From Thioalkalivibrio sulfidiphilus HL-EbGr7 (GTDB lineage: Bacteria; Pseudomonadota; Gammaproteobacteria; Ectothiorhodospirales; Ectothiorhodospiraceae), in NCBI RefSeq assembly GCF_000021985.1, contig NC_011901.1, positions 310,001 through 374,000 of the forward strand: 64,000 bases of DNA, written 5' to 3'. The notes below the pieces were generated by a model. The model searched no databases. It was not told the origin of the DNA and worked only from the letters and a program-made list of their open reading frames with translations. This document shows positions 1 to 64,000 of this stretch, piece after piece. The translations under genes were made by a program, and so were the position numbers. The first letter of the stretch is position 1, and each line of letters opens with the position of its first letter.

Positions 1-625
1 AGGGGTCCAGTTCCGCGTCGTTGAACTTGCGGAAACCGGCGGCGCGCACGTGGGCCTGGGTGAGCGTGGTGATGTCATTGGGCAGGTCGATGATGCTCAC
101 CGAACCCTCGGGGTCGATGCTGTAGTCGTCGCTGGGCTCGCCCTCGTTGGCCACCAGCACGCGCTTGCCGTCGGGGGTGAAGGTGACCATGTCGGGCAGG
201 GCGCCCACTTCCACGTCGGCCAGCACGTTTCCGTCGGTGTCCAGGAACACGGCGCGGCCCGGATTGGTGCGCACGGCGGCCTCGATCACCGCCACCACCA
301 GGCCCTTGTGCACGTCCACGCTGTTGACCACGGAACCGTACGCGGACAGGTCGATGTTGAACAGCAGGGTGGGCATGGAAGGCTCGCGGATGTCCAGCAC
401 GTCCAGCTGGCCGCTGAAGGCGTTGACCACGAACAGGCGCTGGGTCTTCGGATCGTGGGCCACGATCTCGGCGGAGGACTGGTCGAAGATGCCGCTGGCA
501 TAGGTGCCGATGGGCTGGATGCTCAGGGCAAACGGCGTGGCGGCCAGTGCGGCGGGCGTGGCGACGGCCAGGCCCAGGGCCAGGACATAGGGATTGAGGC
601 GCTTGCGCAGGGTGCTGGATGACAT
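1..625 (-). CDS. Secreted choice-of-anchor I type beta-propeller protein (3' end outside window)
   Basis: Only the N-terminal 208 codons are present; the reading frame runs off the window edge. The start at 625 has an AGGGAG ribosome site a few bases upstream. Residues 1-29 form a signal peptide (Arg/Lys-rich start, hydrophobic stretch, ALA-type cleavage site). The mature part repeats short blocks such as RLFVVNAFSGQLDVLDI, GRAVFLDTDGNVLADV and GKRVLVANEGEPSDDYSID, the pattern of LVIVP/YVTN-type beta-propellers. The VANEGEPSDDY block is characteristic of the choice-of-anchor I family of exported proteins, sometimes annotated as alkaline-phosphatase-like. The protein is probably periplasmic or surface exposed. 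Its substrate cannot be inferred and the missing C-terminus prevents checking for an anchor. Confidence 0.75.
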   Translation of the reverse strand, partial: MSSSTLRKRLNPYVLALGLAVATPAALAATPFALSIQPIGTYASGIFDQSSAEIVAHDPKTQRLFVVNAFSGQLDVLDIREPSMPTLLFNIDLSAYGSVVNSVDVHKGLVVAVIEAAVRTNPGRAVFLDTDGNVLADVEVGALPDMVTFTPDGKRVLVANEGEPSDDYSIDPEGSVSIIDLPNDITTLTQAHVRAAGFRKFNDAELDP

Positions 626-783
626 GGCTAGACTCCCTTGTTGTTGGATTTGGGAATGGAATCATCCGGCGTGATCGTGACAGGGTGATTTCAGCAGGGC
701 TCTGAAAACTGTAAAGAATTCCGTCGGCTGTGGGTTGCGTATTGCGCGCCTCGCAACTTGTACGAAAAAACCCTAAAGGCGGT

Positions 784-1141
784 TCTCTCGCGGAGGCGCG
801 GAGGCGCAGAGGCGCGGAGAAAAGGCTTTTGAATAAAAACCCCGTGTCTCCGTGGCTCCGTGAGAGGAATTTGTTTTGTATTGGATCCGGCAAATAAACC
901 GTATCTCTCGCAAAGCCGCGAAGGCGCGAAGAATGCAACTTTTGGGTTTCTTTGCGTCTTCGCGTCTTGGCGAGAGGATGGGCTTTGTGTGGGTGACCTA
1001 CCTAAAATATTGTCCTCTCACGGGGGCACGGAGCCACGGAGGAAAGGCTTTTTGATTCAATCCCCCTGCGCCTCCGCGTCTCTGCGAGAGAATCGTGTTT
1101 TGATCAAGGAACTACGTGCCCCCGTGGCTCCGTGAGAGAAA
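784..1141. repeat. Octamer-arm palindromic elements, block 1
   Basis: The 571-base gap between the first two genes is filled largely by at least three hairpin modules (about 784-866, 904-976, 1014-1090) and a half copy (1111-1139). Each begins CTCTCG or CTCTCA and ends CGAGAG or TGAGAG. The arms are degenerate tandem octamers of three types (GCAGAGGC-like, AAGACGCG-like, ACGGAGCC-like) around a loop containing AAAGGCTTTT. Some modules join a left arm of one type to a right arm of another. No credible gene lies in 626-1196. Confidence 0.85.
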
Positions 1142-1196
1142 TGCCTTTCGGCTCGCGGATCGGCCAGGTCAGACGTTACGCGCTAGACTCCATGTC

Positions 1197-2792
1197 ATGA
1201 GACGCCATCACTTCATCGTCGTGCTGATTGCGATCCTCGTGGCCCTGGTCTTCGCGCTCTGGCCGTGGATGACCGGTGACCAGGAGGCGCCCGAGACGCC
1301 GGTCGAGCCTGTTGGCCAGCTGGACGACTATCCACGGGGCTCGGCGATCCCCTGGCAGCCCTGGGGTGATGCCGCGCAGTCGCGGGCGGCTCGGGAGGGC
1401 AAGGGGTTGTTCGTGTATTTCCATGGGCAGTGGTGCACCTGGTGCCGGGAGTACCAGCGCGACAGCCTGGAGCATCCTGAGACCGTCACCGTGATCGAGC
1501 AGGGCTTCGTGCCGGTGCTGGTGAACGTGGATCAACGCCGGGACCTGTTCACCCGCCTGGGAGGCCGCGGCCTGCCGTTCACTGTGATCATGGATGACCA
1601 GGGTGACGTGCTGGGCCGGTTCACGGGACACGTGGGCGCCGGCGATCTGCAGGGCCTGTTGCGCGAGGCGGCGGTGCGCATTGCCACGGCCCAGGCGGTC
1701 CCGGCGGGACTGGACGCCCTGCTGGACGGTGACCCGGAGCAATTCATCGCCTTTCTGGATGAGACATATGATCCGGGTCAGCACCGGCTGAGCCGCGCCG
1801 CGGTGGTCGGCAGCTTGAGCAAGCGGCCACAGCCCATGACCTACCGCCTGCTGCTCCATGAGGATCACTGGCGTGCGCGCATCCCGTACATGCTGGATGT
1901 GTTGCGCGATGATCTCAGCGATCCCGTGGACGGCGGGTTCTTCTTTTTCTTCGATCCCGACCAGCCCAATCCCCTGACCGCAGTGGAGACCTCCAAGGTG
2001 CTGGGGCTCAACGCCCAGATGGTGTGGCTGTTTGCCGAGGCCCATGGGCTGCTGGGGCGCGAGCGTGATGCGCGGGTGGTGCGCGAGGCCCTGGCCTACG
2101 TGGAGCGTTTCCTCTGGGATGACGAGCTGAAGGCCTTCTGGGGCAGCCAGTATTCGGATTCTGACTACTACCGCCTGCCGCCGGCCGAGCGGCGCGCGGC
2201 CACGCCGCCGGTGGTGGAGCGGGTGCAGTACGCGGACGTGAGCGGGCAGATGATCATCGCCCTGGTGCGTACCGCACAAGCCTTGAACGAGCCGGCCTAC
2301 CTGGCCTGGGCCGCCCGCGCCCTGGGCGGTCTGGACGAGCGCCTCGCCGATTCCGATGGGGGCTATTACCACTTCCGCGTCGAAGGCGGCGAGGCGCAAC
2401 TCTCCGGTTACCTGCCGTCCCTGGTCTGGCCGGCCGCGGCCTGGTGGGCCTATTACGAGGCCACGGGGGATGAGGCGGCCGCGCGTCGGGGCGTGGAGTT
2501 GCTGCAACGCATCGGTGCGCATGTGGATCCTGAACTCGGCGGCTTCGCGGAACGCCTGGGCGTTGACATGGACCCCTGGACCGAGTCCCGCACCCACGGT
2601 GCCCTGGCCTGGTTGCTTACCGGGCCGGCAAGCGAGGCCCGGGTTTCAGAAGATGTGCTCTCGCCGCAGACGCGCGCGCAGTGGATGAGGATGGCCCTGG
2701 ATCAGCTTCGCCTGGTGGGCGGCGGTGATCCGGACGACATGGCGCTTGGCGTCCTCGCCCAGCGGAGCTGGGCGAAGGACAGTGGCAAGTAG
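1197..2792 (+). CDS. Membrane-anchored thioredoxin-fold protein with YyaL/DUF255-like C-terminal region
   Basis: The 531-residue protein starts at the ATG at 1197; upstream in-frame codons fall in the repeat block. One N-terminal transmembrane helix (about residues 6-24) suggests a periplasm-facing protein. The thioredoxin-like domain carries a CTWC motif (Cys80, Cys83) in the context FHGQWCTWCREYQ, followed by GLPFTVIMDDQG, resembling the cis-Pro region of thioredoxin folds. The rest (about 190-520) is rich in helical blocks such as ADVSGQMIIALV and GGYYHF, like the six-hairpin glycosidase-type region of YyaL/DUF255 proteins. A thiol-disulfide role in the envelope is inferred; the substrate is unknown. 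The next gene follows after three bases. Confidence 0.75.
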   Translation: MRRHHFIVVLIAILVALVFALWPWMTGDQEAPETPVEPVGQLDDYPRGSAIPWQPWGDAAQSRAAREGKGLFVYFHGQWCTWCREYQRDSLEHPETVTVIEQGFVPVLVNVDQRRDLFTRLGGRGLPFTVIMDDQGDVLGRFTGHVGAGDLQGLLREAAVRIATAQAVPAGLDALLDGDPEQFIAFLDETYDPGQHRLSRAAVVGSLSKRPQPMTYRLLLHEDHWRARIPYMLDVLRDDLSDPVDGGFFFFFDPDQPNPLTAVETSKVLGLNAQMVWLFAEAHGLLGRERDARVVREALAYVERFLWDDELKAFWGSQYSDSDYYRLPPAERRAATPPVVERVQYADVSGQMIIALVRTAQALNEPAYLAWAARALGGLDERLADSDGGYYHFRVEGGEAQLSGYLPSLVWPAAAWWAYYEATGDEAAARRGVELLQRIGAHVDPELGGFAERLGVDMDPWTESRTHGALAWLLTGPASEARVSEDVLSPQTRAQWMRMALDQLRLVGGGDPDDMALGVLAQRSWAKDSGK

Positions 2793-2795
2793 CAA

Positions 2796-3173
2796 GTGGC
2801 TGGTGGCAAGGAGAATGCAACTTATCAACTGCTGATCACGGTGGATCAGGCGATCAGGGTGCGCGTTGGGCGGCTGGGTGAGTTCGTCTTCGTGCCGGGG
2901 TATTACGTGTATACCGGCAGTGCGCGGCGCGGGATGACTTCACGGCTGAAAAGACATCTCGCGAGGGATAAGGGACTGCGCTGGCATATCGATTATCTGC
3001 TGGCGAGTCCACACGTCACGGTGGTGGATGTGCGGATCCTCGATCAGTCGGAGTGCGAGGCGAATCAGCGCATTGCAGGTATGATTCCGGTGCCTGGCTT
3101 CGGTGCCAGTGATTGCACGGCGGGGTGCGGGGCGCACCTTGTTGAAGTACGAAGTGTGAATTGGGAAGGGTGA
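2796..3173 (+). CDS. GIY-YIG/DUF123-type small protein
   Basis: This 125-residue protein has the DUF123 hallmark blocks: VPGYYVYTGSA near residue 35, RLKRHLARDKGLRWHIDYLL, and a Cys-rich end with GASDCTAGCGAH. DUF123 is a GIY-YIG-like fold related to nuclease subunits and is often fused to, or found near, endonuclease III; catalysis has not been shown for most members. The GTG at 2796 is used because the ATG at 2814 is out of frame. It follows the thioredoxin-fold gene by three bases, so the two probably share a transcript. The last residues (EVRSVNWEG) and the stop are encoded by a copy of the heptamer palindrome, suggesting the original end was replaced or extended. Confidence 0.72.
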   Translation: MAGGKENATYQLLITVDQAIRVRVGRLGEFVFVPGYYVYTGSARRGMTSRLKRHLARDKGLRWHIDYLLASPHVTVVDVRILDQSECEANQRIAGMIPVPGFGASDCTAGCGAHLVEVRSVNWEG

Positions 3174-3349
3174 TCGGAAGTCAGAAGTGTGAATTGGGAA
3201 GTGCGAAGTATGCAAGAAAGACTTTTCGACCCGAACCTGCCTGAATCCGGTGCTATGCTCTGACACAGTCGAGTGTTGTATTCATTCGCACTTCCCAATT
3301 CACACTTCCAACCTGCATTCCCACTTCCCAATTCCCACTTCGCACTTTC
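3144..3349. repeat. Heptamer-arm inverted repeat (GAAGTGN family), copy 1
   Basis: Forward copies (3144-3211) consist of near-heptamers such as GAAGTGT, GAATTGG and GAAGTGC. About 75 bases later come the complementary copies (3286-3349: CACTTCCCAATTC, CACTTCGCAC). Together they could form a long stem. The forward arm overlaps the last codons of the DUF123 gene. The reverse arm ends immediately before the AAGGAGG ribosome site of the patatin gene. Similar elements lie at 54966-55041 and 60373-60449. Confidence 0.85.
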
Positions 3350-3362
3350 AAGGAGGATTCCC

Positions 3363-5120
3363 ATGCGCAAACCCGAACCCGGTACCTTTGAACTCGGCCT
3401 GGTCATGGCCGGTGCGGTCTCAGCCGGCGCCTACACGGCCGGTGTGCTGGATTATCTGTTCGAGGCCCTGGAGACCTGGGAGAACGCCAAGGCGGCCACG
3501 CCGGACGAAGTGCCGAGCCACCGCATCCAGATCCGGGTGGTGACCGGCACTTCCGCGGGCGGCATCGCCTCGGCGATCACCGCCATGCTGCCCTTCACGC
3601 GCCATCACCCGGTCCAGGATCTGCACCTGGCGGACGGGCCGGGCAAGCCGGTCAATGCCGGGAAAAACCTGTTGTACCGATGCTGGGTGAGGGACGTGGA
3701 CCTGGGCGACATGCTGGACACGGCGGACATCAAGGGCGACCACATCCCCTCGCTGCTGAGCGGCGATCCCGTGAGCCGCATCGCCAACGAGGCCATCACC
3801 TCGGTGCGCCAGAGCCCGCCCTCAGGGTGGATGCGCTGGTTCGCCAATCCCTTGCAGCTCTACCTGCAGGTGACCAACCTGCGCGGCGTGCCCTATCTCA
3901 TCAACATGGTCACCGACCAGGGCGTGCGCGGGCACCGGGTGATGAGTCATGCCGACCATGCCCACTTCGCCGTCTACGGCACCAGCGCGAGCCAGCCCGA
4001 GGGTCTGCCCCTGGGTGCGACGGCGGTGAACTGGCCGGGCACCCTGGGCACGCCCGACGACGGCTGGGAACGGGTGCGGGACGCGGCCCTGGCCACCTCC
4101 GCCTTCCCGGTGGGCCTGCCCGCCCGGGCCATGGACAATCATCTGCGCAGCTACGAGTCGAGACCCTGGTCGCGGCCCGCCGGCGTGCCGCTGTCCGAGG
4201 AGCCGCCGCGCATCGCGCCGGATTGCCCGCCCCACCTGATGCAGCCCTACCAGTTCTGGAGCGTGGACGGGGGTCTGATCAACAACGAGCCCCTGGAGAC
4301 GGCGCGCATCGCCCTGGCCGGTGCGCCGGATGCCCGCAACGAGCGCGACCCCACCAAGGCCGATCGGGCGGTGCTGATGATCGATCCGTTCCCAGACGAC
4401 ACCGGCTACAGTGCCCCCGAGCACGGCGAGATCCCGGACATGCTGGGTGCCGCCTTCGCCCTGCTGCCGACCCTCAAGAACCAGGCGCGCTTCAAGCCGG
4501 AGGAGGTGATGCTTGCCTTACACGAGGACGTCTACAGCCGCTTCCTGATCGTGCCCCGCAGGGGCGGGCGCCATGAGAGCGAGACCGACATCGCCTCGGC
4601 AGGGCTCGGTGGCTTCGCCGGTTTCGTGGACGCGGAACTGCGCATGCACGACTTCCAACTGGGCCGGCGCAACGCCCAGAAGTTTCTGCGCGATCACCTG
4701 GTGGTGCACCGGGATAATCCCATCGTGGCGGACTGGGTCAAGCGCATGGAGGCCAGTGGCAAGCTCCAGGACTTCCAGCCGAGGATTCGCGCCGCCGGCG
4801 GCCAGGAGATTGTGGACCGGGATTTCGTGCAGCTGATCCCGCTGGTGGGCGATGCCCGTGCCCAGGTGCCGTCGCGCCCCTGGCCCCAGCTGCGCTGGCC
4901 GGTGATCGAGAAGCGACTGAAGGCCGGTATCGAGAAGCGTGCCGAGGCCATCACCCCGGCCCTGGTGCGCCGTGGCCTGGGCATGATCGGCCTGAGCGAC
5001 AAGCGCCTGCTGGGCCGCCTGGTGCGCAGCTTCGCCTCCAGCAAGATTCGCGATGCGGTGCGCGACAAGGCGCTCAAGGCCATCGAGGAGGATCTGAAGA
5101 CGCGGCGGTTGCTTAGGTGA
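3363..5120 (+). CDS. Patatin-like phospholipase
   Basis: The 585-residue protein starts at the ATG at 3363, seven bases after a strong AAGGAGG at 3350-3356. The N-terminal region has the patatin oxyanion-type loop (LGLVMAGAVSAGAYTAGVLDYL) and the nucleophile elbow GTSAG with Ser64. The second member of the Ser-Asp dyad is Asp302 in WSVDGGLINNEP. It is longer than a minimal patatin domain, with a C-terminal extension (about 400-585) rich in charged helices and no predicted membrane span. The expected activity is acyl hydrolysis of phospholipids or other lipids in the cytosol or at the inner membrane. No signal peptide is visible. The gene is flanked by two repeat families and has no obvious operon partner. 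Confidence 0.85.
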   Translation: MRKPEPGTFELGLVMAGAVSAGAYTAGVLDYLFEALETWENAKAATPDEVPSHRIQIRVVTGTSAGGIASAITAMLPFTRHHPVQDLHLADGPGKPVNAGKNLLYRCWVRDVDLGDMLDTADIKGDHIPSLLSGDPVSRIANEAITSVRQSPPSGWMRWFANPLQLYLQVTNLRGVPYLINMVTDQGVRGHRVMSHADHAHFAVYGTSASQPEGLPLGATAVNWPGTLGTPDDGWERVRDAALATSAFPVGLPARAMDNHLRSYESRPWSRPAGVPLSEEPPRIAPDCPPHLMQPYQFWSVDGGLINNEPLETARIALAGAPDARNERDPTKADRAVLMIDPFPDDTGYSAPEHGEIPDMLGAAFALLPTLKNQARFKPEEVMLALHEDVYSRFLIVPRRGGRHESETDIASAGLGGFAGFVDAELRMHDFQLGRRNAQKFLRDHLVVHRDNPIVADWVKRMEASGKLQDFQPRIRAAGGQEIVDRDFVQLIPLVGDARAQVPSRPWPQLRWPVIEKRLKAGIEKRAEAITPALVRRGLGMIGLSDKRLLGRLVRSFASSKIRDAVRDKALKAIEEDLKTRRLLR

Positions 5121-5208
5121 TCTTGTAGGAGGCCCGATCTCGGACCGAACAGCGCGGCCTCCCCGGACGCCGATGTTCGCGGCGCGGTCGCCGCTCCTAC
5201 TCAAAAAT

Positions 5209-5755
5209 CCATGTTCTCGCCAAGACGCGAAGGCGCAATGGAAATCATTGAATCTATTTTCTTCGCGTCTTTGCGGCTTCGCGAGAGACCATGGTTTTGG
5301 CATCAAGGCCTCCGTGGCCGGATCAAAAGCCTGTTCTCTCACGGAGCCACGGGGGCACGGGGTTTTCTGAATCAAGTGCATTTCTCCGCGCCCCTGCGCC
5401 TCTGCGAGAGCATGATGGTTTTTGGTTTCGTATTTGTAAAAAACCATTCTCTCGCAGAGGCGCAGAGGCGCAGGGGCGCGGAGGAAGGCTTTTGGAGAAA
5501 ATCTGAAAGGCGGTTCTCTCGCCAAGACGCGAAGGCGCAGAGGAGATCATTGAATCGATTTTCTTCGCGACCCCGCGTCTTGGCGAGAGACCATGGTTTT
5601 GACGTCAAGGCCTCCGTGGCTGAACCAAAAGCCTGTTCTCTCACGGAGCCACGGGGGCACGGGGTTTTCTGAACCAAGTGCTTTTCCCAGCGTCCCTGCG
5701 CCTCCGCGAGAGAGTCGCCTTTGGGTTTTCATGACAAGTCGCCTTTCCCCGTGCC
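5209..5755. repeat. Octamer-arm palindromic array, block 2 (upstream of DUF4399 gene)
   Basis: The gap 5121-5882 is mostly an array of CTCTC...GAGAG modules (about 5213-5296, 5335-5413, 5449 onward, 5518-5588, 5638-5713). Arm types alternate between GCCAAGACGCGAAGGCGC, CACGGAGCCACGGGGGCAC and GCAGAGGCGCAGAGGCGC. Linkers such as TTTTGGTTTCGTATTTGTAA are also shared with block 3 (6357-6870), so the two blocks look like duplicated arrays. Open frames here are by-products of the repeats. Confidence 0.85.
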
Positions 5756-5882
5756 CGCATGGGAGCCTGAATGCAGGTCGCGCGGACCGATCTGCCGTAC
5801 GGCTTCTATACTCCATGAGCGGACCACGAAACCGCTCATAACAAAGATGCTGCTTGTATGCAGCCCAATGGAGGAGATACCC

Positions 5883-6320
5883 ATGAAGCGCTATCTGGCA
5901 TTTGTCCTGATCCCCATCCTTTCTCTCCTGCTCCTTACCACGGCCCAGGCGGAACTCAAGCGGGTCGCGCCACCCGAGGGCGCCAGTGTCTACCTCATCT
6001 CACCTGCCGATGGAGAGACCATCCGCGGCCCTGTCACCGTGCGCATGGGTCTGCGCGGCATGGGTGTGGCCCCGGCGGGTATCGACCACCCGAACACCGG
6101 GCATCACCACCTGCTGGTGAACATGCCCCTGGAGCAGGTGGACCTGAGTGCTTCGCTGCCGTTCTCTGACCAGACCCGCCATTTCGGTGGTGGCCAGACC
6201 GAGGCCAGGCTTGAACTGCAGCCCGGCACCTACACCCTGCAGCTGCTGTTCATGGACTACCGGCACGTGAGCTTCGATCCGCCGGTGGTCTCTGAGGTGG
6301 TCACCATCACGGTGGAATGA
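5883..6320 (+). CDS. DUF4399 periplasmic protein
   Basis: This 145-residue protein has a clear signal peptide (MKRYLAFVLIPILSLLLL... cleaved after AQA, about residue 23). The mature part contains DUF4399 features: VYLISPADGETIRGPVTVRMGLRGMGVAPAG as separate conserved blocks, NTGHHHLLVN, and LEPGTYTL-like LELQPGTYTLQLLFMDYRH. The family is small, exported and of unknown function; the HHH cluster suggests possible metal binding, which is inference only. The start at 5883 is supported by GGAGGAG about seven bases upstream. It stands alone between two large repeat arrays that share long stretches of sequence, an unusual setting for a single gene. Confidence 0.85.
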   Translation: MKRYLAFVLIPILSLLLLTTAQAELKRVAPPEGASVYLISPADGETIRGPVTVRMGLRGMGVAPAGIDHPNTGHHHLLVNMPLEQVDLSASLPFSDQTRHFGGGQTEARLELQPGTYTLQLLFMDYRHVSFDPPVVSEVVTITVE

Positions 6321-6356
6321 GGCTCGATTCTCGGAGACGGGTTTCATGCCAGCAAA

Positions 6357-6870
6357 AACCGATTCTCTCGCGGAGGTGCGAGGACGCAGGGGAAGGATGT
6401 GATCGATTAACCCCGCGTCATCAAAAGCCTGTGCTCTCACGGAGCCACGGGGGCACGGGGTTTTTTGAATCAAGTGCATTTCTCCGCGCCCCTGCGCCTC
6501 TGCGAGAGCATGATGTTTTTTGGTTTCGTATTTGTAAAACCCATTCTCTCGCAGAGACGCAGAGGCGCGGAGGAAGGCTGTTGGATATGACCTGAAAGGC
6601 GGTTCTCTCGCCAAGACGCAAAGTCGCAAAGAAGATCATTGAATCGATTTTTCTTCGCGTCTTGGCGGCTTCGCGAGAGATCATGGTTTTGACATCGAAG
6701 CCCCGTGGCCGAATAACTAAAGCTGTCCTCTCACGGAGCCACGGAGTCACGGGGTTTTTTGATCAAGTGTTTATCTCCGCGCCCCTGCGCCTCCGCGAGA
6801 GAATCGTCTTTCGGTCTTCATAACCCGTCGCCTTTCCCCCGTGCCCCCCGTGGCTCCGTGAGAGGATAGC
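6357..6870. repeat. Octamer-arm palindromic array, block 3 (downstream of DUF4399 gene)
   Basis: A second array of CTCTC...GAGAG modules fills most of 6321-6982. About 6433-6570 is nearly the same as about 5335-5475 in block 2, including linker text between modules, and module order is preserved further on (6603-6680, 6730-6802). This supports duplication of an array rather than independent insertions. No gene is supported in this interval. Confidence 0.85.
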
Positions 6871-6888
6871 TTTTTGGGTTCGCAACGG

Positions 6889-6918
6889 TTGGGCATCGCT
6901 GTGCTCAGCCCAAGCTAC
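6889..6918. repeat. GTTGGGNTTCGCTNTGCTCANCCCAAC-type hairpin, copy 1
   Basis: The segment GGTTGGGCATCGCTG followed by TGCTCAGCCCAAGCTACG forms a short hairpin (TTGGGC/GCCCAA). A related copy is at 39432-39463 (TTGGGGTTCGCTGTGCTCACCCCAACCTACG, given here in parts). It is a small intergenic palindrome family distinct from the octamer elements. Confidence 0.6.
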
Positions 6919-6933
6919 GGAAATCAAGACACA

Positions 6934-6962
6934 AAAAAAGCCCGGCAGAGCCGGGCTTTTGA
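6934..6962 (-). terminator. Rho-independent terminator of fbp
   Basis: AAAAGCCCGGC-AGA-GCCGGGCTTTT is a near-perfect GC-rich stem with A and T tracts on the two sides. It lies about 20 bases past the fbp stop on the minus strand. A nearly identical hairpin follows rpmG at 56743-56772. Confidence 0.85.
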
Positions 6963-6982
6963 CTTACAGCAGTGAGGCAGGT

Positions 6983-7993
6983 TCAGTCGTTGTGGTAGCT
7001 GGTGACCCGATCCACTTCATTCTTCGAGCCCAGCACCACCGGCACGCGCTGGTGGATGTGCTCGGGCTTCATCTCCATGATGCGCTCGCGGCCCGTGGTG
7101 CTGGCGCCGCCGGCCTGCTCGATGAGGAAACTCATGGGGTTGGCCTCGTACATGAGGCGCAGCTTGCCGGCCTGGCCCTTGGTCTTGAGCTTCTCGTCCA
7201 GGGGGTACATGAAGATGCCGCCACGGGTCAGGATGCGGTGCACCTCGGCCACCATGGAGGCCACCCAGCGCATGTTGAAGTCCTTGCCGCGGGGGCCTTC
7301 CTTGCCCTGCAGACACTCATCGATATAGCGCTTCACCGGCGCTTCCCAGAAGCGCATGTTGGAGGCGTTGATGGCGAACTCCTGGGTGTCCTCGGGGATG
7401 GTGATGTTCTCATGAGTGAGCAGGAACTCGCCGAAGTGGCGGTCCAGGGTGAACATGTTCACGCCCTGGCCCGTGGTCAGCACCATCATGGTGGAGGGAC
7501 CATACAGGCAGTAGCCGGCGGCCACCTGCTCCACGCCGGGGCGCAGGAAGTCCTCGGTGCTGGGGTCGCCCGGGTGCACCGGGGCCTTGAGGATGGAGAA
7601 GATGGTGCCCACGGAGACGTTCACGTCGATGTTGGAGGAACCGTCCAGGGGGTCGAACAGCACCAGGTAATGACCCCGGGGGGCGTTCTTGGGCAGCTGG
7701 CAGATCTCGTCCATCTCCTCGGAGGCGAGGCCGGCCACGTGGCCGTTGTGCTGCAGGGCCTCCATGAAGATCTCGTTGGAGATCACGTCCATCTTCTTCT
7801 GGGTCTCGCCCTGCACGTTCTCCGACTCGGCGGAGCCCAGGATGTCCACCAGGTCACCCTTGTTCACCAGGTCGGAGATCTTCTTGCAGGCCACGGCGAT
7901 GTCGTTCAGCAGGCCGGTGAACTCGCCCGTGGCGCCCTTGAAGTTGCGCTGGGTCTCGATGATGTAGTTGGTAAGCGTTGTTCCGATATGCAT
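6983..7993 (-). CDS. fbp: Class I fructose-1,6-bisphosphatase
   Basis: The 336-residue cytosolic enzyme hydrolyses fructose 1,6-bisphosphate to fructose 6-phosphate in gluconeogenesis and the Calvin cycle. Family blocks visible are [11 protein letters not shown] at the N-terminus, the metal-binding [21 protein letters not shown] motif (in two parts), [16 protein letters not shown], and [15 protein letters not shown] with [19 protein letters not shown]. The ATG at 7993 matches the usual FBPase start; the longer upstream frame encodes low-complexity sequence. An AGGAA lies upstream. It is transcribed away from a phosphofructokinase gene across 287 bases in which I see no clear gene, an arrangement pairing the opposing steps of the fructose-6-phosphate/bisphosphate node. 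Confidence 0.95.
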
Positions 7994-8280
7994 GGTTGCG
8001 AATTTCCTAATGTTTAAGGGGAAACAGGTCCCGGGCGGGCGATCGTGGTGCGGGGTGCACGCTCGCGGGGCGGACGGCGTGGCGCGCTCCCCCGGCTTGT
8101 CCCGGGGGCTCAAGCTGTTAACCTGAGGGAATGCGCTGCCACGAAGCCGTCAAATCAGGGGGCGTATCATAGCAAAACGCCCGGAGCGATGCGCATATCC
8201 CCATGGCGGCCCGGATTTTGCGTGCCTTCAGGGGGTCAGGCCGCCGCCCCCCACGCCACACACAGGAACCCCGGAATCCC

Positions 8281-9540
8281 ATGCCCAACAACGTCCTCTA
8301 TGCCCAGTCCGGCGGGGTGACCGCCGTCATCAATGCCAGTGCCTGCGGGGTGATCCAGACCGCCCGGGCCCTCCCGGAGACCTTCGGCAAGGTCTATGCG
8401 GGCAAGGACGGCATCCTCGGCGTGCTGCGCGAGGAACTGATCGACCTGGACCGGGAGTCCGAGGAGACCATCGCCGGCCTGCGCCACACCCCCGGCGGCG
8501 CCTTCGGTTCCTGCCGATTCGACCTGGGCGACCCGGACACGCACCCGGAACAGTACCGGCGCCTGGTGGAGGTCTTCCGCGCCCACGACATCGGCTACTT
8601 CTTCTACAACGGCGGCGGCGGCTCCATGGACACGGCGCTCAAGGTGGCGCGCATCGCCGACGAGATGGGCTATCCCATCGTCAGCGTGGGCGTGCCCAAG
8701 ACCATCGACAACGACCTGGCCTGCACCGACACCAGCCCCGGCTTCGGCTCCGCCGCCAAGTTCATCGCCACCGTGGTGCGCGAGGCCAGCATGGACGTGG
8801 AGTCCATGGCCAGTTCCAGCACCAAGGTGTTCATCATGGAGGTGATGGGCCGCCATGCGGGCTGGCTGGCCGCCGCCGCGGCCCTGGCCCAGCAGTCCAA
8901 GGACAGCCCGCCCATGCTGATCCTGTTCGCCGAGATCCCCTTCGACCAGGCGGACTTCCTGCGCCGGCTCAACGACGTGATCGCCACCCACGGCTATTGC
9001 GTGGTGGTGGCCTCGGAAGGGCTCAAGGGACCCGACGGCAAGCTGCTCACCGTGGCCCAGTCCCACGATGTCTACGCCTATACCCAGCTGGGCGGCGTGG
9101 CCCCCATGCTGGCGGGCATGATCAAGGAGAAGACCGGCCACAAGATCCACTGGGCGGTGGCCGATTACATCCAGCGATCGGCCCGGCACATCGCCGCCCG
9201 GGTGGACGTGGAGCAGGCCTACGCCACCGGTGCCATGGCGGTGCGCTTCGCCGCCGAGGGCCACACCGGCTTCATGCCGGTGATCAGGCGCCTGTGCGAC
9301 GCCCCCTACCTGTGGACCGTGGACCGGGTGCCCCTGGAACAGGTGGCCAACATCGAGCAGGGCATGCCGAGGGATTTCATCAGCGAGGGCGGCTACGGCA
9401 TCACCGAGGCCTGCCGGCGCTACCTGCGCCCGCTCATCGAGGGCGAGGCCTACCCGCCCTACGAGGGCGGCCTGCCCCGCTACGTGCGCATCCGCGGCGA
9501 ATTGCTGGAGAAGAAGCTGCCGGCGTTTGAACTCAAATAA
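8281..9540 (+). CDS. 6-phosphofructokinase, PPi-dependent family (atypical donor motif)
   Basis: This 419-residue protein belongs to the PFK family of pyrophosphate-type enzymes of autotrophs and methanotrophs. It shows AQSGGVTAVINAS at the N-terminus, PKTIDNDL (139-146), TSPGFGSAAK and MGRHAGWLAA. The Lys in PKTIDND is the residue associated with pyrophosphate use; ATP enzymes usually have Gly. However, the upstream loop reads NGGGGSMD (110-117), lacking the Asp that normally accompanies that Lys in PPi enzymes. The phosphoryl donor is therefore uncertain. The start at 8281 begins at the conserved N-terminus; the upstream frame is unsupported. It is divergent from fbp. The PPi reaction is reversible, so the pair could set flux direction at this node. 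Confidence 0.88.
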   Translation: MPNNVLYAQSGGVTAVINASACGVIQTARALPETFGKVYAGKDGILGVLREELIDLDRESEETIAGLRHTPGGAFGSCRFDLGDPDTHPEQYRRLVEVFRAHDIGYFFYNGGGGSMDTALKVARIADEMGYPIVSVGVPKTIDNDLACTDTSPGFGSAAKFIATVVREASMDVESMASSSTKVFIMEVMGRHAGWLAAAAALAQQSKDSPPMLILFAEIPFDQADFLRRLNDVIATHGYCVVVASEGLKGPDGKLLTVAQSHDVYAYTQLGGVAPMLAGMIKEKTGHKIHWAVADYIQRSARHIAARVDVEQAYATGAMAVRFAAEGHTGFMPVIRRLCDAPYLWTVDRVPLEQVANIEQGMPRDFISEGGYGITEACRRYLRPLIEGEAYPPYEGGLPRYVRIRGELLEKKLPAFELK

Positions 9541-9560
9541 TTCTCGGTCAGGTGATCATC

Positions 9561-9647
9561 ACGCAGAAACCGCAAAGGCGCAGAGTGCGCAGAGAAATCT
9601 TTTGATCAAAACCTTCGCGACCTCTGCGCCTTTGCGGTCTCTGCGTT
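9561..9647. repeat. Octamer-arm hairpin (CGCAAAG type)
   Basis: The left arm (ACGCAGAAACCGCAAAGGCG, then CAGAGTGCGCAGAG) is complementary to the right arm (CTCTGCGCCTTTGCGG, then TCTCTGCGT), with a loop containing TTTTGATCAAAA. It sits between the phosphofructokinase and HAD genes. Confidence 0.85.
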
Positions 9648-9680
9648 AAACTCGATTATGTGACTGTGGAGGACTGCGGA

Positions 9681-10442
9681 ATGAAACCGATCCGTGGTGT
9701 CCTGCTGGATCTGAGCGGTGTGCTTTACGTGGGGGATGCGCCCCTGGCCGGTGCGCTGGAGGCCCTGACGCGGCTGCAGGCATCGGGCCTGCCGGTGCGT
9801 TACATCACCAACACCACCCGAAGTCCCCGGCGCGAGATCCATCGCATGCTCTCCACCATGGGATTTCGCATTCCAGAGCAAGAGATATTTACCGCGCCGG
9901 GCGCCGTGCGCGCGGCGCTTGAACGCGACGGGCTCAAGCCGTTGCTGCTCATCCATCCCGGGCTTGCCCCGGAGTTCCAGGACCTGGTGACGGACACCCC
10001 CGATGCGGTGGTGCTGGGCGATGCCGGCGAGGCCTTCAGCTATGACAATCTCAACCGCGCCTTCCGCCTGCTCATGGACGGCGCGCCCCTGCTGGCCATG
10101 GGCAGCAACCGTTACTTCAGGGAACAGGACGGTCTGAGTCTGGACATCGGTCCCTTCCTCAGGGCCCTGGAATACGCCGCCGGCGTGCAGGGCACGGTGC
10201 TCGGCAAGCCCTCGGCGGAATTCTTCCACGCCGCCGTGGCGGACATGGGTCTGGAACCGGACGAGGTGCTCATGGTGGGCGACGACGCAGAGGCCGACGT
10301 GCAGGGCGCCCTGGACGCGGACATTCAGGCCTGCCTGGTGAGGACCGGCAAGTACCGGCCCGGCGACGAGGACCATATCGATACCCACCGTGCCCGGATC
10401 GCTGACGATCTCGCTGCACTGGTTGCTGATCTCTTAGCCTGA
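9681..10442 (+). CDS. HAD-superfamily phosphatase, HDHD2/LHPP-like
   Basis: The 253-residue protein starts at the ATG at 9681 with GGAGG eight bases upstream; the earlier in-frame GTG at 9660 lacks a site. HAD motif I is DLSGVLY (Asp10); Ser replaces the second Asp, as is typical of the HDHD2/LHPP subgroup. Motif II is YITNTTRSPR, motif III LGKPSAEFFHAA with the catalytic Lys, and motif IV MVGDDAEADVQGALDA. A C2-type cap lies between motifs II and III. Family members hydrolyse small phosphate esters, phospho-amino acids or pyrophosphate, and the natural substrate is unknown. The gene appears monocistronic between two octamer hairpins. Confidence 0.85.
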   Translation: MKPIRGVLLDLSGVLYVGDAPLAGALEALTRLQASGLPVRYITNTTRSPRREIHRMLSTMGFRIPEQEIFTAPGAVRAALERDGLKPLLLIHPGLAPEFQDLVTDTPDAVVLGDAGEAFSYDNLNRAFRLLMDGAPLLAMGSNRYFREQDGLSLDIGPFLRALEYAAGVQGTVLGKPSAEFFHAAVADMGLEPDEVLMVGDDAEADVQGALDADIQACLVRTGKYRPGDEDHIDTHRARIADDLAALVADLLA

Positions 10443-10455
10443 ATGGAATCGAAAG

Positions 10456-10569
10456 GAAACCGCGACGCAAAGGCGCAAAGACGCGAAGTTTCGCAAAGTC
10501 TTATAAGGGTTTAAAACCCAAAACTCTTTGCGTTCCTCTGCGTCTTTGCGCCTCTGCGTCGCGGTTTCC
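10456..10569. repeat. Octamer-arm hairpin (CGCAAAG type)
   Basis: GAAACCGCGACGCAAAGGCG followed by CAAAGACGCGAAG is mirrored by CTTTGCGTTCCTCTGCG and TCTTTGCGCCTCTGCGTC then GCGGTTTC, forming a long imperfect stem between the convergent HAD and BTAD-regulator genes. It could end transcription from both sides, although there is no T-run. Confidence 0.85.
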
Positions 10570-10646
10570 CAGCACCGATGACCTGCTGGCAGCGATCAAT
10601 GACGTGAAGGGATGCCCGTGAACGGAAATGCTCGAACCGTTCAGCA

Positions 10647-12716
10647 TCACGGTTCGGATATGGAGGCGGGCATCTCGCCCAGCCGTGCCATGAACTCGGC
10701 CCGGCATCGCTCATAGGCCAGGCGGGCATCGCCCTTGCGGCCGCTGTGCAGGTAGGCCTGGATCAGCGCGGACTGGATGTCCTCGGCCAGGGGCTCCAGC
10801 GCCACGGCCTGTTCCGCCAGGTGCAGGAAGGCCTCGTGATCGCCGGCGCCGAGATCGTGATCGAGCAGCCTGCGCACGCCCTTGAGGTAAAGATTGCGCA
10901 GCCTGAGCCGGGCGGACAGGGCCCAGTGGGCATTGTTTTCCCCGGGCAGGAATGGGCCCCGGTAGAGCTGCAGGGCCTCGCGAAGCTGCGCATCGTTCTC
11001 CGCGGCCAGCGCCGCAGTCAGGGCCTGCTCGAAACGCAGTGCGTCAACGAGCACCGCGTCCTCGTTGATGCTGATGCAGCCTTCCCGCCACAGCAGGCTG
11101 TCATCCCGTCCCAGGTGCTTGCGCAGCCGGTGCAGCGTGGTCTTGAGGTTCTGGCGCGCCAGGTCTCCCTCCAGGTCCGGCCACAGGGCATCGCACAGCT
11201 GCGCCACGGGGACCTTGCGGGTGCCCAGGGCGATGATGGCCTGGAGCAGTTCCAGGGGGCGCTGCCGGTTGCCGGTGCCCGGCGAAGCGCTCTCGAGCTT
11301 CACCCCGAAACCGCCCAGGGTGCGGATCTTCACCGGGTAGGGCCAGCTGGCGGGCACCTCGCGACCGACCGGCGGGGCAAGCTGCAGTCGGCAGATGACC
11401 TCCCGGCAATAGTCACGCTCGATGTCCGCCTCCAGGGCCCGGGCAAGGAGGGCGGCCAGTTCCTCGCGCCGCAGAAACGGGGCCGAGTAGCTCTCCAGGG
11501 ACCGGCCCAGGGCCAGGGCCTCGGCCAGTGCCTGAAGGTCCCCATCCACGCTTGTGCCCAGGCGTACGGGATTGAACCGGGCCAGGTAATCGAACCAGCG
11601 GCTGCTGGTCTCCCGTGCGATGGTGTCGATGCGGGCGAGCTGGTCTTCGGCGGCGCTGGCATCGCCCAGGCCGTGGGCGACCAGGGCGGCACTGAGGTGG
11701 TTGTAGGCGGCACCGAAGGGCACGCCCGCCTGGTCGCTGGCCTCGAGGCCCTGTCGGGCGATCTCCCGGGCCACAGGCAGGTTTCCCCGGTGCAGTTCGA
11801 CCAGGGCGGCGATGTGCTGATAGTAGGCCTGGTCCAGGCGCCCGCGCAGGCTGAGGCTGGCGCCCATGGCCGAGAGATGCCTGCCCGCGGCGGGCAGGTC
11901 ACCGGCGGAGAGGGCGGCGTAGATGGCCGGCGCATGGACCAGGAAATCCCACAGCTTCACCCCGTGTTCCTGGCCAAGACGGATGCCCTGGTCGGCCCAG
12001 TGTTGGGCCTCTGCCAGCTGTCCGCGGGACATGTGGTCGATGGCACGCATCACGTGCACGCCGATGCGCACGATGGCGGGTATCTGCGCAGAGTCCGCCA
12101 GGGGGCCGGCCTGATGCAGGATGCGGTTGCGGGCCGGGGTATCACCCACCCAGAGATGGTAGAAGAACAGCCCGAAGGCGAAGGCGGCCAGGCACTGCGG
12201 GCTGCGGTGCCGGTCGATCAGGGCATGGGACTGGGCCACCCAGTGGGCCATGCGCGCATGCCCGGGGCGCCGGTAGGACATGACGCTGAGCATGGCCGCG
12301 CTGGCGCGGATCTCGATCTCCGGCGACGGGAAGTCCGGGTGGCGCTGATGCAGGGTCTCGAAGCGCTCCAGCCAGTGATCGGCGGGATCGAAGTCGGTCC
12401 AGTCGAGCACCAGGCATTCCAGGATGGCCGTGCAGGCCAGGTACTGACCCTGGATGTCGGCTCGCGCCTCGAACTGTTCGAAGGCGCGGGCAAATTCATC
12501 CCGGGCGGCGGCCGGTGACTGGAACATGCGGGTGGTCGCGTCCCAGTAGACCAGCCAGGGTTCACGGGCACGCAAGGCGTTCGGCAAATCGGCCAGGGCC
12601 TCGGCCAGTTCAGTCACGCGCCCTTCGGCCATCAGGCGGGGTGCCTGGCCGAGCAGCTGCGCGACCCGCTCCTGGGTCGGCACCTCGCCGGATGCCGAGT
12701 CTGAGTTCTTTGCCAT
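10647..12716 (-). CDS. BTAD-domain transcriptional regulator
   Basis: This 689-residue protein has two parts. Residues about 1-450 are helical repeats resembling TPR (for example WADQGIRLGQEHGVKLWDF). From about 458 a winged-helix OmpR-like DNA-binding domain begins (VKIRTLGGFGVKLES ... LCDALWPDLEGD ... NLKTTLHRLRKHLG), followed by a bacterial transcriptional activation domain to the C-terminus (ALQLYRGPFLPG, LEPLAEDIQSALIQAYLHSG). There is no ATPase domain, unlike larger MalT or SARP-type relatives. The start at 12716 is preceded by AAGGGGA. The gene lies 47 bases after chrA on the same strand, so co-transcription and a regulatory link with the transporter are plausible but unproven. Confidence 0.82.
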   Translation of the reverse strand: MAKNSDSASGEVPTQERVAQLLGQAPRLMAEGRVTELAEALADLPNALRAREPWLVYWDATTRMFQSPAAARDEFARAFEQFEARADIQGQYLACTAILECLVLDWTDFDPADHWLERFETLHQRHPDFPSPEIEIRASAAMLSVMSYRRPGHARMAHWVAQSHALIDRHRSPQCLAAFAFGLFFYHLWVGDTPARNRILHQAGPLADSAQIPAIVRIGVHVMRAIDHMSRGQLAEAQHWADQGIRLGQEHGVKLWDFLVHAPAIYAALSAGDLPAAGRHLSAMGASLSLRGRLDQAYYQHIAALVELHRGNLPVAREIARQGLEASDQAGVPFGAAYNHLSAALVAHGLGDASAAEDQLARIDTIARETSSRWFDYLARFNPVRLGTSVDGDLQALAEALALGRSLESYSAPFLRREELAALLARALEADIERDYCREVICRLQLAPPVGREVPASWPYPVKIRTLGGFGVKLESASPGTGNRQRPLELLQAIIALGTRKVPVAQLCDALWPDLEGDLARQNLKTTLHRLRKHLGRDDSLLWREGCISINEDAVLVDALRFEQALTAALAAENDAQLREALQLYRGPFLPGENNAHWALSARLRLRNLYLKGVRRLLDHDLGAGDHEAFLHLAEQAVALEPLAEDIQSALIQAYLHSGRKGDARLAYERCRAEFMARLGEMPASISEP

Positions 12717-12763
12717 CCATTCCCCTTTGTCGCTGCCGGCGCTCCTGCCGGGGTGTGCTGTCT

Positions 12764-14104
12764 TTAGAGCAGCAACTGGTAGCCGGCGCCGATGGCGGCG
12801 CAGGCGCCTATGAGGGGAATGATACCCATCTTGAAGCGGAACAATGCGATGAAGGCCGCGATACCGAGCAGCGCCGAGAACCATTCGAAGTCGCCGTCAA
12901 AGCCCTCGGGCCAGAGCACGTGGTAAGCGAAGAACACGGCGAGGTTGAGGATCACGCCCACGACGGCGGCGGTGATGCCGGTGAGTGGCGCGGTGAAATG
13001 CAGCTCGTGGCGGCTGGCCTCCACGGCCGGCGCGCCCACCAGGATGAACAGGAACGAGGGCAGGAAGGTGAAGAAGGTGGCCACCACCGCACCGAGGATG
13101 CCGGCCATCACCAGGGCATCGGGACCCAGGAAGCCGTGGGTCCAGCCACCCACGAAGCCCACGAAGGCCACGATCATGATCAGGGGGCCCGGGGTAGACT
13201 CGCCGAGGGCCAGCCCGTCGATCATCTGCGGCGCCGTGAGCCACTGGTAAGTCTCCACGCCACCCTGGTAGACGTAGGGCAGCACCGCGTAGGCGCCGCC
13301 GAAGGTGACCAGGGCCGCCTGGGTGAAGAACACGCCCATGCGCGTGAGGGTGCCGTCCCAGCCATACAGGCTGAACAACAGGCCCAGCACCCCCGCCCAG
13401 AGCAGCAGGCCGATGGCGACGAAGCGCACCACCCGGGACCAGCGAAAGCGCATCCAGTCCGCGACCGGCGTGTCGTCGTCGATCAGCGCCGGGCCGTAGC
13501 TGTTCTTTCCGCTGCCACCATGCCCGCCGCCGAGCTGAAAGCGTGCAGGCGAGAGCCGCCCCCCGATCCAGCCGATGACGGCTGCCCCGATCACGATATA
13601 GGGGAAGGGCACGTTGAGCGCGAAGATGGCCACGAAGGCCGCCGCCGCTATGGCCCAGAGTGCGCCGTTCTTCAGCGCCCGGCTGCCGATGCGCCAGGCG
13701 GCGTGCACCACGATGGCGGTGACCGCCGGCTTGATGCCGTAGAGGATCGCCTGAACGATCGGCACGTCGCCGAAGGCCAGGTAGATCCAGGTGAGGACGA
13801 TCAGGATCAGCAGCGAGGGCAGCACGAACAGGGTGCCGGCGATGATGCCACCCAGGCTGCCGTGCATGAGCCAGCCGATGTAGGTGGCCAGCTGCTGGGC
13901 CTCGGGGCCGGGCAGGACCATGGTGTAGTTGAGCGCATGCAGGAAGCGGTGCTCGGAGATCCAGCGCCGGCGCTCCACCAGCTCCTGGTGCATCATGCTG
14001 ATCTGCCCGGCGGGGCCGCCGAAGCTCACGAAGCCCAGCTTGAGCCAGTACAGAAAGGCCTCTAACAGGCCGACAGGTGCGGGTTTATCGGTGGGTGTGG
14101 TCAT
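12764..14104 (-). CDS. chrA: Chromate efflux transporter, long-chain CHR family
   Basis: The 446-residue membrane protein has two homologous CHR halves. The first half contains FLYWLKLGFVSFGGPAGQI and LPGPEAQQLATYIGW; the second contains FFTQAALVTFGGAYAVLPYV and LALGESTPGPLIMIVAFVG. The FGGP/FGGA and PGPxxQ-type blocks are the ChrA signatures. About ten hydrophobic segments are visible. The family exports chromate from the cytoplasm, probably by ion coupling, although some members may move other oxyanions. Start at 14104. A BTAD regulator follows 47 bases downstream, and no chrB is present nearby, so regulation by a BTAD protein would be unusual. Confidence 0.92.
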   Translation of the reverse strand: MTTPTDKPAPVGLLEAFLYWLKLGFVSFGGPAGQISMMHQELVERRRWISEHRFLHALNYTMVLPGPEAQQLATYIGWLMHGSLGGIIAGTLFVLPSLLILIVLTWIYLAFGDVPIVQAILYGIKPAVTAIVVHAAWRIGSRALKNGALWAIAAAAFVAIFALNVPFPYIVIGAAVIGWIGGRLSPARFQLGGGHGGSGKNSYGPALIDDDTPVADWMRFRWSRVVRFVAIGLLLWAGVLGLLFSLYGWDGTLTRMGVFFTQAALVTFGGAYAVLPYVYQGGVETYQWLTAPQMIDGLALGESTPGPLIMIVAFVGFVGGWTHGFLGPDALVMAGILGAVVATFFTFLPSFLFILVGAPAVEASRHELHFTAPLTGITAAVVGVILNLAVFFAYHVLWPEGFDGDFEWFSALLGIAAFIALFRFKMGIIPLIGACAAIGAGYQLLL

Positions 14105-14152
14105 GATTGTGGCGGGCAGTATTTATCACCGGCGTTGAAAACACAAAGCCTT

Positions 14153-14242
14153 CAACGCGAAGGCGCAAAGACGCAGAGGACGCAAAGTTAGTTAATCAAA
14201 AAGCCCTTTTGCGTCCTTCGCGTCTTTGCGCCTTCGCGTTGG
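14153..14242. repeat. Octamer-arm hairpin (CGCAAAG type)
   Basis: The arm CAACGCGAAGGCGCAAAG, then ACGCAGAGGACGCAAAG, is complementary to TTTGCGTCCTTCGCG and TCTTTGCGCCTTCGCGTTG. The loop contains GTTAGTTAATCAAAAAG. It lies between the pirin and chrA genes, both on the minus strand. Confidence 0.85.
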
Positions 14243-14262
14243 ATTTTTTTCGTGGACAAGAC

Positions 14263-15183
14263 CTACCGCTCCGGCAGGGGAATGAACTCCACCTCGTCCC
14301 CCGGCACCTTGGGAAACGCGCCGTTCTTCCAGTCCGCCTTGGCCTGCTCGATGCGTTCCTTGCGGCTGGAGACGAAGTTCCACCAGATGTGGCGCGGGCC
14401 CAGCGCCTCACCACCGATCAGCGCCAATTGGGTATCCTCCACCGCCCGGACCGTCACCGTATGGCCCGTGTGAAGCACGGCCATGCCGTGTTGGTCGATC
14501 TGGCTGTCCAGGGCCGCGAGCCTGCCCTTCACCACGTAAAGCGCCCGTTCCTCCGCGCCGTCCGGCAGCGTGAGGCTCTGGCCGGCCTTGAGGGCGGCCT
14601 CCACGTAGAGCGTCTGCGCGAAGGTCCTGACCGGGGACTGCACGCCGTAGGCGGCACCGATCAGGACGCGCACGGGCACCCCGTCCACGTCCACCGAGGG
14701 GATCTGCTCGCGACCATAGTGATGGAAGGCCGGGTCGGTCTCCTCGTCGGCCTCCGGCAGGGCGAGCCAGAGCTGCAGGCCGTCCAGGACATTGTTGGCG
14801 GCCTTGATCTCTTCCCGCTGGCGCTCGGAATGCACGATGCCTTTGCCCGCCACCATCAGGTTGATCGCGCCGGGGGTGATGGTCAGCTCGTTGCCCAGTG
14901 AATCCCGGTGCAGCATCTCGCCCTCGAACAGGTAGGTCACCGTGGCCAGGTTGATGTGGGGGTGGGGCCTCACGTCGACCCCCTGGCCCGGTTCGAACAC
15001 CGCCGGCCCCATGTGATCGAAGAAGATCCACGGCCCCACCATGCGGCGCTTGGCCGACGGCAGGGCGCGGCGCACGGTGAAACCGCCGAGGTCGTGTTCC
15101 TTGGGGACGATCATCAGATCGATGCCGGTGCAGGGGTTTGCCTGCTCGATCGTGTCATCTTCAATGTCGGTCTCGATGCTCAT
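14263..15183 (-). CDS. Pirin family protein (full-length)
   Basis: The 306-residue protein shows the two-cupin pirin architecture. Conserved blocks are GGFTVRRALPSAKRRMVGP (N-terminal cupin), RPHPHINLATVTYLFEGE with the His residues that bind metal, HRDSLGNE, INLMVAGKGIVHSER with a further His/Glu, and a C-terminal pirin_C domain (QSLTLPDGAEERALYVVKG; GPRHIWWNFVSS). Pirins are iron-binding cytosolic proteins, some acting as quercetinases and others as redox-responsive partners. It lies 52 bases downstream of a LysR regulator on the same strand and may form an operon with it. A second, shorter pirin lies on the other side of that regulator. Confidence 0.9.
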   Translation of the reverse strand: MSIETDIEDDTIEQANPCTGIDLMIVPKEHDLGGFTVRRALPSAKRRMVGPWIFFDHMGPAVFEPGQGVDVRPHPHINLATVTYLFEGEMLHRDSLGNELTITPGAINLMVAGKGIVHSERQREEIKAANNVLDGLQLWLALPEADEETDPAFHHYGREQIPSVDVDGVPVRVLIGAAYGVQSPVRTFAQTLYVEAALKAGQSLTLPDGAEERALYVVKGRLAALDSQIDQHGMAVLHTGHTVTVRAVEDTQLALIGGEALGPRHIWWNFVSSRKERIEQAKADWKNGAFPKVPGDEVEFIPLPER

Positions 15184-15235
15184 GTGGGTTCCCTGTCAGG
15201 TCCTGCGGATGGTTCCATGATACATGCCGGGCGGG

Positions 15236-16153
15236 TCACGACGCCTTGATGAACTGATCACGGTCGGTTTCGTTGCCGAACCGCCCCACCAGGAACTCCA
15301 CGAATGTCCTGACCTTGGCCGACAGGTAACGACGGGAGGGGTACACGGCATGGATGGAGATGTCGGCCGGGCAGTAGGCGTGCAGCACCTGCTGCAGGCG
15401 TCCCGAGGCGAGGTCCGGGCCGACGATGAAGGTGGGCAGGAGCGTGACCCCGAGGCCGGCCAGGGCCGATGCCCTGAGGATGTCTCCATTGTCTGCGCAC
15501 ACCGGTCCATTGACCTTGACCGACTCGGTGCCGCGGGGGCCGTGCAGCGTCCAGGTGTCCGGCTTGAGGTCGTTGGCGTAGATCAGGCAGGCATGGATGG
15601 CGAGGTCCTGGGGCACCTTGGGGGTGCCCTGTCGTGCCAGGTATTCGGGCGATGCGCAGAACACCCGTCGGGAGGGTGCGATCCTGCGGGCGATCAGGCT
15701 GGAGTCCTCCAGTTCACCGATACGGATCGCCAGGTCGAAGCCCTCGGCCACCACGTCCACGAAGCGGTCGCTCAGGCTCAGGGAGACCTGCACCTCGGGG
15801 TAGGCCGTGATGTACTCGGGGATGAGCTTCTGGAGGTGCAGGATACCGAAGGAGGTCGGGGCACTCACGGTGAGCCGGCCGCGCGGCCGGTCACTCTGCT
15901 CGCCCGCGATGCGCTCGATCTCGTCGATCTCCTCCAGGATATCGCGGCATCGCTCGTAGTAGACGCGGCCGGTCTCCGTGAGGCTGATGCGCCGGGTGGT
16001 GCGGTTCAGCAGGCGGGTCCCCAGGTGCGCTTCAAGGCGCATCACCGCCTTGCTCACCTGGGCCCGGGAGACGCCGAGCCTCTGGGCGGCGGCCGCGAAA
16101 CCGCCCGCGTTCACCACTTCCACAAAGGTGCTCATGCCGGTCAGCCGGTCCAT
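15236..16153 (-). CDS. LysR-family transcriptional regulator
   Basis: The 305-residue protein has a typical LysR helix-turn-helix at residues about 4-65 (MSTFVEVVNAGGFAAAAQRL; RAQVSKAVMRLEAHLGTRLL) and a substrate-binding domain (GRLTVSAPTSFGILHL; SLSDRFVDVVAEGFDLAIRIG). This matches the CrgA-like subgroup that commonly controls pirin, quinone reductase and nitroreductase genes. It is divergent from a pirin-nitroreductase pair and upstream of another pirin. A dyad at 16163-16190 lies just before its start, consistent with autoregulation and control of the divergent genes. The inducer is unknown; oxidised phenolics or quinones are plausible from the neighbours. Confidence 0.9.
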   Translation of the reverse strand: MDRLTGMSTFVEVVNAGGFAAAAQRLGVSRAQVSKAVMRLEAHLGTRLLNRTTRRISLTETGRVYYERCRDILEEIDEIERIAGEQSDRPRGRLTVSAPTSFGILHLQKLIPEYITAYPEVQVSLSLSDRFVDVVAEGFDLAIRIGELEDSSLIARRIAPSRRVFCASPEYLARQGTPKVPQDLAIHACLIYANDLKPDTWTLHGPRGTESVKVNGPVCADNGDILRASALAGLGVTLLPTFIVGPDLASGRLQQVLHAYCPADISIHAVYPSRRYLSAKVRTFVEFLVGRFGNETDRDQFIKAS

Positions 16154-16162
16154 ATTGTCAAT

Positions 16163-16190
16163 CTATAGGAAACAATTTGTTCACTTATAG
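16163..16190. promoter_or_regulatory. Candidate LysR operator in divergent intergenic region
   Basis: CTATAG-GA-AACAA-T-TTGTT-CAC-TTATAG is an interrupted dyad with a perfect AACAA/TTGTT core. It lies ten bases upstream of the LysR start and about 70 bases before the divergent pirin gene. It fits the T-N11-A style of LysR sites. Binding is inferred. Confidence 0.5.
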
Positions 16191-16259
16191 GCCGTTTATC
16201 TAACAGATTCCATCCTATACGCTCAATTCAGGTCAAATTTCAGACACCGGAGGCGAGTC

Positions 16260-16949
16260 ATGATTGAGGTCAGACGCAGTGAAGAACGCGGCGCGGCGGA
16301 CCACGGTTGGCTGCAGAGCCGCCATACCTTCTCCTTCGCCCGCTACTACGACCCGCGGCACATGGGCGTGTCCGCCCTGAGGGTGATCAACGATGACCGG
16401 GTGAGTGCTGGGCAGGGTTTTCCTGCCCATTCCCACGAGGACATGGAGATCATCAGCTACGTGAAGAAGGGTGTCATCGCACACAGGGACAGCATGGGCA
16501 ACGTGGAGCAACTGCCGGCAGGCGAGTTCCAGCTCATGAGTGCCGGCACCGGGGTGACCCACAGCGAGTACAACCCGTCGTCCACCGAGTCGCTGGAGTT
16601 CCTGCAGATCTGGATCCAGCCCAATGTCTACGGCATCGAGCCGGGTTATCAGCAGAAGCGATTCCCGGCGCGACAGGGCCTGCAGCTGGTCATTTCCCCC
16701 GACGGCCGCGACGATTCACTGCAGATCCACCAGGACGCCTTCCTCTATCACTTGCGCTTGGATGCGGACGGATCGGCCAGTCACGCCCTCGGCAGGGGAC
16801 GTACGATTTATGTGCACGTGGTCTCGGGGGTGCTGAACGTGAACGGGGAGCGGCTGGAGGCGGGCGATGGCGCGCGCATCGGTGAGACCGAGAGGGTGGC
16901 GTTCGTCGCCCTGGAGGACAGCGAGGCACTGGTGTTTGATCTGCCCTAA
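16260..16949 (+). CDS. Pirin family protein, YhhW-like
   Basis: The 229-residue protein is a shorter pirin of the YhhW type. It has ADHGWLQSRHTFSFA at the N-terminus, then GFPAHSHEDMEIISYV (metal-binding His and Glu), HRDSMGN, QLMSAGTGVTHSEYN, and a C-terminal domain with LDADGSASHALG and TIYVHVVSGVLNVNGE. YhhW itself has quercetin 2,3-dioxygenase activity in vitro. The start at 16260 follows a GGAGGCGAG site. It is divergently transcribed from a LysR gene and followed, after a perfect hairpin, by a nitroreductase. A detoxification role for oxidised aromatics is inferred from context. Confidence 0.9.
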   Translation: MIEVRRSEERGAADHGWLQSRHTFSFARYYDPRHMGVSALRVINDDRVSAGQGFPAHSHEDMEIISYVKKGVIAHRDSMGNVEQLPAGEFQLMSAGTGVTHSEYNPSSTESLEFLQIWIQPNVYGIEPGYQQKRFPARQGLQLVISPDGRDDSLQIHQDAFLYHLRLDADGSASHALGRGRTIYVHVVSGVLNVNGERLEAGDGARIGETERVAFVALEDSEALVFDLP

Positions 16950-16955
16950 ATCCAC

Positions 16956-16984
16956 GCGTGCATCGGCCGTCGGCCGATGCACGC
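16956..16984. other. Perfect GC-rich hairpin between pirin and nitroreductase genes
   Basis: GCGTGCATCGGCCG and CGGCCGATGCACGC are fully complementary 14-base arms separated by one T. It begins seven bases after the pirin stop and ends 19 bases before the next start. There is no T-run, so it may be an mRNA stabiliser or attenuator rather than a terminator. Confidence 0.7.
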
Positions 16985-17003
16985 CCGACAGGAGACATGA
17001 CTC

Positions 17004-17576
17004 ATGCGAAACACCACCTGCGCCAAACTCGATAGGACCTTCATTGACCGCTGGTCTCCGAGGGCCTTCCTGCCGGACAAGCTGAGCCACGAGGACCTGA
17101 TGACCCTGTTCGAGGCGGCCCGGTGGAGTCCATCCTGCTTCAACGAGCAGCCCTGGCATTTCGTCTATGCCGTCGCGGATGAAGATCTCGCGCGCTTTCA
17201 GTCCGTGCTCACCGACAAGAACAGGTCATGGGCGAGCAGGGCGCCGGTACTGATCATCGCCTTCAGTCGCCCGCGCTTTCGCAAAAACGACAAGCCCAAC
17301 CGCTGGGCGGATTTCGACGCCGGCGCCGCCTGGATGGCCCTGAACCTGCAGGCCCATCGTCTGGGTCTGCATTGTCATGCCATGGGCGGCTTCGATGAAG
17401 ACATGGCCTATGAGGCCACCGGGCTGGATCGCGACCAGTACAAGGCCCTGTGTGTGATCGCCGTCGGAAGGCGGGCCGATGCCGATGTGCTGCCCGAGGA
17501 CCTGCGCGCGCGGGAGGCCCCATCGGATCGCAGTCCTCTGGATGGCATGATCACCGAAGGACGCATGCCCGGCTGA
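17004..17576 (+). CDS. Nitroreductase family protein
   Basis: The 190-residue protein has the nitroreductase fold signatures: FIDRWSPRAFLPDKLS with the FMN-contacting Arg, LFEAARWSPSCFNEQPWHFV, and WMALNLQAHRLGLHCHAMGGFDE followed by CVIAVGR (given in parts). These FMN enzymes reduce quinones, nitroaromatics or other acceptors with NAD(P)H in the cytosol. The start at 17004 has a GGAG site upstream. It follows a pirin and lies near a CrgA-like LysR gene, a common association for quinone or electrophile stress responses. The exact substrate cannot be assigned. Confidence 0.85.
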   Translation: MRNTTCAKLDRTFIDRWSPRAFLPDKLSHEDLMTLFEAARWSPSCFNEQPWHFVYAVADEDLARFQSVLTDKNRSWASRAPVLIIAFSRPRFRKNDKPNRWADFDAGAAWMALNLQAHRLGLHCHAMGGFDEDMAYEATGLDRDQYKALCVIAVGRRADADVLPEDLRAREAPSDRSPLDGMITEGRMPG

Positions 17577-17607
17577 GCTGGTGCTGGGCTCGACTGATAA
17601 AAGCCTT

Positions 17608-17711
17608 AACGCAAAGACGCAAAGACGCAAAGACGCAAAGGGGCGCAAAGCTTTTCGGCTTAAAGATCAAAAGATTCTTTGCGTTCCTTTGCGTCTTTGC
17701 GTCTTTGCGTT
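17608..17711. repeat. Octamer-arm hairpin with perfect ACGCAAAG tandem repeats
   Basis: The left arm contains four successive copies of the octamer ACGCAAAG, then GGGCGCAAAG. The right arm is the mirror (TTTGCGTTCC, then TTTGCGTCTTTGCGTCTTTGCGTT). It is the clearest case showing that the arms are tandem octamers. It separates the convergent nitroreductase and P-type ATPase genes. Confidence 0.9.
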
Positions 17712-17739
17712 GAAAGCTCTTGACCTTAACTCCTTATGC

Positions 17740-20445
17740 TCAACCCACCTGGCGCCACTTGAGGAAGGCCTTCTCCAGTTCCACGAGCACGAACAGGATG
17801 ACACCGAAGGCCAGGATGCGGCCCCAGTCCTCGAGTCCCAGGGCGGTGGTGCCGAACAGGAACTGAAGCGGCGGCGCGTAGGTGAACAGGCCCTGCAGCA
17901 CGATCAGCACGCCGATGGCGATGAGCACCGCGCGGCTGCCCAGGAGGCCCTCCCGGTTGAACACCGGCTCCAGGATGTAGCGGCTGTTGAAGAGATAGAA
18001 GAGCTGGCCCATGACCAGGGTGTTGATGGCGGCGGTGCGCGCCAGTTCCACGGCCATGCCGTGTTGTTGCATCCACAGGAAGTGGCCGAAGGTGCCGGCC
18101 ACCAGCAGGGCCGAGACGAACACCACCCGCCAGATGAGAAAGCCGGACAGGATCGGGGTGTTGGGCGGACGGGGTGCTCGTTTCATGACGCCGGGCTCGG
18201 TGGGCTCGAAGGCGAGCGCCAGGGCCAGGGTCACGGCGGTGACCATGTTCACCCACAACACCTGCACCGGCGTGAGCGGCAGGGTCAGGCCCAGCAGGAT
18301 GGCGGCGACGATGGTGAAGGCCTGGCCGCCGTTGGTGGGCAGCAGGAACAGGATGGCCTTGCGCAGGTTGTCGTAGACGGTGCGGCCTTCCTCCACGGCA
18401 TGGGCGATGGAGGCGAAGTTGTCGTCGGCCAGCACCATCTCGGCGGCCTCCTTGGCGGCCTCGGTACCCTTGATGCCCATGGCCACGCCCACGTCGGCGC
18501 GTTTCAGCGCCGGGGCGTCGTTCACCCCGTCGCCGGTCATGGCCACCACGTGGCCATGGGTTTGGATGGCACGCACCAGGCGCAGCTTGTGCTCGGGGGT
18601 GGCGCGGGCGAACACGTCCACCTTCTGCACCACCTGCTGCATCTCCTCGTCGCTGATCTTTTCTAGCTCGTGACCGGTCATCACCCCGCCCTCGGTGTGG
18701 ATGCCCAGTTCCCGGGCAATGGCCTCGGCGGTGACGGCATGGTCACCGGTAATCATCTTCACCCGGATGCCCGCCTCCTGGCATTCCTTCACCGCTTCAA
18801 TGGCCTCGTCCCGGGGCGGGTCGATGATGCCGCACAGGGCCAGCATGGTAAGTCCCCCGTCCTCGATGTCGGGGAACGCCAGGCTGCGCTTGTCCGCGTC
18901 CACGGTCTTGACCGCGAGCGCCAGCAGGCGCTGGCCCTTTGCTGCGATCTCGTCCATCTGCCGTTGCCAGCGATCGGCGTCGATCTCCCGGTCGCCGTCC
19001 GCGGTGCGCTCCTTCGCGCACACCGCCAGTACCCGCTCCGGCGCACCCTTGAGGAAGATGAAGCTCTGCCTGCCCTCGTGATGGTGATGCAGGGTGGCCA
19101 TGAACTTGTAGGAGGACTCGAAGGGAATCACGTCATCCCGGGGGTAGAGTTCGTTGGTCTCCCTGTGGTCGAGTCCCGCCTTGAGCGCGGCGGTGACCAG
19201 CGAGCCCTCGGTGGGGTCCCCCTCCAGGACCCACTGGCCGTCGCGCTGGTGCAGTTCCGCGTCGTTGCACAGCAGGATGCCGCGCAGGCCCTCGGCGAGG
19301 ACGACATGGTCTTGGGGGTCGATGTCCTGACCGTCGAGTGAGAAGCCGCCATGGGGCTCGTAGCCGACCCCGCCCACCTCGAAGATCTCCTCGGCGGTGA
19401 CGATGGATTTGACGGTCATCTCGTTGCGGGTGAGCGTGCCGGTCTTGTCGGAGCAGATGGTGGTCACGGAGCCCAGGGTCTCCACGGCCGGCAGACGACG
19501 GATGATGGCGTTGCGTGCCGCCATGCGCTGCACGCCGATGGCGAGCGTGATGGTCATGATGGCGGGCAGGCCCTCGGGGATGGCCGCCACCGCCAGGCTC
19601 ACGGCGGCCAGGAAGGTCTCCAGGATGTCGTAGTCCCGGAACCAGTAACCGAAGGCGAAGGTGAAGCCCGCCAATGCCACGATGGCGACCGAAAGCCAAC
19701 GGCCGAACACGGCGATGTCGCGCAGCAGCGGCGTGGTCAGCGTCTCCACCTCGCCGAGCAGGGTGGAGATGCGGCCGATCTGGGTACTCGCGCCCGTGCC
19801 CACCACCACGCCCTTGCCCTGGCCGAAGGCCACCAGTGTTCCGGAGAAGGCCATGCTGGCCTGGTCGCCCAGGTCCGCCTGTGCGTCCACGGGACCGGTC
19901 TGCTTGTCCACCGCCACCGATTCACCGGTGAGCACCGCCTCGTCGATGCGCATGTTGTGGGCGCGCAGCAGGCGCAGATCCGCGGGCACCTTGTCGCCCG
20001 CCTGCAGGAACACTATGTCACCGGGCACCAGTTCCTCGGCGGGCAAGGTGCGGCGCTGGCCATCGCGCAGCACCAGGGCCTTGGGCGAGAGCATGTTGCG
20101 GATGGCGTCCAGCGCCTCTTCCGCTTTACCCTCCTGGATGAAGCCGATGATGGCGTTGATCAGCACCACGCCGAGGATGACGCCGGTATCCACCCAGTGC
20201 TGCAGGAAGGCGGTGCCCAGGGCGGCGGCGATGAGCACGTAGATCAGCACGTTGTGGAACTGCAGCAGGAAGCGCTTGAGCGGCCCGGTACGCTCCGGCG
20301 GCGGCAGGCGGTTGTAGCCGAAGCGTTCCAGGCGCTCGCGCACCTGCTCGCCCGCAAGCCCGCCCTCGGAGACCTCCAGACGCTGCAGGGTTTCCGAGGT
20401 CTCCAGCTGATGCCAGGGGGTGTCCTGACGCGAGGGATCATTCAC
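17740..20445 (-). CDS. Cation-transporting P-type ATPase (P2-type), second gene of tandem pair
   Basis: This 901-residue ion pump has all core elements: a cation ATPase N-terminal domain, LTGES (172-176), IPEGLPA (289-295) in M4, the phosphorylation motif CSDKTGTLTRNE with Asp333, GDGVNDAPALKRADVG in the hinge, and a C-terminal group of transmembrane helices. The M4 PEGLPA resembles SERCA/PacL pumps, but the M6 region WVNMVTAVTLALALAFEP differs from the Ca2+-ATPase consensus, so the transported ion (Ca2+, Na+ or other) is uncertain. The GTG start at 20445 overlaps the stop of the upstream ATPase in a GTGA tetranucleotide, indicating translational coupling. The two proteins are closely similar throughout. 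Confidence 0.9.
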   Translation of the reverse strand: MNDPSRQDTPWHQLETSETLQRLEVSEGGLAGEQVRERLERFGYNRLPPPERTGPLKRFLLQFHNVLIYVLIAAALGTAFLQHWVDTGVILGVVLINAIIGFIQEGKAEEALDAIRNMLSPKALVLRDGQRRTLPAEELVPGDIVFLQAGDKVPADLRLLRAHNMRIDEAVLTGESVAVDKQTGPVDAQADLGDQASMAFSGTLVAFGQGKGVVVGTGASTQIGRISTLLGEVETLTTPLLRDIAVFGRWLSVAIVALAGFTFAFGYWFRDYDILETFLAAVSLAVAAIPEGLPAIMTITLAIGVQRMAARNAIIRRLPAVETLGSVTTICSDKTGTLTRNEMTVKSIVTAEEIFEVGGVGYEPHGGFSLDGQDIDPQDHVVLAEGLRGILLCNDAELHQRDGQWVLEGDPTEGSLVTAALKAGLDHRETNELYPRDDVIPFESSYKFMATLHHHHEGRQSFIFLKGAPERVLAVCAKERTADGDREIDADRWQRQMDEIAAKGQRLLALAVKTVDADKRSLAFPDIEDGGLTMLALCGIIDPPRDEAIEAVKECQEAGIRVKMITGDHAVTAEAIARELGIHTEGGVMTGHELEKISDEEMQQVVQKVDVFARATPEHKLRLVRAIQTHGHVVAMTGDGVNDAPALKRADVGVAMGIKGTEAAKEAAEMVLADDNFASIAHAVEEGRTVYDNLRKAILFLLPTNGGQAFTIVAAILLGLTLPLTPVQVLWVNMVTAVTLALALAFEPTEPGVMKRAPRPPNTPILSGFLIWRVVFVSALLVAGTFGHFLWMQQHGMAVELARTAAINTLVMGQLFYLFNSRYILEPVFNREGLLGSRAVLIAIGVLIVLQGLFTYAPPLQFLFGTTALGLEDWGRILAFGVILFVLVELEKAFLKWRQVG

Positions 20446-23153
20446 AGGAAGAATCTCCGGATCACGGTCTTTTCCAGCTCGACGATGATGAACACGGCGG
20501 CGCCGAACAGCAGGATGCGTCCCCAGTCCTGCAGGCTGAGGTTGACGGTGCCGAACAGGGCCTGCATCACCGGGGCATAGGTGAAGGCCAGCTGCAGCAG
20601 CACCAGCACGCCGATGGCGATCCACATGGCGCCGGAGCGGAACAGTTCGCCGCCCAGGAGCACCGGCTGATAGATCAGGCGCAGGTTGAGCAGGTAGAAG
20701 GCCTGGCCGGCCACCAGGGTGTTGATAGCCACGGTGCGGGCCAGTTCATCGGAGACCCCCAGCACCTCCTCCATGTACACGAAATGGCCGAAGGTGCCGG
20801 CCCACAGCAGGATGGCCACGAAGGGGATGCGCCACAACAGGAAGCCGGACAGCAGGGGCGCGTCGGGCCGGCGCGGCGGGCGTTTCATGACCCCGGGCTC
20901 GGCGGGCTGGAAGGCCAGCGCCATGGCGAGCGTTACCGAGGTGACCATGTTCACCCACAGCACCTGCACCGGCGTGAGCGGCAGGGCCAGGCCCATGAGG
21001 ATGGCCATCATGATGGTGAGCGACTGCCCGGCGTTGGTGGGCAGCATGTGCAGGATGGACTTGCGGATGTTGTCGTAGACGGTGCGGCCTTCCTCCACGG
21101 CGTGGGCGATGGAGGCGAAGTTGTCGTCCGCCAGCACCATCTCGGCGGCCTGCTTGGCCGCCTCGGTGCCCTTGCGCCCCATGGCCACGCCCACGTCGGC
21201 GCGCTTGAGCGCCGGGGCGTCGTTGACCCCGTCGCCGGTCATGGCGGTGACGTGGCCCTGGGCCTGCAGGGCCTGCACCAGGCGCAGCTTGTGTTCCGGG
21301 GTGGTGCGGGCGAACACGTCCGACTCCTGCACGGCCCGTTGCAGGGCCGCGTCGTTCAGGGTCTCCAGCTCATGGCCGGCGATGGCCCGGCAGCCGTTGC
21401 CCATGCCCAGTTGTTCGCCGATGGCCCGGGCGGTCACCAGGTGATCGCCGGTGATCATCTTCACCCGGATGCCCGCCTCCTGGCATTCCTTGACCGCCGC
21501 GATGGCCTCCTCCCGGGGCGGATCGATGATCCCGCACAGGGCCAGCAGGGTGAATCCGCCGGCCTCCACGTCCTGGTAGGCGAGGGTCTGCTGCCCGGCG
21601 TGCGCCTCGCGCACGGCCACGCCCAGCAGACGCTGGCCCTTGCCGGCGATGGCCTCCATGTGGCGGTGCCAAGTGTCCCGGTCCAGGGGCAGATCGCCCT
21701 CGGCGGTGCGCTGCAGATCGCACAACTCCAGGACCCGCTCGGGCGCGCCCTTGAGCAGGATGCGCCCGTGGCCCTCGTGGTCGTGGTGCAGGGTGGCCAT
21801 GTACTTGTGATCCGACTCGAAGGGGATCACGTCGGTGCGTGGCAGGCGCTCCTGCTGCAGGCGCATGTCCAGGCCCGCCTTGAGGGCAGCGGTGAGCAGG
21901 GCGCCCTCGGTGGGGTCGCCCTCCATCTGCCATTGTCCGTCGCGTTCATGCAGCGCCGCGTCGTTGCACAGCATGCCGGCGAGCAGCGCATCGCTGAGCA
22001 CCGGGTCATCGTCCGGGTCCACCTCATGGCCGTCCAGGGAGAAACCGCCATGGGGCGCATAGCCCACGCCGCTCACCTGGTAGGCGTGGCGTGCGGTGAC
22101 CAGGGTCTCCAGGGTCATTTCGTTGCGGGTCAGGGTGCCGGTCTTGTCGGAGCAGATGGTGGTCACCGAGCCCAGGGTCTCCACCGCCGGCAGGCGGCGG
22201 ATGATGGCGTTGCGCCGGGCCATCTTCTGCACGCCGATGGCCAGGGCGATGGTCATGATGGCGGGCAGGCCCTCGGGGATGGTGGAGACCGCGAGGCTCA
22301 CCGCCGCCAGGAACATCTCGTTGAGCGGGTAGTCGCGCACCCAGTAGCCGAAGGCGAAGGTGGCGGCGGAGATGAGCACGATCACCACCGCCAGCCAGTG
22401 GCCGAACTGCTCCACCTGGCGCACCAGCGGCGTCTCCAGGCTGTGTACCTCGCCCAGCAGGGTGGAGATGCGGCCGATCTCCGTGTGCTTGCCGGTGCCC
22501 ACCACCAGGCCCACGCCCCGGCCGAAGGCCACCATGGTGCCGGAGAAGGCCATGCAGCTGCGGTCGCCCAGGGGCGCGTCCTCTGTCACGGGGTCGAGGG
22601 ATTTTTCCACCGGCACGGACTCGCCGGTGAGCACCGCCTCCTCGATGCGCAGGTTGCGGGCCTCCACCAGGCGCAGGTCCGCGGGCACCTGGTCCCCGCC
22701 TTGCAGCAGCACCAGGTCACCCGGCACCACCTGGTCCGCGGCGATCTCCCGCCGGTGGCCGTTGCGGATCACCGTCGCCTTCGGGGAGAGCATGTTGCGG
22801 ATGGCGTCCAGGGCCTTTTCCGCCTTGCCCTCCTGGATGAAACCGATGAGGGTATTGATGAGCACCACGGCGAGGATCACGCCGGTATCCACCCAGTGTC
22901 CCAGCAGGGCCGTGCCCAGGGCGGCGAACAGCAGGATATAGATCAGGATGTTGTGGAAGTGGCGCAGGAAGCGCACCAGGGCATTGGCCCGGGGCGGGGC
23001 GGGCAGGGCATTGGGGCCGTAGTGGGTCAGCCGTTGCCCCGCCTCGTCATCGGCGAGGCCGTCACGGCCGGTGCGCCAGAAGGCCCTGGCTTCGTCCGCC
23101 GTGCGGGTGTGCCAGGCCGGGTTCTCGGGGGGGGTGTCGCTGGGGCTGTCCAT
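20442..23153 (-). CDS. Cation-transporting P-type ATPase (P2-type), first gene of tandem pair
   Basis: The 903-residue pump has the same layout as its downstream paralogue: N-terminal domain to about residue 60, actuator loop with LTGES (175-179), IPEGLPA (292-298), CSDKTGTLTRNE with Asp336, GDGVNDAPALKRADVG, and about ten membrane spans. M6 reads WVNMVTSVTLAMALAFQP, lacking the Asp-Gly of classical Ca2+ pumps. It is the promoter-proximal gene of a two-gene unit. Retention of all catalytic residues in both copies argues that both are active. Possible roles are Ca2+ or Na+ export, fitting a haloalkaline lifestyle only as speculation. Confidence 0.9.
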   Translation of the reverse strand: MDSPSDTPPENPAWHTRTADEARAFWRTGRDGLADDEAGQRLTHYGPNALPAPPRANALVRFLRHFHNILIYILLFAALGTALLGHWVDTGVILAVVLINTLIGFIQEGKAEKALDAIRNMLSPKATVIRNGHRREIAADQVVPGDLVLLQGGDQVPADLRLVEARNLRIEEAVLTGESVPVEKSLDPVTEDAPLGDRSCMAFSGTMVAFGRGVGLVVGTGKHTEIGRISTLLGEVHSLETPLVRQVEQFGHWLAVVIVLISAATFAFGYWVRDYPLNEMFLAAVSLAVSTIPEGLPAIMTIALAIGVQKMARRNAIIRRLPAVETLGSVTTICSDKTGTLTRNEMTLETLVTARHAYQVSGVGYAPHGGFSLDGHEVDPDDDPVLSDALLAGMLCNDAALHERDGQWQMEGDPTEGALLTAALKAGLDMRLQQERLPRTDVIPFESDHKYMATLHHDHEGHGRILLKGAPERVLELCDLQRTAEGDLPLDRDTWHRHMEAIAGKGQRLLGVAVREAHAGQQTLAYQDVEAGGFTLLALCGIIDPPREEAIAAVKECQEAGIRVKMITGDHLVTARAIGEQLGMGNGCRAIAGHELETLNDAALQRAVQESDVFARTTPEHKLRLVQALQAQGHVTAMTGDGVNDAPALKRADVGVAMGRKGTEAAKQAAEMVLADDNFASIAHAVEEGRTVYDNIRKSILHMLPTNAGQSLTIMMAILMGLALPLTPVQVLWVNMVTSVTLAMALAFQPAEPGVMKRPPRRPDAPLLSGFLLWRIPFVAILLWAGTFGHFVYMEEVLGVSDELARTVAINTLVAGQAFYLLNLRLIYQPVLLGGELFRSGAMWIAIGVLVLLQLAFTYAPVMQALFGTVNLSLQDWGRILLFGAAVFIIVELEKTVIRRFFL

Positions 23154-23274
23154 GACGTGGCTCCGTGAGGTGTCAAGGACATGGTCAGGAATCCTCCCGC
23201 GCTTCGCAAGGGCGACGCGGGTCGGACTTGAGCGGGATCAGTCTCGCACCGCTTGCAGCCAGGTCAAGGCGGTA

Positions 23275-23300
23275 CCGCCCGGGATCCCTGTCCCGGGCGG
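23275..23300. other. GC-rich hairpin after outer-membrane protein gene
   Basis: CCGCCCGGGA-TCCCTG-TCCCGGGCGG is a perfect ten-base stem 14 bases beyond the stop of the outer-membrane gene on the minus strand. No T-run follows, so termination strength is uncertain. Confidence 0.55.
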
Positions 23301-23313
23301 CACCGGGTGGCGA

Positions 23314-23853
23314 TCAGAAATGGGTGCCGAACTTGGCCATCACGCGCATGTTGTCCGCGTCCCGGCTCACGCCTTCGAAGCGGGCGCTCTCGGTGAACTG
23401 GTAGCGGGCCTCGACGCCGATGAACAGGTTGCTGGGCATGCGGTAGTGCATGCTGCCGCCCACCTGGAAGGCCCACAGGCCGTTCTCGTCGCTGCCGATC
23501 TCGGTGCGGGCGTAGCCGATGCCCGGGCCGATGCCCAGGGACAGTTCCGGGCTCATGGTCATCATGTAATGGGTGTTGAGCTCCGCGCTGGTCATGGTGA
23601 GCGGATTGTCCTTGTAGCGGGTCACGCTCAGGTGGTGGCGCAGGTGGCCGCGGGCGGGCTGGATGAACTGGCAGTTGCCGGACAGCTCGACGCCGTAGAC
23701 GAAGTCATCATCGGCCCGGGGCACGTCCGGGAACAGCACGCCACCGAGCACTGCGATGGCGGGGTCCAGCGGGGTGCGGTCGGCCATCGCGGGGCCGGCG
23801 CCCAGCAGGGCGGTGGCGGTGGCCAGGGGGATCAGGGTGTGACGCAGGGACAT
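23314..23853 (-). CDS. Outer-membrane beta-barrel protein
   Basis: The 179-residue protein starts at 23853, preceded by AGGAGG; the longer frame lacks a site. It has a signal peptide cleaved near AMA-DRTP (about residue 24). The mature sequence alternates polar and hydrophobic residues in strands (ELNTHYMMTMSPELSLGIG, GPGIGYARTEIG, LWAFQVGGSMHYRM, NLFIGVEARYQFTES) and ends in Phe, the usual signal for outer-membrane insertion. This fits an eight-stranded OmpW/OmpX-like or acyloxyacyl-hydrolase-like barrel, but no catalytic motif is visible. Ligand and function are unknown. It follows the ATPase pair on the same strand after a 160-base gap and is probably a separate unit. Confidence 0.7.
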   Translation of the reverse strand: MSLRHTLIPLATATALLGAGPAMADRTPLDPAIAVLGGVLFPDVPRADDDFVYGVELSGNCQFIQPARGHLRHHLSVTRYKDNPLTMTSAELNTHYMMTMSPELSLGIGPGIGYARTEIGSDENGLWAFQVGGSMHYRMPSNLFIGVEARYQFTESARFEGVSRDADNMRVMAKFGTHF

Positions 23854-23968
23854 GGGGGCCTCCTGTGAAGGGATGGTGGGTTGAACGGGGCACAGTGTGC
23901 GCAAGGCGCGGGCGGGTTTCTGTGATCAGGTCACGGAATGGGCTGAGGGTTCAGGCGAAAGGCGGGTT

Positions 23969-23996
23969 TGCCACAGAGGGCACAGAGGTCACAGGG
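23969..23996. repeat. Half copy of CACAGAGNN nonamer repeat
   Basis: GCCACAGAGGGCACAGAGGT followed by CACAGGG is three nonamers of the type forming the arms of the element at 61353-61519. No complementary arm is present nearby. Confidence 0.7.
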
Positions 23997-24016
23997 AAAT
24001 GATTCAAGGGGATCCG

Positions 24017-24090
24017 TTGTAGGTCGGGCTTCAGCCCGACAGCCGTAGCTTCGGGAGACCGCGCTGTCGGGCTGAAGCCCGACCTACAAG
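24017..24090. repeat. GTAGGTCGGGCTTCAGCCCGAC palindrome
   Basis: The left arm TTGTAGGTCGGGCTTCAGCC, then CGAC, is mirrored by GTCGGGCTGAAGCCCGACC, then TACAA. Each arm contains its own smaller hairpin (GTCGGGCT/AGCCCGAC). It lies 27 bases past the stop of the GDCCVxC gene. A variant with GGTCGGCCTTCAGGCC arms is at 28579-28647. Confidence 0.85.
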
Positions 24091-24116
24091 GAAAGACACC
24101 GAATCGCCTTGACGGG

Positions 24117-24335
24117 TTATGTAAAAGCGCCTCCTCCGGACTGCTGCTGGGTCGGCGGGCAGGGCACATCGCCGTAGGAGCAGAACACGCAGCAGTCGCC
24201 CGGTTTCGGGCGCAGCAGGGCATGGCACTGCGCGCACTCGTAGTGCCACTGGCAGGCGTCCGTGGGCATGGTCTCGGTCGTGGCATGACCGCAGTGGGGA
24301 CAGGTGAGGGTGGATTGCAGGACCGGCTCGCTCAT
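24117..24335 (-). CDS. GDCCVxC-domain small zinc-ribbon-like protein
   Basis: This 72-residue protein contains CPHCGH, CAQCHALLRPKPGDCCVFCSYG and DVPCPP, here given as separate blocks. The GDCCVxC motif defines a family of small, Cys-rich, sometimes selenocysteine-containing proteins of unknown function. Here all Cys codons are TGC, so no selenocysteine is implied. Four N-terminal Cys in two CxxC pairs suggest a zinc ribbon, and the GDCC region could be redox or metal active. The ATG at 24335 overlaps the stop of the upstream Cys-peptidase gene (ATGA), indicating co-translation with the PA2778/PA2779 cluster. No signal peptide is seen. Confidence 0.85.
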   Translation of the reverse strand: MSEPVLQSTLTCPHCGHATTETMPTDACQWHYECAQCHALLRPKPGDCCVFCSYGDVPCPPTQQQSGGGAFT

Positions 24336-25351
24336 GGGGCGAGGGCCTGGGTGGGCAGCGGGCAGTGCAGGGGTGCGCAGGTGCGCGTCACTTCCGCGCC
24401 ATCCATGGTGACCAGGGTCTGCCGGTACTGGGCGTTGTCGGGCGCGAGCGCCACGGCGCAGCGGGCGGCCTGGCGGGCCTGCTCTCCGCAACCCTGGGCC
24501 TTGAGCACGTGGGCCAGGTTGTTCCAGCCGGCGTGGGCCTCGGGCTGATGTTCGATGAGGGCGCGGAAGGCGGACTCGGAGGCCGCAAGCTCGCCCTGTG
24601 CATAGCGCAGGTTGCCCAGGGCGATCCAGCTGATGGGCTGCTCCGGCCACTGCCGGGTGGCGGTCTCATAGGCCACGGCGGCCGCCTCGGTGCGGCCGAT
24701 CTGCTCCAGGTTGTTGGCGGCGCGCAGCCAGGGCAGGGCCTCGCCCGTGGCGGGCACTTGGTCGGGAGGCAGGGTGATGAAGGCCCAGCGCTCGCCCCGG
24801 CGCCAGGTGCGCTCGAAGCGGCTGAAGCTGTTCACGTGGCGCTCGATGGTGCCGGAGCGCAGCACGATCTCCCGGGCGGGCAGGTCGTAGCCGATCACCA
24901 CCGCGTAGTGCCAGTAGGGTGCAAAGTTCACGCCGAGGTTCTGGAATACCAGCACCGGATGGCCGGCGGCCACCTCCCGCAGCACGTCTTCCAGGCGGGG
25001 ATTCAGCGGATAGGCCACCAGCCCGCGGGCGCGGGCGGCGGCGAGCATCTCCGTCTGCAGGCTGCCCTGGCGCTCGGGGATGTAGACCTCGGAGACCAGG
25101 GCGTCGGGATGGGTGTCGACACCGAGGTCCACCAGCACGGTGGCCAGCGCCGCCGGGCCGCACTGGTAGTCCTCCTGGGGGAAGAAGGGCACGTGCGTGA
25201 GTTCCACCTGCTCGGGCAGGTCGGGCGGTGCGCCCCGGGCGAGCTGCTTGCTCTGGGGGGCGGTGGCGCAGCCGGCGCCCAGCAGGGCGACCAGCAGCAG
25301 GGAAAAGAAGACGCCCGCCACCTGGCGGGCGTCGCGGGCACTGCGGGGCAT
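24332..25351 (-). CDS. PA2778-family C39-like cysteine peptidase lipoprotein with TPR
   Basis: The 339-residue protein has a lipoprotein signal peptide with lipobox LLGAGC at about residues 24-29. The peptidase domain carries the catalytic Cys in EDYQCGPAALATVL, and a His in APYWHYAVVIGYD followed by a likely Asn/Asp region. The C-terminal third holds TPR repeats (WIALGNLRYAQGELAASES, AHAGWNNLAHVLKAQG). C39-like peptidases usually cleave leader peptides; PA2778-type proteins are exported, and their substrate is unknown. The gene sits directly after two PA2779-type small membrane proteins and is joined at its end to a GDCCVxC gene by a four-base overlap, so the four form one operon. Confidence 0.88.
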   Translation of the reverse strand: MPRSARDARQVAGVFFSLLLVALLGAGCATAPQSKQLARGAPPDLPEQVELTHVPFFPQEDYQCGPAALATVLVDLGVDTHPDALVSEVYIPERQGSLQTEMLAAARARGLVAYPLNPRLEDVLREVAAGHPVLVFQNLGVNFAPYWHYAVVIGYDLPAREIVLRSGTIERHVNSFSRFERTWRRGERWAFITLPPDQVPATGEALPWLRAANNLEQIGRTEAAAVAYETATRQWPEQPISWIALGNLRYAQGELAASESAFRALIEHQPEAHAGWNNLAHVLKAQGCGEQARQAARCAVALAPDNAQYRQTLVTMDGAEVTRTCAPLHCPLPTQALAP

Positions 25352-25743
25352 CAGCGGACGGGGCGGATGAACGAGAAGATGTCCGTCACGCCCAGGGCAT
25401 CCAGCAGCACCAGGATCAGGAAGATGATGAGCACCGTCTCCACCACGCCGGCGCCGGCGGGCAGTTCGGCCAGGCGCTGGTTGAGCTCGGCCACTTCCGC
25501 GTCGGTCATGCGCGAGACCCGCTCCTGGGCCGCTTCGGGGGAGACGCCCATGCGCTCCATCTGTTCGCGGATGTCTTCCCGGGAGAGGGTCTGCATCAGG
25601 GTGGCGCGGTCCACATGGGCCTGTTCGCTGGCCAGCAGTTCCCCGGTGCCCACCATGGAGGCGTGCAGCGGGGAGGTCACGATGGCGAACAGCAGCAGCG
25701 TGGCGGCCAGGGTGACGAGGGTGCGAAGTCCGGATTTCATCAT
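25351..25743 (-). CDS. PA2779-family small membrane protein (second copy)
   Basis: The 130-residue protein has an N-terminal hydrophobic segment (about 6-26), a conserved middle (SMVGTGELLASEQAHVDR, SREDIREQMERMGVSPEAAQ) and a second hydrophobic segment (TVLIIFLILVLLDALG) before a C-terminal motif TDIFSFIRPVR. Two membrane segments enclose a helical, probably periplasmic, domain. Its stop is interleaved with the start of the Cys-peptidase gene (shared base at 25351), so they are coupled. The C-terminal TDIFxFIRP block is shared with the paralogue just upstream. The function is unknown; it may be a partner or substrate of the peptidase. Confidence 0.85.
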   Translation of the reverse strand: MMKSGLRTLVTLAATLLLFAIVTSPLHASMVGTGELLASEQAHVDRATLMQTLSREDIREQMERMGVSPEAAQERVSRMTDAEVAELNQRLAELPAGAGVVETVLIIFLILVLLDALGVTDIFSFIRPVR

Positions 25744-25770
25744 GATCGTGACTCCTTATCCGGCCGCGCC

Positions 25771-26169
25771 TCAGCGCGCCGGACGGATGAACGGGAAGAT
25801 GTCCGTGGCGCCGATCACGTCGGTGATCACGAACACGATGAACAGCAGCAGCACCACGCCCAGCACGCTGGCGCTGCCCACCGGCAGTTCGTCGAGGCGC
25901 TCGTTGAGGGCGACCACTTCCGCGTCGGTCATGCGCGCCACACGCTCGGCGGCCTGGGCGGGATCCACACCCATGGTGGCGAGCTGCTCGCGCACGTCGT
26001 CGCGGGACAGGGTGGCCATGAGGCGCTCACGATCGGCCAGGGACTGTTCGGTGGCGAGCAGTTCGCCGGTGCCGATCATGCTGGCAAACGCGGGGCTCAG
26101 GGTGCCGCCCAGCAGGGCGAAGATGCAGAGCAGGACGAGTACACGTCGAATGTAGTTGTTCTTGATCAT
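25771..26169 (-). CDS. PA2779-family small membrane protein (first copy)
   Basis: The 132-residue protein starts at 26169 with GGAGG upstream, rather than the longer frame. It has an N-terminal hydrophobic segment, a middle domain (SMIGTGELLATEQSLADRE, SRDDVREQLATMGVDPAQA, ARMTDAEVVALNERLDELP), a second membrane segment and the end TDIFPFIRPAR. It is clearly paralogous to the downstream copy. It is the first gene of the four-gene unit ending with the GDCCVxC protein. There is no double-glycine leader site of the bacteriocin type, so a simple leader-peptide model is not supported by the sequence. Confidence 0.85.
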   Translation of the reverse strand: MIKNNYIRRVLVLLCIFALLGGTLSPAFASMIGTGELLATEQSLADRERLMATLSRDDVREQLATMGVDPAQAAERVARMTDAEVVALNERLDELPVGSASVLGVVLLLFIVFVITDVIGATDIFPFIRPAR

Positions 26170-26249
26170 GACGCACGACCTCCGGGGATCCATGGGTGGC
26201 TAAACCGGATACATTCTGTGCGGGTGTTTGTACGGGCGTCAATCGCTGA

Positions 26250-28496
<2,247 letters not shown>

Positions 28497-28497
<1 letters not shown>

Positions 28498-30326
28498 TGT
28501 TCAGGGTGACGGAATCGATACATGCAAGGGGCCCCATGGGCCCCTTGTCACGTCTGGCGCGCAGCGTCGCGCTCACCGCAGGTCGGCCTTCAGGCCAACA
28601 ACACGCTGCGGGTCGGACACTGCGCCGTCGGCCTGAAGGCCGACCCACGATCCTGCTCGCACTCATCCTGCTGCTGTTCGCGGGTGTCGCGTCGGCCACC
28701 GAGCGCCCCGGCGTCCACGCTATCGCCTCGGCCCACCCGCTGGCCACGGCGGCGGGCCACGAGGTGCTGGAACGGGGCGGCAACGCCTTCGACGCCGCCA
28801 TCGCGGTGACCGCCGCCCTGGGTGTGGTGGAACCCTACGGCTCCGGCATCGGCGGCGGCGGGTTCTTCCTGCTGCACCGCGCCAAAGACGGTTTCCAGAC
28901 CATGCTGGACGGCCGGGAGACCGCCCCCGGCGCCGCCCACCGGGACATGTACCTGGATGCGCAGGGTGATGTGATCCCGAACCTCTCCGTGGACGGCCCC
29001 CTGTCCGCCGGTATCCCCGGCACGCCCGCGGCCCTGGTGCACCTGGCCGAGCGCTACGGCGCCCTGCCGCTCGCGGATTCCCTGGCCCCCGCCGTGCGCC
29101 TGGCCCGGGACGGCTTCCCCGTGGACGCCGTGTACCGGCGCATGGCCAACTTCCGCCTGCCGGCCCTGAACGCCCATCCCGAGGCGGCCCGGGTGCTGCT
29201 GTACAACGGGCGCGTGCCCGCGGAAGGCACGATCATCCGCCAGCCGGACCTGGCCGATACCCTGGAGCGTCTGGGCCGGGAAGGCTTCGAGGGATTCTAT
29301 GGTGGTGAACTGGCCGAGCGCCTGGTGCAGGGCGTGCGCGAGGCCGGCGGCATCTGGACCCTGGAGGACCTGGCGAACTACCGCGTGGTGGAGCGCGAAC
29401 CGGTGCGCGGCGAGTACCGGGGCTACCGCATCACCGCCGCCTCTCCGCCGTCCTCCGGCGGCGTGGCCCTGATCAGCATCCTCAACCAGCTGTCCCACTA
29501 CGACCTGACCGCGCTGGACCGCGTCACCCGCACCCACCTGATGGTGGAGGCCATGCGCCGTGCCTACCGGGACCGGGCCGAGTACCTGGGCGATCCCGAC
29601 TTCGTGGACATGCCCCTGGCCCGTCTGCTGAGCCCCGACTACGCGGCCGGCCTGCGCGCCACCATCCACCCGGAGCGCGCCACCCCCAGCGAGCTGCTGC
29701 CCGTGGTGCTGGAGCCGGCGCCGGAGAGCGAGCAGACCAGCCACTTCTCCGTGCTGGATGCCGAGGGCAACCGGGTGGCGGCCACCATCACTATCAACTA
29801 CCCCTTCGGCTCCGGCTTCATGCCGCCCGGCACCGGCGTGCTGCTCAACGACGAAATGGACGACTTCTCCGCCAAGCCCGGCGTACCCAACGTCTACGGC
29901 CTGGTGGGCGCCGAGGCCAACGCCATCGCGCCGAACAAGCGCATGCTCTCCAGCATGACGCCGGCCTTCGTGGAAAACGACGCGCGCCTCGCCATCCTGG
30001 GCACCCCCGGCGGAAGCCGCATCATCACCATGGTGCTGCTGGGCGCGATGGAGTTCATGGAAGGCGGAGAGGCTCAGGCCATCGTGTCGCTGCCCCGTTT
30101 CCATCACCAGTACCTGCCGGACGAGATCCAGTTCGAGGTGGATGCCTTCGACGCCGCAACCCTGCAAGGTCTCCAGTCCCGAGGCCACAGCCTCGCCCCC
30201 CAGGCGCGGCGCTTCGGCAACATGCAGGCCATCGTGTGGGATCGGCGCTCCGGTGATGTGAGCGCCGCCTCGGATCCGCGGGGGATCGGCGAGGCGCGGA
30301 AACGGGAAATTAATGGGCAGGATTAG
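28497..30326 (+). CDS. ggt: Gamma-glutamyltransferase (GGT) proenzyme
   Basis: The 609-residue proenzyme transfers or hydrolyses gamma-glutamyl groups, for example from glutathione, in the periplasm. The processing nucleophile is Thr414 in EQTSHFSVLDAEGN, where the precursor cuts itself into large and small subunits. Other family blocks are GVHAIASAHPLATAAG, GSGIGGGGFFLLH, SSGGVALISILN, NDEMDDFS and LSSMTPAFV. A signal-peptide core ILLALILLLFAGVASA is visible, but the start is unclear. The stretch between ATG 28497 and that core contains a GC-rich hairpin (28525-28547) and a palindromic repeat (28579-28647), translated as a 50-residue n-region. ATG 28536 or TTG 28545 are alternatives. Confidence 0.88.
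28525..28547. terminator. Strong GC hairpin at ggt 5' end (terminator-like)
   Basis: CAAGGGGCCC and GGGCCCCTTG pair perfectly around CAT, 27 bases after the ferredoxin stop. No T-run follows. It would sit at or inside the annotated start of ggt, so it may attenuate read-through. Confidence 0.5.
28579..28647. repeat. GGTCGGCCTTCAGGCC palindrome inside ggt N-terminal region
   Basis: The arm GCAGGTCGGCCTTCAGGCC is mirrored by GTCGGCCTGAAGGCCGACC about 30 bases later. It is a variant of the element at 24017-24090. It keeps the ggt frame open and encodes the Arg/Gly-rich stretch ahead of the signal-peptide core. Confidence 0.75.
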
Positions 30327-30429
30327 CAGGACTTATGGGCGGATTTGCAGGATTGAATGATCAGGCGGGGTGCCGCGATAAGCATTCATTGAATCCTGTC
30401 AGTCCCGAGGAGTCCTGTTAGTCCTGTCC
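30315..30429. repeat. ACAGGATTN-type nonamer inverted repeat, copy 1
   Basis: GGGCAGGATTAGCAGGAC and GGATTTGCAGGATTGAATGA are mirrored by TCATTGAATCCTGTCAGTCC and GAGTCCTGTTAGTCCTGTCC. The left arm starts inside the last codons of ggt. The family recurs at 58245-58319 and 62806-62983. Confidence 0.8.
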
Positions 30430-30453
30430 ATTTCCTTTTTCACCGACGAGGCC

Positions 30454-30505
30454 TTGTAAAGAGGAAGCTTCGGCATCTATGATACAAGCAAGCAAGTAAT
30501 CACTT
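30454..30505 (+). promoter_or_regulatory. Promoter and candidate operator of the TetR-cytochrome-RND operon
   Basis: TTGTAA (30454-30459), an 18-base spacer and TATGAT (30478-30483) form a good sigma-70 promoter. AAGTAATCACTT (30494-30505) covers the expected transcription start and has AAGT/ACTT half-sites, a plausible autoregulatory TetR site. The function is inferred from position. Confidence 0.5.
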
Positions 30506-30521
30506 ACATTAGTGGAGATGC

Positions 30522-31121
30522 ATGCGCAAATCCGGCGAGGAACGGCGGGAAGAGATCGTCCAGGCGGTGCTGGATCTTGCTGCCGAGCGGGGCGTGGGGC
30601 AGGTGACCGCCCAGGCTATCGCGGACCGGGTGGGCATCGCCCAGCCCACGGTCTTCCGCCACTTCAAGACCCGCGACGCCATCCTCCGGGCCGCCCTGGA
30701 GTGGATCGGCAAGGGGGTGCTCACCGTGCTGACGCCCATCTTCGCCGGATCCGGTCCGGCCGACGAGCGCCTGCGCCAGCTCCTCTCGCGGCAGTTGCAG
30801 TTCATCAGCCAGCGCAGGGGGCTGCCGCGCCTGCTGTTTTCGGAACGCCTGCACATGGAGGACCCGGAACTCAAGGCCGTCGTGCGGCGGATCATGGAGA
30901 CCTACACGGGGCGGGTCAGGTCACTGCTGGATGAGGGCGTGGACGAAGGCAAGTTCCGCCCCGACCTGGATACGGAAGAGACGGCCCGGCTCATCACCGC
31001 CCTGGTGCAGGGACTGGTGATGCGCTGGTCCATCAGCGACTTCGAGTTCCCCCTGGAGGCCCAGGGCGACACCCTGTGGCGGCTGTTGGAGCCGGCGCTC
31101 GAGGCGCGCTGGACACCCTGA
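30522..31121 (+). CDS. TetR-family transcriptional regulator
   Basis: The 199-residue regulator has a TetR DNA-binding domain at residues about 8-56 (REEIVQAVLDLAAERGVGQVT; IADRVGIAQPTVFRHFKTRD), followed by a helical ligand-binding domain. The C-terminal part (ETARLITALVQGLVMRW) resembles the TetR_C group. It is the first gene of a unit with a small c-type cytochrome and an RND adaptor and permease, so it is probably the local repressor of that pump. The promoter at 30454-30483 carries an apparent dyad at the start site. The ligand is unknown. Confidence 0.9.
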   Translation: MRKSGEERREEIVQAVLDLAAERGVGQVTAQAIADRVGIAQPTVFRHFKTRDAILRAALEWIGKGVLTVLTPIFAGSGPADERLRQLLSRQLQFISQRRGLPRLLFSERLHMEDPELKAVVRRIMETYTGRVRSLLDEGVDEGKFRPDLDTEETARLITALVQGLVMRWSISDFEFPLEAQGDTLWRLLEPALEARWTP

Positions 31122-31202
31122 GGCATTCAGGCCGTCGTTCCCGTTCGCCCCGTTGCGCACTGAAACATGTACCAAATATCCATCAATAAAGGAGACACAC
31201 CG

Positions 31203-31634
31203 ATGAGTCTGTCGAACACCGTACGCCGTGCCGCGCTCGCCCTTGTCGCCGTCTCGTGGATCGCCGGCGCCGCTGCCCAGGAGGGGCCGACCTTCAAGGT
31301 GATCATGCAGGGGCTCGCCGAGGACATGAACCACCTCAACACCGCCATCTTCGCCGAGGACTTCGAGGCCATCGAGCGTTACGCGTCCGCCATCGCCCAT
31401 CATCCCCGGCCGTCCCCCGCGGAGCGCCAGCGGCTCATGGACGCCGTGGGTCCCCGTATGGAGTTGTTCCAGTCCATCGACCGTTCCGTGCATGGCGGTG
31501 CCGGTGAGATGGCGGACGCGGCCCGGGTGGGGGACATGGACGGCGTGCTGCGCTATCACGCCAAAGTAATGCAGGGGTGCGTGACCTGCCACTCGGCCTT
31601 CCGCGACCAGTTAACCCGCGCACCGAACCCCTGA
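31203..31634 (+). CDS. Periplasmic c-type cytochrome, cytochrome c'-like
   Basis: The 143-residue protein starts at 31203 after AAAGGAG. It has a signal peptide (cleavage near AAA-QEGP, about residue 25) and one heme-binding motif CVTCH (Cys126, Cys129, His130) close to the C-terminus, preceded by long amphipathic helices. A C-terminal CxxCH after a helical bundle is the cytochrome c'/c556 layout. Such proteins bind NO, or shuttle electrons in some members. The gene lies between a tetR gene and an RND adaptor, with 12 bases to the latter, so it is co-transcribed with an efflux pump, an unusual partner. Its role there is unknown. Confidence 0.85.
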   Translation: MSLSNTVRRAALALVAVSWIAGAAAQEGPTFKVIMQGLAEDMNHLNTAIFAEDFEAIERYASAIAHHPRPSPAERQRLMDAVGPRMELFQSIDRSVHGGAGEMADAARVGDMDGVLRYHAKVMQGCVTCHSAFRDQLTRAPNP

Positions 31635-31646
31635 GGTCCTGCAGCG

Positions 31647-32780
31647 ATGTCCGCCCCCGAGATACCCCGCCTGTCCTGGCCCCAGCGCCTGATCGTCACG
31701 GTCGTGCTCGTGCTGCTGGCCGTATGGATCGGGTTGGCAGGCGCCGAGCGCCTCTCGGCCCGATTCGACCCGGAACCCGCGCGTGCCGTGCCGCCGCCGG
31801 CCGTGGAGACGCTTGTCGTCTCGGAGGAGACGGCGGTTGTGGAGCGGGTCTATCGCGGTAGCGTGGAGTCCGAGGGGCGGGCGCGCATCTCGGCCCGGCT
31901 CACGGCCCAGATACTTCAGATCCCCCATCGTGAAGGCGCCCTCGTGCGCCGGGGGGACGTGCTTGCCCGTCTGGATGACGAGGAAATCAGGCGCGACGCG
32001 GCCCGTCTCGAGGCCGTGGCCGACCGCCTGGAAGGCGAACGGGCCACCGCCCGGCGTGAAGCCGCCCGCCAGGAGGATCTCTTCCGGCGCAACCTGACAC
32101 CGGAGCGAAGCCTCGACGACGCCCGCCAGCGGGTAAGCACCCTGGAGGCCCAGATCCGCGAGAACGCGGCGGCGCTGGGCCTGGTGCAAAGGCGCCTGAC
32201 CTACGCGGAGGAACGCGCCCCGTTCGACGCGCAGGTGCAGCGCGTCCACGCCAGCGAGGGCGAACTGGCCGCCGCGGGTCAGCCCCTGGTGGAACTGGTG
32301 GCACTCAGCAGCCTCAAGGCGGTGGTGCAGGTGCCGCAGGTGGATGCCCGCCGTCTGCGCCCGGGGATGACCGTGCGCCTGGAGGTCCCGGCCCTGAGCC
32401 GGATCTGGCCCGCCCGGGTGGACCGCGTCTACCCGGCCCTGGACGCCGGCAGCCGCAACGCGACTTTTGCCGCGTTCTTTCCCGAAGACGCGGATGGGGT
32501 GCGCCCCGGCATGGCCGTGCAGGCCCATATCGCGCTGGATCACATCGAGGGGGCCGTGCGCCTCCCGGCCCAGGCGGTGCTCGGTGAGGGGCCGGAGCGC
32601 CGGGTGTATGTGCTGGAGGACGGCCGCGCGCGGGAGCGCCTCGTGCAGGTGGCCGTGGCCCGCGCCGGCGAGTACCTGATCACCGCCGGGCTCGAGGCGG
32701 GTGAGCAGGTCATCGTCACCGCCGACCCGCGCCTTGGCGACGGCCTGCCCGTGCAGGCCGGCGAGCATCCCCACCGATGA
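31647..32780 (+). CDS. RND efflux periplasmic adaptor (membrane fusion protein)
   Basis: The 377-residue protein has an N-terminal membrane anchor (about 12-34), a barrel-sandwich start (VYRGSVESEGRARISARLTAQ), a lipoyl-type half (HREGALVRRGDVLARLDDEE), a helical hairpin (60-residue coiled coil, GERATARREAARQEDLFRR), and beta-barrel and membrane-proximal regions (GMTVRLEVPALS; RVYVLEDGRARERLV). It links an inner-membrane RND pump to an outer-membrane channel. Its stop overlaps the permease start (ATGA). No outer-membrane factor gene is adjacent, so an external TolC is presumably used. Confidence 0.92.
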   Translation: MSAPEIPRLSWPQRLIVTVVLVLLAVWIGLAGAERLSARFDPEPARAVPPPAVETLVVSEETAVVERVYRGSVESEGRARISARLTAQILQIPHREGALVRRGDVLARLDDEEIRRDAARLEAVADRLEGERATARREAARQEDLFRRNLTPERSLDDARQRVSTLEAQIRENAAALGLVQRRLTYAEERAPFDAQVQRVHASEGELAAAGQPLVELVALSSLKAVVQVPQVDARRLRPGMTVRLEVPALSRIWPARVDRVYPALDAGSRNATFAAFFPEDADGVRPGMAVQAHIALDHIEGAVRLPAQAVLGEGPERRVYVLEDGRARERLVQVAVARAGEYLITAGLEAGEQVIVTADPRLGDGLPVQAGEHPHR

Positions 32781-35700
32781 ACTGGCCCGAGTGGGTCCTG
32801 CACCAGCGCCACACGGTGATCGCGCTGCTGGTCGGCGCCCTGGTGCTGGGCGTGCAGGCCCGTTTCCAGTTGCCCGTGCAGCTCTTCCCGGACACGGACC
32901 CGCCCACGGTCACGGTGATCACCGAGTATCCGGGCATGGCGGCGACGGACGTGGACGCGGACCTCACCCGCCTGCTGGAGGAGGAGTTCGCGAGCCTAGA
33001 CGGTGTCACGCGCATCTCCGGCACCAGCCAGGCGGGGCTTTCGGTGGTGCGGGTGGAGTTCGACTACGGCATGCTGGCGACGCTGGCGGCCGTGGATGTG
33101 CAGAACGCCGTGGGGCGCGTGCGCCGGGACCTGCCCGGGACCATCGGCGAGCCGCGGGTGCTGGAATTCTCCACCGCCGACAAGCCCATCGTCACCGTCG
33201 CCCTGCGAAGCGACACGCTAGATCTCGCGGACGTGCGCGAGGTGGCGGACAACGCCGTGCGCGAGCGCCTGGAGCGGGTGCCCGGCGTGGCGGCGGTGGA
33301 TATCATCGGCGCCCACAGGCGCGAACTGCACGTGGCCCTGGAGCCGGACCGTGCCGAGTCCCTGGGTGTGGACCTGGAGCAGGTGGTGGCCGCGCTCGAT
33401 GCCTGGAACCTGGTCGCCCCCGGCGGGCGTGTGCGTCACGGGGCGCTGGAGAGCGTGATCCGTTTCGACGCCCCCATTGATTCGGCCGAGACCGCCGAGC
33501 GCATCGTGCTGCGCTCCGATGCCGCCGGGCAGGTGCGCCTGGGCGACGTGGCTACGGTCAGCCTCGCGCCGGGCGAGATCCGCAACGCCTATCGCTTCGA
33601 CGGCCTTCCTGCCATCGCTGTGCAGGTGCTGCGCCGGGACGACGCCAACACGGTGGAGGTGGCCGCGCGGGTGCGCGAGGTGCTGGAGGCGCTGCGGGCC
33701 GAGCATCCGGCGCTGGAGATCGTCGTCGCCGATGATGACTCCGTGTTCACCGAACGGGTCATCACCGACATGACCCGCACCGTGCTCGTGGCCGTGGCGC
33801 TCACCATGGCCGTGGTGCTGGTCTTTCTCGCGGATCTTCGCCAGGCAGCGATCATCGCCCTGTCCATCCCCGCCGCCTTTCTCGCCACCTTCGCTCTCAT
33901 GCAGGCGGCGGGGCTCGACCTCAACATGGTCACCATGTCAGCGCTCATCCTCGCCATCGGCCTGCTGGTGGACGACGGCATCGTGGTGCTGGAGAACATC
34001 CACCGGCATCTCGAACTGCCCGACACCAGCGCGCGCAGCGCCGTGGTCAACGGCGTCGGCGAGATCCTCTCCGCCAAGCTCGGCGGTTCGCTCACGACCC
34101 TGGGCGTGCTGGTGCCGCTGATGTTCATGGGCAGTTTCATCGGCGAACTGTTCCGGCCGCTCGCCATGACGCTTGCCTTCGCGCTCGCCTCGTCGTTCGT
34201 CATGGCCGTGACCCTGGTGCCGCTGCTCGGCGTGTGGTGGCTCAGGCCCGGCCGCCCGCAGGCGCCCAACCGGCTCGTGGTGTGGCTTGGCCGCGCGGGC
34301 GGCGCAGTGCGCGTCAACTACCTGGCCGGCCTGGGGCTCGCCCTGCGCCGGCCGGTGACGATCCTGGTGACGTCGGTGCTTCTGCTCGCGGCAAGCCTCG
34401 GCATGCTGCGCATGGTGGGCAGCGAGATGATGCCGCGCTTCGACTCGGGCAGCTTCCGGGTGGTGGTGGATCTGGTGCCGGGCGCAACGCTGGAGGAGAC
34501 CGTGCGTGCCGTCGCCCGCGCTGAGGACGTGCTGGTGGGTCGCGAGCATACGCTCACGGTGAGCACCCGCGCGGGCCACGAGGCCGGTGCGCGCGCGATG
34601 GGGGATCGCGGCGCCATGTCGGTCAACCAGGCCGAGATCACCGTCAACCTGGTCCCGCGCACCGAGCGCGAGGCCGACCAGTGGCAGATCATGGACCAGG
34701 TGCGCCAGGTCCTGGAGCAAACCCCCGGCGTGATGCTGGGCGTGCCGCGAGAGATGGGTGGCACGGCGCGCGCCAGCACCTCGGCCCCCATCGTTGTGCG
34801 CGTCTCGGGCGAGTCTCCGACCATGCTCGATCGCACCGCCCAGGCCCTGCTGGATCACCTGCGCGGCGTTCCCGGCATGACCGACCTTTACAAGGACTGG
34901 GCCCTGGACACCCCGGAACTGCGCGTGCGCCTGGATCACGAGCGTGTCGCCGAACTGGGCCTGACCGGCGCCCAGGTAGCCCGGGCCGTGCACCGGGCCA
35001 TGGACGGCGCCGTGGCCACCCGCTTCCGCCAGCCACCGCTCAGGGACCTGGACGTGGTGGTGCGTTATGCCGAGCCTCACCGCCTGCACCTGGAGGACCT
35101 GGAGAACGTCACCCTCGTCACGCCCGCGGGCCCGGTCCCCCTGCGCGAAGTGGCCACACTCGAACACGATCTCGGCCCGCGGGTGCTCACCCGGGAGGAC
35201 GGCCAGCGCACGCTGGACGTGCTCGGCTATCACCTGGGCCGGCCGCTCTCCGAGGTGGTGGCCGACGTGGAGGCGCGCCTCGCCACCTTCGAGGCCCACG
35301 ACGGCTACCGGGTGTTCCTGGTGGGCGAGCAGGCCGACTTCGACGAGGCCCGCGCCCACATGCTCCGCGCCCTGGTGCTGGCCGCACTGGCGGTCTACCT
35401 GCTGCTGGTGGTGCAGTTCGGCAGTTTCGCGCATCCGCTCACGGTGATGAGCGCCATCCCGCTGCAGTTTATCGGCGTCACGGCCGCGCTGCTGGTGGCG
35501 GGCAAGTACATCTCCATGCCCGCGCTGCTTGGCATCATCCTGCTCATCGGCATCGTGGTGAACAACAGCATCATCCTGCTCGACCTCACCCGCCGCCGCA
35601 TGGCCGAGGGCCTGGAGATCCATGCCGCCGTCACCGAGGCCGTGGACACCCGCATGCGTCCCATCATGATGACCGCGCTGTCGACGGTCGCCGGCATGTT

Positions 35701-35863
35701 CCCGCTCGCGTTGGAGATGGCCGTGGGTGCCGAGCGATTCTCACCGATTGCCACGGTGATCATTGGCGGCATCCTCGCTGCCACGGTGCTCACCCTGGTG
35801 GTGATCCCGGCGTTGTTCGTGGTGATGGAGCGCGGAGGCAGGCGCCGTAGGTTGGCGGGCTGA
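32777..35863 (+). CDS. RND efflux permease (AcrB/MMPL-type)
   Basis: The 1028-residue permease begins with MNWPEWVLHQRHTVIALLVG and has about twelve membrane spans in two halves, each followed by a large periplasmic loop. The periplasmic region has FPDTDPPTVTVITEYPGMAA and GTSQAGLSVVRVEFDYG; the RND core carries ILAIGLLVDDGIVVLENIHR (paired Asp residues for proton relay in TM4) and GIILLIGIVVNNSIILLDL in the second half. Length fits an HAE-type pump, but SwrC/MdtB-like features suggest drugs or other hydrophobic substrates; metal-type specificity motifs are not obvious. It ends the tetR-cytochrome-adaptor-permease unit. Confidence 0.92.
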   Translation: MNWPEWVLHQRHTVIALLVGALVLGVQARFQLPVQLFPDTDPPTVTVITEYPGMAATDVDADLTRLLEEEFASLDGVTRISGTSQAGLSVVRVEFDYGMLATLAAVDVQNAVGRVRRDLPGTIGEPRVLEFSTADKPIVTVALRSDTLDLADVREVADNAVRERLERVPGVAAVDIIGAHRRELHVALEPDRAESLGVDLEQVVAALDAWNLVAPGGRVRHGALESVIRFDAPIDSAETAERIVLRSDAAGQVRLGDVATVSLAPGEIRNAYRFDGLPAIAVQVLRRDDANTVEVAARVREVLEALRAEHPALEIVVADDDSVFTERVITDMTRTVLVAVALTMAVVLVFLADLRQAAIIALSIPAAFLATFALMQAAGLDLNMVTMSALILAIGLLVDDGIVVLENIHRHLELPDTSARSAVVNGVGEILSAKLGGSLTTLGVLVPLMFMGSFIGELFRPLAMTLAFALASSFVMAVTLVPLLGVWWLRPGRPQAPNRLVVWLGRAGGAVRVNYLAGLGLALRRPVTILVTSVLLLAASLGMLRMVGSEMMPRFDSGSFRVVVDLVPGATLEETVRAVARAEDVLVGREHTLTVSTRAGHEAGARAMGDRGAMSVNQAEITVNLVPRTEREADQWQIMDQVRQVLEQTPGVMLGVPREMGGTARASTSAPIVVRVSGESPTMLDRTAQALLDHLRGVPGMTDLYKDWALDTPELRVRLDHERVAELGLTGAQVARAVHRAMDGAVATRFRQPPLRDLDVVVRYAEPHRLHLEDLENVTLVTPAGPVPLREVATLEHDLGPRVLTREDGQRTLDVLGYHLGRPLSEVVADVEARLATFEAHDGYRVFLVGEQADFDEARAHMLRALVLAALAVYLLLVVQFGSFAHPLTVMSAIPLQFIGVTAALLVAGKYISMPALLGIILLIGIVVNNSIILLDLTRRRMAEGLEIHAAVTEAVDTRMRPIMMTALSTVAGMFPLALEMAVGAERFSPIATVIIGGILAATVLTLVVIPALFVVMERGGRRRRLAG

Positions 35864-35909
35864 TTGACAGCCTGTTGGCTTTGCTTCCCTCGCCTAAGCC
35901 TGCGCCTGC

Positions 35910-36800
35910 TTATCCCTGAGTGTCCTCCCCGAGTTGCTTGATGAACTCCACCACGTGGGGCAGCGCCATGTTTTCTTCTGGTGTGGCCGCAAGCAACGTG
36001 GCTTCCATGCCCTTCGGGTCCAGAGGAACCATGGCCACGTCACCCGCCTCCACCACGTGCTTCACCGCCCACAGGGGCAACGCCGTCACGCCTTGCCCGA
36101 GGGCCGCCAGCTCCACCAGCATGGCGGTGGTCTCCGCGGTGCGCACCCGGGCGGGCTCAACCCCCGCCGGCCAGAGGAAACGGGTGAACACATCCAGTCG
36201 TTCCCGCGCCACCGGATACGTGAGCAGGGTCTCGTTCGCCAGGTCCGTGGCCCGCACATGTGGTTTGCCCGCCAGCGGATGATCCGGCGCCGATATCAGC
36301 ACCACGGCAAAGCTGAACAGTGGTGTCCAGGCGATGCCCGGCAGCTCCCGGCGGTCCGGCGTCAGGACCAGGTCCAGGCGTCCGTCCAGCAGTCCGGGCA
36401 GGGGATCGAGGCTCGCCGAGAGGGCCACGTCCACGTCGATGCCCGGGTAGCGGCTGCGCCACCCGCGCAGCTTGGGCAGCAGCCAGTCCAGGCAGCTGTG
36501 GCATTCGCTGGCGATGTGCAGTCGCCCCCCGTCGCCCTGGGTCAGCCTGCGCAGGTCCGCGAGGGCTTCATCCAGTGCGGGCAGGACTTCTCCGGCCAGT
36601 CCCAGCAGCCTGAGCCCGGCCCGGGTGAAGCGCAGGGGACGCTGTCCGCGTGCCACCAGGGTCACCTCCAGCCGGCTCTCCAGTTCCTTGATCTGGTGGG
36701 ACACGGCGGACTGGGTCAGGTGCATGCGGCGGGCGGCACCGGTGAGGCTGCCCGCTTCGTGCAGGGTCTGGAGCATGCGAAGGTGCCGTACTTCTATCAT
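35910..36800 (-). CDS. metR: LysR-family regulator, MetR-like
   Basis: The 296-residue protein matches MetR in position and features. The N-terminal HTH reads MIEVRHLRMLQTLHEAGSLT, then GAARRMHLTQSAVSHQIKELE. The effector domain includes LHIASECHSCLDWLLPKL, the region that binds homocysteine in MetR. MetR activates metE and other methionine genes. It is divergent from a truncated metE. A MetR-type site (TGAA-N5-near TTCA) overlaps its start codon at 36800-36812. The gene looks intact even though its usual target, metE, is broken here, so it may control other genes elsewhere or be drifting. Confidence 0.87.
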   Translation of the reverse strand: MIEVRHLRMLQTLHEAGSLTGAARRMHLTQSAVSHQIKELESRLEVTLVARGQRPLRFTRAGLRLLGLAGEVLPALDEALADLRRLTQGDGGRLHIASECHSCLDWLLPKLRGWRSRYPGIDVDVALSASLDPLPGLLDGRLDLVLTPDRRELPGIAWTPLFSFAVVLISAPDHPLAGKPHVRATDLANETLLTYPVARERLDVFTRFLWPAGVEPARVRTAETTAMLVELAALGQGVTALPLWAVKHVVEAGDVAMVPLDPKGMEATLLAATPEENMALPHVVEFIKQLGEDTQG

Positions 36801-36812
36801 GAATTCTTCTCA
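36800..36812. promoter_or_regulatory. MetR box candidate
   Basis: TGAATTCTTCTCA matches the MetR consensus TGAA-N5-TTCA except for one base. It lies in the 97-base gap between metR and metE, where MetR sites are expected. Confidence 0.5.
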
Positions 36813-36897
36813 TGCTATTGTGAATTAATATCGTTTGTGCTCATTAAGAATCCGGGAGAAGGTATGCGTCAGTCAACGCAATGGATGGAGATCGATC

Positions 36898-38586
36898 ATG
36901 ACCACGCTGCATATCCCCGGATACCCGCGCATGGGCGCCCGCCGTGAACTGAAGTTCGCCCTGGAACGACATTGGCGCGGTGACCTGACTGAACAGGGCC
37001 TGGAGCAGGTGGCGCGGGAGCTCCGGTTCCGGCACTGGCAGCAGCAGCGCGACGCCGGCCTGACCTGGGTGACCGTGGGCGACTTTGCGTTCTACGACCA
37101 TGTGCTGGACCACGTGGAGTTGCTGGGGTGTGCGCCGGGGCGCTTCGCGTTCAGGGGCGATGAAGGGTCTCTGGAACGCCAGTTCGCCATGGCCCGGGGT
37201 ACAGAGCGCGAGCCGGCACTGGAGATGACCAAGTGGTTCGACACCAATTACCACTACCTGGTCCCGGAACTGAGACCCGATACGGTCTTTACGGAGAACC
37301 CCGCCCGGCTTCTGGGCCAGGTCCGCGAAGCCCGGGAGGCCGGTCATCCGGTCAAGGTGGTACTGGTGGGGCCGCTCACCTTCCTGTGGTTGTCCAAGTC
37401 CCAGACCTCCGGGTTTGCGTGCCTGGACCTGTGCGACGCCCTGGCGGCGACCTATGCCCGGATACTGGGCCGGCTGTCGGCGGCCGGGGTGGCGTGGGTC
37501 CAGCTGGACGAACCCGTGCTGGCCCTGGAACTGCCGGACGAATGGCGCTCCCGTTTCCAGGCGGTCTATGAGGCCCTGGCCACGGGCGGGCCGAATATCC
37601 TGCTGGCCAGTTGTTTCGGTGGGCTCGGCGGCAATCTGGAGATCGTGCGTCAGCTGCCGGTACAGGGTCTGCACGTGGATGCGACACGGGCGCCGGATGA
37701 ACTGCTCGAAGTGGCGCGGGCCCTGCCGCCCGGCGCGGTGCTGTCAGCCGGTGTGGTGGACGGGCGCAACGTCTGGCGTACAGACCCCGACCGGGTGCTG
37801 GCGCAGATCCTGCCTCTGCGCCAGCGGCTGGGGGCGCGTCTTTGGCTGTCCACATCGTGTTCACTTCTGCATGTGCCCCTGGACCTGGAGCTGGAGACCG
37901 ACCTGGACCCTGAGCTTTACGGCTGGCTCGCATTCGCCCGGCAGAAGCTCGACGAACTGCGCGTACTCGGCAGGGTGCTGGAACATGGCGAGGACTGCGA
38001 GGCGCGGGCCCTGGAGGCAGCCCGGCGTGCGGCGCAGGCGCGGCGCGAGAGCGCACGGGTGCGCGACGCGGCGGTGCGATCCCGGGTCGCGGCGCTGGAT
38101 GCCCTGGCCGATCGCCGCTGCGCCCCCTATGTACAGCGTCATGCAGCGCAACGAGCGCGCCTGGATCTGCCTTGCTTGCCCACCACCACCATCGGCAGCT
38201 TCCCCCAGACACACGAGATCCGCTCCACCCGGGCGGCCCATCGCGCCGGGCGTCTGACGGATGTCCAGTACCGGGCCTATCTGCAGACGGAGATCACCCG
38301 CGTGATCCGCCAGCAGGAATCGCTGGGGCTGGATGTGCTGGTGCACGGCGAACCCGAGCGCAACGACATGGTGCAGTATTTCGGCGAGCAGCTGAGCGGC
38401 GTGCTGATCACCCGGAACGGCTGGGTGCAGCAAATCCGGGGACAGTATACCTATTGTGCTTCTCGCTTGATTTGCCATACCTGTGGGCGCCTGAGCAATG
38501 GTTACACTGTCCCCAGGATCCAACGCGAAACCGTAAACCGGGTCAGAGAGCAATATCCGCTAATATTAGCAGCCATTGTTCTCTGA
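36898..38586 (+). pseudogene. metE: metE, truncated cobalamin-independent methionine synthase
   Basis: From ATG 36898 the frame encodes a clear MetE: IPGYPRMGARRELKFALE, FDTNYHYLVPEL, GPLTFLWLSK, PTTTIGSFPQT and ERNDMVQYFGEQLSG. Homology stops after GVLITRNGWVQ (about residue 511, base 38430). About 230 residues are missing, including the whole zinc site region (His, Cys, Glu, Cys) and most of the C-terminal catalytic barrel. The frame continues for 51 codons through palindromic elements, starting at GGGGACAGT (38438), and ends at 38586. No downstream remainder of metE is found in the window. The product cannot transfer methyl groups. The 5' region with its GGAG site and divergent metR remains. 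Confidence 0.9.
38438..38514. repeat. MITE/REP-like element with 9-bp terminal inverted repeats
   Basis: GGGGACAGT (38438-38446) and ACTGTCCCC (38506-38514) are perfect inverted ends of a 77-base element. It begins eight bases after metE homology ends. GGGGACAGTATAC-type ends are typical of REP-like palindromes mobilised by tyrosine (RAYT) transposases. No transposase is present. Confidence 0.75.
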
Positions 38587-38589
38587 CCC
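38540..38589. repeat. GGGTCAGAGAGCAAT palindrome
   Basis: The arms 38540-38554 and 38575-38589 (ATTGTTCTCTGACCC) pair with one mismatch around an A/T-rich loop. It is the second of three different palindromes next to the metE break. Its interior contains the stop codon of the residual metE frame. Confidence 0.75.
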
Positions 38590-38599
38590 CCGAAGGCGG

Positions 38600-38645
38600 T
38601 TTGGGACACCCATAATCCATAATTCCGGACTGTGGATGTCCCAAA
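38600..38645. repeat. TTTGGGACAYCC palindrome
   Basis: The arms TTTGGGACACCCATAATCC (38600-38618) and GGACTGTGGATGTCCCAAA (38627-38645) pair with few mismatches. It is the third palindrome in the cluster. Confidence 0.75.
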
Positions 38646-38655
38646 GTGCTAATAC

Positions 38656-38711
38656 GCTTGATCTGACACGCCTGTGGGCGCCTGAGTAATGGGTACACTG
38701 TTCTCTGGATT
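38656..38711. repeat. Second copy of the CTGTGGGCGCCTGAG segment
   Basis: GCCTGTGGGCGCCTGAGTAA, then TGGGTACACTG, repeats most of the interior of the 38438-38514 element (CCTGTGGGCGCCTGAGCAAT, then GGTTACACTG) about 189 bases downstream. The CCCC/GGGG ends are lost, so it is a degenerate copy. Confidence 0.75.
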
Positions 38712-38750
38712 CACACGTCCTGTTGGAATTGCTCATGTCCTTAGTCACGC

Positions 38751-38779
38751 TTGACGTACTGTATCCGTGCGGATACGAT
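38751..38779 (+). promoter_or_regulatory. Promoter with embedded operator for the toxin-antitoxin pair
   Basis: TTGACG (38751-38756), a 17-base spacer and TACGAT (38774-38779) fit sigma-70. The perfect dyad GTATCCG-TG-CGGATAC (38761-38776) fills the spacer and overlaps the -10, typical for autoregulation by the toxin-antitoxin complex. The toxin ATG is seven bases past the -10, so the start of RNA could be the start codon itself. Confidence 0.6.
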
Positions 38780-38786
38780 TCTGCGT

Positions 38787-39095
38787 ATGTACACATTCCT
38801 TCGTACGCCAGAGTTTGATAGCTGGCTGAAGAAGCTTCGAGATCCGATAGGAAAAGCTCGAATCATCGCCCGTATCCGTTCTGCCGAGGCAGGAAACTTC
38901 GGCGACTGCGAACCTGTCGGGAAGGGTGTCTCGGAGATGAGAATCCATTACGGACCTGGTTACAGGGTGTATCACGCAAGGGACGGCGAAACGATTTACC
39001 TTCTTCTGTGTGGAGGCAATAAATCAACTCAGAAGAAGGACATCCAGAAAGCCCATGACCTTGCTGAGAAATACCGAGGCCACACTGATGACTAA
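38787..39095 (+). CDS. RelE/HigB-like type II toxin (addiction module killer protein)
   Basis: The 102-residue protein shows the blocks of the RelE-superfamily killer-protein group: FLRTPEFDSWLKKLRDPIGKAR, IARIRSAEAGNFGD, GVSEMRIHYGPGYRVYHA and LLCGGNKSTQKKDIQKA. The Arg- and Lys-rich strands fit ribosome-dependent mRNA cleavage, which is known for relatives but not shown here. The start at 38787 is used because it matches the family N-terminus; no ribosome site is present, consistent with a leaderless message. The reading frame overlaps that of the antitoxin by eight bases. It lies in an A/T-richer segment downstream of the metE break. Confidence 0.85.
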   Translation: MYTFLRTPEFDSWLKKLRDPIGKARIIARIRSAEAGNFGDCEPVGKGVSEMRIHYGPGYRVYHARDGETIYLLLCGGNKSTQKKDIQKAHDLAEKYRGHTDD

Positions 39096-39423
39096 GTTGA
39101 CCAAATTCGATGCCGCAGAATACCTGGATAGCGAAGAGGTAATTGCAGAATACCTCAATGCTGCGCTAGAGGACGAAGATCCAAATGTATTTCTGGTGGC
39201 TATTGGCGATATCGCAAAGGCACGAGGGATGACGGAGCTGGCCAGAGAAGCTGGACTTGGTCGAGAGAGCCTGTATAAGGCCTTAACTCCCGGTGCAAAG
39301 CCACGATATGACACCGTTTTGAGAGTAATACGAGCACTAGGCGTAGAGCTGCATACCGTGCCAGTGCATCAGAAACCAGTTCCAACCAGGCGTTCCAGCG
39401 GACGCGCTAGCGCACGCCGCTGA
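39088..39423 (+). CDS. HigA-like antitoxin (addiction module antidote protein)
   Basis: The 111-residue partner has a Cro/C1-type HTH: NVFLVAIGDIAKARGMTELA, then REAGLGRESLYKALTPG, and the family sequence RYDTVLRVIRALGVELH. The N-terminal DAAEYLDSEEVIAEYLNAALE is typical of antidote proteins of this group. It would bind and neutralise the upstream toxin and repress the shared promoter at 38751-38779. Toxin-first order and the eight-base overlap (ATGACTAA) match HigBA-type modules. The C-terminus (RRSSGRASARR) is basic and runs close to the next repeat, so it could be extended. Confidence 0.87.
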   Translation: MTKLTKFDAAEYLDSEEVIAEYLNAALEDEDPNVFLVAIGDIAKARGMTELAREAGLGRESLYKALTPGAKPRYDTVLRVIRALGVELHTVPVHQKPVPTRRSSGRASARR

Positions 39424-39431
39424 GCTCTGCG

Positions 39432-39463
39432 TTGGGGTTCGCTGTGCTCACCCCAACCTACGC
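39432..39463. repeat. GTTGGGGTTCGCTGTGCTCACCCCAAC hairpin, copy 2
   Basis: GTTGGGG and CCCCAAC are perfect arms around TTCGCTGTGCTCA. The related element is at 6889-6918. It lies nine bases after the antitoxin stop and may act as its terminator. Confidence 0.65.
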
Positions 39464-39490
39464 GATCTATGGTTTTCTCATCGAGAAACT

Positions 39491-39523
39491 TCGCGACCTT
39501 TGCGTCTTCGCGCCTTCGCGTTG
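39491..39523. repeat. Half copy of an octamer-arm element
   Basis: TCGCGACCTTTGCGTCTTCG then CGCCTTCGCGTTG is a right arm of the CGCAAAG family with no left arm nearby. It ends 31 bases before the next gene's stop. Confidence 0.75.
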
Positions 39524-39554
39524 AAGGCCCTTGAATTTCCAGGCAACACACCGC

Positions 39555-39878
39555 TCAGCTATCCAGCTTCTCCAGGTGCCGCCGGGTCAGTTCCAGGAAG
39601 CGGGGCGTGAGGCCGGCGTCTTCGTACATGGGATCGCCCAGTTCGTCTTCGGCGATCACCCGCTCCCCGGGCACGTAGGGCATGGCCGCCTCCAGCTCGT
39701 CGAGCGCCGCCGAGAGCAGTTCTCCGATCAGCGCCTGACGGGGCTTGTTGGGGAACAGTTCTGCCAATGCCGCGATGCGGGCGGCGTCCCGGGCCGAGAG
39801 CTGCATGCAGTATTCGTGCTGGGTGTGGCGCTCACCGGGCTCCCGCGCCCAGTGTGTCAAGAGATCCCTGACGTTCAT
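39555..39878 (-). CDS. Conserved small protein of unknown function
   Basis: The 107-residue protein starts at 39878 with AAGGAGG upstream. It has no signal peptide or membrane span. Blocks such as QLSARDAARIAALAELFPNK, QALIGELLSAALDELEAAMP and EDELGDPMYEDAGLTPRFLE look like a compact helical domain and a tail. I recall similar sequences in pseudomonads that carry the unreliable label 'type 1 pili tip component', but nothing here supports a pilus role. The downstream repeat half-copy lies close to its stop. The gene may be transcribed alone. Confidence 0.65.
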   Translation of the reverse strand: MNVRDLLTHWAREPGERHTQHEYCMQLSARDAARIAALAELFPNKPRQALIGELLSAALDELEAAMPYVPGERVIAEDELGDPMYEDAGLTPRFLELTRRHLEKLDS

Positions 39879-40080
39879 CGTGATCCTCCTTGCCGCTGTT
39901 GGCGGATCGTTGCGATGCCTGTCCTTGAGTTTAGTTCGTGTCAGGGAGTGGTGGCGGGAAATCACGCAAATCTGAGGCGAGACGCGGCGGCCGGGAATGC
40001 CTTGGTCAACGAGAAACGTTTAACCTGCGCGTGGAAGTCCTTGGCCGTCAGGTCAAACGAGCCCGGCGGTGGGCTCCTTC

Positions 40081-40419
40081 TCAGCCGACCTCGCGCCAAT
40101 CCTCGTGGCCACAGCTGCTGCAACGGTACAGGGCTTCATAGCCGCCCTCGGCCTCACGCGCCGTGTTCTTCTGGAAGGTGAAGCTGCGCAGGGTGCAACG
40201 TGGGCATTTCTCCACCGGATCCCGTGGCACGGGCATTCGCTTCGGCTTGCTCTCGGCAATGTCCTGTGATCCGGTCGCATCCCTGATGGCCTGGTCGATG
40301 CTCGCGTTGAGGGTGGCGACGAGGCGGCGGGCCGCATCGGCCTGATCCCTGGCGGCCAGGGCGGCCAGCTCCTCGATGCCATCTTTGAGTGACATTAAGC
40401 GGGTAGTGATATCGCTCAT
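40081..40419 (-). CDS. Zinc-ribbon protein of unknown function
   Basis: The 112-residue protein starts at 40419 after an AGGAG site. The N-terminal half (MSDITTRLMSLKDGIEELA...) is helical and rich in Ala. The C-terminal half holds CPRCTLRSF and CSSCGHEDW, spaced by about 23 residues, a TFIIS/RPA12-like zinc ribbon. A possible role in nucleic-acid or protein binding is inferred only from the fold. It has no partner gene. It marks the edge between GC-rich flanking DNA and the lower-GC block that begins just upstream. Confidence 0.68.
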   Translation of the reverse strand: MSDITTRLMSLKDGIEELAALAARDQADAARRLVATLNASIDQAIRDATGSQDIAESKPKRMPVPRDPVEKCPRCTLRSFTFQKNTAREAEGGYEALYRCSSCGHEDWREVG

Positions 40420-40853
40420 CCGCTTGACTCCTATTGGTCTACCTGGCTCATTGTTATATCCGAAGTCCAGAACTTTTTCACGGCAAATCACAGGGATGGT
40501 GAATCGGATGCATCGCGGTGGTGAGTGGGGTGCCATTTAAGGCGGCCGTAATGCCTCTGATCACGGTGCAACACACTGCGCAAGGTTGATTTAGACTCGT
40601 GGCTTATGCGTGGGTCGAGGAGTTAGACGTGTGAGGCTGAAATCAAGAACAATGATGATTGAGTTCCTGGCTCGGCAGCATGATGGGTCCAGGGATTCGG
40701 GCAGAACAAAAGACTGCGCGAGCGCGAGTTGTTTCAATGGTTGCCTACAGTCAGGGCTCATAGGTGATTGTGGGGTAAATTCGTCATTACAATACGATTG
40801 TGAATGAAACGTCCCTGAGGACCGTGAAGTGATCGGTCAGAAGAGGTGCCTTG
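40420..40853. other. Gene-poor spacer upstream of the histidine kinase
   Basis: In this 434-base interval I find no convincing gene or repeat. Short frames exist but lack ribosome sites or family features. A small dyad GTCC-CTGA-GGAC (40811-40822) and an A/T-rich stretch near 40780-40805 lie about 40 bases before the kinase start and could form its promoter, but no clear -35/-10 pair is visible. Confidence 0.4.
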
Positions 40854-42563
40854 ATGGGTAGTACACCACTGGTTGGCAGTGACAGGATAAATCTGGGCCA
40901 TGGCACGGATGCGGCGGGTGTATCGAGAAGACTATGGCATACGCCGAAAAGTCTTCTTTTTAGGGCAGTTGCTGGGCTGACACTGATCATTTTCACAGTG
41001 ACAGCCGTAATGTTCATGAGTATCGATGGTTTCGTGTCGGTACAGTTCAGTCAGATAAGTCAGCAGCGCATCGTGAACCAGGTTGCAGCAATGCACCAGC
41101 AACTGGATGCGGAGATGCAGGGAATGAGTGCGCTCGTAGAGATGGTATCCACTGATTCCGGACTGCGTCAGAGTGCTCAATATCATCTCTTCCTCGAGGG
41201 TGAGCGAAGGCCGCTGGAGATGGATGTAGAGAGAATAGCGTCGGCGCTGAATTTTAATCTATTTGGAATTTGGGATTCACAGGGGAGGTTGGTGTTTTCT
41301 AATCAGGGGGGAAGAACCGAGGTGGTCGAGGGTCTCGGTGTCGCAAGTAGTCAGATAACCAGGCTTGTCTGGCATCAGTCAGAGCTCTGGGTATGGGCGA
41401 GCGCCCCTGTGATGGTGAACGATGTCGTGTTGGGCTGGATAGGGATACTTCGCAAGGTGGGTGGAGCGAGTTACCAGGTCGGGGTGCTAAATGAAGTTGG
41501 ACAATCTCAGGCTGCCGCTGGCAGAAGAGCAGGGGTTTACTCGCATCTGCTCGATTTGTCAGTGATCAACAACCTTGGTGAGGCGGTTGATTTAGAGATT
41601 GGGGTGGCTGACCAGGTGGGTGACGCGCTTGATCAAACAAAGATGGTGGTCGGAATTACATTGTTAGGCGCTGGTTTTGTACTTGTTATTGCAAGCGTGA
41701 TCTATCTTAGAAGTGTGCTCAATCCGGTTAGGGAGTTGACCCATGCAGTGACAATGCTTCCTCATCGTCTTGAGCATGGTGATCTCAAGGTCATCAATGT
41801 GCGCGCCGACGGAGAAGTCGCTGCGCTGGGTGTCGCCTTCAATAATATGATTGATAAGCTGATTGAGCTAAGGAAGCTGGAATCGGAGTTGCGAGAGCAG
41901 GAAAAGCTCTCGGCCATCGGCCGGGTGGCTGTCAGGGTGGCTCACGACATCAATAACCCGCTTACCGTGATCAGGAATGCTGCTCATTTGCTGAAGAGTT
42001 CGGCGAATCTTGGTAAGGAAGATTTGGAAGATATTGAAATGATACTGCATCACTGTGGTCGGTGCGCATCAACCGTAGATAATCTGCTGCGTTTCGGGAA
42101 GCCAGTTCGGCTGCGTTACGAAGACATCGAAGTGAGTGAGTGTATGGCGGGCTTTGTGCAGAGTCTAAGCCAGAGGCGTCCAGATGCCAGGTTGCGTTAC
42201 GAGATACATGATGAGCCATTGAGGATGCGTGGTGACCGATTACAGCTTGAGCAGATGATGGATAACCTTGTTGATAATGCTCTGCGTGCCAATGGTGGAA
42301 ATGAAATCAGGGTAGAGGCGGGACGAGTGGGTGATGATCGTCTGTACTTTCGGATCACGGATTTTGGCTGCGGGTTTACGGAGGAGACACTCCAGCATGC
42401 ATTCGATATTTTTTATACGGGAACACAAGGTGGGACAGGGCTAGGATTGCCTAATGCGAGGGCGATCGCGCGGGCGCATGGTGGCGATGTGGTTGTCACA
42501 AATCCGCGAATTGGTGAAATTACTATCTATCTCTCTACCCGGGGCGCGCCTGCGGATCGATGA
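40854..42563 (+). CDS. Sensor histidine kinase with periplasmic sensor domain
   Basis: The 569-residue kinase has TM1 at about 38-57, a large extracytoplasmic domain to about 263 (IWDSQGRLVFSNQG suggests a dCache/PAS-like fold), TM2 at about 265-285, a HAMP region to about 338, a HisKA helix with the phosphoacceptor His364 in VAHDINNPLTVI, an N-box (DNLVDNALRANGG) and G-boxes (DFGCGFTEE, GTGLGLPNARAIARAHGG). ATG 40854 is preceded by AGAGG; TTG 40851 is an alternative. It is convergent with a PstS-like binding protein and an NtrC-type regulator and is probably their cognate kinase. Its base composition is A/T-richer than the GC-rich flanks. Confidence 0.9.
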   Translation: MGSTPLVGSDRINLGHGTDAAGVSRRLWHTPKSLLFRAVAGLTLIIFTVTAVMFMSIDGFVSVQFSQISQQRIVNQVAAMHQQLDAEMQGMSALVEMVSTDSGLRQSAQYHLFLEGERRPLEMDVERIASALNFNLFGIWDSQGRLVFSNQGGRTEVVEGLGVASSQITRLVWHQSELWVWASAPVMVNDVVLGWIGILRKVGGASYQVGVLNEVGQSQAAAGRRAGVYSHLLDLSVINNLGEAVDLEIGVADQVGDALDQTKMVVGITLLGAGFVLVIASVIYLRSVLNPVRELTHAVTMLPHRLEHGDLKVINVRADGEVAALGVAFNNMIDKLIELRKLESELREQEKLSAIGRVAVRVAHDINNPLTVIRNAAHLLKSSANLGKEDLEDIEMILHHCGRCASTVDNLLRFGKPVRLRYEDIEVSECMAGFVQSLSQRRPDARLRYEIHDEPLRMRGDRLQLEQMMDNLVDNALRANGGNEIRVEAGRVGDDRLYFRITDFGCGFTEETLQHAFDIFYTGTQGGTGLGLPNARAIARAHGGDVVVTNPRIGEITIYLSTRGAPADR

Positions 42564-42621
42564 TACCCGACTGCGTGGTGCCTGCCGGTACCAATGGGTG
42601 AGTCGGGCCGTGCGTGAGTGA

Positions 42622-43599
42622 TTATGCGAGACGCGCATAGTCGGGCGCATTCCCGGTATTGATCGCTTTCGTTCTATCAATTGGTACTGCCATGCGGCTG
42701 ATGATCTTGCTCCCTTCCTCACTGAATATGTAGTCGAAAAAAGGACGCATGAGGCTTTCGTTCCAATGTGAAAATATCATGTTGAAGGGGCCGGTCAAGG
42801 GGTATGCGCCTGCAGTGGCATTCGATGGGCTTGGACTGATTCCATCGAGAGTCACTATTTTCAATCGGCCTTGTCTCACATAGGGTTCGACGAGTACCCA
42901 GCTATTGACCCCTATGGCAGTTGGGAAACGGGCTATTTGCTGAAGATGATCCTCGTCTGTCGTTGCATTGATGCCAACGCTGGACCATGGCGCAATCCCT
43001 GCGAGAAGTAGTTCACGTACGGGCTCGAAGTAGGTCGGGCAGTGATCATGGACAACCAGTGCGACTGGGCGATCATGCCCGCCCAGTTCAATCCAGTTAC
43101 GGATTCGCCCTTTCGCGACATCTTGGAGATCTGATAATGAAATATTATCGACGGGATTGTCGGGGTGTACCACAACTGCCTTAACATCTTGCGCAATTGG
43201 TAGCCAGTACATGTCATGCGCCGGTGAACCGGGAATAGGGCAGCAGAGATTTCCGATGTGTGCTTTACGCGCCCGAACGGCAAGTACCGCATCGTCACAC
43301 CCGCCGCCATATACGTATACTTGCTGGTTCGTCGTCCGTTTGACCTCAATAGCCATGAGGTCCAGGAACGCGTTCTTTGGAAGCCTGGATCCAGTCAAGG
43401 TCAGAGAGTCAGGCAATGAGCCAGATGAGCTGGCGACACGCGCCATGAATTCTGGGGTGAGGCAGGTTTCGTCACTACCAGGATTCAATACCCCGTTAGA
43501 TCTCGATGCCTTGGTGACGTAAGTCGTGGCACCGAGCCCGGCACAGAAGCCTGCGCTGAGTGACACAAGCAAGTGATTCATGAAGCTGCGACGATTCAT
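42622..43599 (-). CDS. PstS-like periplasmic oxyanion-binding protein, Tat-exported
   Basis: The 325-residue protein begins NRRSFMNHLLVSL, a twin-arginine type signal followed by a hydrophobic core. The mature part resembles the PstS/PBP-like fold: VYGGGCDDAVLAVRARKAHIG, then VVVHPDNPVDNISLSDLQDVAKGRIRNWIELGGHDRP in two blocks, and a C-terminal YPLTGPFNMIF segment. There is no ABC permease or ATPase gene nearby, so transport is unlikely and a sensing role is favoured. Its ATG overlaps the regulator's stop (ATGA), so the pair is co-translated. The ligand is unknown; phosphate, sulfate, thiosulfate or similar tetrahedral oxyanions are plausible. Confidence 0.82.
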   Translation of the reverse strand: MNRRSFMNHLLVSLSAGFCAGLGATTYVTKASRSNGVLNPGSDETCLTPEFMARVASSSGSLPDSLTLTGSRLPKNAFLDLMAIEVKRTTNQQVYVYGGGCDDAVLAVRARKAHIGNLCCPIPGSPAHDMYWLPIAQDVKAVVVHPDNPVDNISLSDLQDVAKGRIRNWIELGGHDRPVALVVHDHCPTYFEPVRELLLAGIAPWSSVGINATTDEDHLQQIARFPTAIGVNSWVLVEPYVRQGRLKIVTLDGISPSPSNATAGAYPLTGPFNMIFSHWNESLMRPFFDYIFSEEGSKIISRMAVPIDRTKAINTGNAPDYARLA

Positions 43600-44999
43600 G
43601 GCACTGCCTCACCAGGGTCAAGTAGGGATAGTTTGCGTAAAAGAGTTTTGTAGTCGATGTTCAGAATCTTTGCGGCATGGGTTTTGTTGCCGTTCGTTAT
43701 CCTCATTATACGTTGAATATGTGCAAGCTCGGCATCCGCAAGGGTGCGCGGATGCGTTGATCGCGTACTCGTTTCGGTTGAGTGAGAAATCGTGCCGAGA
43801 GATATGAGTTCCGGCGTGATTTCATAGGTGGTGTCACTGGTCAGGATAACTGCCTCTTCGACCATGTTCTCGAGCTGTCGAATATTGCCTGGAAAGGCCA
43901 TGTGTTGAAGGATATCAATCGTCTCGGCGGAGAATCTCCTCACGCGTTTCGCATAACGGCGCGCATAACGCTCCAGAAATTCCTGAGCAAGAAGTGGAAT
44001 ATCGCCGGGTCTTTCCCTAAGGGGCGGCAGTGTGGTGGCAAGCACACGTAGACGGTGATAGAGATCACGGCGGAAGTCACCGCTGGCGGCTTGAGAATCT
44101 AGGGGCGTATTTGTCGCACTGATGATTCGCACGTCGATGGGAATCTCGCGATCTGAGCCAACCGGGCGGATTTTTTGCTCTTGTATTGCTCTAAGCAGCT
44201 TGGCCTGGATGTGTGGAGACATTGCATTTGCTTCATCCAGGAAGAGCGTCCCGCCGTGCGCCTCCAGTATGAGGCCGTTACGATCAGTGTTGGCCCCTGT
44301 GAAGGCGCCGCGCCGATGACCAAATAGCTCTGAATCTGCAAGGCTGTCTGGAATAGCTGCCATGTTGACAGCTATGAACGGACCGTTATCGCCGTGTATG
44401 GCACGTGCAACCAATTCTTTCCCGGTCCCGCTTTCGCCTTCAATAAGTACATTGGCGCGGACGCCGCGAACTTTAAGTATCCATTCCCTGAGCGAATGAA
44501 TGTTTGGCGAGTCGCCGAGGATCGCCCTGAGGAAGGGATCATGCGTTTCAAGGGCTGTGCGCAGGGCCCTGCACCTGGCTCGTAAGGCAAGCTCGCTTTC
44601 AATCTTGGCTAGCATGAGTGAAACAGAGTCAGGGTCAAATGGCTTCGTCATAAAGTCAAATGCCCCCTGCTTGATCGCCCTTACGGCGTTCTCGACTGTC
44701 GAGTGTGTGCTGACAATGATCACACTGAGCTCGGGTAGAGTCTCCTTCGCTTCCCTGAGTACATCGAATCCATCCATGTCAGGCATGACAAGGTCCAGGA
44801 AGAGTACATCTGGCCGTAGCGCAAGCAATGTGCTCCGGACGTCAAAATGCTGTGTCCTTGTATGAGTTTCGTATTCACCGCAGTTTTTGATGACACGGGA
44901 AAGCACTCCGGCAACATCAGGCTCGTCGTCAACGATTAACGCACGGATACCTTCGGATGATGTGTCCACATCCCTGTATGTGGCGATGGTTGTGTTCAT
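43596..44999 (-). CDS. NtrC-type sigma-54 response regulator
   Basis: The 467-residue protein has a receiver domain (Asp24/Asp25 pocket, Asp69 phosphoacceptor in LFLDLVMPDMDG, Lys in FMTKPFD), an AAA+ domain with Walker A GESGTGKE (188-195), the sigma-54 contact loop GAFTGA (231-236), Walker B TLFLDEANAMS, and a Fis-type HTH at the C-terminus (GNKTHAAKILNIDYKTLLRKL). All activator elements are intact. Upstream in-frame ATGs at 45080 and 45107 are possible starts; none has a clear ribosome site, and the receiver fold begins about 18 residues after 44999. Beyond its start, a -24/-12 promoter with dyads faces soxA, so this regulator is the likely activator. Confidence 0.9.
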   Translation of the reverse strand: MNTTIATYRDVDTSSEGIRALIVDDEPDVAGVLSRVIKNCGEYETHTRTQHFDVRSTLLALRPDVLFLDLVMPDMDGFDVLREAKETLPELSVIIVSTHSTVENAVRAIKQGAFDFMTKPFDPDSVSLMLAKIESELALRARCRALRTALETHDPFLRAILGDSPNIHSLREWILKVRGVRANVLIEGESGTGKELVARAIHGDNGPFIAVNMAAIPDSLADSELFGHRRGAFTGANTDRNGLILEAHGGTLFLDEANAMSPHIQAKLLRAIQEQKIRPVGSDREIPIDVRIISATNTPLDSQAASGDFRRDLYHRLRVLATTLPPLRERPGDIPLLAQEFLERYARRYAKRVRRFSAETIDILQHMAFPGNIRQLENMVEEAVILTSDTTYEITPELISLGTISHSTETSTRSTHPRTLADAELAHIQRIMRITNGNKTHAAKILNIDYKTLLRKLSLLDPGEAVP

Positions 45000-45119
45000 G
45001 GAATCAGTACGGCCGGCTGGTGCAGTAGATCGGACATTGACATTAGAGGGCAGGTGAAGGGGTGTCAATGTGATGCGCATTTCATGCAAAACATGAGGAT
45101 TAGGCATCGCTTATGCAGG

Positions 45120-45168
45120 TATGGAGGAATGCCATAGGAGATGAGGGGGCTTAAGGAAGAATGCCATA
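45120..45168. promoter_or_regulatory. Paired activator-binding dyads upstream of the sigma-54 promoter
   Basis: TATGG-N7-CCATA (45120-45136) and TAAGG-N7-CCATA (45152-45168) share the same layout, and the 14-base core GGARGAATGCCATA repeats. They are 32 bases apart, close to three helical turns. They lie about 73 and 105 bases before the -24 element, the usual range for NtrC-type enhancer sites. Confidence 0.6.
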
Positions 45169-45231
45169 CAACGACCCTGAGGCGCGGAAGTATGTGTGAA
45201 TAAAAACAAGAACTTGGAATATTGCAGGCGA

Positions 45232-45247
45232 TGGCATGCGACATGCT
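45232..45247 (+). promoter_or_regulatory. Sigma-54 (-24/-12) promoter of soxA-soxX-porin
   Basis: TGGCATG-CGAC-ATGCT matches TGGCACG-N4-TTGCW with one change in each box. The invariant GG (45233-45234) and GC (45245-45246) are exactly 10 bases apart. RNA should start about 45258, 75 bases before soxA. Confidence 0.65.
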
Positions 45248-45332
45248 AATTACCGTTGTTGTGCGAGTGGCACTTGATGCGTCGATGTGCGTCTCGCACC
45301 ACACAATAATTGGTCGAGTGAGGAGGATTAGC

Positions 45333-46304
45333 ATGAAAGCACTCAAACTGGCGCCGCTTGCGCTGGGGGTCGTTGTCGCGACCTCGATGAGCGTTGGGTT
45401 AGCGCAAGGGCTGTCTGTTCATCTGGAGAGGTCTGTTGTGGGGCCAGGCCCTGATTATTGGCCCAATCGAGAGAAGGCCATCCCCCATGTGTCAGGCGAC
45501 GAGGCGTTCAGCAACACCTATCAGTACTGGAAGGATGCAGAAGCTATCGCGGCTGCGCGCCAGGAAGGGCGCATGTCACATGAAATGAACTTCAAGGATT
45601 TCCGTTGGCTCGAGCGAAGCATGGAAGGCGAGGAGTTGGCGGAACGTGGCAGCGAGCTCTTCCACAGAAAAAATCAAAATGGTCAGTCATGCGCTTCCTG
45701 TCATGGTGACAATGGAGAAAAGATCTCCGATGCGCAAAGCAGGTTCCCAGCGTTTAACAAGCGTCTTGGCCGTGTAGTCACGATGCCGACCCAGATTGGG
45801 TCATGTGCTTCAGAGAGACTCGGTGAGAACTGGGTTGAAGACACCAAAGAGAACAGCTTGATAGGGATGTATGTCGCGACACTGGCCGATGGTGTACCTG
45901 TGAACATCGATGTGTCTGGAGGAGAAATGAAGGCCTCCTATGAGCGCGGGAGAGATCTGTTTTTCAAGCGCACTGGTCATTTCAACTTCGCCTGTGCCAG
46001 CTGTCACACGCCGCCTACTTCGGGTAGCTACCTTAGAATCCAGCGGCCCACCACATTCTTTGGGGATGCCGCACAGTACCCGGTCTACCACTTCCCGTAT
46101 TCGCTTCCCGGGGACGACCTTGAGTACATATTCACCCTCCAGCACCAGATCAAGTCGTGTCAGATCCTCTCCCGGATGTATCCCGGTGTCGAAGGCAGTG
46201 AGCCTATGACCGATATAGAGGTATTTCTGCAGGCGTCATCAAATGGTTTCCCGATCAGTGCGCCAGTCAACTTCTATAACCTGGATGCAGGTTACATGGA
46301 GTGA
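45333..46304 (+). CDS. soxA: SoxA-type diheme cytochrome c (L-cysteine S-thiosulfotransferase subunit)
   Basis: The 323-residue precursor has a signal peptide (cleavage near LAQG, about residue 25). It carries two heme motifs, CASCH at 120-124 and CASCH at 221-225. Cys158 (QIGSC) fits the axial heme ligand region, and Cys276 in IKSCQ fits the position of the SoxA active-site cysteine that is modified as persulfide. With SoxX it would link thiosulfate to a carrier cysteine in the periplasm. No soxYZ or soxB is nearby. The C-terminal region after Cys276 differs from textbook SoxA. AGGAGG precedes the ATG. It is first in a unit with soxX and a porin under a sigma-54 promoter. Confidence 0.85.
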   Translation: MKALKLAPLALGVVVATSMSVGLAQGLSVHLERSVVGPGPDYWPNREKAIPHVSGDEAFSNTYQYWKDAEAIAAARQEGRMSHEMNFKDFRWLERSMEGEELAERGSELFHRKNQNGQSCASCHGDNGEKISDAQSRFPAFNKRLGRVVTMPTQIGSCASERLGENWVEDTKENSLIGMYVATLADGVPVNIDVSGGEMKASYERGRDLFFKRTGHFNFACASCHTPPTSGSYLRIQRPTTFFGDAAQYPVYHFPYSLPGDDLEYIFTLQHQIKSCQILSRMYPGVEGSEPMTDIEVFLQASSNGFPISAPVNFYNLDAGYME

Positions 46305-46353
46305 GTCGACTTGCTAGACCAGCTTGCGATAACGATTCTTTGAGGAGTCAGAG

Positions 46354-46863
46354 ATGTTGAATCTGAATGGAAAGACACTTCTGAGAAGTGCTTTGTTTGC
46401 GGTGGCATGCTCGACGGCCCTGATGGGTGGTCCGGTAATGTCCCAGGACCAAGTCCCGCAGTGGGTGCCGGGCGAACCCTATCCAAGAGAGGGGCTGCGT
46501 GCATACGCCTGTCATGACTATAACTTGCCGTGCGGGAAAATGGGATCGCCAGAAATCGAGCAGGTGAAGTACACGGGCCCGCGCGATGGTGACGCCGAGA
46601 AGGGGGAAAGGATTGCATTGAACGTCAGGTGGGGTAACTGCCTGGCTTGTCACTCACTGCCTAAAGGACACGAAGGCGGAACAATCGGACCCAATCTCTC
46701 GAATTACGGAGCACGGGGGTTGCCCTTCGAATACACGTTTCAACGCATCTGGGACGGCAGGGTTTACAGTCCAAACGCTCATATGCCGGTGTATGGACCA
46801 AATGGGGTCCTCAGTGTTGAAGACATCCTGGATGTAATCGCATTTATCGAGTCAGGAAAGTGA
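46354..46863 (+). CDS. soxX: SoxX-type monoheme cytochrome c
   Basis: The 169-residue protein has a signal peptide, a single CLACH (96-100), and the SoxX signatures GGTIGPNLSNYG, YTFQRIWDGRVYSPNAHMP (Met144 as probable sixth heme ligand) and GVLSVEDILDVIAFIE. It forms the SoxXA complex with SoxA and passes electrons from the thiosulfate-linked oxidation. An additional N-terminal stretch with two Cys (YACHDYNLPCGK) is not common in SoxX and could bind a partner. It follows soxA by 49 bases, with GAGGAG before its start. Confidence 0.88.
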   Translation: MLNLNGKTLLRSALFAVACSTALMGGPVMSQDQVPQWVPGEPYPREGLRAYACHDYNLPCGKMGSPEIEQVKYTGPRDGDAEKGERIALNVRWGNCLACHSLPKGHEGGTIGPNLSNYGARGLPFEYTFQRIWDGRVYSPNAHMPVYGPNGVLSVEDILDVIAFIESGK

Positions 46864-46896
46864 TGCAAGTAATCACCATCTAAGGGGATTTAAACA

Positions 46897-48051
46897 ATGA
46901 CTATTAAAATGAATAAATTCGCGTGTAGCGCCTTGGTTATGGCAATGGCGGCAGCCGGCATCATGAGTCCTTCGGCAGCCTCTGCTGCGCAGGATAAGTA
47001 CACCTCTTTCCCGATGGCCTATGGGCGTGAAAGCGCAGCATCAGAAGATCTCACCATGATCATGGGACTGGAAATGCAGCCTGCATTTACCCATCTCGAT
47101 AGAAATGGCGCGGCACCTAACGATGTGGACAAAAGCGAATTCAGTTTTCAGCGTCTTCGGTGGTTCATGAGAGGCAGTGTCACCGAAGACGTTGACTACT
47201 TGTTCGTAACGGAGTGGGCCAGGAACGCCGCAACAAATTCGTCCGATGGCGGGGCGCGTGCATTCAGGGCCAGGGCGACATTCCGTGATGTGGCGGATAC
47301 CACCAATGTCGCTGTCGGATCCATCATCGTTCCCTTCGGACACGCATTTTACGTGCCGGCTGGAACTGCGCCCTGGGTCAACTATACCCGCATGACATCA
47401 ACGCTCTATGGGTGCGGGTCGATTGGCTGTACGCCTGACCAGGGTGAGGTGATCACCAACATCTGGAAGACTGGTGTGATGGTGTTCGATCAGATCAGTT
47501 TCTCTGAAGACAGCAGTCTGACCTACACGGCGGGTGTGTATAACAGCTCTGGAACACGTTTCCAGGATGATGGCACCCAGAAGGACTTCAACGGTTCACT
47601 CGAATATCACAATGGCAATGTCTTTGCGCACTATGGTCTGAGACTTGGAAGTCAGCAGGTCGTGGGCGATGAAATGGATCGTGAACGGCATGCGATTGTG
47701 TTGAGGTACAACAATTACCTCACCGCACCCTGGTGGCTCTGGGGTGAGTATATGTGGGGTAAGGATGAAGTGGCGGGTGCGGATGATGTCAAGGCGGAAG
47801 GCTTTGAACTGTCTGCCGGTTATAAATTTACTCCGAAATGGGAGGGTGTCATTCGCTACTCCGAGTTCGATCCAAACAAAGATGTCAACAACAACAAGTT
47901 CCAGGAAATCAGTCTGGGCCTGACTTACCGCATGCAGCGGGGAATCCGCTGGCAGTTCCAGGTTGATTTCAATGAAAACGAGAGCAAGACCATCGAAGAC
48001 ACGGTGTATACCGCTCGCCTGACGGTGCCGCTTGCAAAGAAGCTGATGTAA
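46897..48051 (+). CDS. Outer-membrane porin, OprO/OprP-like
   Basis: The 384-residue protein has a signal peptide (cleaved after ASA, about residue 30) and repetitive amphipathic strands that end near the C-terminus (LGLTYRMQRGIRWQFQVDF, YTARLTVPL). Blocks such as FQRLRWFMRGSVTEDVDYLF and EWARNAATNSSD fit phosphate-selective or related oxyanion porins of the OprO/OprP type. The final residue is Met rather than Phe. It is third in the soxA-soxX unit, and a terminator follows at 48147-48178. Oxyanion entry together with a SoxXA module and an oxyanion-binding sensor makes a coherent set; substrate specificity is inferred. Confidence 0.8.
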   Translation: MTIKMNKFACSALVMAMAAAGIMSPSAASAAQDKYTSFPMAYGRESAASEDLTMIMGLEMQPAFTHLDRNGAAPNDVDKSEFSFQRLRWFMRGSVTEDVDYLFVTEWARNAATNSSDGGARAFRARATFRDVADTTNVAVGSIIVPFGHAFYVPAGTAPWVNYTRMTSTLYGCGSIGCTPDQGEVITNIWKTGVMVFDQISFSEDSSLTYTAGVYNSSGTRFQDDGTQKDFNGSLEYHNGNVFAHYGLRLGSQQVVGDEMDRERHAIVLRYNNYLTAPWWLWGEYMWGKDEVAGADDVKAEGFELSAGYKFTPKWEGVIRYSEFDPNKDVNNNKFQEISLGLTYRMQRGIRWQFQVDFNENESKTIEDTVYTARLTVPLAKKLM

Positions 48052-48062
48052 ATGACGTTGTT

Positions 48063-48088
48063 CATGCAGGTTCTGCAGGACCTGCATG
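48063..48088. other. Hairpin after the porin gene
   Basis: CATGCAGGT-TCTGCAGG-ACCTGCATG has perfect nine-base arms 11 bases after the porin stop. It may protect the message's 3' end. No T-run is present. Confidence 0.6.
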
Positions 48089-48146
48089 CGTACGTGGGAA
48101 ATGGATTTCTGCCGAAACCTCCTAGGCTATGGATACTGCCAATATT

Positions 48147-48178
48147 CCTGCCGGGCACTCCCGCCCGGCAGGTCTTTT
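48147..48178 (+). terminator. Rho-independent terminator of the soxAX-porin unit
   Basis: CCTGCCGGGC-ACTCCC-GCCCGGCAGG is a perfect ten-base stem followed by TCTTTT. It separates the sox/porin unit from the next gene, about 100 bases past the porin stop. Confidence 0.85.
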
Positions 48179-48216
48179 CACGAAAGACAGTCTGACAATG
48201 CGAGGGTTAGTGGACC

Positions 48217-48771
48217 ATGGCACACGTGACTGTTTTCATGTCACCGGTCATTCTGATTGTTACTCTGCTGGTCTGGAGCAGCGTAGCCCGTGCGGCCGGT
48301 GGTCTCGATCCCTACGAACACTTCTTCCAGACCACCTTCGGCGACTTCCAGGAAGAACTGGAGCTGACCCGCGAGGAGGACAAGCAGGCCCTGCTGATCT
48401 TCTTCGAGATGGACGAGTGCCCCTTCTGCCACCGCATGAAGCAGAACGTGCTCAACCAGCCCGAGGTGCAGGCCTTCTACCGCGAGCATTTCCGTATTCT
48501 GAGCGTGGACGTGAACGGCGACGTGGAGGTCACCAATTTCCAGGGTGAGACCGTGCGCCAGGCCGACTTCGCCTTCCGCGAGAACCGGGTGCGCGCCACC
48601 CCGGTGTTCCAGTTCTACGACCCCGAGGGCAATCCCATCGCCCGCTTCACCGGCGCCACCTCGGGCGTGGAGGAATTCCTGTGGCTGGGCGAGTTCGTCG
48701 CCGAGGGCCACTACAAGGACAACAACTTCAACCGCTTCAAGCGCGAGCGACAGGCCCAGTCACGGCAATGA
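48217..48771 (+). CDS. Periplasmic thioredoxin-fold protein (SoxW-like)
   Basis: The 184-residue protein has a signal peptide (about residues 1-26, cleavage near ARA-AGG) and a thioredoxin fold with CPFC (Cys68, Cys71) in LIFFEMDECPFCHRMK. A cis-Pro block RATPVFQFYDPEG and GATSGVEEFLWLGEFV follow. This resembles SoxW/DsbE-like thiol reductants next to sox genes, though it has its own promoter region after the terminator. Its stop overlaps the start of the TolC gene (ATGA). The composition returns to GC-rich here, unlike the upstream block. Confidence 0.82.
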   Translation: MAHVTVFMSPVILIVTLLVWSSVARAAGGLDPYEHFFQTTFGDFQEELELTREEDKQALLIFFEMDECPFCHRMKQNVLNQPEVQAFYREHFRILSVDVNGDVEVTNFQGETVRQADFAFRENRVRATPVFQFYDPEGNPIARFTGATSGVEEFLWLGEFVAEGHYKDNNFNRFKRERQAQSRQ

Positions 48772-50099
48772 TGCGATCAGGGAGGAACGCCGGGCGTGCG
48801 TGGGGGCGCGCGCTCGTGGGCACAGTGCTGTGCCTGGCCACTGGCGCCATGGCCGAGACCCGTCTGCCATCGCCACTCACCTTGAGCGACGCGCTCGTCT
48901 TCGCCGATGACGAACACCCCGCCGTGGCCCAGGGCCGTGCCGGCGTGCTGCGCGGCGAGGCCGAGCGCCTGGCCGTCGAGAGCGCCAATGATCTCGCCGT
49001 GGGCATCCGTCTCAATGCCCGCTGGGTGGACCCCAATGAACGGGCCCCGGACCAGGGCAACAACGACTCCCAGGCCATCCTGCGCCTTTCCAAGCCCCTC
49101 TATGATTTCGGTCGCAGCAGCAACGCCCGGGCGGCCGCCGAGACCGCCCTGCGCGGCCAGCAGGAGCAGCACCTGAGCCTGGTGGCCCGCCAGCGCATGG
49201 AGATCATGCGCCGCTACTTCGACGTGCTGATGGCGGACCTGGCCTACATGAGAGACAACGAGGACATGGCGGTAGCGTACGTGGAACTAGACAAGGCGAG
49301 GTCTAGTAACGAACTGGGGATGCTTTCAGATATCAAGCTATTGGAACTCGACACTCATTATCAGGGAACGCTGCAGCGCCGCCAGTTCTCATTGCAGGCA
49401 ACTCGCAGCACCCGCAACCGCCTGGCCCTGGCCTTGAACCGCCCGGACCAGGTGCCCTCGGACCTGATCAATCCCGCCCTGCCCGGCAACGACCGGGCGC
49501 TGCCCGAGATCGAGGAGCTCTACGCCCTGGCCGAGGTCGGCAACCGCCGCCTGGCCAGCCTGCGCCTGGAGGCCGAGGCCGCCAGCCAGCGCATCGCCGC
49601 GCGGCGCGCCGACCGTCGCCCCGTGCTCAGTCTGGAGGCCGAGGCCGCCCACTACGAGCGGGTGCTGGGTGGGCGCGATGATTTTGCCGCCGGGCTGGTG
49701 CTGGACATCCCGCTCTACAGCGGCGGACGCGTGGATGCGGGCGTGGCCCGGGAGCAGGCCAACCTCTACGATGTCCAGGCGCGCCTGCGCCAGCACGAAC
49801 TGGACCTGCGCCAGGCGGTGCTCGAGACCTGGCTGGAGATCCAGCGCCTGCGCACCCAGCGTGACCATGCCCGCGCCACCGCCGACTACCGCGACCTGTA
49901 CCTGGACCGCAGCCGCGCCCTCTACGAACTGGAGGTGGCCACGGACCTGGGGGATGCCATGACCCAGCAGTCCGCAGCCATGCTGTTCACGGCGCAGACG
50001 GAATTCGAACTGGCGCTGGCCTGGGAGCGGCTCGCCCTGCTCACCGGCCAACCGGACTTCAGCGCCGTGCACGCCAGCCACGCACAGGGCACGCCCTGA
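48768..50099 (+). CDS. TolC-family outer-membrane channel protein
   Basis: The 443-residue protein has a signal peptide and the two-repeat coiled-coil structure of TolC: LTLSDALVFADDEHPAVAQG, LSKPLYDFGRSSNARAAAETAL, then the second repeat LSLEAEAAHYERVLGG, LVLDIPLYSGGRVDAG and the C-terminal YELEVATDLGDAMTQQS. It should form the outer-membrane part of a tripartite exporter or secretion system. Between about 49262 and 49375 codons are A/T-rich and rare for this gene (CTA, AGG, TCT, AGT, TCA), as though a short piece came from elsewhere. It is translationally coupled at both ends, to the thioredoxin and to the HlyD-type gene. Confidence 0.9.
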   Translation: MMRSGRNAGRAWGRALVGTVLCLATGAMAETRLPSPLTLSDALVFADDEHPAVAQGRAGVLRGEAERLAVESANDLAVGIRLNARWVDPNERAPDQGNNDSQAILRLSKPLYDFGRSSNARAAAETALRGQQEQHLSLVARQRMEIMRRYFDVLMADLAYMRDNEDMAVAYVELDKARSSNELGMLSDIKLLELDTHYQGTLQRRQFSLQATRSTRNRLALALNRPDQVPSDLINPALPGNDRALPEIEELYALAEVGNRRLASLRLEAEAASQRIAARRADRRPVLSLEAEAAHYERVLGGRDDFAAGLVLDIPLYSGGRVDAGVAREQANLYDVQARLRQHELDLRQAVLETWLEIQRLRTQRDHARATADYRDLYLDRSRALYELEVATDLGDAMTQQSAAMLFTAQTEFELALAWERLALLTGQPDFSAVHASHAQGTP

Positions 50100-50914
50100 T
50101 GAACCAGAACCGGGAGTTGCCACCCATGTCCAGCCCATCCAAAACTCGGCGCCTCGCCGCCCTGCTGTCCGCCCTGGCCCTGTCGCTGACCCTGGCCGCG
50201 CCCGTGGCGCTGGCCGAGGAGATACCCGCCCGCCTGGACTGGGCCGAGCGCCTGGAGTTGGGCACGCCGGTCTCCGGCATGGTCACCCGGGTCAACGCCG
50301 AGCCGGGGCAGCGGGTCAAGCGCGGCGACGTGCTGGTGCAGCTGGACGATCGCGGCCTGCGCGCCTCCGTGGAGGAGGCCGAGGCCCAGGTCAAGCGCCT
50401 GGAGCTGGCCCGCGACGAGGCGAAGCTCGAATACGAGCGCCAGCAGGAGATGTTCGACCGCACCCTCATCTCCCAGCGCGACCTGAGCCTGGCGCAGATC
50501 GGTTTCGCCATGGCGGATGCAGAGTTCGTGGCCGCCAAGGCGCGGCTCACCCGCGCGCGCCTGGACCTGGAATACAGCCGCGTGCGCGCCCCCTTCGACG
50601 GCCTGGTGCTCGCCCGCCACGTGCGCGTCGGGCAGGCGGTGAACAACGAACTGCAGGTCACGCCGCTGGTTACCCTGGTGAGCAGCGAGCCCATGCTCGC
50701 CCGCGGCAGCGTCGCCGAGGCACGCCTGGCGCGCCTGCGCGAGGGGCAGAACGTGGCGGTGCAGGTGGGCGATCAGCGTTACGAAGGGCGCCTGCGTGCC
50801 CTGGGACTGGAGCCCACCGAGGCAGGCTTCCCGGTGACGGTGCAGTTCAGCGCCCCGACCGAGCACGGCCTGCGCGCCGGCCTCGCGGCCACCCTGCAGA
50901 CCGGCAATGACTGA
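50099..50914 (+). CDS. Periplasmic adaptor protein (HlyD/RND type)
   Basis: The 271-residue protein has a signal peptide (about 1-38), a barrel-sandwich start (LELGTPVSGMVTRVNAEPGQ), the lipoyl-like VKRGDVLVQLDDRGLRASVE, a coiled coil, and RVRAPFDGLVLARHVRVGQ with a short beta-barrel end (NVAVQVGDQRYEGRL). It lacks the membrane-proximal domain of longer adaptors. ATG 50099 overlaps the TolC stop (TGATG); ATG 50126 is an alternative. The unit thioredoxin-TolC-adaptor has no inner-membrane pump next to it, so the cognate transporter must be elsewhere. Confidence 0.85.
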   Translation: MNQNRELPPMSSPSKTRRLAALLSALALSLTLAAPVALAEEIPARLDWAERLELGTPVSGMVTRVNAEPGQRVKRGDVLVQLDDRGLRASVEEAEAQVKRLELARDEAKLEYERQQEMFDRTLISQRDLSLAQIGFAMADAEFVAAKARLTRARLDLEYSRVRAPFDGLVLARHVRVGQAVNNELQVTPLVTLVSSEPMLARGSVAEARLARLREGQNVAVQVGDQRYEGRLRALGLEPTEAGFPVTVQFSAPTEHGLRAGLAATLQTGND

Positions 50915-50928
50915 GTAGGCGTACGATC

Positions 50929-51744
50929 TCAGCGTTGGCAGGCCGGGCAGTAGTAGGTGGAGCGGTTGCCCTGCACGATCTGCTTGACCGGCGTTTCGCA
51001 GGCCATGCAGGCGAGCCCGGTGCGTCCGTAGACCCGCAGGTGCTGCTGGAAGTAGCCGTGGCTGCCGTCCTCGCGCACGAAGTCCCGCAGGGTGGTGCCG
51101 CCCTGGGCGATGGCCTCGCCGAGTACCTGGCGGATGGTCTCCACCAGTCTCGCGCATTCCGCCCGGGTGAGCCGACCGGCGGCGCGTCCGGGCCGGATGC
51201 CGGCCAGGAACAGGGCCTCCGAGGCGTAGATGTTGCCCACGCCCACCACCACGTGGCTGTTCATGATGTGCTGCTTGATGGCCACGCGGCGCTTGCGGGT
51301 GCTGCGGAAGAGATAGTCCGCGTCGAAATCCTTGCCCAGGGGTTCCGGCCCCAGTTCGGCGAGCAGGGGATGCGCGTGGGCTGGCCCCTCGATCCAGAGC
51401 ACGGCGCCGAAGCGGCGCGGGTCGTGCAGGCGCAGGCAGCGGCCGGAGTCCAGGCAGAGGTCGATGTGGTCGTGCTTGCGCAGGGGCGCGTCGGGGGTGA
51501 CCACCCGCAGGCTGCCGGACATGCCGAGGTGCAGCAGCAGCAGGCCCGTATCCACTTCGATCAGCAGGTATTTTGCCCGGCGCAGCACGCGACCGAGGGT
51601 GTGGCCCGTGAGGCGCTCGGCGAGGTCCCCGGGCACCGGCCAGCGCAGGCGTGGTTCGCGCACGATGACCGAGGTGACCCGCCGTCCCGTGACGTGGCGT
51701 TCGATCCCCCGCCGGGTGGTCTCCACCTCGGGCAATTCAGGCAT
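50929..51744 (-). CDS. mutM: Formamidopyrimidine-DNA glycosylase
   Basis: The 271-residue repair enzyme removes oxidised purines such as 8-oxoguanine and nicks the abasic site. After Met, Pro2 and Glu3 (PELPEVE) are the catalytic residues. Other blocks are HLGMSGSLRV, HDPRRFGAVLW, VVVGVGNIYASEALF, and the zinc finger CMAC-x16-CPAC at the C-terminus. Start at 51744; upstream in-frame codons lie in the neighbour gene. It overlaps the chorismatase stop by eight bases, so mutM is the second gene of a coupled pair. This pairing with a chorismatase is not standard for mutM. Confidence 0.95.
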   Translation of the reverse strand: MPELPEVETTRRGIERHVTGRRVTSVIVREPRLRWPVPGDLAERLTGHTLGRVLRRAKYLLIEVDTGLLLLHLGMSGSLRVVTPDAPLRKHDHIDLCLDSGRCLRLHDPRRFGAVLWIEGPAHAHPLLAELGPEPLGKDFDADYLFRSTRKRRVAIKQHIMNSHVVVGVGNIYASEALFLAGIRPGRAAGRLTRAECARLVETIRQVLGEAIAQGGTTLRDFVREDGSHGYFQQHLRVYGRTGLACMACETPVKQIVQGNRSTYYCPACQR

Positions 51745-52711
51745 ACAGCCCCTCGATCTCCACCAGCAGTTCCTTGCGGCAGACATCGCCGTGCAGGAAC
51801 AGTACCGCCGGGTGGTCACCGATGCGCGCCGTGAGCCGCGCCCGGATGGCGGGCAGATCCGCCTCGCGCTTCACGTAGACCTTGAGCAGGGACAGATCGC
51901 CGGGTCCATGGAGGGCGAGGCCGTGGTCATTGCGTACCTTGTCGATCAGGGCGCCCAGGTTGTTGATGATCTCGTCCATCTGGGCGGCGGGTTTGCCCGC
52001 GTGCAGGGAGGCATGTCCCACGATGCTGGCGGTGCCGGAGATGTAGAGCTGGGTGCGCGCGGGCCAGGGCTTGAGGGTGGCCCGGGCAAAGGTGGGGCTC
52101 TTGGGGCCGTAGTCCGGCGGATAGTGGTAGGCGCTCACCTGGCGCGGGTTCTCGATCTGGATGCCCGGTTCCCGGGCCGCCAGCAGGTAGACCAGGAAGC
52201 CCGGTGTGGCGGTGCCGATGGCGGTGGCGGCAGGCAGGGCGCTGCCGTCGATCTGAAGGGCCTCCAGGGCCTGCTGTCGGCCTGCGCAGAAGGCCTGGTA
52301 GCGGTCCAGGGTCGGGTCGACGGCAGGCTCCAGCAGGCGGTCGAAGAAGTTCCAGATGCGCAGCAGGGCCGGGTAGCCCATGGCGGTGTGAAAGCGCAGC
52401 AGGCGCAGATAGGCCTGCTCCGCAGCCTGCTGCATGTCCTGGCTGTCGGCGATGAACACTCGGGCGAACAGCAGGTCCTCGCTGCGGGCGAAGCCGATGC
52501 CGTCCTGCTCGCCCCGGGTGACGGCCTGCGGCGTGCGCAGCAGTTCGCTGGCCTGCTCCGTGCCGAACGGCGGCAGGCCCACCGTCACGCGAGACGGGTC
52601 CTCCGGATCGATGCCGGTCTCCCGGCCATAGTCCACACGCGCCAGCAACGCGCCTTCGGCGACGGCGTCACGGGAAGGAACGAGTTGGGCCTTGAGGGGT
52701 GGCTGGGACAT
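51737..52711 (-). CDS. Chorismatase, FkbO/Hyg5/XanB2 type
   Basis: The 324-residue enzyme matches the FkbO/Hyg5 family, which cleaves chorismate to pyruvate and a cyclohexadiene carboxylate or hydroxybenzoate. Blocks are RVTVGLPPFGTEQASELLRT, FARVFIADSQDM, RIWNFFDRL, FLVYLLAARE, FARATLKPWP and YISGTASIVGHASLHAG. XanB2-type members make 3- and 4-hydroxybenzoate for aryl-polyene pigments (xanthomonadin) and ubiquinone. Yellow aryl polyenes (natronochromes) are known from Thioalkalivibrio, so a similar role is plausible if that placement is right. It starts at 52711 and overlaps mutM by eight bases. No other pigment gene is seen nearby. Confidence 0.85.
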   Translation of the reverse strand: MSQPPLKAQLVPSRDAVAEGALLARVDYGRETGIDPEDPSRVTVGLPPFGTEQASELLRTPQAVTRGEQDGIGFARSEDLLFARVFIADSQDMQQAAEQAYLRLLRFHTAMGYPALLRIWNFFDRLLEPAVDPTLDRYQAFCAGRQQALEALQIDGSALPAATAIGTATPGFLVYLLAAREPGIQIENPRQVSAYHYPPDYGPKSPTFARATLKPWPARTQLYISGTASIVGHASLHAGKPAAQMDEIINNLGALIDKVRNDHGLALHGPGDLSLLKVYVKREADLPAIRARLTARIGDHPAVLFLHGDVCRKELLVEIEGLYA

Positions 52712-52841
52712 GGGAAACGGGATGCACGAACAGGACTGCCCATGATACCAGAGCGGGCCGGGGCGCTGCGCTGAGAAGGCTGGAATCCCAGCGTCACTCC
52801 CGCTGACGCGGATGTTCAGGGTTTTCACATCAAATGCCTTT

Positions 52842-52938
52842 CCCCGCGCCTCTGCGCCTCCGCGAGAGAAACGGTTTTTTTCAGGAGAAAACACCAAAGG
52901 CAGGATTCTCTCGCGGAGGCGCAGGGACGCGGAGGAAA
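52842..52938. repeat. Octamer-arm element in outward orientation
   Basis: CCCCGCGCCTCTGCGCCTCC, then GCGAGAG, comes first, and CTCTCGCGGAGGCGCAGGGA, then CGCGGAGG, comes second. The CTCTC/GAGAG ends face each other inside the element, the reverse of block 1. The arms still pair. It sits between the divergent chorismatase and hyuA-like genes. Confidence 0.8.
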
Positions 52939-53022
52939 AGACTTGAGAGTGCCTGCTTAAAGCCTTGGCGAGCGAAACGCTTTGCAGATTCCCTGGCCCG
53001 GGGCCGGGTTAAACTACGGCCT

Positions 53023-54981
53023 ATGAAACGACTCGGCGTCGACACCGGCGGGACCTTCACGGACTTCGTGCTCTGGGACGAGGGGCAGGTGCGGGTGCAC
53101 AAGGTGCTTTCCACCCCCGAGGCGCCTGAGAAGGCCATCCTGCAGGGCATCCGGGAACTGGGCCTGGAGGGTGAGCCGGAGCTGGCGGTGATCCACGGCT
53201 CCACGGTGGCCACCAACGCGGTGCTGGAAGGTCGCGGGGTGCGCACCGTGTACATCACCAACCATGGTCTGGGGGACGTGCTGACCATCGGCCGCCAGGC
53301 GCGCCGGGAACTCTACAACCTCCAGCCCGCGCGGGTGCCCGCCCCGGTGCGCCCGGAGGATTGCCTGGAGACCGGCGGGCGCCTGGGTGCGGACGGCGCC
53401 GTGGTGGAGGATCTGAACGCGGAGGATCTCGACGCCCTGGCGGCCCGGGTGCGGGCGCGCGCGCCGCAGGCCGTGGCCATCAATCTGCTGTTCTCCTGGC
53501 GGGACGACCGCTTCGAGCGGGCAGTGGAACAGGCGCTCTCCGGGATCTGCTTCGTCACCCGGTCTTCCGGGGTGCTGGCGGAGATCCGCGAGTACGAGCG
53601 GGGCATCGCCACCTGGCTCAATGCCTACGTGGGCCCGCTGATGCAGGGTTACCTGGCGCGCCTGGGGTCGACCCTGGGGGATGCCCGGCTCACGGTGATG
53701 CAGAGCCACGGCGGCACCCTGGACGCCGACCAGGCCGGCCGTCACGGGGTGCGCCTGCTGCTCTCCGGGCCCGCCGGGGGTCTGCGCGGCGCCCTGCACC
53801 TGGCCCGGGCCTCGGGGGTGACGCGCCTGCTCAGCTTCGACATGGGCGGCACCTCCACGGACGTGGCCCTGCTGGACGGGGACCTACGCCTGACCGGGGA
53901 AGGCCGCATCGCCGGCTACCCGGTGGCGGTGCCCATGGTGGACATGCACACCATCGGCGCCGGCGGCGGGTCCCTGGCCTGGGTGGACGCGGGCGGGCTG
54001 CTGCAGGTGGGCCCCCGTTCCGCGGGTGCCCGACCCGGACCGGCCTGCTACGGCCTGGGCGGGCGGGAACCCACGGTCACCGACGCCAATCTGCTGCTCG
54101 GGCGCCTGCCCCCGGACACGCGCCTGGCCGGCGGCATGCCCGTGGACCTGGCCGCCGCCCGCGCCGCCTTCGAACCCCTGGCCGCACGTCTGAATCTGTC
54201 CTTGGAACAGGCGGCGGAGGGTGTGATCCGCCTGGCCAATGAGCACATGGCCGGCGCCCTGCGGGAGATCTCGCTCGCCCGGGGTCACGACCCCCGGCAG
54301 TTCACCCTGATGCCTTTCGGCGGTGCCGGGGGCCTGCACGTGTGCGAGCTGGCCGAGAGCCTGGGGATGAAACGCGCGCTGGTGCCGGTGCACGGTGGCG
54401 TGCTCTCGGCCTTGGGCATGCTGGTGGCGCCACGGGGCCGGGAGTTGTCGCGCACCCTGAACCTGCCCCTGGGGGAGGCCAGCGATCGTGCCGTGCAGAT
54501 GGAGCTGGATGCCCTGGCGGCGAAGGGGCGGGAGGCCCTGGCCTTAGAGGGTGTGTCGGAGCCTTCCGTACACCAGTCCGTGGATCTTCGCTATGCCGGT
54601 CAGTCCGCCACCCTGAATCTGCCCTGGACCGGGCTGCTGGGGGTCGAGCGGGCCTTTCACCGGGCCCACGAGGCCCGCTTCGGCCATGCCCTGGACCTGC
54701 CCGTGGAACTGGTGAACGTGCGGGTGGGTCTGTCCGCCCCGGTGCCGGCCCTGGATCTGTCCGGCCCGACTGCCGCGGATACCGCCGGACCCCGGGGCGA
54801 GGTGTCGGTGCATGGCATCGGTTCGCCCGTGCCGGTCTATGACCGGGATACCCTGCCCGCCGGTCAACGCATCGATGGCCCGGCGTTGATCACCGAGGCG
54901 GTCTCCACCACCTGGATCGCGCCGGGATGGTCGTGTGAGGTGGATGAGGCGGGGAACCTGGGTTTGAAGTGCGAAGTGTGA
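53023..54981 (+). CDS. Hydantoinase/oxoprolinase subunit A-like ATPase-fold protein
   Basis: The 652-residue protein belongs to the HyuA/oxoprolinase/acetone-carboxylase beta family. The N-terminus RLGVDTGGTFTDFVL is a phosphate-binding loop of the actin-like fold; other blocks are VIHGSTVATNAVLEGRG, LSGPAGGLRGALHLA, SFDMGGTSTDVALL and MPFGGAGGLHVCELAES. Such proteins hydrolyse ATP to act on cyclic amides or related carbonyls. No hyuB partner is adjacent, so the subunit may work alone or with a distant partner. The start at 53023 follows repeat DNA. The last codons and stop (LKCEV-stop) lie inside a heptamer-palindrome arm, as in the DUF123 gene. Confidence 0.82.
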   Translation: MKRLGVDTGGTFTDFVLWDEGQVRVHKVLSTPEAPEKAILQGIRELGLEGEPELAVIHGSTVATNAVLEGRGVRTVYITNHGLGDVLTIGRQARRELYNLQPARVPAPVRPEDCLETGGRLGADGAVVEDLNAEDLDALAARVRARAPQAVAINLLFSWRDDRFERAVEQALSGICFVTRSSGVLAEIREYERGIATWLNAYVGPLMQGYLARLGSTLGDARLTVMQSHGGTLDADQAGRHGVRLLLSGPAGGLRGALHLARASGVTRLLSFDMGGTSTDVALLDGDLRLTGEGRIAGYPVAVPMVDMHTIGAGGGSLAWVDAGGLLQVGPRSAGARPGPACYGLGGREPTVTDANLLLGRLPPDTRLAGGMPVDLAAARAAFEPLAARLNLSLEQAAEGVIRLANEHMAGALREISLARGHDPRQFTLMPFGGAGGLHVCELAESLGMKRALVPVHGGVLSALGMLVAPRGRELSRTLNLPLGEASDRAVQMELDALAAKGREALALEGVSEPSVHQSVDLRYAGQSATLNLPWTGLLGVERAFHRAHEARFGHALDLPVELVNVRVGLSAPVPALDLSGPTAADTAGPRGEVSVHGIGSPVPVYDRDTLPAGQRIDGPALITEAVSTTWIAPGWSCEVDEAGNLGLKCEV

Positions 54982-55041
54982 ATTGGGAAGTCGGAAGTCA
55001 GTGCTTTCCCTTCCCACTTCCCAATTCACACTTCGCACTTC
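54966..55041. repeat. Heptamer-arm inverted repeat (GAAGTGN family), copy 2
   Basis: GAAGTGCGAAGTGTGAATTG then GGAAG is mirrored by CTTCCCAATTCACACTTCGC then ACTTC. The left arm carries the hyuA stop, and the right arm ends two bases before the stop of the convergent EAL-HDOD gene. It probably ends transcription for both. Confidence 0.85.
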
Positions 55042-55042
55042 A

Positions 55043-56254
55043 CTAAATCCCCATCTGCTCCTTCAGCTCATTGGCCCAGGCCAGGGCCTCCAGGTAGAGG
55101 CGTCCGGTCTGCACCGGGTCCAGGTCGCGGAAGCGTCGGGCGCTGTCCGGGCTTTCCTGCTCGAAGGCCAGGGTGCAGGCGAGCGCCTCGCCCATCACCC
55201 CTTCCTGGCGCAGCAGGGCGGCATTGATCTCCTCGCTCATGGGCAGTTCGCCCAGGATCTCGGCCATGGGGGCCTGCAGCACCTGTTCCAGGGTTGAGAA
55301 CAGGCCCACGGTGAAGAAGCTGTCCTGCAGCGACAGGAAGCGCCCCTGCTCGGCCAGCAGCTGGCACATGCGTGCGCGCACCAGGGCGTTGATGAGCACG
55401 TCCGTGGGCTGGTCCTTGAGGCTGCGCAGGGCCAGCAGGGTGACCCAGTGACGGATGGCGTCCCGGCCCAGGTAGACCACGGCCCGGTGGATGGACTCGA
55501 TGGGCTTGCTCAGGCCGTAGTAGGCGGAGTTGATGAAGCGCAGCAGGTGGTAGGAGAGCGAGACGTCGTTGGCGATGGTCTGCTCCAGGTCCCGCAGGTC
55601 CATGTCCGGCTGGTGCAGCTTGTTGATGAGCTGGATCACCGTGAGCCGGTTGGTGGTCACCCGCCGCCCGCGCACCACGTTGGGGCGGCACAGGTAGTAG
55701 CCCTGGAAGTATTCAAAGCCCAGATCCCGGCACAGGGTGTACTGTTCCCGGTCTTCCACCTTCTCCGCCAGCAGCTGCACCTTGTGGCTGCGCAACTGGC
55801 GCACCTGGTCTTCCAGTTCGCCGTTGTGCAGCTGGCCCAGGTCCACCTTGACGATGTCCGCCATGGACAGCAGGGGCTGGGGACCTTCCCGGTAGACGAA
55901 GTCATCCAGGGCGATGCGATAGCCCTTGTGATTGAGCAGGCGCAGGGCGGCGAGCAGATCGTCGTCGATCTCCACGTCCTCCAGCACCTCCAGCACCACC
56001 CGGTCGGGCGGGAAGGCGAGGATGCCTTCGCTCATGAGCAGGTTGCGGGTGAGGTTGATGAAGACGGTCTTGTCACCGGCGATGCGATCCAGGCCCAGGT
56101 CCATGAAGGTGCCGTGGATCACCTCGCTGCTGGCTGCGTCGCCATCCACGAAGGCTGCGCGATTTTCGCTGCTGGAGCGAAACAGCAGCTCGTAGGCACG
56201 CACCCGCATCTCGCGGTCGTAGATGGGTTGTCTGCCGACGAAGACCTCCGGCAT
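55043..56254 (-). CDS. EAL-HDOD signalling protein
   Basis: The 403-residue protein pairs a degenerate EAL domain (residues about 1-200: VFVGRQPIYDREMRVRAYELLFR, where EAL is ELL, and LALDDF-type IALDDFVY) with an HDOD domain (TTNRLTVIQLINKLHQPDMD, SYHLLRFINSAYYGLSKP, ALRSLKDQPTDVLINALVRA). Family members such as CdgJ-like or YuxH-like proteins do not hydrolyse cyclic-di-GMP and act as protein-interaction modules in motility or stress control. ATG 56254 is chosen over an upstream TTG because GGA is well placed. It ends at the heptamer palindrome. Confidence 0.88.
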   Translation of the reverse strand: MPEVFVGRQPIYDREMRVRAYELLFRSSSENRAAFVDGDAASSEVIHGTFMDLGLDRIAGDKTVFINLTRNLLMSEGILAFPPDRVVLEVLEDVEIDDDLLAALRLLNHKGYRIALDDFVYREGPQPLLSMADIVKVDLGQLHNGELEDQVRQLRSHKVQLLAEKVEDREQYTLCRDLGFEYFQGYYLCRPNVVRGRRVTTNRLTVIQLINKLHQPDMDLRDLEQTIANDVSLSYHLLRFINSAYYGLSKPIESIHRAVVYLGRDAIRHWVTLLALRSLKDQPTDVLINALVRARMCQLLAEQGRFLSLQDSFFTVGLFSTLEQVLQAPMAEILGELPMSEEINAALLRQEGVMGEALACTLAFEQESPDSARRFRDLDPVQTGRLYLEALAWANELKEQMGI

Positions 56255-56403
56255 GTTCAATGAATCCTTTGACGGTGAATCTGGCCGATCCCTGATTCCT
56301 GTATCGGCAGTATGGTCACAAGATTAACAGTTGTGTTTGTGCAAATGTATGATTGCTGCCGCCCGCCGGCGCGGGCGAAGCCATTTTCGTGACGGGAGGT
56401 TTC

Positions 56404-56601
56404 ATGGAGCAGTTCGAGGCGCCCTTCGGTGAGCAGATCGAGCTCAGGCAGATCATCCACGACAGCGGCGTGCCCCTGCTGCGGGTGATCATCCGCGACG
56501 GCGGCAAGTACACCAAGCTGGAACTGGACCCGGCCACCGCCCACCAGTGGGGCAAGGCCATGGTCCGCTGGGCGGAGCTGGCGGCGCAGAAGGGGGAGTG
56601 A
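56404..56601 (+). CDS. Small conserved protein of unknown function
   Basis: The 65-residue protein starts at 56404 with GGGAGG upstream. The sequence (MEQFEAPFGEQIELRQIIHD, SGVPLLRVIIRDGGKYTKLE, LDPATAHQWGKAMVRWAEL) is compact, predicted as beta strands then a helix, with no signal or membrane segment. I have seen similar small proteins in other gammaproteobacteria but know no function for them. It is divergent from the EAL-HDOD gene, with about 150 bases between them, and is followed by an octamer hairpin. Confidence 0.7.
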   Translation: MEQFEAPFGEQIELRQIIHDSGVPLLRVIIRDGGKYTKLELDPATAHQWGKAMVRWAELAAQKGE

Positions 56602-56611
56602 AAAAAGCATA

Positions 56612-56714
56612 CTCTCTCGCAGAGGCGCAGAGGCGCAGAGGCGCAGAGGCGCGGAGACGCGGGGATTAAATATCCTGAAGTGCTTTTCTCTGCGCCTCAG
56701 CGCCTCTGCGAGAG
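56612..56714. repeat. Octamer-arm hairpin with near-perfect CTCTCGC...GCGAGAG ends
   Basis: ACTCTCTCGCAGAGGCGCAG, then three further AGAGGCGC units, pair with CTCTGCGCCTCAGCGCCTCT, then GCGAGAG. It is the most regular copy of the CTCTC-ended module and has the loop GGGATTAAATATCCTGAAG. Confidence 0.9.
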
Positions 56715-56742
56715 CATGGATTTTGAAGTTTTCATTCGCGCA

Positions 56743-56772
56743 CAAAAAAGCCCGGCAGTGCCGGGCTTTTTC
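56743..56772 (-). terminator. Rho-independent terminator of rpmB-rpmG
   Basis: AAAAAAGCCCGGC-AGT-GCCGGGCTTTTT is a strong stem with A and T tracts, about 20 bases past the rpmG stop on the minus strand. Confidence 0.9.
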
Positions 56773-56791
56773 ACAAGGGCCAAGAGATCAA

Positions 56792-56959
56792 TTACTTGAT
56801 CTTGGCTTCCTTGTACATCACGTGCTTGCGGACGACGGGATCGTACTTCTTGATCTCCATCTTGTCCGGCATGTTCCGCTTGTTCTTGGTGGTGGTGTAG
56901 AAGTGGCCGGTCCCGGCACTGGACACCAGCTTGATCTTGTCACGTACGCCCTTAGCCAT
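56792..56959 (-). CDS. rpmG: Large ribosomal subunit protein bL33
   Basis: The 55-residue protein starts at 56959 ([20 protein letters not shown]) and ends at 56792. It contains [19 protein letters not shown] and the usual C-terminus [10 protein letters not shown]. There are no CxxC pairs, so it is a zinc-free L33. It follows rpmB by 12 bases, the normal gammaproteobacterial order. Confidence 0.95.
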
Positions 56960-56971
56960 GATTTAAGCTCC

Positions 56972-57208
56972 TCAGACCTTTTCGCCACGGGCGCGCAGGT
57001 CGGCGAGGACCGCGTCGATGCCCTTCTTGTCGATGATACGCAGGCCCTTGCTGCTGATGCGCAGCCGCACCCAGCGATTTTCGCTCTCCACCCAGAAACG
57101 GTGGCTGTGCAGGTTGGGCAGGAAACGCCGACGCGTCTTGTTGTGCGCGTGGGAGACGTTGTTACCGGTGACAGGGCGTTTACCCGTGATCTGACACACT
57201 CGGGCCAT
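56972..57208 (-). CDS. rpmB: Large ribosomal subunit protein bL28
   Basis: The 78-residue protein has the standard L28 sequence: [40 protein letters not shown] and [20 protein letters not shown]. It binds 23S rRNA. The start at 57208 matches family length; the longer frame is not used. It is the first gene of the rpmB-rpmG unit, divergent from folB, with about 150 bases between starts. Confidence 0.96.
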
Positions 57209-57360
57209 GGTACTTGCTCCAAACGAAATCGGGCCTGAATTCAGGAAAGCGGCGAAGGATAGCAGGCGCAAGGCGCCAGAGGCAAGGCCCAAGAGACAAG
57301 AGACAGGCTTTTCGAGTTTTTTCTTGTCTCTTGCCACTTGAATCTTGTATCTGTGCTTTT

Positions 57361-57717
57361 ATGGACATCGTATATATCCGCGATTTGCGAATTGAAACCA
57401 CCATCGGCATCTTCGCCTGGGAGCAGCAGATCCGCCAGCAGGTGCGGCTGGACCTGGAGATGGGCACCGACATCCGCAAGGGGGCGAAGAGCGACGACAT
57501 CACCGACGTGCTGGACTACAAGTCCGTGGCCAAGCGGGTGATCGACCTGGTGGAAAACAACGAGCTGACCCTGGTGGAGGCCCTGGCGGAGCGCATCGCC
57601 AGCACCGTCATGGAGGAGTTCGGCGTGCCCTGGCTGCGGCTCACCCTGGGCAAGCCGGGCGCGGTGCGCGGCAGCCGGGAGGTGGGGGTCACCATCGAAC
57701 GGGGCGAGCGGGCCTGA
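57361..57717 (+). CDS. folB: Dihydroneopterin aldolase
   Basis: The 118-residue enzyme converts 7,8-dihydroneopterin to 6-hydroxymethyl-dihydropterin in folate synthesis. Conserved blocks are DIVYIRDLRIETTIGIFAWE, QQVRLDLEMGTDIRKGAKSD, LDYKSVAKRVIDLVE, LVEALAERIAS and LRLTLGKPGAVRGSREVGV (pterin and catalytic Lys region). Length is normal for FolB. The next gene, folK, begins four bases after its stop, so they are co-transcribed and probably co-translated. Confidence 0.95.
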   Translation: MDIVYIRDLRIETTIGIFAWEQQIRQQVRLDLEMGTDIRKGAKSDDITDVLDYKSVAKRVIDLVENNELTLVEALAERIASTVMEEFGVPWLRLTLGKPGAVRGSREVGVTIERGERA

Positions 57718-57721
57718 TCCC

Positions 57722-58210
57722 GTGGCCCGTGCCTATATCAGTGTCGGCAGCAACGTGGACCGGGAGGTCCATGTGCGGGCCGCGATCCAGGCCCTGGCCG
57801 AATGCTACGGCGCGCTGACCGTCTCCCCCGTCTACGAGACCGGGGCCGTGGGTTTCGACGGCGAGCCCTTCCTCAACCTGGCGGTGGGGTTTGAGACCGA
57901 TGCCGGCCCCGAGACCCTGGTGCGGGACCTGAAGGCCCTCGAGCGGGCCCAGGGGCGCACCGCTGGGAGCAACGGCTTCAAGCCCCGCACCCTGGACCTG
58001 GACCTGCTGCTCTACGACGACCTGGTGCTTCAGACCGAGGCCTTCGAACTGCCAAGGGACGAGATCCTGCACCATGCCTTCGTGCTCGCCCCCCTGGCCG
58101 ACATCGCACCCGACCTGCGCCATCCGGTGGTGGGCCGAACCCTCGCGGAACTGTGGGCGGCGTTTGACCTGGACGGGCAGTGGCTGCGGGCGGTGGAACT
58201 GAGGATGTAA
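57722..58210 (+). CDS. folK: 2-amino-4-hydroxy-6-hydroxymethyldihydropteridine pyrophosphokinase
   Basis: The 162-residue enzyme adds pyrophosphate from ATP to hydroxymethyl-dihydropterin. Conserved blocks are AYISVGSNVDREVHVRAAIQ, SPVYETGAVGFDGEPFLNLA, GFKPRTLDLDLLLYDD (metal-binding Asp pair) and LPRDEILHHAFVLAPLADIA. It starts with GTG at 57722. It follows folB by four bases, completing consecutive steps of the pathway. A pteridine reductase gene lies downstream on the opposite strand. Confidence 0.95.
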   Translation: MARAYISVGSNVDREVHVRAAIQALAECYGALTVSPVYETGAVGFDGEPFLNLAVGFETDAGPETLVRDLKALERAQGRTAGSNGFKPRTLDLDLLLYDDLVLQTEAFELPRDEILHHAFVLAPLADIAPDLRHPVVGRTLAELWAAFDLDGQWLRAVELRM

Positions 58211-58244
58211 AGGGTTCCGGGAGATGCACAGAAATACAGGGATC

Positions 58245-58319
58245 TGACAGGATTTACATGATTAACAGGATGTAGCGCGAAAACGCCCAAAAATCTTGTT
58301 AATCATGTAAATCCTGTCC
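58245..58319. repeat. ACAGGATTN-type nonamer inverted repeat, copy 2
   Basis: GACAGGATTTACATGATTAA, then CAGGATG, pairs with TTGTTAATCATGTAAATCCT, then GTC. The arm is ACAGGATTT-ACATGATTA-ACAGGATG, a nine-base period. It lies between the convergent folK and pteridine-reductase genes. Confidence 0.85.
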
Positions 58320-58360
58320 AATTGGGTCTTTTCTGGCGTCGCTGAAACAGGCTCAATAAC

Positions 58361-59119
58361 TCACTGACTCACCGTGCGTCCACCGTCCACCGGGATGACC
58401 TGCCCGGTGATGTAGTCCGCGTCGCGGATCAGGAACAGGGCCGTGCGGGCGATGTCCGCCGGCGAGCCCTCACGTTTCAGGGCGGTGCGCTGGATCATGT
58501 CCTCGTGGGGGGCGCTGTTCTCGGCGGCCTCGGGCCAGAGGATGGCGCCGGGGGCAATGCCGTTGACCCGCACCCTGGGGCCCAGTTCACGGGCCAGGGA
58601 CTGGGTGAGCATCCACAGGCCCGCCTTGGCGGCGCAATAGACCGGGTAGCCCTTGAGCGGGCGCAGGGCGTGGATGTCCACGATGTTGACGATGCAGCCG
58701 CCCCGGGCGGTCAGTTCCGGGGCCAGGGCCTGGGACAGGAACAGGGGGGCTTTGAGGTTGCTGCCCATCAGGTCATCCCAGTGCTGTTCGGTGATCTGGC
58801 CCACGGGGGTGGGATAGAAGGTGCTGGCGTTGTTGACCAGCACGTCCAGGCCGCCGAACACGGCCTTGGCATCCTCGGCCAGGCGGGGCAGGTCGGCGGT
58901 CTTGAGCAGGTCGCCCTGCACCAGTCCGGCGGAACCCGGACGCAGCGCGTTCAGGGCATCGGCCAGGGTCTGCGCCTCGTCCCGGGAACCACGGTAATGG
59001 ATGATGAGGTCCATGCCGGCGCCGTGCAGTTGCCTGGCGATCTCGGCGCCCACCCGCCGGGCCGCCCCGGTGATGAGCACGCGCTTGTTCTCCTGCCGCT
59101 TGCCGTTAGACTGGACCAC
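58361..59119 (-). CDS. Pteridine reductase (short-chain dehydrogenase, PTR1/FolM-like)
   Basis: The 252-residue enzyme starts at GTG 59119, which has GGAGG five bases upstream; an in-frame ATG at 59191 has no such site. It is a short-chain dehydrogenase: TGAARRVGAEIARQLHGAG with the TGxxxRxG Arg typical of pteridine reductases, NNASTFYPTP, and the active-site YxxxK in YPVYCAAKAG. It would reduce dihydropterins or dihydrofolate with NADPH. The nearby folB and folK fit a folate or pterin role. It is divergent from the MidA-like methyltransferase. Confidence 0.87.
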   Translation of the reverse strand: MVQSNGKRQENKRVLITGAARRVGAEIARQLHGAGMDLIIHYRGSRDEAQTLADALNALRPGSAGLVQGDLLKTADLPRLAEDAKAVFGGLDVLVNNASTFYPTPVGQITEQHWDDLMGSNLKAPLFLSQALAPELTARGGCIVNIVDIHALRPLKGYPVYCAAKAGLWMLTQSLARELGPRVRVNGIAPGAILWPEAAENSAPHEDMIQRTALKREGSPADIARTALFLIRDADYITGQVIPVDGGRTVSQ

Positions 59120-59189
59120 CTTCGCCTCCGCTGTATGCCGGTATCTGACAGTGGAATGGACTTTATCACAGCGTTTCGGTTCGCCCGCC

Positions 59190-60371
59190 ATGCCCGATTT
59201 AAGCCACCTGCCCGAACCCGACGAGGCCGCCCGCCAGGCCAGTGAGGCGCTGACGGCGCGGTTGCGCGACGAGATCGAGGCCGCCGGCGGTTTCCTGCCC
59301 TTTCGCCGCTACATGGAGCTGGCCCTGTACGCGCCGGGGCTCGGCTACTACGCCGCCGGCAGCCACAAGCTGGGCGCCGGCGGCGACTTCACCACCGCGC
59401 CGGAGACCTCGCCCCTGTTCGCCCGCTGCCTGGCCCGGCAGGTGGCCCAGGTGCTGGAGGAACTGGGCGGCGGCCAGGTGCTGGAGTTCGGCGCCGGCAC
59501 CGGCGCCCTGGCGGTGGAGATGCTGCGGGCCCTGGCGGCCCTGGATCGTCTGCCGGAGCAATACCTGATCCTGGAGCTCAGCCCGGACCTGCGCGAGCGC
59601 CAGCAGGCCGCCGTGGCCGATCTGCCCGAGGCGCTCGCGGCCCGGGTGTGCTGGCTGGATGCCCTGCCGCCGAGGGGTTTCCGGGGCGTGATGCTGGGCA
59701 ACGAGGTGCTGGACGCCATGCCCGTGGAGGTGTTCACCTGGACCGGCGAGAGCGTGCTGCAAAGGGGCGTGGCCTGGGAGGGCGGACGGTTCGTCTGGGC
59801 GGAGCGCCCCGCGGAGCCCGGGCTGGGCGCCGCCGTGCAGCGCCTGCAGGCCGAGACCGGCAGCGCCTGGCCGCCGGGATACACCTCGGAATACAGCCCG
59901 GGTCTCGCGCCCTGGGTGGCCTCGCTCGCCGAAGTCCTGGCCGCGGGGCTGATCCTGCTCATCGATTACGGTTATCCCCGTGCCGAGTACTACAGTCCCG
60001 AGCGCAGCCGGGGAACGCTCATGGGCTACTACCGGCACCGGGCCCTGGACGATCCTTTCTTCCTGCCGGGGCTCGCGGACCTCACCGCCCACGTGGATTT
60101 CACCGCCGTGGCCGAGGCGGGCGTGGGCGCCGGTCTGGACGTGCTGGGCTACACCACCCAGGCCTGGTTCCTGATCGGCGCGGGACTGGACCAGGTGTTC
60201 CAGGAAGCCGCCAGTGAAGATCCCCGGGAACAACTGGCGCTTGCCGGCCAGGTGCGCCAGCTCACCCTGCCCGGGGAGATGGGCGAGCGCTTCCAGGTGA
60301 TCGGCCTGGGGCGGGGCATCGAGGGGCCGTTGGTGGGCTTCGCGGGACGGGATCTGAGGGGCAGGCTCTGA
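59190..60371 (+). CDS. MidA/NDUFAF7-like SAM-dependent methyltransferase
   Basis: The 393-residue protein has the family blocks LPFRRYMELALYAPGLGYYA, GGDFTTAPETSPLFARCLAR, VLEFGAGTGALAVEML (SAM site), LGNEVLDAMPVEVF, LLIDYGYPRAEYYSPERSRG and the late LTAHVDFTAVAEAG. NDUFAF7 methylates an Arg of complex I subunit NDUFS2; bacterial roles are not established. The start at 59190 matches the usual beginning. It is divergent from the pteridine reductase. A heptamer palindrome begins two bases after its stop. Confidence 0.9.
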   Translation: MPDLSHLPEPDEAARQASEALTARLRDEIEAAGGFLPFRRYMELALYAPGLGYYAAGSHKLGAGGDFTTAPETSPLFARCLARQVAQVLEELGGGQVLEFGAGTGALAVEMLRALAALDRLPEQYLILELSPDLRERQQAAVADLPEALAARVCWLDALPPRGFRGVMLGNEVLDAMPVEVFTWTGESVLQRGVAWEGGRFVWAERPAEPGLGAAVQRLQAETGSAWPPGYTSEYSPGLAPWVASLAEVLAAGLILLIDYGYPRAEYYSPERSRGTLMGYYRHRALDDPFFLPGLADLTAHVDFTAVAEAGVGAGLDVLGYTTQAWFLIGAGLDQVFQEAASEDPREQLALAGQVRQLTLPGEMGERFQVIGLGRGIEGPLVGFAGRDLRGRL

Positions 60372-60372
60372 T

Positions 60373-60449
60373 GAAGTAAGAAGTGGGGGTTGGGAAGTGC
60401 GAAGTTAAAGCCTTTAGTTCGCACTTCCCAATTCCCACTTCGCACTTCA
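60373..60449. repeat. Heptamer-arm inverted repeat (GAAGTGN family), copy 3
   Basis: GAAGTAAGAAGTGGGGGTTG, then GGAAGTGCGAAG, is mirrored by CGCACTTCCCAATTCCCACT, then TCGCACTTC. The left arm starts just after the methyltransferase stop, and the right arm ends 86 bases before uppP. Confidence 0.85.
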
Positions 60450-60535
60450 AAGGGGGTTTTCCAACTTGCGCCATCGCCCCAATCCGGTAACACTGCGCCG
60501 CGACTGATTCAATCCAGACGACACGGAGTCCCGCC

Positions 60536-61336
60536 TTGGATCTTTTCCAGACCCTGGTGTTGGCCCTGGTTCAGGGCCTGACCGAATTTTTGCCCATCTC
60601 CAGCGCCGCGCACCTGATCCTGGTGCCTGAACTCACCGACTGGGACGACCAGGGGCTTGCCTTCGACGTGGCCACCCACGTGGGTTCGCTGGCGGCGGTG
60701 GTGATCTACTTCCGCCACGAACTGCGGCGCATGACGGCGGAGTGGCTGGGCTCTCTGGCGGGTCGGGGTCTGACCCCGGACGCCAAGCTGGCCTGGGCGG
60801 TGGGTCTCGGCACCATTCCGGCGGGCCTGGCGGGCCTGTTGTTTCACGACATCATCGCCACCCACCTGCGCTCGGCCCAGGTGATCGCCATGGCCACCAT
60901 CGGCTTCGCGGTGCTGCTGCTGTTCGCCGATGTTTCCGGCAAGCGCACCCGTGACGAGCACAGCATCACCTGGAAGGACGTGCTGGTGATCGGCGTGGCC
61001 CAGGCCCTGGCCCTGATCCCGGGCACCTCCCGTTCCGGCATCACCATCACCGCCGCCCTGCTCATGGGCTTCACCCGCCAGGCGGCGGCCCGCTATTCCT
61101 TCCTGCTGTCCATCCCCATCATCGCCCTGGCCGGTGGCTTCGAGATCCTGGGGCTGGTGAAGGAGCCGGAGGAGAACATCCAGTGGGGCATGATCGTGCT
61201 GGGCGCCCTGGTGGCGGGGGTGAGCGCCTACCTGTGCATCCACTACTTCCTCAAGCTGCTGGCGAAGATGACCATGCTGCCCTTCGTCATCTACCGGCTG
61301 GTGCTGGGGGCCTTCCTGCTGTTCCTGTTCTGGTGA
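60536..61336 (+). CDS. uppP: Undecaprenyl-diphosphatase
   Basis: The 266-residue integral membrane enzyme regenerates undecaprenyl phosphate for cell-wall synthesis and gives bacitracin resistance when abundant. It has about eight membrane spans and the two UppP motifs: EFLPISSAAHL (a variant of the usual SSTGH) and PGTSRSGITITAALLMG. TTG 60536 is the start, with CGGAG upstream. It lies downstream of the methyltransferase, separated by a palindrome, so it may have its own promoter. The SSAAH variant keeps the Ser and His residues. Confidence 0.93.
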   Translation: MDLFQTLVLALVQGLTEFLPISSAAHLILVPELTDWDDQGLAFDVATHVGSLAAVVIYFRHELRRMTAEWLGSLAGRGLTPDAKLAWAVGLGTIPAGLAGLLFHDIIATHLRSAQVIAMATIGFAVLLLFADVSGKRTRDEHSITWKDVLVIGVAQALALIPGTSRSGITITAALLMGFTRQAAARYSFLLSIPIIALAGGFEILGLVKEPEENIQWGMIVLGALVAGVSAYLCIHYFLKLLAKMTMLPFVIYRLVLGAFLLFLFW

Positions 61337-61352
61337 AGGCTGAAGGGCGTTT

Positions 61353-61519
61353 AGCCACAGAGGTCACAGAGAACACAGAGAACACAGAGGGAAGATCCCT
61401 TGGGGACCCTACGGGTACGACAGCGCTGACTAGACCCATGATGACGCCTGGCATCGCCATGATCTCAGGCGTTGAAAGCTCTTTTGTCGTCCTCTGTGGC
61501 CTCTGTGACCTCTGTGGCT
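61353..61519. repeat. CACAGAGNN nonamer inverted repeat
   Basis: CACAGAGGT-CACAGAGAA-CACAGAGAA-CACAGAGGG forms the left arm with a nine-base period. The right arm is GTCCTCTGTGGCCTCTGTGA, then CCTCTGTGGC. A loop of about 90 bases separates them. It lies between the convergent uppP and cca genes. A half copy is at 23969-23996. Confidence 0.85.
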
Positions 61520-61529
61520 TAACAGGACT

Positions 61530-62759
61530 TTAGCCTCCCCACTCGGCCTTCAACTGCTTGAGCGCCTGCACCCGGCGGGCGTGCAGGGCCTCGCCGATGG
61601 CCTTGCCGGTGAGACCTTCGTTCACCAGATCCTTCGCCGAGATGGCCAGGCAGCGGGCATGGGCGGCGCGCAGGTAGTCGGCCTGGGGGTAGGGGCGGTC
61701 CTCGAAGCCGGTACGGCCCCGATAGTCCGCCTCGCAGGCGAGCAGGAAGGGCTCGAAGCGTTCCGGGCGGCGGAAGGCGTCCAGGCCCTCCAGGGCCTTG
61801 AGCACGGTGTCCGGACGCAGTTCCAGGGCCCGGTGGCTGTAGCCGTGCCAGCGAGCCACCATCACGGCCAGATCCCGGTAGGCGTTGGGGATGCGGAAGC
61901 GGTCGCACAGGGCATGCACCAGGTCCACGCTGCGCTGCTCGTGGCCGTGGTGGCTGGGCAGGATGTCGGCGGGCGTGGTGCCCTTGCCCAGATCGTGGGT
62001 CAGGGCCGCGAAACGGATCGTGGCATCGGCACTCAGGCGCGCGGCCTGGGTGAGCACCATGAGGGTGTGCACCCCGGTGTCGATCTCGGGGTGGTACTTG
62101 GGCGGCTGGGGCACGCCGAACAGCCGCTCGATCTCCGGGAACAGCACCGCCAGCGCGCCGCAGTCCCGCAGCACTTCGAAGAAGGTGGCCGGCGAGCCCT
62201 CGCCCAGGGCCCGCTCCATCTCCTGCCAGACCCGTTCCGGCACCAGGGCGTCCACTTCGCCCGCAGCGACCATGCGGCGCATCAGCGCGCGGGTTTCGTC
62301 CGCCACCCGGAAGCCCAGGTGGGCAAAACGTGCGGCGAAGCGGGCCACCCGCAGGATGCGTACCGGGTCCTCGGCGAAGGCGGGGGAGACGTGACGCAGC
62401 AGCCGGGCCTCCAGATCCGCCCGGCCGTTGAAGGGGTCGATGAGGCCGCCGGCCTCGTCCCGGGCCATGGCGTTGATGGTGAGATCCCGGCGCAGCAGGT
62501 CCTCTTCCAGGGTGACGTCCGGTTCGGCGTGCACCACGAACCCCCGGTAGCCGGGCGCGGTCTTGCGCTCGGTGCGTGCCAGGGCGTGTTCCTCGTGGGT
62601 CTCGGGGTGCAGGAATACCGGGAAGTCCCGGCCCACCTGCCGGTAGCCCAGGTCCAGCATCTGCGCCGCGGTGGCGCCCACCACCACCCAGTCCCGCTCC
62701 CGCACCGGCAGGCCCAGGAGTTCGTCGCGCACCGCGCCGCCGACCAGATAGGTTTTCAT
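61530..62759 (-). CDS. cca: CCA-adding tRNA nucleotidyltransferase with HD domain
   Basis: The 409-residue enzyme adds or repairs the CCA end of tRNA. The N-terminal nucleotidyltransferase has [20 protein letters not shown] with GGAVRD (7-12), and DEAG with [22 protein letters not shown] and [13 protein letters not shown] follow. The HD domain ([18 protein letters not shown]) is present, so it is the multifunctional type with phosphohydrolase activity found in gammaproteobacteria. The start at 62759 matches this family. It is convergent with uppP and followed on the same strand by repeats, not a close partner gene. Confidence 0.94.
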
Positions 62760-62805
62760 GGATGCAGTGTAGGGCGAGGATACGATGGGCTTCAAAACAT
62801 CTTAA

Positions 62806-62983
62806 TGGACAGGATGAACAGGGTTTGCAGAACAAGAATGAAATGAAAAGCTTCGGACAGGATTGACATGATTCACACGATTATTTTGTAGATCTTTTAA
62901 TCCAGTAAATCATGTCAATCCTGTCAGGTCCTTTCGCGCCTTGTTGATCTCATCGATCTGCAATGATCCTGTTCATCCTGTCC
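62806..62983. repeat. ACAGGATTN-type nonamer inverted repeat, nested copy 3
   Basis: The outer pair is GGACAGGATGAACAGGGTTT with CAATGATCCTGTTCATCCTG, then TCC. The inner pair is GGACAGGATTGACATGATTC with TAAATCATGTCAATCCTGTC. One hairpin therefore sits inside another of the same family. It fills most of the gap between cca and the NDUFA9-like gene. Confidence 0.85.
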
Positions 62984-63019
62984 CTTGGTTTTGAATCTCG
63001 GCGTCTCCGCGGCAGACCC

Positions 63020-63964
63020 TCACGCCCGCCCGGCCGTGTTGCGCAGGCGCTGGATGCGGGATTCCCGGTTGTTGCGGCCCAGGTAGCGGGGCGCGACGGA
63101 TTCCAGGCTGGTGGGGCAGGTGCCGCCGCCGGGGCAGACGTTGTCCCGCTGCAGGGAGCGGTAGTTGTCCAGGGAGAAGGGCTTGCCGGGGACGTATTCG
63201 AACACCGTGGCCTGGAGCCTGGAGGCCCAGTCGGGCAGGCCGATGATGGCGCGGCGCAGACCCAGGGTGCGGGCGGTGTACTGCACCAGTTCCTTGAGGG
63301 TGTAGACCTTCGGGCCACACAGGTCGTAGCGCTGGCCGAAGGTCCCGGCGTCTTCCAGGCTGTCCACGAAACGCGTGACCACGTCGCCCACGTACACCGG
63401 CGCGAAGCGCGCCCCGGGGCAGGCGAGCGGCAGGACCGGCGCGATGCGCAGCAGGCCGGCGAAGCGGTTGAGGAAGCTGTCGCCGGGTCCGAAGATGACC
63501 GAGGGGCGGAAGATGGTCACCTTGGTGTCGCCGCTCTGGGTGCGCACCAGGCTCTCCGCCTCGCCCTTGGTGCGCTGGTAGAGGCTGGTGCCGGTGCCGG
63601 CGTCGGCGCCCAGGGCGCTCATGTGCAGCAGGCGTTTCACCCCCGTGGCGCGGCAGGTCTCGGCCACGTGCCGGGACAGGTCCACGTGGGCGCGGCGGAA
63701 GCCGCTGCCGTCATGGCCCTTCTCGTTGAGGATGCCGATCAGATTGACCACTGCGTCGCAGCCGGTGAAGTGGCGCTTCAGCGTGGCCGGGTCGTTGACA
63801 TCGCCCTCGATGAGGCTCACGCCGGGCAGGACCAGCAGGTCGCGGTGACGCTCCCGGCGGCGGGTGATGACCTTCACCCGGCGGCCGCTGGCGATGAGTC
63901 GCGCCACCAGGTGGCTGCCCACGAACCCCGTGCCGCCCAGCACGCAAACGGTGTTGATCTTCAT
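63020..63964 (-). CDS. Complex I NDUFA9-like atypical short-chain dehydrogenase
   Basis: The 314-residue protein begins with an NAD(P)-binding motif CVLGGTGFVGSHLVARLIA (Gly10, Gly13, Gly16), and continues with LIGILNEKGHDGSGFRRAH, KRLLHMSALGADAG, SLYQRTKGEAESLVR (YxxxK-like) and FRPSVIFGPGDSFLNRFA. This is the NDUFA9/atypical SDR group, associated with NADH dehydrogenase assembly or quinone metabolism, though bacterial functions are rarely tested. The C-terminal half differs from a simple epimerase. The start at 63964 gives a normal length. Confidence 0.87.
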   Translation of the reverse strand: MKINTVCVLGGTGFVGSHLVARLIASGRRVKVITRRRERHRDLLVLPGVSLIEGDVNDPATLKRHFTGCDAVVNLIGILNEKGHDGSGFRRAHVDLSRHVAETCRATGVKRLLHMSALGADAGTGTSLYQRTKGEAESLVRTQSGDTKVTIFRPSVIFGPGDSFLNRFAGLLRIAPVLPLACPGARFAPVYVGDVVTRFVDSLEDAGTFGQRYDLCGPKVYTLKELVQYTARTLGLRRAIIGLPDWASRLQATVFEYVPGKPFSLDNYRSLQRDNVCPGGGTCPTSLESVAPRYLGRNNRESRIQRLRNTAGRA

Positions 63965-64000
63965 GAAGCCGTGCTCCCCAATGCGGATTGCTATTTGAAC

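Follow-up and report, generated by a model that had tools for sequence, protein, structure and literature searches.

The locus described here raises the question of what a predicted periplasmic cysteine peptidase does beside two small membrane proteins encoded directly upstream of it, and by which feature it would recognize them. The genes lie in a window of 64,000 nucleotides (the whole stretch of DNA that was analysed), which covers positions 310001-374000 of the 3.46 Mb genome of Thioalkalivibrio sulfidiphilus HL-EbGr7. The initial annotation had described a four-gene envelope cluster with a possible processing or sorting function, in which a TDIFxFIRP tail shared by the two membrane proteins might serve as the tag.

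Genes of the locus and their linkage

Four ORFs, all on the minus strand as are the sites given below within and just upstream of them, make up the locus, and each belongs to the family to which it had been assigned, with scores far above the family cut-offs. PA2779a (25771..26169, 132 aa) combines a Sec signal peptide, a periplasmic helical domain, one membrane helix, and a short C-terminal tail, and scores 142 bits against NF033919 (curated cut-off 40) and 193 bits against PF20332/DUF6627 (2e-57, cut-off 27). Its start at 26169 is supported by a GGAGG nine bases upstream, and a weak Sigma70-like promoter match (9 of 12 positions; 0.2 expected by chance in the region) lies at 26213..26242. 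The paralogue PA2779b (25351..25743, 130 aa) reaches 138 bits and 162 bits (1e-47) against the same two models, with the same cut-offs. Both are candidate substrates of the putative processing protease PA2778 (24332..25351), a lipoprotein with Peptidase_C39_2 and C-terminal TPR domains that matches NF033920 across model positions 1-255 with 373 bits (cut-off 150). The last gene encodes a GDCCVxC protein (24117..24335; NF041374, 110 bits, curated cut-off 40). The tight coupling that had been noted is confirmed as well: PA2779b and PA2778 overlap in TGATG at 25351, PA2778 and the GDCCVxC gene in ATGA at 24332-24335. Downstream of the latter, a large inverted repeat (GTAGGTCGGGCTTCAGCCCGAC ... 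GTCGGGCTGAAGCCCGACCTAC, 24017-24090) resembles a REP/MITE-type element.

Conservation extends to two kinds of component, PA2779 and PA2778, rather than to four. Among 229 genomes of the class, PA2779 occurs in 54 of the 54 that encode PA2778 (Fisher 2e-49, not corrected for relatedness) and in three more, where two of the genes lie at contig ends and one beside a frameshifted PA2778. In a larger sample of 369 genomes, PA2778 was found in 87, PA2779 above its cut-off in 89, and both in 86, which corresponds to 86 of the 90 genomes with either family (again not corrected for relatedness). The four exceptions are three contig ends (G011, G210, G358) and one relic (G377), a PA2779 without signal peptide in a genome in which PA2778 was not found; a sub-threshold PA2779 match in G064 is a chemotaxis receptor and was discarded as a false positive. 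These counts bear out the claim of a peptidase with dedicated membrane partners. In loci fetched by PA2778 alone, PA2779 lies directly upstream in 62 of 63, and the pair spans gamma-, beta-, and deltaproteobacteria as well as Nitrospirota; a search across the loci for a further conserved neighbour yielded none beyond close relatives. One MAG locus (L031) carries a PA2778 with intact Cys that PA2779 does not adjoin. Two loci deserve mention in their own right: A TerC/Alx-like membrane protein ORF (3389-4372) stands between PA2779 and PA2778 at L113:2730-5341, a rare break of the pair, and a PA2779 relic lacking its signal peptide at L108:5413-5730, from a genome in which the search for PA2778 found none, reads as decay after partner loss.

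Genomes carry one to three copies of PA2779 and mostly one of PA2778. Extra, unlinked PA2779s are present in seven genomes (G082, G035, G127, G154, G352, G255, G376), always with a PA2778 elsewhere in the genome, and in five of the seven they lack the tail and keep a PAG-type motif. The sole orphan PA2778 away from a contig end in the genome survey (L073, 5786-6865, in G154) has had its catalytic Cys replaced, QCGP having become QGAP, with His and TPRs kept; the same genome holds an intact PA2779/PA2778 pair elsewhere.

The GDCCVxC gene, by comparison, is a translationally coupled but passing neighbour outside the conserved system. Its overlap with PA2779 is weak (18 genomes versus 11 expected, p 0.01, not corrected for relatedness), its adjacency to the pair is confined to the window's own family, where it sometimes lies upstream and on the opposite strand, and it is absent downstream of PA2778 in the closest relative (L003, 95% identical). 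We therefore rejected it as a fourth part. Strain ALJ17 of T. sulfidiphilus shows 95% protein identity to the window's genome.

The PA2778 peptidase and its membrane partner

The AF2 model of PA2778 is confident (mean pLDDT 95), and its N-terminal domain (24752..25204) has the C39 fold: It superimposes on ComA (3k8u, TM 0.80; 0.80-0.81 over the target for 3k8u and 5xe9) and also matches the C39-like structure 3erv, while a profile of this domain alone matches ComA and the double-glycine protease LahT (6mpz) by sequence. In alignments to 3k8u, 6mpz, and 3erv the catalytic residues fall on Cys64 (25160-25162) and His148 (24908-24910), both of which occur in all of 61 non-redundant relatives; 59 of these also have Gln59. 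The canonical catalytic Asp is missing. Ser166 (24854-24856) occupies its position, with Ser in 56 and Thr in three of the 61 relatives, and the equivalent change in CvaB, D121S, abolishes secretion (PMC3335142). The active site of PA2778 must consequently be rewired, or its chemistry differs. The lipobox Cys28 (25268..25270) is likewise found in 61 of 61 relatives, and the TPR domain occupies 24404..24739 (PF13432 and others), so that the C39-like Cys and His, the TPRs, and the lipid anchor stand as originally described. The +2 residue, Ala in PA2778, is never Asp in the 61 relatives, from which an outer membrane location is predicted. In the Nitrospirota and deltaproteobacterial versions (L059-L065) the C39 and TPR parts are encoded by separate adjacent genes; PA2778 of the window is thus a fusion of parts that form a gene set elsewhere. 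In these same loci the juxtamembrane motif of PA2779 reads L[RK]VG and W147, next to the catalytic His of PA2778, is replaced by N or D, a possible co-variation confined to one clade.

PA2779 was examined across 68 non-redundant members. In 63 of them the signal-peptide processing site carries Ala, and in 67 the distribution of charges predicts that the C-terminus lies in the cytoplasm. The AF2 model of PA2779a, whose mean pLDDT is only 66, places helices at residues 38-54, 57-65, 70-79, and 82-94, followed by a membrane helix at 100-119; in this low-confidence model LPVGS is not helical and joins the periplasmic helices to the membrane helix. The most conserved columns are G67, R76, E84, P96, and G98, the last two of which belong to the juxtamembrane motif: LPVG in PA2779a (25876..25887), with the proposed cleavage after the Gly at residue 98, and LPAG in PA2779b (25453..25464), its proposed cleavage site. 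Pro is found at position 96 in 62 of 68 members, Ala or Val at 97 in 65, and Gly at 98 in 63, with hydrophobic residues at -4 and -7. The common feature of the family is accordingly a periplasmic helix whose end, Φ(-7)xxΦ(-4)P[AV]G, directly precedes the membrane helix. Tail-less and unlinked members keep the PAG-type motif, with T replacing P in one.

This motif shares some features of a double-glycine leader. The leader consensus is L(-12)xxxE(-8)L(-7)xxxxG(-2)G(-1), and the PCAT1 and LahT proteases read -4 and -7 among other leader positions (PMC6959990). PA2779 departs from the consensus in two ways: Gly is found at -1 (63 of 68) with Ala at -2 (59 of 68), and its LxxxE[VLI] sits seven residues further upstream. 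A PDB profile search with PA2779 returned weak helix matches alone, for example to ribosomal S13, and was not used.

The two paralogues of the window do share their ends, TDIFPFIRPAR in PA2779a (25774..25806) and TDIFSFIRPVR in PA2779b (25354..25386). Among the relatives, the TDIFxFIRP tail is present in 43 of 68 and absent in 25. Several of the latter stop at a bare helix with a terminal Lys or Arg, and the PA2778s neighbouring tail-less PA2779s keep Cys and His. The pattern TDIF.F[IV] does not occur elsewhere in this genome; a looser pattern, searched for in relatives, is found in PA2779s and at scattered sites without PA2779, where no ORF carrying it was seen in those checked. Because the tail is absent from so many members while the partner PA2778s are intact, and because the pattern is confined to two genes, it cannot be a general tag.

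Predicted processing of PA2779 and alternative readings

The junction between PA2779b and PA2778 contains a hairpin and T-run resembling an intrinsic terminator (25302..25333; hairpin 25310-25333, T tail to 25302; fold z -3.0), which lies inside the first PA2778 codons and which we propose to be an attenuator. The hairpin arms are near-identical in three related loci (L003, L004, L005), and a locus of another genus (L089) has an unrelated stem at the equivalent position. In a systematic scan, 20 of the 87 non-redundant PA2779/PA2778 junctions had a terminator, with unrelated stems in distant lineages; none was detected in 392 windows placed within PA2778 or in 87 placed within PA2779, and the number expected from dinucleotide shuffles was 0.3. 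From these junction terminators PA2779 is predicted to be made in excess of PA2778, as a substrate would be relative to its enzyme. In line with such an excess, the PA2779 promoter of P. stutzeri was among those selected when promoters of strong constitutive activity were screened for (PMC10155442).

We propose the following mechanism: PA2779 would be exported by Sec, lose its signal peptide, and be retained in the inner membrane by a single helix near its C-terminus, leaving a helical domain of about 70 residues in the periplasm. PA2778, predicted to be anchored as a lipoprotein at the periplasmic face of the outer membrane, would probably grip the PA2779 helices with its TPR domain and, by means of its ComA/LahT-type double-glycine peptidase domain, cut after the Gly of Φ(-7)xxΦ(-4)PAG beside the membrane, thereby freeing the periplasmic domain. 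The anchor and any TDIFxFIRP tail would be left behind, and a leaky terminator between the genes would keep PA2779 in excess over PA2778. That PA2778 and PA2779 form such a dedicated periplasmic processing system, in which a cut after LPAG releases the PA2779 domain, is in our judgement an evenly balanced proposition. The near-perfect co-occurrence and adjacency of the two families, the match to C39 peptidases in fold and sequence, the invariant Cys and His, and the hydrophobic -4 and -7 positions before the Gly suggest it, as do the higher copy number of PA2779, the junction terminators, the loss of the Cys from the orphan PA2778, and the constant presence of PA2778 in genomes with unlinked PA2779s. 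Against it stand the replacement of Asp by Ser or Thr, a motif that ends in AG or VG instead of GG, the displaced LxxxEL, the pLDDT of 66 for the PA2779 model, and the unpaired PA2778 of the MAG locus. Moreover, cleavage, its site, and release as its outcome are inferred, as are the topology and the expression ratio, and a protease anchored in the outer membrane must reach a substrate anchored in the inner membrane.

The main rival makes PA2779 a regulator of PA2778: LPAG would lie in the groove of the active site, where it would either inhibit the enzyme as a pseudo-substrate or serve as an activating anchor, and PA2778 would act on other envelope proteins. The strict linkage and the conserved motif fit this equally well, and an excess of PA2779 suits an inhibitor, too. 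However, the multiple divergent PA2779s of single genomes, some of them unlinked, look more like several substrates, and conservation of small residues at the end of the motif is typical of a scissile site; we regard regulation as unlikely.

The family-wide change from Asp to Ser speaks for a further possibility, which we consider quite unlikely, namely that PA2778 uses its C39-like module for binding and carries out no proteolysis of the classical kind, or that its Cys performs an acyl transfer that joins PA2779 to another molecule in the manner of a sortase. The inactivity of D121S in CvaB (PMC3335142) is in line with this, and PA2779 has the sortase-like tripartite layout of motif, membrane helix, and basic end (PMC3237569). 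Yet Cys and His of PA2778 are invariant, and the PA2779/PA2778 neighbourhood offers no obvious acceptor or partner. C39-like domains that merely bind have no catalytic activity and typically no Cys.

We consider it very improbable that PA2779 is a precursor of the double-glycine type, in which the periplasmic domain would serve as leader and the hydrophobic peptide at the C-terminus, similar to a bacteriocin or a signal, would be the mature product. No conserved exporter or immunity gene is found near the pair, and the C-terminal part of PA2779 varies, being in some members a plain helix that ends in one Arg. In favour of such a precursor are the normal maturation of the C-terminal part by C39 enzymes (PMC6959990) and the conservation of the region before LPAG. 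The original four-gene reading with the tail as recognition tag, which the tails of both window paralogues and of 43 relatives had made attractive, is scarcely credible and was rejected, given the 25 tail-less members with intact partner peptidases, the restriction of the pattern in this genome to these two genes, the predicted cytoplasmic position of the tail, and the unlinked GDCCVxC gene.

Returning to processing, we would tentatively, and at somewhat less than even confidence, extend the proposal as follows: A widespread periplasmic C39 protease with a rewired triad may release or transfer a small, abundant helical inner-membrane protein at LPAG, and the pair may represent a dedicated Gram-negative sorting system that relies on a peptidase of the bacteriocin type in place of a sortase or rhomboid and in which a terminator recurring in mid-operon sets the excess of substrate.

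Relation to known systems

The pair itself is not new, as family names exist for both proteins. In the open literature searched, no role for PA2778 or PA2779 was found; by name they come up in one P. stutzeri promoter survey and in connection with one transposon site close to PA2779. Nor did that literature mention the proposed cut site, the dismissal of the tail as a tag, the replacement of Asp by Ser, or the terminators at the junction. With PA2779 above cut-off in 89 of 369 genomes, pseudomonads included, about a quarter of the sampled class has the pair. If the processing model is true, a soluble cysteine peptidase would join the enzymes that process membrane-anchored C-termini.

PA2778 resembles ComA, PCAT1, and LahT in its C39 fold (ComA 3k8u, TM 0.80), the sequence match to LahT (6mpz), and its Cys and His, and PA2779 resembles their substrates in the hydrophobic -4 and -7 positions before the glycine site. 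In contrast to these enzymes, PA2778 is a predicted periplasmic lipoprotein fused to TPRs and not an ABC transporter, and it has Ser for the catalytic Asp; its proposed substrate differs from theirs in a PAG instead of a GG site, a Sec signal, and a membrane anchor. With NlpI, a TPR lipoprotein adaptor of the periplasmic protease Prc (PMC5686067), PA2778 would share the TPR lipoprotein character and a place in periplasmic proteolysis; NlpI is the adaptor of a protease encoded apart from it, whereas the peptidase domain of PA2778 belongs to the lipoprotein itself.

In sortase-type systems enzyme and target are co-distributed, and adjacent when dedicated (PMC3237569). The GlyGly-CTERM/rhombosortase, PEP-CTERM/exosortase, and LPXTG/sortase systems share with PA2779 the succession of motif, membrane helix, and basic end, and with the pair the co-distributed enzyme; they differ in that PA2778 is a C39 lipoprotein with one small family of homologous candidate substrates. 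CTERM models gave no match to 11 PA2779s, tail-less ones included. Judged by its architecture, the pair would work like the dedicated sortase-type systems and belong to none of them. We considered rhombosortase as the real PA2779 enzyme because a published list credits T. sulfidiphilus with this enzyme but with no GlyGly-CTERM target (PMC3237569). Rhombosortase exceeds its cut-off in 30 of 57 PA2779 genomes and is missing from 27 (p 7e-4, not tree-corrected), an overlap above chance but far from strict, and was rejected. In the genome studied here, rhombosortase is over the cut-off at C1:249539-249970 (L128); beside it lies an S8-type peptidase ending in ...PASSGGGGEGQYRSGL, without a membrane helix and perhaps a decayed target.

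The nearest functional precedent for PA2778 is FapD of the Pseudomonas functional amyloid system, a periplasmic C39 peptidase for which genetic evidence indicates that the Cys is needed and whose target has not been identified (PMC5557850). Because this studied enzyme is without an identified target, PA2778, a C39-type protein for which both a strictly linked partner and a site of cleavage can be named, the latter by prediction, provides a direct handle on the question of what such peptidases act on. The comparison is one of described properties: Both are predicted or known periplasmic C39 peptidases, and whereas FapD is a member of the fap operon, PA2778 adds TPRs, a lipid anchor, and a strictly linked partner.
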